Shown one piece after another: positions 1-7,273 of a stretch of 7,273 nt of DNA (its first letter is position 1; each line of letters starts with the position of its first letter). The notes under the pieces are model-generated. The model worked only from the letters and a program-made list of their open reading frames with translations, ran no database searches and was not told the origin of the DNA. The position numbers were made by a program, and so were the translations under genes. The stretch lies in the NCBI GenBank assembly GCA_025774865.1, contig JALGZO010000479.1, positions 1-7,273 on the forward strand. Direction: 5' to 3'. This DNA is from a bacterium (GTDB lineage: Bacteria > ARS69).

Positions 1-694
1 CGGCAACATCCTGTCGGAGGGAATGGCCCACTTCTCCACCGTGCTCCTCTTCGGCGACGTGAAGGGCGAAGAGAAACGGATCGAGTTCTGCAAGCGCATC
101 GAGGAGAATTACGGCGACCGGCGGAGCGTGGACACGGAGAAGCCGCTCGTCCGGACGATGGGTGACAAGGCGTCGGACACGACCGTGATGTACGACAAGG
201 GCGGCTGGGTCTTCTGGATGCTGCACCGGCTGATGGGCGAGGAGGCGAGCTTCGCCGGCATCCGCGATTTCATCGAGCAGTACCAGGGCGGCCCCGACTT
301 CCCGGTGCTGCAGGACTACGTTCGGGTGATGCGCACTCACGCGCCGGATCCGGCGGCATTCGACGACTTCGTCGACCAGTGGTTCTTCGACGTGGTCGTA
401 CCCGAGTACGTGATTTCGGATGCGAAACGGGAGGAGACGGACAGCGGTTGGACCGTCACCGCGCGCGTCGAGAATCGGGGCACCGGGCGCATGCCGGTGG
501 AATGGTGCGCGTACCAAGGCGACCGATTCGGCGAGGACGCCGACTGGCGGGACGCTCGGATCACAGTGACCCTCGACGCCGGGGAGAGCCGGGAGATCAC
601 GGTCGGCTGCGATTTCGAGCCGGAGAAGATCGTCGTGGATCCGGACGCCGTGGTCCTGATGCTGGAACGCCAGAAGGCGGAGGCGGACCTGTAA
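1..694 (+). CDS. M1-family zinc aminopeptidase, C-terminal part (5' end outside window)
   Basis: The reading frame is open from base 2 to a TAA at 692-694, giving 230 residues. It opens with N-I-L-S-E-G-M-A-H-F, which matches the M1 (gluzincin) segment whose Glu (codon 17-19) is the third zinc ligand downstream of HEXXH; the HEXXH itself lies off the window. A second family hallmark follows at 191-193: the Tyr of M-Y-D-K-G-G-W-V-F-W-M-L, equivalent to the transition-state Tyr in Y-E-K-G of LTA4 hydrolase and aminopeptidase N. A helical stretch ends near D-Q-W-F-F-D-V-V-V-P-E-Y (about 377-407). After it comes a roughly 90-residue, probably beta-rich tail without the long HEAT-like domain of PepN. 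This tail resembles proteins that fuse an ABC-2 permease to an M1 peptidase, but the N-terminus is needed to tell. The internal ATG at 23 is not a start, because the zinc-ligand Glu lies before it. The family role is release of N-terminal residues from peptides; the substrate is unknown. Confidence 0.88.
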   Translation, partial: GNILSEGMAHFSTVLLFGDVKGEEKRIEFCKRIEENYGDRRSVDTEKPLVRTMGDKASDTTVMYDKGGWVFWMLHRLMGEEASFAGIRDFIEQYQGGPDFPVLQDYVRVMRTHAPDPAAFDDFVDQWFFDVVVPEYVISDAKREETDSGWTVTARVENRGTGRMPVEWCAYQGDRFGEDADWRDARITVTLDAGESREITVGCDFEPEKIVVDPDAVVLMLERQKAEADL

Positions 695-703
695 CTGGTG
701 CCC

Positions 704-740
704 GGGTCTCCTCCCACCTACTTTGTTCGCCGGGAGACCC
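704..740. terminator. Inverted repeat after the M1 peptidase gene, possible terminator
   Basis: GGGTCTCC (704-711) and GGAGACCC (733-740) are perfect 8-base complements around a 21-base loop, beginning 10 bases after the peptidase stop. No T-run follows, so a classical intrinsic terminator is not supported. It could be a Rho-assisted 3' end, an RNA-stabilising hairpin or a protein site. Confidence 0.3.
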
Positions 741-756
741 CGGACCGGGTGGTCGC

Positions 757-774
757 GCCCGAGCTCACTCGGGT
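757..774. terminator. Compact hairpin, 6-bp GC-rich stem with 4-base loop
   Basis: CCCGAG (758-763) and CTCGGG (768-773) pair perfectly around the loop CTCA, with an extra G-T wobble at 757/774. The short loop and GC-rich stem give a stable structure, but the bases that follow (TACATTGATC) are not a T-run. With the larger repeat at 704-740 it forms a tandem pair between the peptidase gene and the complex II operon, where a transcription boundary would be expected. Confidence 0.3.
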
Positions 775-810
775 ACATTGATCGGCTGCCTCGAGGCGCC
801 CACTCGTCTC

Positions 811-840
811 TTGCGAGATTGCTTGCCCCGCTCGTAGTAT
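811..840 (+). promoter_or_regulatory. Possible sigma70-type promoter for the sdhCAB operon
   Basis: TTGCGA (811-816) and TAGTAT (835-840) each match 4 of 6 bases of the -35 and -10 consensus and are separated by 18 bases. Transcription from here would leave a leader of roughly 65 bases before the sdhC ATG at 912. This is the best pair seen in the 217-base gap, but in GC-rich DNA such matches arise by chance. Confidence 0.3.
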
Positions 841-902
841 GGCGGGTTCAGGACGCGTGCCGCGTACCGGCCCGGCGGTCGAGGCGGCGCGGAGGCTCAG
901 AC

Positions 903-906
903 GGAG
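903..906 (+). promoter_or_regulatory. Ribosome binding site fixing the sdhC start
   Basis: GGAG at 903-906 lies 5 bases before ATG 912. The frame stays open upstream to a TTG at 723, but that extra stretch is Arg-rich and unlike the protein family. The GGAG-ATG pair therefore decides the start. Confidence 0.5.
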
Positions 907-911
907 TACCC

Positions 912-1748
912 ATGGCCACGCGGCAGCTCTCGACTCTCGGTGGGCATCCTGAAGGGTTCGCCGCGACGATGCGGGCCGATCGCTGGTGGGTCGCACCCGC
1001 GTCCACCGTTTTCGGACTGCTCGCATTCGCCGTCTACGTCACCTGGGCGGCCTTCCAGGGCGAGCACTACTACGCGTCTCCGTACCTGAGCCCCCTCTAT
1101 TCGCCCGTGATCTACCTGGATCCGTCGGCGGCCGGCGCCGCCCCCCTGTGGCACGTCTGGTTCAAGGGGCCGTGGCCGGCCTGGTGGCCCGACTGGCTGC
1201 CCCGCTCGCCGGCGTTCTTCATCCTCGTCTTTCCGGGCGTGTTCCGTTTCACCTGCTACTACTACCGCAAGGCCTACTACCGATCGTTCACGGCATCGCC
1301 GCCGGCTTGTGCCGTGAGTCCGGGAGCGACCGGCCGAGCGTACAGAGGAGAGACCGCCTGGCTCATCTTCCAGAACTTGCACCGTTACACGATGTACTTC
1401 GCGGTCGCCTTCATCTTCATCCTCACGTTCGACGCGCTCGCCGCTTTCTTCCACGACGGCCGGTTCGGGATCGGGGTGGGGACGGTGGTGCTGCTCCTGA
1501 ACGCGGTCTTGCTCGGCGCGTACACGTTCGGGTGCCACTCGCTCCGCCACCTGGTCGGAGGTCACGACGACTGTATGTCCTGCGGGAAGGCCACTTTGCG
1601 GCTCAAGCTCTGGCGCGGCTCCAGCGCGCTCAACGTGAATCACATGAAGTTCGCGTGGGCGAGCCTGATCTGGGTAGGGCTCACCGATCTCTACGTGCGT
1701 CTCGTCTCGATGGGCGTGATTCACGATCTCAACACCTGGGGTCATTGA
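912..1748 (+). CDS. sdhC: Succinate dehydrogenase/fumarate reductase membrane anchor (SdhC, five-helix Sdh1 type)
   Basis: This 278-residue integral membrane subunit anchors SdhAB and exchanges electrons with quinone. Five hydrophobic segments are visible at about 29-48, 100-118, 159-180, 185-207 and 244-265, so it resembles the single-anchor SdhC of mycobacterial Sdh1 (Rv0249c-like) rather than an SdhC/SdhD pair; no sdhD follows. Family-like blocks are F-T-C-Y-Y-Y-R-K-A-Y-Y-R-S-F (113-126), P-P-A-C-A-V (130-135), N-L-H-R-Y (155-159), G-C-H-S-L-R-H (207-213) and T-D-L-Y-V-R-L (258-264). Possible metal or haem ligands are C115, C133, H157, C208, H209, H213, H218, C221, C224 and H244. The mycobacterial Sdh1 anchor is reported to hold a membrane-embedded Rieske-type cluster; whether this one does is inference. 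A Trp-rich loop (80-95) lies between helices 1 and 2. It is first in the operon, with sdhA starting 13 bases after its stop. Confidence 0.9.
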   Translation: MATRQLSTLGGHPEGFAATMRADRWWVAPASTVFGLLAFAVYVTWAAFQGEHYYASPYLSPLYSPVIYLDPSAAGAAPLWHVWFKGPWPAWWPDWLPRSPAFFILVFPGVFRFTCYYYRKAYYRSFTASPPACAVSPGATGRAYRGETAWLIFQNLHRYTMYFAVAFIFILTFDALAAFFHDGRFGIGVGTVVLLLNAVLLGAYTFGCHSLRHLVGGHDDCMSCGKATLRLKLWRGSSALNVNHMKFAWASLIWVGLTDLYVRLVSMGVIHDLNTWGH

Positions 1749-1761
1749 CCGAGGCCGCGCG

Positions 1762-3609
1762 ATGAACGTCTCCGAGATTCAGACCATCGAGCACGACGTC
1801 GTCGTCATCGGGGCGGGCGGTGCGGGACTCCGGGCGGCGATCGAGTGCAGCGCGCAGGGCCTCGACACGGGGCTCCTCTCCAAGAGCCTCCTCGGCAAGG
1901 CGCACACCGTCATGGCCGAGGGCGGGATGGCGGCCGCGCTCGGCAACGTCGATTCGCGGGACAACTGGCAGATCCACTTCCGGGACACGATGCGCGGCGG
2001 CAAGTTTCTCAACGACTGGCGGCTCGCGGAGATTCATGCTCGAGAGGCGCCGGAGCGCGTGAACGAGCTCGAAGAGTGGGGAGCCGTCTTCGACCGGACG
2101 AAGGACGGACTCATCAGCCAGCGCAACTTCGGCGGGCACCGATACCCACGGCTCGCGCACGTGGGGGATCGCACCGGTCTCGAGCTCATACGGACGCTCC
2201 AGGACCACGGCGTGCACCAGGGGATCGCGATGCACATGGAGTGTGCGGCGCTCGCGCTCCTCAAGGACGGCGAGCGCATTGCCGGCGTCGCGGCGTACTG
2301 GCGTGAGACCGGCCGGTTCGTGATCTTCCGAACGAAGGCGGTCATCCTGGCCACGGGGGGCGCGGGCAAGGCCTGGCGCGTCACGAGCAACTCGTGGGAG
2401 TACACGGGCGACGGTCTCGCGATGGCGTACGACGCCGGGGCGGAGCTCATGGACCTCGAGTTCACACAGTTCCACCCGACCGGCATGGTGTGGCCGCTCT
2501 CGGTGCGCGGCATCCTCGTCACCGAGGGCGTCCGCGGCGACGGTGGTATCTTGAAGAACTCCGAGGGCGACCGCTTCATGTTCGACTACATCCCCGAGCG
2601 ATTCGCGGCGGAGACCGCCGACTCGGTCGAGGAGGCCACGAAGTGGCTCGACGCGGTGGAGGGTGCGCGTCGCCCGCCCGAGCTCCTGACGCGAGACGTG
2701 GTTGCCCGCGCGATCACGGCCGAGGTGAAGGCCGGTCGCGGCTCGCCGCACGGCGGCGTGTTCCTCGACATCGCTTCTCAGCGGCCGGCCGACTTCATCA
2801 AGCGGAAGCTTCCGTCCATGTATCACCAGTTCCAGGAGCTCGCCGAGGTCGACATCACCGCGGAGTCGATGGAAGTCGGGCCGACGCTCCATTACTTCAT
2901 GGGCGGCGTGCGCGTGGAGTCGGAGTCGCAGCAGAGCCGCGTGCCGGGGCTCTTCGCGTGCGGGGAGTGCGCCGCGGGGCTCCACGGCGCGAATCGTCTC
3001 GGTGGCAACTCGCTCTCCGACCTGATCGTGCTCGGCACCCGGGCCGGCCTCGGGGCGAAGGAGTACGTGGATCGTCTGTCGGCGATGCCGACGCCCGACG
3101 ACGCGCAGATCGAGAGCATCTACCGCGACGCCACGGATATCCTGAACCGCGATTCCGGAGCGAACCCCTATCTCCTGCACGAAAAACTGCAGGACGTGAT
3201 GGGCGACAGCGTCGGGATCGTGCGTCACGCCGACGATCTACAGCGCGGGATCGAGGAGCTCGGGAAACTCCAGCGAGAATCCGAGACACTCCACGCCGTG
3301 GGCACGAGCCAGTTCAACCCCGGCTGGAACCAGGCCATCGCGTTGCGGTCGCTCTTGACGGTGTCGGAGGCGGTCGCGCGATCGGCGCTGGCCCGGGAGG
3401 AGAGCCGCGGCGCGCACACGCGCCTCGACTTCGAAGGCGAGCGCGACGAAGGACTGTCGTACAACGTGGTCATTCGCCGGGCCACCGACGGCCGGATGGA
3501 GGTCGAGAAGCTGGCGCGGCCCGAACCGCCGGCGGAGCTCGCCGAGATCGCTCACGCCTCGATCGAGGACCTGGAAGCCGGTCGCGTCGGTACCCAGGCG
3601 GGCTCCTGA
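1762..3609 (+). CDS. sdhA: Succinate dehydrogenase/fumarate reductase flavoprotein subunit (SdhA)
   Basis: This 615-residue catalytic subunit (E. coli SdhA is 588) interconverts succinate and fumarate on the cytoplasmic face of complex II. The FAD-binding Rossmann motif G-A-G-G-A-G is at 17-22. H48 in A-H-T-V-M-A-E-G-G matches the His that covalently binds FAD. Active-site residues are in place: Q-F-H-P-T-G at 236-241 (H238), T-E-G at 254-256, the proton-shuttle Arg in R-D-V-V-A-R (R316), H377 in H-Y-F-M-G-G, and R412 in N-R-L-G-G-N-S-L. E53 sits where E. coli FrdA has Glu49 and SdhA has Gln50, so the flavin site is fumarate-reductase-like at that position; the direction of catalysis cannot be read from sequence alone. 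The capping domain and a C-terminal helical domain (about 450-550) are complete. The ATG at 1762 follows GAGG (1751-1754) by 7 bases. The TGA overlaps the sdhB ATG by one base, implying translational coupling. Confidence 0.97.
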   Translation: MNVSEIQTIEHDVVVIGAGGAGLRAAIECSAQGLDTGLLSKSLLGKAHTVMAEGGMAAALGNVDSRDNWQIHFRDTMRGGKFLNDWRLAEIHAREAPERVNELEEWGAVFDRTKDGLISQRNFGGHRYPRLAHVGDRTGLELIRTLQDHGVHQGIAMHMECAALALLKDGERIAGVAAYWRETGRFVIFRTKAVILATGGAGKAWRVTSNSWEYTGDGLAMAYDAGAELMDLEFTQFHPTGMVWPLSVRGILVTEGVRGDGGILKNSEGDRFMFDYIPERFAAETADSVEEATKWLDAVEGARRPPELLTRDVVARAITAEVKAGRGSPHGGVFLDIASQRPADFIKRKLPSMYHQFQELAEVDITAESMEVGPTLHYFMGGVRVESESQQSRVPGLFACGECAAGLHGANRLGGNSLSDLIVLGTRAGLGAKEYVDRLSAMPTPDDAQIESIYRDATDILNRDSGANPYLLHEKLQDVMGDSVGIVRHADDLQRGIEELGKLQRESETLHAVGTSQFNPGWNQAIALRSLLTVSEAVARSALAREESRGAHTRLDFEGERDEGLSYNVVIRRATDGRMEVEKLARPEPPAELAEIAHASIEDLEAGRVGTQAGS

Positions 3610-4382
3610 TGGCCGGGCGGCGCACTTTCCGGGTCTGGCGCGGCGACCCCCAGGGTGGCGAGTTCCGCACGTACGAGGTCGAGGTCGACGAGGGCATGGT
3701 GGTCCTCGACGTGATCTTCCGGATCCAGGCGGAACAGGCACCCGACCTCGCCGTACGCTGGAACTGCAAGGCCGGCAAGTGCGGTTCGTGCAGCATGGAA
3801 ATCAACGGGAGACCACGCCTCGGCTGCATGACCCGCATGAACGTCTTCGAGGCCCACGAGACCGTCACGGTGCAGCCTCTCAAGACGTTCCCGAATGTGA
3901 AGGACCTCGTCACCGACGTTTCGTGGAACTTCGATCAGAATCTGCGGATCCGGCCGCTCAAGCCGAGACCTCCCGGTCCCGACGGCCGGCATCGAATGTA
4001 TCAAGAAGACATCGATCGAGTGCAGGAGTTCCGCAAATGTATCGAGTGCTACCTCTGCCAGAACGTCTGTCACGTGCTCCGGGATCGGGACGGGCGCGAC
4101 CGGTTCATCGGCCCCCGCTTCATGATCCGCCTGGCGGGTCTCGAGATGAATCCCCTGGACGAAGACGATCGTATCCCCGGGATCGTCCGGGAGTTCGGCT
4201 CGGGCATGTGCAACATCACGAAGTGCTGTAGCGACGTCTGCCCCGAGCACATCAGCATCACCGACAACGGAATCATCCCGTTGAAGGAGCGCGTCGTCGA
4301 CCGCTACTACGATCCCATCGCGTGGCTGAAGCGGAAGCTCTTCGGCGACGGCAAGCGAGCCGAGCAGACCTCGGGGAGGTAA
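3609..4382 (+). CDS. sdhB: Succinate dehydrogenase/fumarate reductase iron-sulfur subunit (SdhB)
   Basis: This 257-residue electron-transfer subunit carries electrons from FAD to quinone. The N-terminal plant-type ferredoxin domain binds [2Fe-2S] through C53, C58, C61 and C73. The C-terminal domain carries C144, C147, C150 and C211, predicted [4Fe-4S] ligands, and C154, C201 and C207, predicted [3Fe-4S] ligands. The spacings 154-201-207-211 equal those of E. coli SdhB 159-206-212-216. An extra Cys (C206) precedes C207 in C-N-I-T-K-C-C-S-D-V-C-P-E-H-I; this block and the V-R-W-N-C-K-A-G-K-C-G-S-C-S block closely match the mycobacterial Sdh1 iron-sulfur subunit. The ATG at 3609 shares one base with the sdhA TGA and lacks a strong Shine-Dalgarno sequence, so reinitiation after sdhA is likely. 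The frame is open upstream to 2394, but that stretch is the +1 shadow of sdhA. The 3' end contains the ribosome binding site of the next gene. Confidence 0.96.
   Translation: MAGRRTFRVWRGDPQGGEFRTYEVEVDEGMVVLDVIFRIQAEQAPDLAVRWNCKAGKCGSCSMEINGRPRLGCMTRMNVFEAHETVTVQPLKTFPNVKDLVTDVSWNFDQNLRIRPLKPRPPGPDGRHRMYQEDIDRVQEFRKCIECYLCQNVCHVLRDRDGRDRFIGPRFMIRLAGLEMNPLDEDDRIPGIVREFGSGMCNITKCCSDVCPEHISITDNGIIPLKERVVDRYYDPIAWLKRKLFGDGKRAEQTSGR
4373..4379 (+). promoter_or_regulatory. Strong Shine-Dalgarno inside the 3' end of sdhB
   Basis: GGGGAGG at 4373-4379 lies 7 bases before ATG 4387 and overlaps the last sense codons of sdhB. It is among the strongest ribosome binding sites in the window and ties translation of the TPR gene to that of complex II. 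Confidence 0.7.
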
Positions 4383-4386
4383 CGAC

Positions 4387-4938
4387 ATGAGGAAGCGCAG
4401 CGCCGCCCGGACCCTCTGGGTTCCGGTCCTTCTCGTATTGCTGGCCGGGAGCCTCACGACCACTCTCGCGAGTTCGTCGGGTGGTGGTTCCCGCAGCGGC
4501 GGCAGCGAGCAATCGTCGGCCGACACCGGGGAGCGCGACGAGGCCGACTTGATGTACGCCCGTGGAATGGAGCTCGTGGCCGAGGGCAAGTACGAGGACG
4601 CTCTGGGCCGGTTCGAGAAGGCTCACAAGAAGCGGAAAAAGGATCCGGAGATCCTCAACATGCTCGCCTACACGCAGCGGAAGATCGGGAAGCTCGAGGA
4701 CGCGTTCGAGAACTACCAAAAGGCGCTGAAGCTCGAGCCGGAGTTCCCGCAGGCGCGCGAGTATCTCGGCGAGGCGCACATTCAGGCGGCGCTCCTGCAG
4801 GTCGAGATCCTGCGCGGATACGGGCCGGCCGGGAAGGAAGAGCTCGACGAGCTCGTCGCGGCCCTGCAGCGCGCGGCCGAGACGCTGAGCGCGGAGGCTT
4901 TCGCTGACCCCGCGGCGAAGACCGGCGGCGACTGGTAG
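4387..4938 (+). CDS. Exported TPR-repeat protein, coupled to the complex II operon
   Basis: This 183-residue protein has a signal-peptide-like N-terminus: basic M-R-K-R-S-A-A-R, a hydrophobic core at about 9-21 and a likely cleavage region near A28-S-S. It lacks a lipobox Cys, so a periplasmic or membrane-tethered location is inferred. A Ser/Gly-rich linker (29-46) leads into TPR units at about 53-86 and 87-119, with typical A-x-G-K-Y-E-D-A and A-x-K-L-E-P positions, and a degenerate third helix pair at 120-165. There are no Cys residues. The function is unknown; TPR modules bind other proteins. It begins only 4 bases after the sdhB stop, with its Shine-Dalgarno inside sdhB, so co-expression with complex II is very likely. 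A role in assembling or tethering the complex is speculation. The tail (166-183) is polar and Ala-rich. Confidence 0.85.
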   Translation: MRKRSAARTLWVPVLLVLLAGSLTTTLASSSGGGSRSGGSEQSSADTGERDEADLMYARGMELVAEGKYEDALGRFEKAHKKRKKDPEILNMLAYTQRKIGKLEDAFENYQKALKLEPEFPQAREYLGEAHIQAALLQVEILRGYGPAGKEELDELVAALQRAAETLSAEAFADPAAKTGGDW

Positions 4939-4941
4939 GAG

Positions 4942-4971
4942 AGATACCCGTTCACCGCACGGAGGGTATCT
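4942..4971. repeat. Inverted repeat between the TPR and lipoprotein genes
   Basis: AGATACCC (4942-4949) and GGGTATCT (4964-4971) are perfect 8-base complements around a 14-base loop, starting 3 bases after the TPR stop. No T-run follows, so an intrinsic terminator is doubtful. The right arm overlaps both a GGAGGG (4961-4966), 13 bases before the lipoprotein ATG, and the possible -10 TATCTT (4967-4972). It may be an operator or a structure affecting initiation. Confidence 0.4.
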
Positions 4972-4972
4972 T
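4967..4972 (+). promoter_or_regulatory. Possible -10 element giving a near-leaderless lipoprotein mRNA
   Basis: TATCTT matches TATAAT at 4 of 6 positions. The longer TATCTTCG fits 5 of 6 fixed bases of the Bacteroidota -7 box TAnnTTTG. It ends 7 bases before ATG 4980, so a start at the usual distance would fall on or next to the ATG. No convincing -35 or -33 element is seen. Confidence 0.25.
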
Positions 4973-4979
4973 CGGGGGC

Positions 4980-5975
4980 ATGAGACCGATTGATCTGCGC
5001 CACGGCATCCTCAGCCTGATGACGAGCCTCGCTCTCGCCGGATGCCTCCACGACGATGGCTCACCCACCCCGACCCTGGACAATGTCTGGCCGAACGAAG
5101 ACGGCGCTCAGTGGACGTACGATCTGACGGTGCGGCAGTGGGGCGAGAGCGTCTTCGGAACCGCGTACGACAGCGCCGACGAGGTTCCGGGGGCACCTTC
5201 ACTGAACGCGGTCGCCGCCTTGCTCGGAAACCACCCGATCGGCGAGCCGCTCGAGGCGGCCGAGGGAGAGTATCGGATCCGGTTCGAGGGGACGATCACG
5301 ACGCAGTCGGGAGCGACCGGACAGCACCTGGTGGAGGAGATCGAGGTCCCGCCGGTGCCGGTCCGCGACGCCGGAGCGGCTGATCCGCTCCTGACGCGGC
5401 TCTGGTTTGCGCGCCCCGATCTGAGAGCGAGGATGCTCTCGGAAGGTCTGCTGCGCGCGCCGCCGTCGGGCGACGAGTGGGCCGGTCCGTTCCCGATCTT
5501 CGTCAGCGGCTACGCGTGGGAAAAGACGCGCGACCGGATCGGCGGCTACGGCGACCTGGACCGGGAGCTCTCGTGGATGTACCTGGAATCCCGTCTCACG
5601 CCCGGCCACGAGTTCTCGCTACAGCTCGTTCCTTCGATCGCGAACAACGTCTTTCTGCACGCCCGTATCCTGCCGCGCCGTTCGGTGGAGACCACCGCCG
5701 GACGCTACCGGAACGTCGTCGAGTGTCTTTACGTCGTGGACTTCGGTGTCTCGGAGGCGACGAATGGTGTGGGGGAGCCGCTGGGGTATTACGGGGTGTT
5801 CAACTACGGCACCGTCGCCTACGCGCCTGAAGTGGGGCCGGTCGACAGCTATGAGCGACTCTTCCTCGATACCGGAGCGCCTTCATCCCCGGGGTGGGGC
5901 GATCTCGCGCTGGATCTGATCGAGCGTCGCCCCCCCGACAGGACTCCGTCTGCCATCCGAGCCACTTCCCGGTGA
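4980..5975 (+). CDS. Predicted lipoprotein of unknown function
   Basis: The 331-residue product begins with a lipoprotein signal peptide: R2 and R7 in the n-region, a hydrophobic core at 10-20 and the lipobox L19-A-G-C22. C22 would be the acylated residue. The residue after it is Leu, not Asp, which by the E. coli rule favours the outer membrane. I do not recognise the mature domain. It begins with N-V-W-P-N-E-D-G-A-Q-W-T-Y-D-L (35-49), a pattern seen at the start of many uncharacterised secreted proteins, and has a late block G-R-Y-R-N-V-V-E-C (241-249) followed by Y-A-P-E-V-G-P-V (281-288), suggesting beta-rich architecture. ATG 4980 is chosen because it supplies the charged n-region; the next Met (14) would leave too short a signal. 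The 3' 127 bases overlap tag on the opposite strand. It starts 41 bases after the TPR stop, so it could be read through from the SDH operon or from its own promoter. Confidence 0.8.
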   Translation: MRPIDLRHGILSLMTSLALAGCLHDDGSPTPTLDNVWPNEDGAQWTYDLTVRQWGESVFGTAYDSADEVPGAPSLNAVAALLGNHPIGEPLEAAEGEYRIRFEGTITTQSGATGQHLVEEIEVPPVPVRDAGAADPLLTRLWFARPDLRARMLSEGLLRAPPSGDEWAGPFPIFVSGYAWEKTRDRIGGYGDLDRELSWMYLESRLTPGHEFSLQLVPSIANNVFLHARILPRRSVETTAGRYRNVVECLYVVDFGVSEATNGVGEPLGYYGVFNYGTVAYAPEVGPVDSYERLFLDTGAPSSPGWGDLALDLIERRPPDRTPSAIRATSR

Positions 5976-6532
5976 CGAAAGCAGCCGACGACGTGGTCGT
6001 TCACCATGCCGGTCGCCTGCATGAAGGCGTAGCAGATCGTCGGCCCGACAAAGGTGAATCCGCGCTTCTTCAAGCTCTTGCTCATCGCACGTGATTCGTC
6101 GGTCTCCGCCGGCAGCTCCTTCAGGGACCGGAAGCGATTTCGGATCGGCTTCCCTCCGACGAAGCTCCAGAGGTACTCGTCGAACGAACCGATCTCCTTC
6201 TTCACCGCCAGGAACGCCTTCGCGTTGCGCACGGTTCCTTCGACCTTCAGGCGGTTGCGCACGATGCCGGGGTCTTTCAGAAGCCGCTCGAGCTTCGGCT
6301 TCCGGTAGCGGGCGATCTTCACGGGATCGAAGCGGTCGAAAACCCTCCGATAGTTCTCGCGCTTCTTGAGAATGGTGATCCAGCTGAGCCCGGCCTGCGC
6401 GCCCTCGAGGATCAGAAACTCGAAGAGGGGTCGATCGTCGTGGACCGGGACGCCCCACTCCTCGTCATGGTAAGCGAGGTACAGGGGATCGGAGCCCGCC
6501 CACTCGCAGCGCTTCCTCGAACCAGACGCCAT
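5849..6532 (-). CDS. tag: DNA-3-methyladenine glycosylase I (Tag)
   Basis: This base-excision repair enzyme removes 3-methyladenine from alkylated DNA in the cytoplasm. The 227 residues align with E. coli Tag (187 aa) with an offset of 5. The structural zinc ligands C9, H22, H180 and C184 match C4, H17, H175 and C179 with identical spacing. Y21, E43 and W51 match the base-pocket residues Tyr16, Glu38 and Trp46. Conserved blocks include A-Y-H-D-E-E-W-G-V-P, L-E-G-A-Q-A-G-L-S-W, I-L-K-K-R-E-N-Y and N-D-H-V-V-G-C. The start is supported by AGGAGGG on the minus strand (about 6536-6542), a few bases before the ATG. After C184 there are 43 further residues, against 8 in E. coli; this Arg/Ser-rich tail overlaps the convergent lipoprotein gene and looks like an extension with no conserved role. 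The gene is divergent from the CYTH gene, 39 bases away. Confidence 0.96.
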   Translation of the reverse strand: MASGSRKRCEWAGSDPLYLAYHDEEWGVPVHDDRPLFEFLILEGAQAGLSWITILKKRENYRRVFDRFDPVKIARYRKPKLERLLKDPGIVRNRLKVEGTVRNAKAFLAVKKEIGSFDEYLWSFVGGKPIRNRFRSLKELPAETDESRAMSKSLKKRGFTFVGPTICYAFMQATGMVNDHVVGCFRHREVARMADGVLSGGRRSIRSSARSPHPGDEGAPVSRKSRS

Positions 6533-6553
6533 GCTCCCTCCTCGGGGCGGCGG

Positions 6554-6563
6554 ATGTTACCAT
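6554..6563. promoter_or_regulatory. Shared core between divergent tag and CYTH genes (overlapping -10-like elements)
   Basis: The 39-base divergent gap holds GATG-TTAC-CATC (6553-6564), a near-palindrome. On the plus strand TACCAT (6558-6563) is a -10-like hexamer ending 8 bases before ATG 6572. On the minus strand TAACAT (6559 to 6554) is a -10-like hexamer placed to leave a leader of about 14 bases that includes the tag Shine-Dalgarno. Each matches TATAAT at 4 of 6. No good -35 is seen for either, so this is a suggestion from position and symmetry. Confidence 0.3.
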
Positions 6564-6571
6564 CGGCTTCG

Positions 6572-7147
6572 ATGCCACGAAACGTCGAATGGAAAGGAAA
6601 GCTGCCCGACCCGTCGGAGGCGGCCGCGCGGGCGGTGGCGCTCGGCGCCGAGCTTCAGTCGGTCGAGCGGCAGAGCGACACGTATTTCCGGGTTCCGCAA
6701 GGACGGTTGAAGCTGCGGCGGCGTTGGGTGCCGGATCACGTGCCCGCGGCGGCGATTCTGCCGGCAGGGGCCGGGGAGTCGTTTGACCGCGAGCTTCCCC
6801 CGGAGCTCATCGCCTACCGGCGCCCCGATCACCCGGGCGCCCGGGTCAGCGACTACGTGCGGGTGTGCCTGGAAGAGGGCTCCGACATGGTGGCGCTGTT
6901 CGAAGCGGCGGTCGGCGTGGACGTCGAAGTCGAGAAGACGCGGCATGTGTTTGTGCACGATCGAGTGCGCATTCACCTCGACGACGTGAAGGAGTGCGGC
7001 ACGTTTCTCGAGCTCGAGGCGATCGTCGACGAACGGTGCGACGACGAGAGAGCGTCGGCCAAGATCCGGCGTCTGCTGGAGCACTTCGGGCTCGCTCTGG
7101 AGTCGTCGATTCCGGGCTCGTACCGGGAGCTCGTGCGCGGTGGGTGA
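6572..7147 (+). CDS. CYTH-domain protein (class IV adenylate cyclase / triphosphatase-like)
   Basis: This 191-residue cytoplasmic protein is one CYTH fold, a beta-tunnel that binds triphosphates and divalent metal. Visible motifs are N-V-E-W-K (4-8) in place of E-x-E-x-K, Q-S-D-T-Y-F (34-39), G-R-L-K-L-R (44-49), Y-R-R (82-84), V-E-K-T-R (120-124), R-I-H-L-D-D-V (133-139), F-L-E-L-E (145-149) and a C-terminal G-S-Y-R-E-L (182-187). E6, K8, the Arg/Lys set and E147/E149 fit nucleotide and metal binding. The first Glu of E-x-E-x-K is Asn, a change also common in bacterial CyaB-like proteins. A Pro/Ala-rich stretch of about 29 residues (51-79) is inserted between G-R-L-K-L-R and L-I-A-Y-R-R. Cyclase and inorganic or thiamine triphosphatase activity cannot be told apart from sequence. 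ATG 6572 is chosen because it begins directly before the first CYTH strand; the frame is open back to 6440, but that part lies antisense to tag. No clear Shine-Dalgarno is present. Confidence 0.87.
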   Translation: MPRNVEWKGKLPDPSEAAARAVALGAELQSVERQSDTYFRVPQGRLKLRRRWVPDHVPAAAILPAGAGESFDRELPPELIAYRRPDHPGARVSDYVRVCLEEGSDMVALFEAAVGVDVEVEKTRHVFVHDRVRIHLDDVKECGTFLELEAIVDERCDDERASAKIRRLLEHFGLALESSIPGSYRELVRGG

Positions 7148-7165
7148 GGCGATCGTCACTCCCCA

Positions 7166-7273
7166 CTAGCGCGTCCGCGTTATCTTCACCGCGCGTCGCC
7201 TCCCGCCATACTCCAGAACGGCCACGTAGACTCCCGACGCCGCCGGCCGCCCGTCCGCATCCCGGCCGTTCCA
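7166..7273 (-). CDS. C-terminal end of a probable secreted protein with FlgD-Ig/T9SS-like tail (5' end outside window)
   Basis: The minus-strand frame is open from the window edge to a TAG at 7168-7166, giving 35 residues. It reads W-N-G-R-D-A-D-G-R-P-A-A-S-G-V-Y-V, then V-L-E-Y-G-G-R-R-R-A-V-K-I-T-R-T-R at the end. This fits the last strands of the FlgD-like Ig domain/type IX-like C-terminal sorting module: W-x-G-x-D-x-x-G-x-x-x-x-S-G-x-Y, a beta strand, and a basic end. Such tails close large secreted or surface proteins in FCB-group and related bacteria, so the missing part is probably a big extracellular protein. It converges on the CYTH gene with an 18-base gap. The piece is short, so the call rests on motif spacing. 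Confidence 0.7.
   Translation of the reverse strand, partial: WNGRDADGRPAASGVYVAVLEYGGRRRAVKITRTR

Follow-up and report, generated by a model that had tools for sequence, protein, structure and literature searches.

The succinate dehydrogenase membrane anchor (SdhC) encoded in the window, the 7,273-nucleotide stretch of DNA that was analysed, is a type F (mycobacterial Sdh1-like) anchor. It carries a cysteine pair, C221-x-x-C224, which looks from homologous sequences like a genuine, lineage-restricted and optional feature of type F SdhC. On balance, we favour the pair as an accessory dithiol or metal clip on a cytoplasmic loop, characteristic of a loop-extended sub-type of the family.

Type F succinate dehydrogenase anchor

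Sdh1 belongs to class F of complex II, which has a single six-helix anchor and a membrane Rieske cluster (2023 review, PMC10238741). The window contains one operon with the order sdhC-sdhA-sdhB, all on the plus strand. The sdhC gene (912-1748) encodes the 278-aa single membrane-anchor subunit, sdhA (1762-3609) the flavoprotein subunit (NCBIfam NF005866/PRK07803, 943 bits against a cut-off of 819), and sdhB (3609-4382) the iron-sulfur subunit (NCBIfam NF009052/PRK12386, 409.8 bits against a cut-off of 256). SdhC matched no family in Pfam or NCBIfam, hence it has no CCG domain, and no Rieske domain was detected. An Rfam search of the window gave no match.

The first-pass annotation had likened this subunit to mycobacterial Sdh1 SdhC, and the likeness was borne out over the whole length of the anchor. 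SdhC matched Mycobacterium smegmatis Sdh1 SdhC (7d6v_C) with an E-value of 1.4e-53 over residues 18-278, and the predicted fold matched the same chain with a Z-score of 23.0 (254 of 264 residues aligned). The structure was predicted with 78 homologues as input (mean pLDDT 84). Other structural matches of the model, to TRPV channels and cytochrome b, were discounted because their Z-scores of 7.1 or less are at the level expected of helical bundles. Six anchor helices are predicted (27-49, 106-126, 148-177, 189-206, 229-242, and 244-267) besides short ones such as 209-216; helix 229-242 is probably interfacial in the model. The anchor accompanies SdhA and SdhB without a second cytochrome-b-type anchor, as in M. 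smegmatis. SdhC is thus of a rare anchor kind that is reported to hold a [2Fe-2S] Rieske-type cluster within the membrane, for which candidate ligands occur in the sequence. An Sdh_cyt (PF01127) anchor was not found in the genome that carries the operon (93% complete) by a search whose control was positive in 7 of 14 genomes, and SdhA relatives elsewhere in this genome are distant only; therefore, the genome has one recognisable succinate dehydrogenase.

Class E complex II anchors are described as carrying Zn2+ and a 4Fe-4S cluster in amphipathic helices (PMC10238741), so that an additional metal site in an anchor of complex II would have a precedent. Assignment to this class (CCG-type, membrane-peripheral anchor) was rejected; SdhC has no cysteine-rich CCG domain or any other Pfam family, and five long transmembrane helices are predicted.

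Conserved cysteine and histidine core

Conservation was assessed in 161 distinct SdhC sequences, including that of M. smegmatis. They were collected from GTDB contigs, plasmid records, and whole-genome searches of the window's own phylum and the phyla of six further loci: L055 (Acidobacteriota), L002 (Myxococcota), L041 (Planctomycetota), L059 (Bacteroidota), L032 (Verrucomicrobiota), and L030; phylum names follow the record titles. Translation of 912-1748 places cysteines at 115, 133, 208, 221, and 224 and histidines at 12, 52, 81, 157, 181, 209, 213, 218, 244, 271, and 278. These positions agree with the residue numbers of the first-pass annotation, and the codons of C208 (1533-1535) and C224 (1581-1583) both lie within the 1528-1590 segment that it had singled out.

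Seven of these residues form a conserved core, all encoded on the plus strand: C115 (1254-1256) in transmembrane helix 2, C133 (1308-1310) in the predicted cytoplasmic loop after helix 2, H157 (1380-1382) in transmembrane helix 3, C208-H209 (1533-1538) at the end of transmembrane helix 4, H213 (1548-1550) in a short interfacial helix after helix 4, and H244 (1641-1643) at the start of transmembrane helix 5. C115, C133, H157, and H244, which had been proposed to be conserved, are each present in 161 of 161 homologues, as are C208 and H213. H209 is present in 160; the sole exception in the core is an asparagine (GCNSFRH) in one planctomycete genome (L039/L130/L221), which could be real or a sequencing error. 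All seven residues occur in M. smegmatis SdhC (PDB 7D6V/7D6X); this one mycobacterial enzyme was the sole type F complex II with a solved structure that the structure search returned.

The proposal that C208/H209 and the other conserved Cys/His could serve a Rieske-type cluster is consistent with this pattern, as the residues conserved in the 161 homologues suffice to build such a site. Part of the core should ligate the membrane [2Fe-2S] Rieske-type cluster. From conservation and helix positions, we infer that the ligands are C115, H157, C208, and H244, one from each of helices 2-5. Two Cys and two His are thus available, as in classical Rieske [2Fe-2S] proteins, but no Rieske domain was detected in SdhC and its candidate ligands are on separate membrane helices. 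The core outnumbers the four ligands that a Rieske-type cluster requires, which raises the specific question of what C133, H209, and H213 do. If C115, H157, C208, and H244 take the cluster, then C133 and H213 are left over as candidates for another site because they are invariant. Residues 125-136, including C133, are unplaced in the model (pLDDT under 50).

Distribution of the C221-x-x-C224 pair

C208-H209, H213, H218, C221, and C224 place six Cys/His within 17 residues, in the loop that follows transmembrane helix 4. Shuffling the same protein gave this density in 0.8% of shuffles. A C-x-x-C motif somewhere in the protein appeared in 7% of shuffles and so is unremarkable alone; its conservation in homologues argues that it is not due to chance. 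The model confirms the location between helices 4 and 5: transmembrane helix 4 (189-206) is followed by the short helix 209-216, a loop, helix 229-242, and transmembrane helix 5 (244-267). The distribution of Lys/Arg would put this helix 4-5 loop on the cytoplasmic (SdhB) side.

The pair D220-C221-M-S-C224 (1569-1583, plus strand) has the consensus [DN]-C-[FYML]-[ST]-C and occurs in 97 of 161 homologues, a proportion to be read with the GTDB-contig search in mind, since one of its six patterns held the motif and its 80 loci may be pair-enriched. In the phylum-wide searches of whole genomes, for which the query was the full-length protein, 40 of 85 rows have the pair. The spacing is exactly two residues in 90 of the 97 pair-bearing sequences, which represent at least eight phyla. 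By record title, pair-bearing members occur in the window's own phylum and in Myxococcota, Bacteroidota, Planctomycetota, Acidobacteriota, Verrucomicrobiota, Armatimonadota, Lentisphaerota, Rhodothermota, Fidelibacterota, and others. The pair is absent from all three sampled Actinobacteria (M. smegmatis, Nocardia, and Nonomuraea), from Gemmatirosa, and, in this sample, from most Acidobacteriota and about half of Planctomycetota. M. smegmatis SdhC has RLKHFSK, two residues shorter and with no cysteine, where the present protein has HDDCMSCGK, and it has an extra cysteine in CHSCRH that is absent here. The first-pass annotation had described C221/C224 as a further pair that it could not place in the known model. 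This description holds, as the pair is conserved and the M. smegmatis protein is without it. Heme c attachment was rejected because SdhC has no CxxCH.

Conservation is concentrated on the two cysteines. In pair-bearing rows, entropy is 0.0 bits at 221 and 0.5 bits at 224, where the alignment accounts for part of the value, compared with 2-3.4 bits at flanking positions 218, 219, and 225-229; in pairless rows it exceeds 3 bits at both 221 and 224. The loop measured from the conserved Gly to the conserved Asn is 23-25 residues long with the pair and mostly 21 without it. H218 (1563-1565, plus strand) is variable in homologues, where it is mostly Arg, Lys, or Gly, and it lies outside any conserved site. 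Its proposed membership in a metal ligand set with C221 and C224 finds no support in the alignment, in which His occupies 218 in only 2 of the 97 pair-bearing sequences. Thus, the suggested co-occurrence of H218, C221, and C224 fails as a triad and stands for the two cysteines.

The pair has been gained or lost repeatedly. Trees built without the loop gave 10-11 changes of the trait, at least four of them forced by well-supported branches, and the pair is grouped on the tree, where 11 changes compare with 50 expected if the label were scattered. Rows that retain just one of the two cysteines are rare. Ten independent present/absent genome pairs (non-overlapping tree paths) were compared across SdhA, SdhB, and SdhC. 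C221 switches 10/0 and C224 8/0, but these residues themselves define the trait; the informative part is that no other Cys/His of the three subunits follows the pair, in a comparison of ten pairs that has limited power for co-varying partners. SdhB L175 accompanies the pair in six of ten, which may be chance with more than 1,100 columns tested. Pairless rows often have a single cysteine near position 236 (47%) or at 265 (53%), both rarer in pair-bearing rows; these cysteines are lineage-bound. Cluster ligands or a CxxC of this anchor were not mentioned in the literature found, a scope that excluded the PNAS 2021 Sdh1 paper and Karavaeva and Sousa's 2023 review, which may mention the CxxC.

Possible roles of the pair

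C221-x-x-C224 would form an accessory site in the cytoplasmic helix 4-5 loop, separate from the core, and would mark a large sub-type in which this loop has about three residues more. Together, the thiols may serve as a local clip on the side that faces SdhB, being either a dithiol/disulfide or a metal site completed by residues common to all members, for which C133 and/or H213 would be the best candidates. The pair would then be neither a ligand set of the obligatory cluster nor a step in a family-wide electron path. It lies outside the obligatory electron path because it is absent from M. smegmatis and others and no Cys/His in SdhA, SdhB, or SdhC switches with it. A cluster with four ligands of its own would be expected to bring more co-varying Cys/His, so a local dithiol/disulfide or a metal site that borrows invariant residues remains. 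These metal and dithiol versions of the clip are about equally likely.

Cytoplasmic CxxC pairs without a subsequent heme-attachment His are commonly metal ligands. On a tentative reading, C221, C224, and two invariant residues (C133 and either H213 or H209) may bind a structural Zn2+ or Fe where SdhB meets SdhC. The pair is of this commonly metal-binding type, it is all-or-nothing, and the invariant core supplies more residues than the four of a Rieske-type site. However, C133, H209, and H213 are equally invariant where the pair is absent, and therefore they have another role at least in pairless enzymes. A broader version, in which C221/C224 and invariant C133/H213 form, beside the Rieske-type cluster, a further metal or redox site that is new to the literature, tunes electron transfer to quinone, and was repeatedly gained or lost, seems rather doubtful to us.

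C221 and C224 could equally be a local redox-switching dithiol/disulfide that tunes or protects a nearby quinone or cluster site, a possibility in keeping with their gain and loss together without another Cys/His. Opposite charges at 221 and 224 occur in eight pairless rows against 4.4 in shuffled pairings (p = 0.03), a weak result that hints at a local i/i+3 contact. A disulfide would have to form in the normally reducing cytoplasm, which argues against it.

The pair is unlikely to join H218 or other residues in ligating a further iron-sulfur cluster by which the electron path would be extended. C208, H209, and H213 are near in sequence and the complex is already cluster-rich, but H218 is not conserved, and in SdhA, SdhB, and SdhC no further Cys/His comes or goes with the pair, a finding that is difficult to reconcile with an extra cluster that has its own ligands. 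The M. smegmatis enzyme, moreover, is an active type F dehydrogenase without it. Clustering on the tree and the many family members without the pair would fit a functionless lineage marker, but this is very improbable given that both cysteines are kept in 97 sequences while their flanks vary, and that they repeatedly change together.

The pair-bearing sub-type makes up about half of the sampled family and spans at least eight phyla, so a conserved site may be lacking from the solved structure.

Solitary anchors and neighbouring genes

Three genomes in or near Acidobacteriota have solitary type F SdhC genes with the CxxC and no adjoining sdhA or sdhB (L056, 1216-2037; L254, 7004-7852, the same as L089; and L255/L111). 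These copies retain all core Cys/His. In two of the three genomes there is, in addition, an entire sdhC-sdhA-sdhB operon with an SdhC that is without the full pair; in the third, SdhA is represented elsewhere by a distant relative only. The solitary copies may be alternative anchors or serve another enzyme; perhaps they instead reflect assembly breaks or are relics. A purely SdhB-facing role of the pair fits poorly with them because they stand without sdhA and sdhB.

Other genes in the window flank the operon. Upstream, 23-694 (plus strand) encodes the C-terminal portion of a protein that matches M1 peptidase weakly, with a score under the Pfam cut-off. Downstream, a 3-methyladenine DNA glycosylase I (Tag) gene (5849-6532, minus strand) converges with a gene that encodes an unknown protein of secreted type (4980-5975, plus strand) and overlaps its 3' end by about 127 bases. 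The last gene (6572-7144, plus strand) encodes a CYTH-domain protein (triphosphatase or class IV adenylate cyclase-like).
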